Positions 1 to 7,303 of a stretch of DNA of 7,303 bases are shown here, in pieces. The stretch's first letter is position 1. Each line of letters starts with the position of its first letter. The stretch comes from a bacterium. Lineage in GTDB: Bacteria > Patescibacteria > JAEDAM01 > Absconditabacterales > Absconditicoccaceae. The notes beneath the pieces are model-generated. The model was given only the letters and a program-made list of their open reading frames with translations, was not told where the DNA came from and did not search any database. A program made the position numbers and the translations under genes. Location: positions 1 through 7,303 of the forward strand of contig JAFRZH010000014.1 in assembly GCA_017442645.1 (NCBI GenBank), read 5' to 3'.

Positions 1-1
1 G

Positions 2-853
2 GCTATTAAAGTAGCTCTTGAAGAATATAAGACAAAATTTAAATGAGCCAACATTGCACCAGCATTAGAGTTTGATTATCTCGGGGATATGGACCAAGCT
101 GGAGATAAAGTAAGTCAACAGCAAAGATTTGTGGAAGGAGTTTGTTATATTGAAAAAAAAGAAAATAAAGTTGATTATAGCAAAGTACATGAACGAATTC
201 ATACAGCAGCACTTCACTGAATAAGCGAAGCAGCTAGGGTAGAAGTTTGAAGTACAGAAGATAATGTTTTTAATGAAGAACGACAAATATTAACAGAAAA
301 CAGAGAAACAAATCCAGACTATGATAACAAAACTATTGAATTTAGATATAAGAACGCAAATGATACAAAAATTAGATATCATCGGGACACTTGAAAAGTT
401 GAAATGGAATTTAACAGCAAGGCATATGAAATACCCATCAATTTTTGACCATTAACCGAAGTAGTCACTACACCTCCTGATAAAAATTATCCTGATTGAA
501 CAAATCGAAGAAATCATAGCATTATTAGATCTTTATGAGGATTTACATGATGTTTAGCTTATATCAAAAAGAATGGAATTATGAAAGATTCAACTTATCC
601 AATCGAATACGATTCAACGAAAGATATTGATCTAAAAGACGGGAGAACTTTCTCTACCGATACTGAATTAATTGAAAATGAGATTATCACAAATCAAATT
701 TCATGATACATGTCAATAACACCAACAGATTGGAAAAAAATAATCGCAATGTGCAATAAGATGAAAGAAGATGCAGGACGTTTAACAAATTACAATTGAT
801 TAGATCCTCAACAGCAAGCTAATCAATATAGTGGAAGTATTACGACATACTAA
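2..853 (+). CDS. Hypothetical protein, 3' part (5' end outside window), code 25
   Basis: Reading from base 2 with TGA as glycine gives 283 residues without interruption to the TAA at 851-853. Under the standard code the frame would be cut by ten TGA codons. I do not recognise the family. The visible part is hydrophilic and rich in D, E, K, N and T, with no clear membrane segment, so it looks like a soluble or surface-exposed domain. Stretches such as YHRDTGKVEMEF and YEIPINFGPLTEVV suggest beta-rich structure. A short less polar stretch, SLGGFTGCLAYIKKNGI, lies around residues 176-192 of the visible part, and a charged helical piece (DWKKIIAMCNKMKEDAGR) lies near the C-terminus. The tail is Q/N/S-rich. 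Ten of its 18 glycines use TGA, the heaviest use among the longer genes here. The start, any signal peptide and total length cannot be judged. It converges on the membrane-protein gene, with only 78 bases between the two stop codons. The gene call is firm and the function is unknown. Confidence 0.88.
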
Positions 854-919
854 AAAAATCTGATTCTCCATCACGAGCAACCGTTCAACGATGAAGAATC
901 AGACTTTTTCTATTTTTTT
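852..919. terminator. Bidirectional terminator hairpin between convergent genes
   Basis: Arms 859-872 (TCTGATTCTCCATC) and 890-903 (GATGAAGAATCAGA) pair over 14 positions around a 17-base loop. An A-run (852-858) lies on one side and T-rich sequence (905-919) on the other, so either strand ends in a U-run. On the plus strand one pair is a C-A mismatch. On the minus strand that same pair becomes a G-U wobble, as does the next outer position, so the structure fits minus-strand RNA slightly better. It would end both the plus-strand gene (stop at 853) and the membrane-protein gene (stop at 932). Confidence 0.8.
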
Positions 920-931
920 ATTTTTTGTATT

Positions 932-3900
932 TTAAATCAATTCTACTCAAAGAATCTGACTTGAAGAAGAAATACTATTTAAAATCATTTGCTGAATATT
1001 TTCACCCAAAGAATTACTTCCTTGTTGATACATATTATAAAGATTGATATACTGAATCATTGTAGAAATTTCTCATTTTGACAAACCATCAATATCAAGT
1101 TTTCCATTTCACTGATAATAATTAATAATTTTCTCACGAATAAGATTTGCATCTCACTCGACTCAAGACATCATTAACATTTCAGGAACCGCTTCAAAAG
1201 AAATCAGTCTATTAAAGAAAATTCTATAAATCTGAGTAAATAAGGTTTCAATTTCATTTGAGAAATAACGAATTCCCATAAATTTAGCTCTACGAAGTAC
1301 CAGATCTTCATCCGTTAAATTTCCAAGATACTTTTCCAAAGTTTCATCATCTAACGTTAAAGCATAATAAAATCCAATATGATTTGTACTAATAAGCTTT
1401 AAATATCCTTGTTGATAAAATCTCACTAAAATAGAAAGAATTCCATCTTTTTCAATTTGTCCATTTACAGCACTAAGTTTTGCAAAGAACCTATGGAAAA
1501 GACTTTCATTTCCCTCTCACATTCCTACCGATCCAATATTGGGATCAATAATAAGATACTTTAAATGTTGATTTTTTAGTCTTCGATAACTTTTACAAAG
1601 ATCTCCATCTGAAATTTTCTCTGCAAAATCTGTTAACATCCCATCCATTTGAAGATTCTTTTGATTGTGAAGGAAATATTGAATATACGTTCCTGCAACT
1701 TTCACTCCATCTTCATCTTTTCTCTCTTTCAAATAAGAAATAAGAGCATTATATTGAGGAAATTGAAGATCAAAAATATCTTTTTCTCCATAACGATATT
1801 GTTTCTTCTGAGCAACACTAATTTGTCTGGAAACAGGATCTAAAACATATTCTGAATCTTTTCCAACATTTTCCTTATACCAAACAAAAGGACCAGATGC
1901 TCCTTGAGAAGCGATTCTCATAAAGTTTAGAAACAATTGAAAACAAGCAGCAAGCCCACAAAGCAGAATCATCAAATGAAGAAGATTTTTCCACATCAAA
2001 GATTCTTTTTTCATTTGAAGACTCGAAAAGAAAGTAGTTATAGTAAGGATTGTCCAAGAAATAAGAACCGTTCCATACCAAAGAATTCCTCCTCAAATAA
2101 TCCATCGAATTCCCCATCAAATAAGGTTTGCAAGACTAATACTAAGTAATTTCTTCTCTTTATTGATAAGAGCATAGATACAAGCACTAATCATCAAGAA
2201 ATAAAGAATAATCCAAACAAATCCAATATCCGTGTAATAAGAACTGAGATTTTGTAAGGATCGATTCATTGAAATATTTAATGGGACAATGAATCTATAA
2301 GGAATAGCCAAATAATCATCAGCAGATTTTATACTATGAGACTGATAATATTGCCTCAAAGCGACAATATGATCTCTAAATTCTTGAGGATTATAAGAAG
2401 AATTTTCAGAAGGATATTTTTCATCAAATGCATCAATCGCAGTTTTAAGAAGCACTCCACCGGAAGTTTCAGCATTTTTTAACTCTTCATAAATTTTCTT
2501 CAAAGTAACAATCTCAAAATTATCGACAGCATTTGCATTTTCACAAAGTTGAACAGCAACTTCATTAAATCCATAACATCAATCCTTCAAAAAAGGAATT
2601 TTTATCAAAGGATACAAAACATTATGTTTACTTGAAAATTCTTTTCGTCCATATCCAATATATCTTCCTACATCTTCATTTAATCCGTGTCATTGATCTT
2701 TTTCAAGATTAGCAGTAAGTTCTTCTTCACTATAAATGTTTCCCTGTTCAAGACATCTTTTTGCATCTTGGGGAGCTTTTACAATAGGATTTTGTGCCAA
2801 TTTTTCTGATTCAGTATCTGCTAAAGCATAAGTAGAATCAAAATCCGCCTTAGCTAACATATACTGTTTAAAAGTCTGTACTGAAAGATTCTCCTTGGAT
2901 AACAATTGATAAAGAACCGCTGGAGTTTTAAAAAGAAGAAAAGGAATAAAAAAGCTGACCAATAAAACGATTCCCTGAAAAACCGCATCTCTAATTTTTC
3001 TCTGTTTTCTTATAGTATCAACAAGCCCCAAAAGAACCAAAAGGACTCAAATGATAATAAAAACCATAGCAAGATTCTCTTCAATAATATACGAAGAAGT
3101 TAAAATATTCAAATATCTCACGATTCAAGCAAGTGTAAATCAAAGTCCCAAAGCAGAGAGATTAGAAATTCTTAATCAAACAAAAAGAACTCCAAATAAA
3201 GCAAGATCAACGAATGCAGTAACTTTTGCAAGACAACCACATCAAAACAAAATTCCCGCTACAATTAAATATTTCCAATAACCTTTTTTTTCATCCTTTT
3301 CATTATCACCTATACAATCTCCCTTTTGGGTATACTCCAAAAAAAGGATTCATGAAAATAAAGCCAAACTAGAAATTGCCATAACTCACAAATCTGTCTT
3401 ATTATCTACCATAACCAAGAAAGCCCCCATTCAACTTGTTAACCAAAGAAGAAGAGTTCCCCATCAAGCAATCAAACCTCAAAATCCTTCAACTTTTCTA
3501 ATTTTTACGGGATATTCTTCCCCACACCTAGAACAAAACCTCTCTTTATTAGTTTTTTTACAAACAGGACAAACTCGTGATTTTATCTCAGATTTTTCTT
3601 CTTTTTCTTTCTGTTTTCCTCTTATAAATTCAAAAACTTCACTAATCATTCAAATTCAAAAAATGAATACAAGAATTGCACTTCGAAAATTTGTAGAAAC
3701 AGCAATAGTATTAGGATTAAGGCCAAAGATTTGATTCCATGGTAAACCTTTTCCTCCTGCTAGAGAAAAAAAGAACGCAATAAATCCATGTCGAAGTCAT
3801 GGAAAACCTCAACCTACGGTATTATTCCATAAAACTCAAGCATTTTCGGACAAAATTTTCGGGATATACATATATTCATGATTTGCGTCCCACGCTGTTG

Positions 3901-4654
3901 AATAAGGAATAAAAGAATTCTGAAATCAAAAAAGCAAATATACAAATACTATCCCAATAAGACAATACAAAGAGATTTTAAAAACCTGTGGAGTAGTAGA
4001 AAGAGCAACAATTTCCTTATTAAGAATCTTTTCATCATCCGACAAGGTGCTTCTCATCAGATAAATACAAAATCAAAAGCCAATAAACAAAACAACACTT
4101 ACCCAACCATAAAGAAGATTAGTTTGAAGCAAAACATTAATAAGCAACAAAAAAGCACACAATCAAATTCCCAAACTTAATAAAATTTCTTGCCACCTTC
4201 TTTGTTGAAAACGAATACATTTTCTTTCAATAAAAGTTCAAATACTATGCATTCATAAAAGAGCATAAGCTCCCAAAAAGAACAGCAAAACAGTATTAAA
4301 AAAACAAATTATCCATCAAACTCCTATAATTTCTGCTTTAATAGCACTATGAAGTACTCAGAAAATTCAAGATATTCAAGCAAAAATCGTCACCATAGTC
4401 TTTAAAGAAAACTTTTGAGCAGTAGCAAGATATCCAACAGGAATCGCTGACAAAATAAGAGCAATTACAAAAAGCCACAAATTACTGCTTTCTGCTAAAA
4501 TTCCTACATACTCTTTCAATTTTTCATCATAACTCAAATAATAACTATGTTCCTGAAGATATGCAAGGATACTCTCTCCTCCGATTAAGATTCCCAAAAG
4601 CAAAACAATTCAGAAACAAACAAGTTTTCAATGTTGTTTTCGAAATTCTTTCAT
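932..4654 (-). CDS. Large multi-pass membrane protein with GT-C-like core and embedded zinc ribbon, code 25
   Basis: With TGA as glycine one frame runs from ATG (4652-4654) to TAA (932-934), 1240 residues. By my reading it contains about 36 in-frame TGA codons; under the standard code it would look like half a dozen fragments. Residues 1-220 hold about six membrane helices. Another helix (about 227-244) is followed by WDANHEYMY (W255-D256...H259-E260), resembling the acidic first external loop of GT-C glycosyltransferases. A charged loop after the helix at about 322-338 carries CPVC...CSRC (C362, C365, C374, C377), a rubredoxin-like zinc ribbon. More helices span about 391-572, including GCGCLAKVTAF (about 471-481), similar to the lysine-containing segment common in GT-C enzymes. 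A soluble stretch (about 575-810), further helices (about 815-906) and a C-terminal soluble domain with IDPNIG (1036-1041) follow. Transfer of a lipid-linked sugar at the membrane is an inference; transport or another envelope role remains possible. There is no Shine-Dalgarno sequence before the start. Confidence 0.93.
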
Positions 4655-4690
4655 GAAAAAATAAAAAAAGGTAAAAACTAAAGTATTTTA

Positions 4691-4718
4691 CTTATAAATA
4701 AAAAGGATTTTTCTGCAA
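4691..4718 (-). promoter_or_regulatory. Candidate sigma-70-type promoter for the membrane-protein gene
   Basis: On the minus strand TTGCAG (4713-4718) and TATAAG (4691-4696) are separated by 16 bases, close to the TTGACA/TATAAT consensus. Transcription would start near 4684 and give a leader of about 30 bases before the ATG at 4654. The site lies between the clpC terminator and the start codon, where a promoter would be expected if the gene is its own transcription unit. In such A+T-rich DNA, matches of this quality also occur by chance. Confidence 0.45.
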
Positions 4719-4743
4719 GAGGATTTTACAAAAGAACTTTAAT

Positions 4744-4790
4744 ACAAAAAAAAGAAATCTGACTCTCTATTAAAGAATCAGACTTTTCTT
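4744..4790 (-). terminator. Intrinsic terminator of clpC
   Basis: On the minus strand the arms AGTCTGATTCT (around 4774-4784) and AGAGTCAGA (4758-4766) pair around a seven-base loop, with one G-U wobble. They are followed by a T-rich run (4757 down to 4744). The hairpin begins about 15 bases after the TAG stop of clpC. On the plus strand the wobble would be an A-C mismatch, so the structure is tuned to minus-strand RNA. Confidence 0.85.
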
Positions 4791-4798
4791 ACATTTTC

Positions 4799-6910
4799 CT
4801 ACTCCCCCATCAATTGATTGATAATCTCAGGTTCAATCGTATCATTGATATATCTTTCAAGAGGTCTTGCTCCATATTGAGGATCATAAATTTTATCAAT
4901 CACCTCTTTAATCTTTTTATCCGTATATTTTGGAAGTTTCACAGCAGGATTTTTCTCCCAAATATTGAAAAACTGTTTAAGTTGAAGTGAGAAAATACTT
5001 TTCAATTCTTCTTTCGTCAGAGGTTTGAAAATCACTTTATAATCAATTCTATTGAGAAGTTCTGGAGAAAGATGTTTTTTCAATTGTTCAATAATTTTCT
5101 CTTTCGTGTGTTCAAATCCAGAAACATCGAATTCTTGTTCTTCATGAGTAGAAAATCAGATTTTTACTTGTTTTTTTGAAAACTCCTCTCCTCCAATATT
5201 ACTCGTCATAATGATAATCGTACTCTTGAAATCAATAATTCTTCCTTTAGAATCTTTGAGTTGCCCCTCATCAAGGATCTGTAAAAGCAAATTCAAAACA
5301 TCAGTACTAGATTTCTCAATTTCATCGAAAAGTACGACACTATAAGGTTTTCTTCTTACTGCCTCTGTCAAACTTCCTCCTTCTTCAAATCCAACATATC
5401 CAGCAGCAGATCCGATCAATTTACTTACAGAATATTTTTCCATAAATTCAGACATATCAAACCTAATCATCGCACTCTCATCACCAAAATAATCTTTGGC
5501 AATAAGCTTCGCTAAATACGTTTTCCCAACTCCTGAAGGCCCAAGCAAAAGAAAGCTTCCAATTGGTTTCTTCTTTTCAATCATAGAAAGTCTGCTTCTT
5601 GTAAGAGTTTTTACAATAGCATTCACTGCTTCTTCTTGTCCAATCAAACTTTCTTGAAGAGTAGCTTTCAATCTTTTTAATTTACTAATTTCATCTTCAT
5701 TCACGATATTTACAGGAATTCACGTTTTTTCTGCCAAAACATTTCCAATATGACTTGGAGTAATTTTAGTCCTTTTTTCGGGAGGAATCGCAGAAAAATT
5801 TCTAATATTCTGAAGTTTCTTTTTCAATTCATCTTGTTTCTCTTTCAATTCAGAAGCAGTAAAATAATCCTGATTATTAACCGCAGTAGCAATCTGTTCT
5901 TGAAGTTTATCAAGTTCTTTTTCGGTTGCTAAATATTCTTTATTGGTATCAAGTTTTTCTTGAATTGTAGATTCCCTTGCACAAGCTTCATCCAAAATAT
6001 CCAAAGCCTTGTCAGGAAGTTGTTTATTGAGAATATATCTTTTACTAAGATTGATCGCAGACCAAATAGCCTCATCAGAAATCAAAACTCCATGAAAGTC
6101 TTCATACGTTTTTCTAAGTCCTGAAATAATCTCAAAAGCAATATCATTCGTTGGTTCATTCACCACTACTTCCTGAAATCTTCTCTTCAAAGCCGCATCT
6201 TTTTCGATAATTTTCTGATATTCATCAAAAGTCGTTGCTCCAATCAGTTTAATTTTTCCTCTTGAAAGAATCGGTTTCAACATTTGAGCAGCATCATTGT
6301 GATCCTGTCCTCCTGCACCAATAATCGTATGAAGTTCATCGATAAAAAGGATAATATTATTGGCAGGATTCATCGCTTCATCAAGGATATTTTTCATCCT
6401 AGATTCAAATTCTCCTCTATATTTTGTCCCCGCTACCAACGTTCCCATATCAAGCAAAAAAATTCTTTTCCCTCTAAGTTTGAGAGGAACATTTCCCGTA
6501 TTAATTCTTTGAGCTAATCCTTCAACAATAGCAGTTTTTCAAACTCCAGGCTCTCCAATCAAAAGCGGATTATTCTTCGTCTTCCTGAGAAGAGTATAAA
6601 TCACTTGATCAATCTCCTTCTCTCTTCCAATAATCGGATCAATATATCCTTCCTTTGCATCTTTCGTCAAATCCGTTCCGTAATATTCGATTTCCAACGT
6701 TTTTTGTTCCGTTTTCTTTTTATCATTCGAAGAAGTCTTTCCTTTATCATCAGGAGTGTCTTGAGAGATTTGACTTTCTACACTATTGGAAATATGATCG
6801 CGAGAAGTCTCCGCTAACGTTCTCAATTCCTTATCAATTTGCTTTTCCTTCGCATTATCAAGGGTATTTTGAGCATTTTCTTCATTATCAAGAGTAATAT
6901 TTTTTGCCAT
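4799..6910 (-). CDS. clpC: ClpC-type AAA+ unfoldase lacking the N-domain, code 25
   Basis: This is an Hsp100 ATPase that unfolds proteins and feeds them to the ClpP protease in the cytoplasm. ATG (6908-6910) to TAG gives 703 residues; a TAA four codons upstream blocks any longer start. Residues 1 to about 85 are a charged, probably disordered tail instead of the usual ClpC N-domain of about 145 residues. AAA domain 1 has Walker A GEPGVGKT (119-126), pore loop GTKYRG (161-166), Walker B FIDE (189-192), and GATT with arginine fingers R243/R244. The short middle domain carries a UVR motif (about 343-366), as in ClpC and unlike the long ClpB coil. AAA domain 2 has GPSGVGKT (457-464), pore loop GYVG (504-507), Walker B LFDE (527-530), TSNIG (569-573), the ClpP-docking IGF (584-586) and sensor 2 YGARPLER (679-686). 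Three TGA codons encode G124, G397 (TGIPV) and G585. No Shine-Dalgarno sequence precedes the start. A terminator on each side suggests a single-gene unit. Confidence 0.96.
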
Positions 6911-7009
6911 GCCATAAGATTAGAAAATAAAGAGAAAAATCTGACCTCAAACATCGAATATCCCACTTTTCAACGTTTCAATTTATCATCACAAAACCTC
7001 TCAGACTTT
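6911..7009 (-). promoter_or_regulatory. clpC upstream leader region
   Basis: These 99 bases separate the clpC start from the preceding minus-strand stop codon. They hold a nested hairpin (listed separately) followed, on the minus strand, by a pyrimidine-rich stretch and TCTAATCTTATGGC directly before the ATG. There is no purine-rich ribosome binding site. A second ATG at 6913-6915 is out of frame with clpC. I see no convincing promoter hexamers, no CIRCE element (TTAGCACTC-N9-GAGTGCTAA) and no CtsR heptad repeat. The clpC promoter must lie either here in a weak form or further upstream. Confidence 0.45.
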
Positions 7010-7010
7010 T
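6927..7010 (-). terminator. Nested hairpin with U-rich tail ahead of clpC (terminator or attenuator)
   Basis: On the minus strand AAAAGTCTGA (7001-7010) pairs with TCAGATTTTT (6935-6944) over ten positions including one G-U. Inside the 56-base loop a second stem forms: GAAACGTTGAA-type arm 6969-6978 (AAACGTTGAA) with 6949-6958 (TTCGATGTTT), ten pairs with two G-U wobbles and a ten-base loop. A T-rich tail follows the outer stem. The outer stem uses the same core as the two other terminators in the window. It starts at the stop codon of the small upstream frame and ends about 25 bases before the clpC ATG, so it could end the upstream transcript, regulate clpC by attenuation, or both. Confidence 0.5.
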
Positions 7011-7303
7011 TATTTTTTTAAATACAAAATTACCACATATATTCTTATGATATAAAAATCATCTCAAAAAACAAAGAAAAATAACATTTTCATAAAAAAA
7101 AGAACCAATTTTTCAAAAAAGTGATAAACATAATAATTTTCTTGATAATTTTCTTGATAAATTTCTGATAAATTTCTTGTAGTTTCAAAAATCAAGTGCA
7201 ATAAATATGCAAATAATACAATTATGAATTGTATTCATTTTGAGTATATAGCAATAATATTCACTAAATGATATAGCATTTTTGTATATGTTCTTCAAAC
7301 ACC
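7010..7303 (-). CDS. Possible small hydrophobic protein, 3' part (5' end outside window), code 25
   Basis: Reading the minus strand from 7303 gives 97 codons with no TAA or TAG before the TAA at 7010-7012. Three in-frame TGA codons are read as glycine, so standard-code gene callers would miss it. Such an opening is unlikely by chance in DNA this rich in A+T. G occupies the first codon position in 18 of 97 codons, against 7 at the second and 9 at the third, a coding-like pattern. The stop codon abuts a hairpin of the same type that follows the other two minus-strand genes. The product is rich in F, Y, I and L, has no proline or tryptophan, and includes hydrophobic stretches that could span a membrane; no family is recognised. 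Against it: low alanine and glycine content, and short tandem repeats inside the frame. It could be chance or a decayed gene. Confidence 0.45.
7133..7179. repeat. Four tandem copies of a 12-base A+T-rich unit
   Basis: The plus strand shows ATAATTTTCTTG twice (7133-7144, 7145-7156), then ATAAATTTCTG (7157-7167, one base short) and ATAAATTTCTTG (7168-7179). The repeats lie inside the possible small reading frame, where two units read as YQEN YQEN on the minus strand. The 11-base unit breaks the three-base periodicity. They could be replication-slippage repeats or binding-site repeats upstream of clpC. Confidence 0.7.
7215..7235. repeat. Perfect inverted repeat with 9-base arms
   Basis: AATACAATT (7215-7223) and AATTGTATT (7227-7235) are perfect inverted copies around the three-base centre ATG. 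The size and symmetry resemble an operator for a dimeric regulator, but there is no U-run, so it is not an obvious terminator. It lies about 300 bases upstream of clpC and within the possible small reading frame. Short A+T-only palindromes are common in such DNA, so a functional role is unproven. Confidence 0.5.

Follow-up and report, generated by a model that had tools for sequence, protein, structure and literature searches.

Absconditabacteria and Gracilibacteria depart from the standard genetic code in their reading of the codon UGA, which encodes glycine, an assignment that dates to papers of 2013 as named by Shulgina and Eddy (2021, PMC8629427). In the Absconditabacteria the departure extends further, and a Codetta prediction in the same work assigned CGA and CGG to tryptophan, a reading that is taken as given for the Absconditabacterales in another report (PMC13092985). 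Proteomic evidence for the meaning of UGA comes from a BD1-5/SN-2 bacterium, in which unique peptides numbered 97 with glycine, three with tryptophan, and none consistent with a stop at this codon (PMC4032931). The same study describes single peptides with tryptophan, alanine, aspartate, or lysine at UGA, possibly reflecting low-level mistranslation. NCBI translation table 25, designated for SR1 and Gracilibacteria, incorporates UGA as glycine and retains CGA and CGG as arginine.

Here, we describe an analysis of codon usage and conservation in a 7,303-base stretch of bacterial DNA (the window; 31% G+C). We present evidence that the window is almost certainly a contig from the chromosome of a member of the Absconditabacteria (SR1) in which UGA specifies glycine, CGA and CGG specify tryptophan, and UAA and UAG are the stops, and that it is a further case of the published Absconditabacteria code, not a new code. 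The meanings of UGA and CGA are derived from alignments within the window itself, and the UCA tRNA, the missing release factor RF2, and the meaning of CGG from relatives only. With the code described for Absconditabacteria (PMC8629427) the window shares UGA at conserved glycines, CGA at conserved tryptophans, arginine encoded mainly by AGA, and a low G+C content (0.31), and its relatives match that description in possessing a UCA tRNA with glycine identity bases as well as tRNAs with UCG and CCG anticodons; compared on UGA and CGA, the window shows no difference from the code as laid out in the available text of that paper. The BD1-5/SN-2 bacterium, a member of another lineage, reads UGA as the window does (PMC4032931). 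Table 25 likewise agrees with the window on UGA and differs on CGA, which by alignment is tryptophan.

With TGA taken as a sense codon, the window resolves into three genes, none of which is open over its full length under table 11. These encode an HSP100/Clp-type ATPase of 703 amino acids with two AAA domains (4799..6910, minus strand), a protein of 1,240 amino acids (932..4654, minus strand), and the 3' part of an orphan gene (2..853, plus strand) whose public copy is 463 amino acids long. The three frames hold 49 in-frame TGA codons, distributed as 3, 36, and 10, respectively, and no internal TAA or TAG. The share of TGA among glycine codons is strongly gene-dependent: 3 of 41 in the Clp gene, 36 of 104 in the 1,240-residue protein, and 10 of 18 in the orphan gene. 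Reading CGA and CGG as tryptophan alters 12 codons of the window (11 CGA and one CGG), eight of them CGA codons in the 1,240-residue protein and the remainder, three CGA and one CGG, in the orphan gene; the Clp gene contains neither codon. ARAGORN detected no tRNA in the window, and no Rfam family reached its gathering score there.

The Clp frame (6910-4799, minus strand) is open for 703 codons when TGA is glycine and contains exactly three TGA codons, and table 11 splits it into four ORFs of 123, 245, 182, and 94 amino acids. A prior reading of the sequence alone (the sequence-only reading) had placed these codons at three conserved glycine positions. We aligned the window protein with those of 12 recoded relatives, drawn from a set of 80 loci, together with 10 Clp proteins of standard code that were chosen by hand from the 68 other loci, and all three placements were upheld. 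Codon 124 (6539..6541, minus strand, inside 6530-6555) lies in the motif GEPGV-[TGA]-KTA and corresponds, within the first AAA domain, to the Walker A glycine that precedes the lysine of that motif; this residue is glycine in 10 of 10 standard-code homologues. Codon 397 (5720..5722, minus strand; T-[TGA]-IPV) faces glycine in 9 of 10, and codon 585 (5156..5158, minus strand; I-[TGA]-F) in 10 of 10. In 12 of 12 recoded relatives each of the three sites is occupied by GGN or TGA. At codon 124 TGA occurs in one relative (L007) and GGN in the other 11, and at codon 397 the relatives are evenly divided, six with each. Since columns with glycine in at least nine of the 10 standard-code rows make up 30 of the 703, the chance of hitting them with all of three randomly placed codons is approximately 8e-5. 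Among the 12 relatives, too, TGA occurs in the Clp frames, with no other internal stop.

Domain matches above cut-off (AAA, AAA_lid_9, AAA_2, and ClpB_D2-small) place the predicted 703-residue protein in the broad HSP100/Clp ATPase class, with two AAA modules, a lid, and a ClpB D2-small domain. Its scores against the NCBIfam models for ClpA, ClpB, and TssH all fell under the cut-off (ClpB, 738 versus 1232 bits; ClpA, 650 versus 993 bits), and its best sequence match in the PDB is ClpC. In the alignment with ClpC, residue 585 falls on the glycine of an A-G-F motif, and the surrounding I-G-F is presumably a ClpP-docking loop like that of ClpA, ClpC, and ClpX. The protein thus resembles ClpC-type HSP100 ATPases (e.g. 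PDB 6em8) in its two AAA domains, its GEPGVGKTA Walker A motif, and the G-F pair at this likely loop, and differs from them in its first 63 residues, which lie outside the match. Distant phage DNA also matches the window (42 records, 60-80% identity), and all 20 of the listed matches fall within the Clp gene.

The 1,240-residue protein provides a larger sample of TGA codons. It has homologues in 12 of 12 relatives, with best-segment identities of 40-51%, and its listed matches carry TGA in frame and no other internal stop. In an alignment with the 12 relatives' sequences, three of which are cut at the end of their locus (1,071-1,101 amino acids), the cells facing the window's 36 TGA codons that are neither TGA nor gaps encode glycine in 154 of 277 cases and tryptophan in none. 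Conversely, at the 37 columns of invariant glycine the window uses TGA 17 times, GGN 19 times, and another codon once. The valyl- and isoleucyl-tRNA synthetases (ValRS and IleRS) of the 12 relatives, compared with those of six standard-code genomes at columns conserved to 80%, gave the same picture: TGA faces glycine 133 times, the next residue is alanine with six, and tryptophan is not among the top six. The synthetase set includes fragments, namely the ValRS of G010 (164 amino acids) and the IleRS of G003 (442 amino acids), and the cells counted in both the synthetases and the 1,240-residue protein belong to sequences that are related to one another and do not represent independent events. 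As judged from these alignments, UGA means glycine in the window, and the stop and tryptophan readings are contradicted, as the sequence-only reading had maintained. The 1,240-residue protein itself has no match to Pfam or NCBIfam at an E-value of 0.001; it appears hydrophobic by eye and is probably located in the membrane. Searches of viral contigs with this protein and with ORF1 of the orphan gene revealed no relative. The ValRS proteins of G004 and G009 (L184 and L195) have several of the tryptophans of the standard-code rows that the ValRS of the other relatives lack, and two types of ValRS seem to exist among the 12.

If UGA is a sense codon, a tRNA-Gly with a UCA anticodon and the absence of prfB, the gene for RF2, would be anticipated, as the sequence-only reading had pointed out; both were sought in the 12 relatives and both expectations held. 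A DNA query for the UCA-anticodon tRNA matched 10 of the 12 relatives and none of six standard-code genomes, with no match in G008 and G010. ARAGORN assigned the anticodon tca to nine of the 10 loci and predicted no gene at the tenth (G011), whose match spans 54 of the 74 bases. All nine complete copies carry G1:C72, C2:G71, G3:C70, and U73, as does the tRNA-Gly(UCC) of G001. The same acceptor-base rule was used for glycine by Shulgina and Eddy (PMC8629427). ARAGORN labels the UCA tRNAs 'SeC', a label that follows from the anticodon, and they are 74 bases in length. Selenocysteine tRNAs are longer than this, and we rejected that identity on the ground of length.

The prfB model found matches in 11 of the 12 relatives, none over the cut-off, which it exceeded in 10 of 14 genomes used as controls. 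A PxT motif, the mark of RF1, identifies the 11 strong matches as that factor, and G011 yielded no release-factor match. Five further weak matches to the model (E-values of 4e-6 to 2e-4), distributed over four or five relatives, carry a GGQ motif in frames of 107-161 amino acids, and these were dismissed as RF2 candidates, being too short. The gaps in the survey, the UCA tRNA in G008 and G010 and the release factor in G011, are perhaps due to incomplete assemblies. Extended to the organism of the window, these observations suggest that RF2 would have been lost and that UGA would be read by a UCA-anticodon tRNA that bears glycine identity bases at its acceptor end and is presumably charged by glycyl-tRNA synthetase.

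The second reassignment concerns CGA and CGG. The eight CGA codons of the window's 1,240-residue protein face 35 tryptophan cells, no arginine, and 25 other cells among the relatives. Four of them lie in columns that contain only TGG, CGA, or CGG across the 12 relatives: codon 288 (3791..3793; nine TGG and three CGA or CGG), codon 670 (2645..2647; seven TGG and five CGA or CGG), codon 798 (2261..2263; seven TGG and five CGA), and codon 850 (2105..2107; nine TGG and three CGA), all on the minus strand. Such columns number 17 of 1,240, and the binomial probability of four window CGA codons falling there is approximately 2e-6; at these 17 columns the window has TGG ten times, CGA four times, and one each of TTG, GTT, and AGA. 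The other four CGA codons count against the assignment, those at 324 and 360 lying in columns without any tryptophan and those at 5 and 1024 in mixed columns. As controls, the window's AGA and AGG codons in this alignment face 141 arginine, eight tryptophan, and 127 other cells, and its CGT codons 11 arginine, no tryptophan, and 45 other cells.

In the ValRS and IleRS of the relatives, the top six residues facing CGA are 96 W, 8 Y, 8 P, 4 C, 2 F, and 1 R, and those facing CGG are 26 W, 4 F, 2 R, 1 Q, 1 Y, and 1 P, and AGA faces arginine 144 times. For the CGG codons of G012 tryptophan is absent from the top four residues. At column 651 of the Clp alignment six relatives have CGA and the window and the other six TGG, and the standard-code rows there are not tryptophan (4 R, 2 K, 2 N, 1 G, and 1 Q). 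The synthetase alignments took the place of a crude blast test in which every open frame was compared with frames of the outgroups; there CGA faced 3 R, 2 W, 1 A, and 1 L, and CGG faced 2 R. That test was dropped as evidence, as antisense frames were mixed in and CGA and CGG columns were few. We also discarded a tally of the residues that public copies of the proteins show at CGA columns, because these copies seem to have been called with several tables. On the strength of the alignments, we conclude that CGA is tryptophan in the window and that CGG, by alignment in the relatives, is predicted to be so as well. The reading as tryptophan of the window's single CGG (codon 128 of the orphan-gene ORF1) and of the three CGA codons of that gene would follow from the code as a whole, because the orphan gene has no independent homologue.

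Tryptophan would be inserted at CGA and CGG by tRNA(UCG) and tRNA(CCG) charged by tryptophanyl-tRNA synthetase, leaving arginine to be encoded by AGA/AGG and CGU/CGC. The relatives do carry UCG and CCG tRNAs. Six of these from G001, G005, and G012 were inspected by eye with U8 as the anchor, a reading that carries little weight here: four have A/G1:U72 together with G73, the UCG tRNA of G001 has G1:C72 with G73, and a second tRNA(CCG) of G005 (L152, 485-561) resembles a normal arginine tRNA with the CCA encoded in its gene and is perhaps located on a contaminant contig. In G012, for which only part of the tRNA matches was inspected, no tRNA with a UCG anticodon turned up.

The kinship of the window is in accord with its code. 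In a Clp tree of 13 recoded sequences and three outgroups, a sample with no undisputed Gracilibacteria in it, the window groups with the 12 recoded relatives with support of 100/100, apart from the outgroups; the program warned of meeting long branches for one outgroup. Within the group it lies beside G002, G003, and G011 on a branch of 0.35, a weakly supported position (83/99), and by Clp identity its nearest relative is G001 (75% over 658 columns). Taxon labels in the record titles of the 12 relatives comprise three of Absconditabacteria or SR1, one of Gracilibacteria, and one of Peribacteria, and the other titles give none of these. The Peribacteria record, L069 (JAISMG010000025.1, labelled Candidatus Peribacteria), is grouped with the recoded relatives by its Clp protein, its UCA tRNA, and its usage of CGA as tryptophan, and the label is probably wrong. 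Among the 120 listed homologues of the 1,240-residue protein (279 found), nine of the nine with a named organism are SR1 or Absconditabacteria. Taken together, the Clp tree and these homologues place the window among the SR1/Absconditabacteria, in agreement with the lineage proposed from the sequence alone.

Public protein entries illustrate how this code is misread. The only public protein found for the orphan gene, P0006, is 463 amino acids long, is 95% identical to ORF1, and has 1,954 bases as its longest contig. It differs from the recoded ORF1 at 14 of 283 residues, all of them at recoded codons, with W at all ten TGA and R at all four CGA or CGG codons, and the two are very probably the same gene. 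A search of the 12 relatives' genomes with ORF1, run without a positive control, gave no match, and a Pfam search gave nothing over a cut-off. Residues 64-68 of the orphan gene's frame in the window form an HExxH-like motif, HEWIH when CGA is tryptophan; HExxH motifs occur in zinc metallopeptidases. For the 1,240-residue protein, we considered 13 columns that are glycine in all 12 DNA-checked relatives, and 107 of the 120 listed public homologues (279 found) have tryptophan in at least one of them; over these columns the listed entries contain 763 W and 786 G. This pattern, judged from the proteins alone, suggests widespread mistranslation among public entries.

These entries also bear on the alternative codes that might be proposed for the window. 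The tryptophan reading of UGA (table 4) is the one assumed in P0006, and the W at all ten of its TGA codons is what speaks in its favor. Yet none of the 277 non-gap cells facing the 36 TGA codons of the 1,240-residue protein is tryptophan, the Walker A column is glycine in all 10 standard-code Clp rows, and the relatives' UCA tRNA carries glycine identity bases, so that we give this reading virtually no credence. An ordinary code, with the Clp gene either decayed to a pseudogene or missequenced, would explain why table 11 yields four ORFs from that gene. It is, however, hardly conceivable in view of 49 TGA codons alongside no internal TAA or TAG in three frames, the position of all three Clp TGA codons on conserved glycines and of TGA at 17 of 37 invariant glycine columns of the 1,240-residue protein, and the recurrence of TGA with no other internal stop in the relatives' Clp frames and in the listed matches of the 1,240-residue protein.

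Another alternative is table 25 as it stands, with UGA alone changed and CGA and CGG still arginine. A paper of 2023 applied it to Gracilibacteria and Absconditabacteria (PMC10746230), ARAGORN labels the relatives' UCG and CCG tRNAs as arginine, though by anticodon, and the crude blast test gave three arginines to two tryptophans at CGA. Against this stand the absence of arginine from the cells facing the window's CGA codons, 35 of which are tryptophan, and the synthetases of the relatives, with one arginine to 96 tryptophans at CGA and two to 26 at CGG, and we regard unmodified table 25 as very unlikely. The sequence-only reading, which held that the whole contig must be called with this table, was therefore right for UGA as glycine and only half right in its choice of table, which keeps CGA and CGG as arginine; under table 25, 12 codons of the window would still be mistranslated.

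With UGA as glycine and CGA and CGG as tryptophan, the practical point for annotation outweighs the biology, which is already published. When table 25 is applied to this clade, true tryptophans are given as arginine, and when UGA is read according to table 4, true glycines are given as tryptophan; P0006 contains both errors, with ten glycines as tryptophan and four tryptophans as arginine.

A further question is how accurately UGA is decoded. If its reading were ambiguous, UGA should be avoided at invariant glycines. Comparison of TGA with GGN at such positions gave an odds ratio of 1.58 (z 3.2; 13 sequences) for the 1,240-residue protein, 0.97 (z -0.1) for Clp, and 1.39 (z 2.7) for both genes, z values that are too optimistic given that the 13 sequences are related. 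Invariant glycines, a Walker A glycine among them, thus show no depletion of UGA, and in the 1,240-residue protein the codon is in slight excess at these positions. The peptides with other residues at UGA in the BD1-5/SN-2 bacterium, as described in the available text (PMC4032931), would leave room for low-level misreading. We tentatively propose, as a possibility somewhat less likely than not, that the reassignment of UGA is complete in this lineage and that the codon is decoded as accurately as GGN. If true, this would argue against a lasting ambiguous stage, in which UGA was read as glycine, tryptophan, or stop, in this clade.
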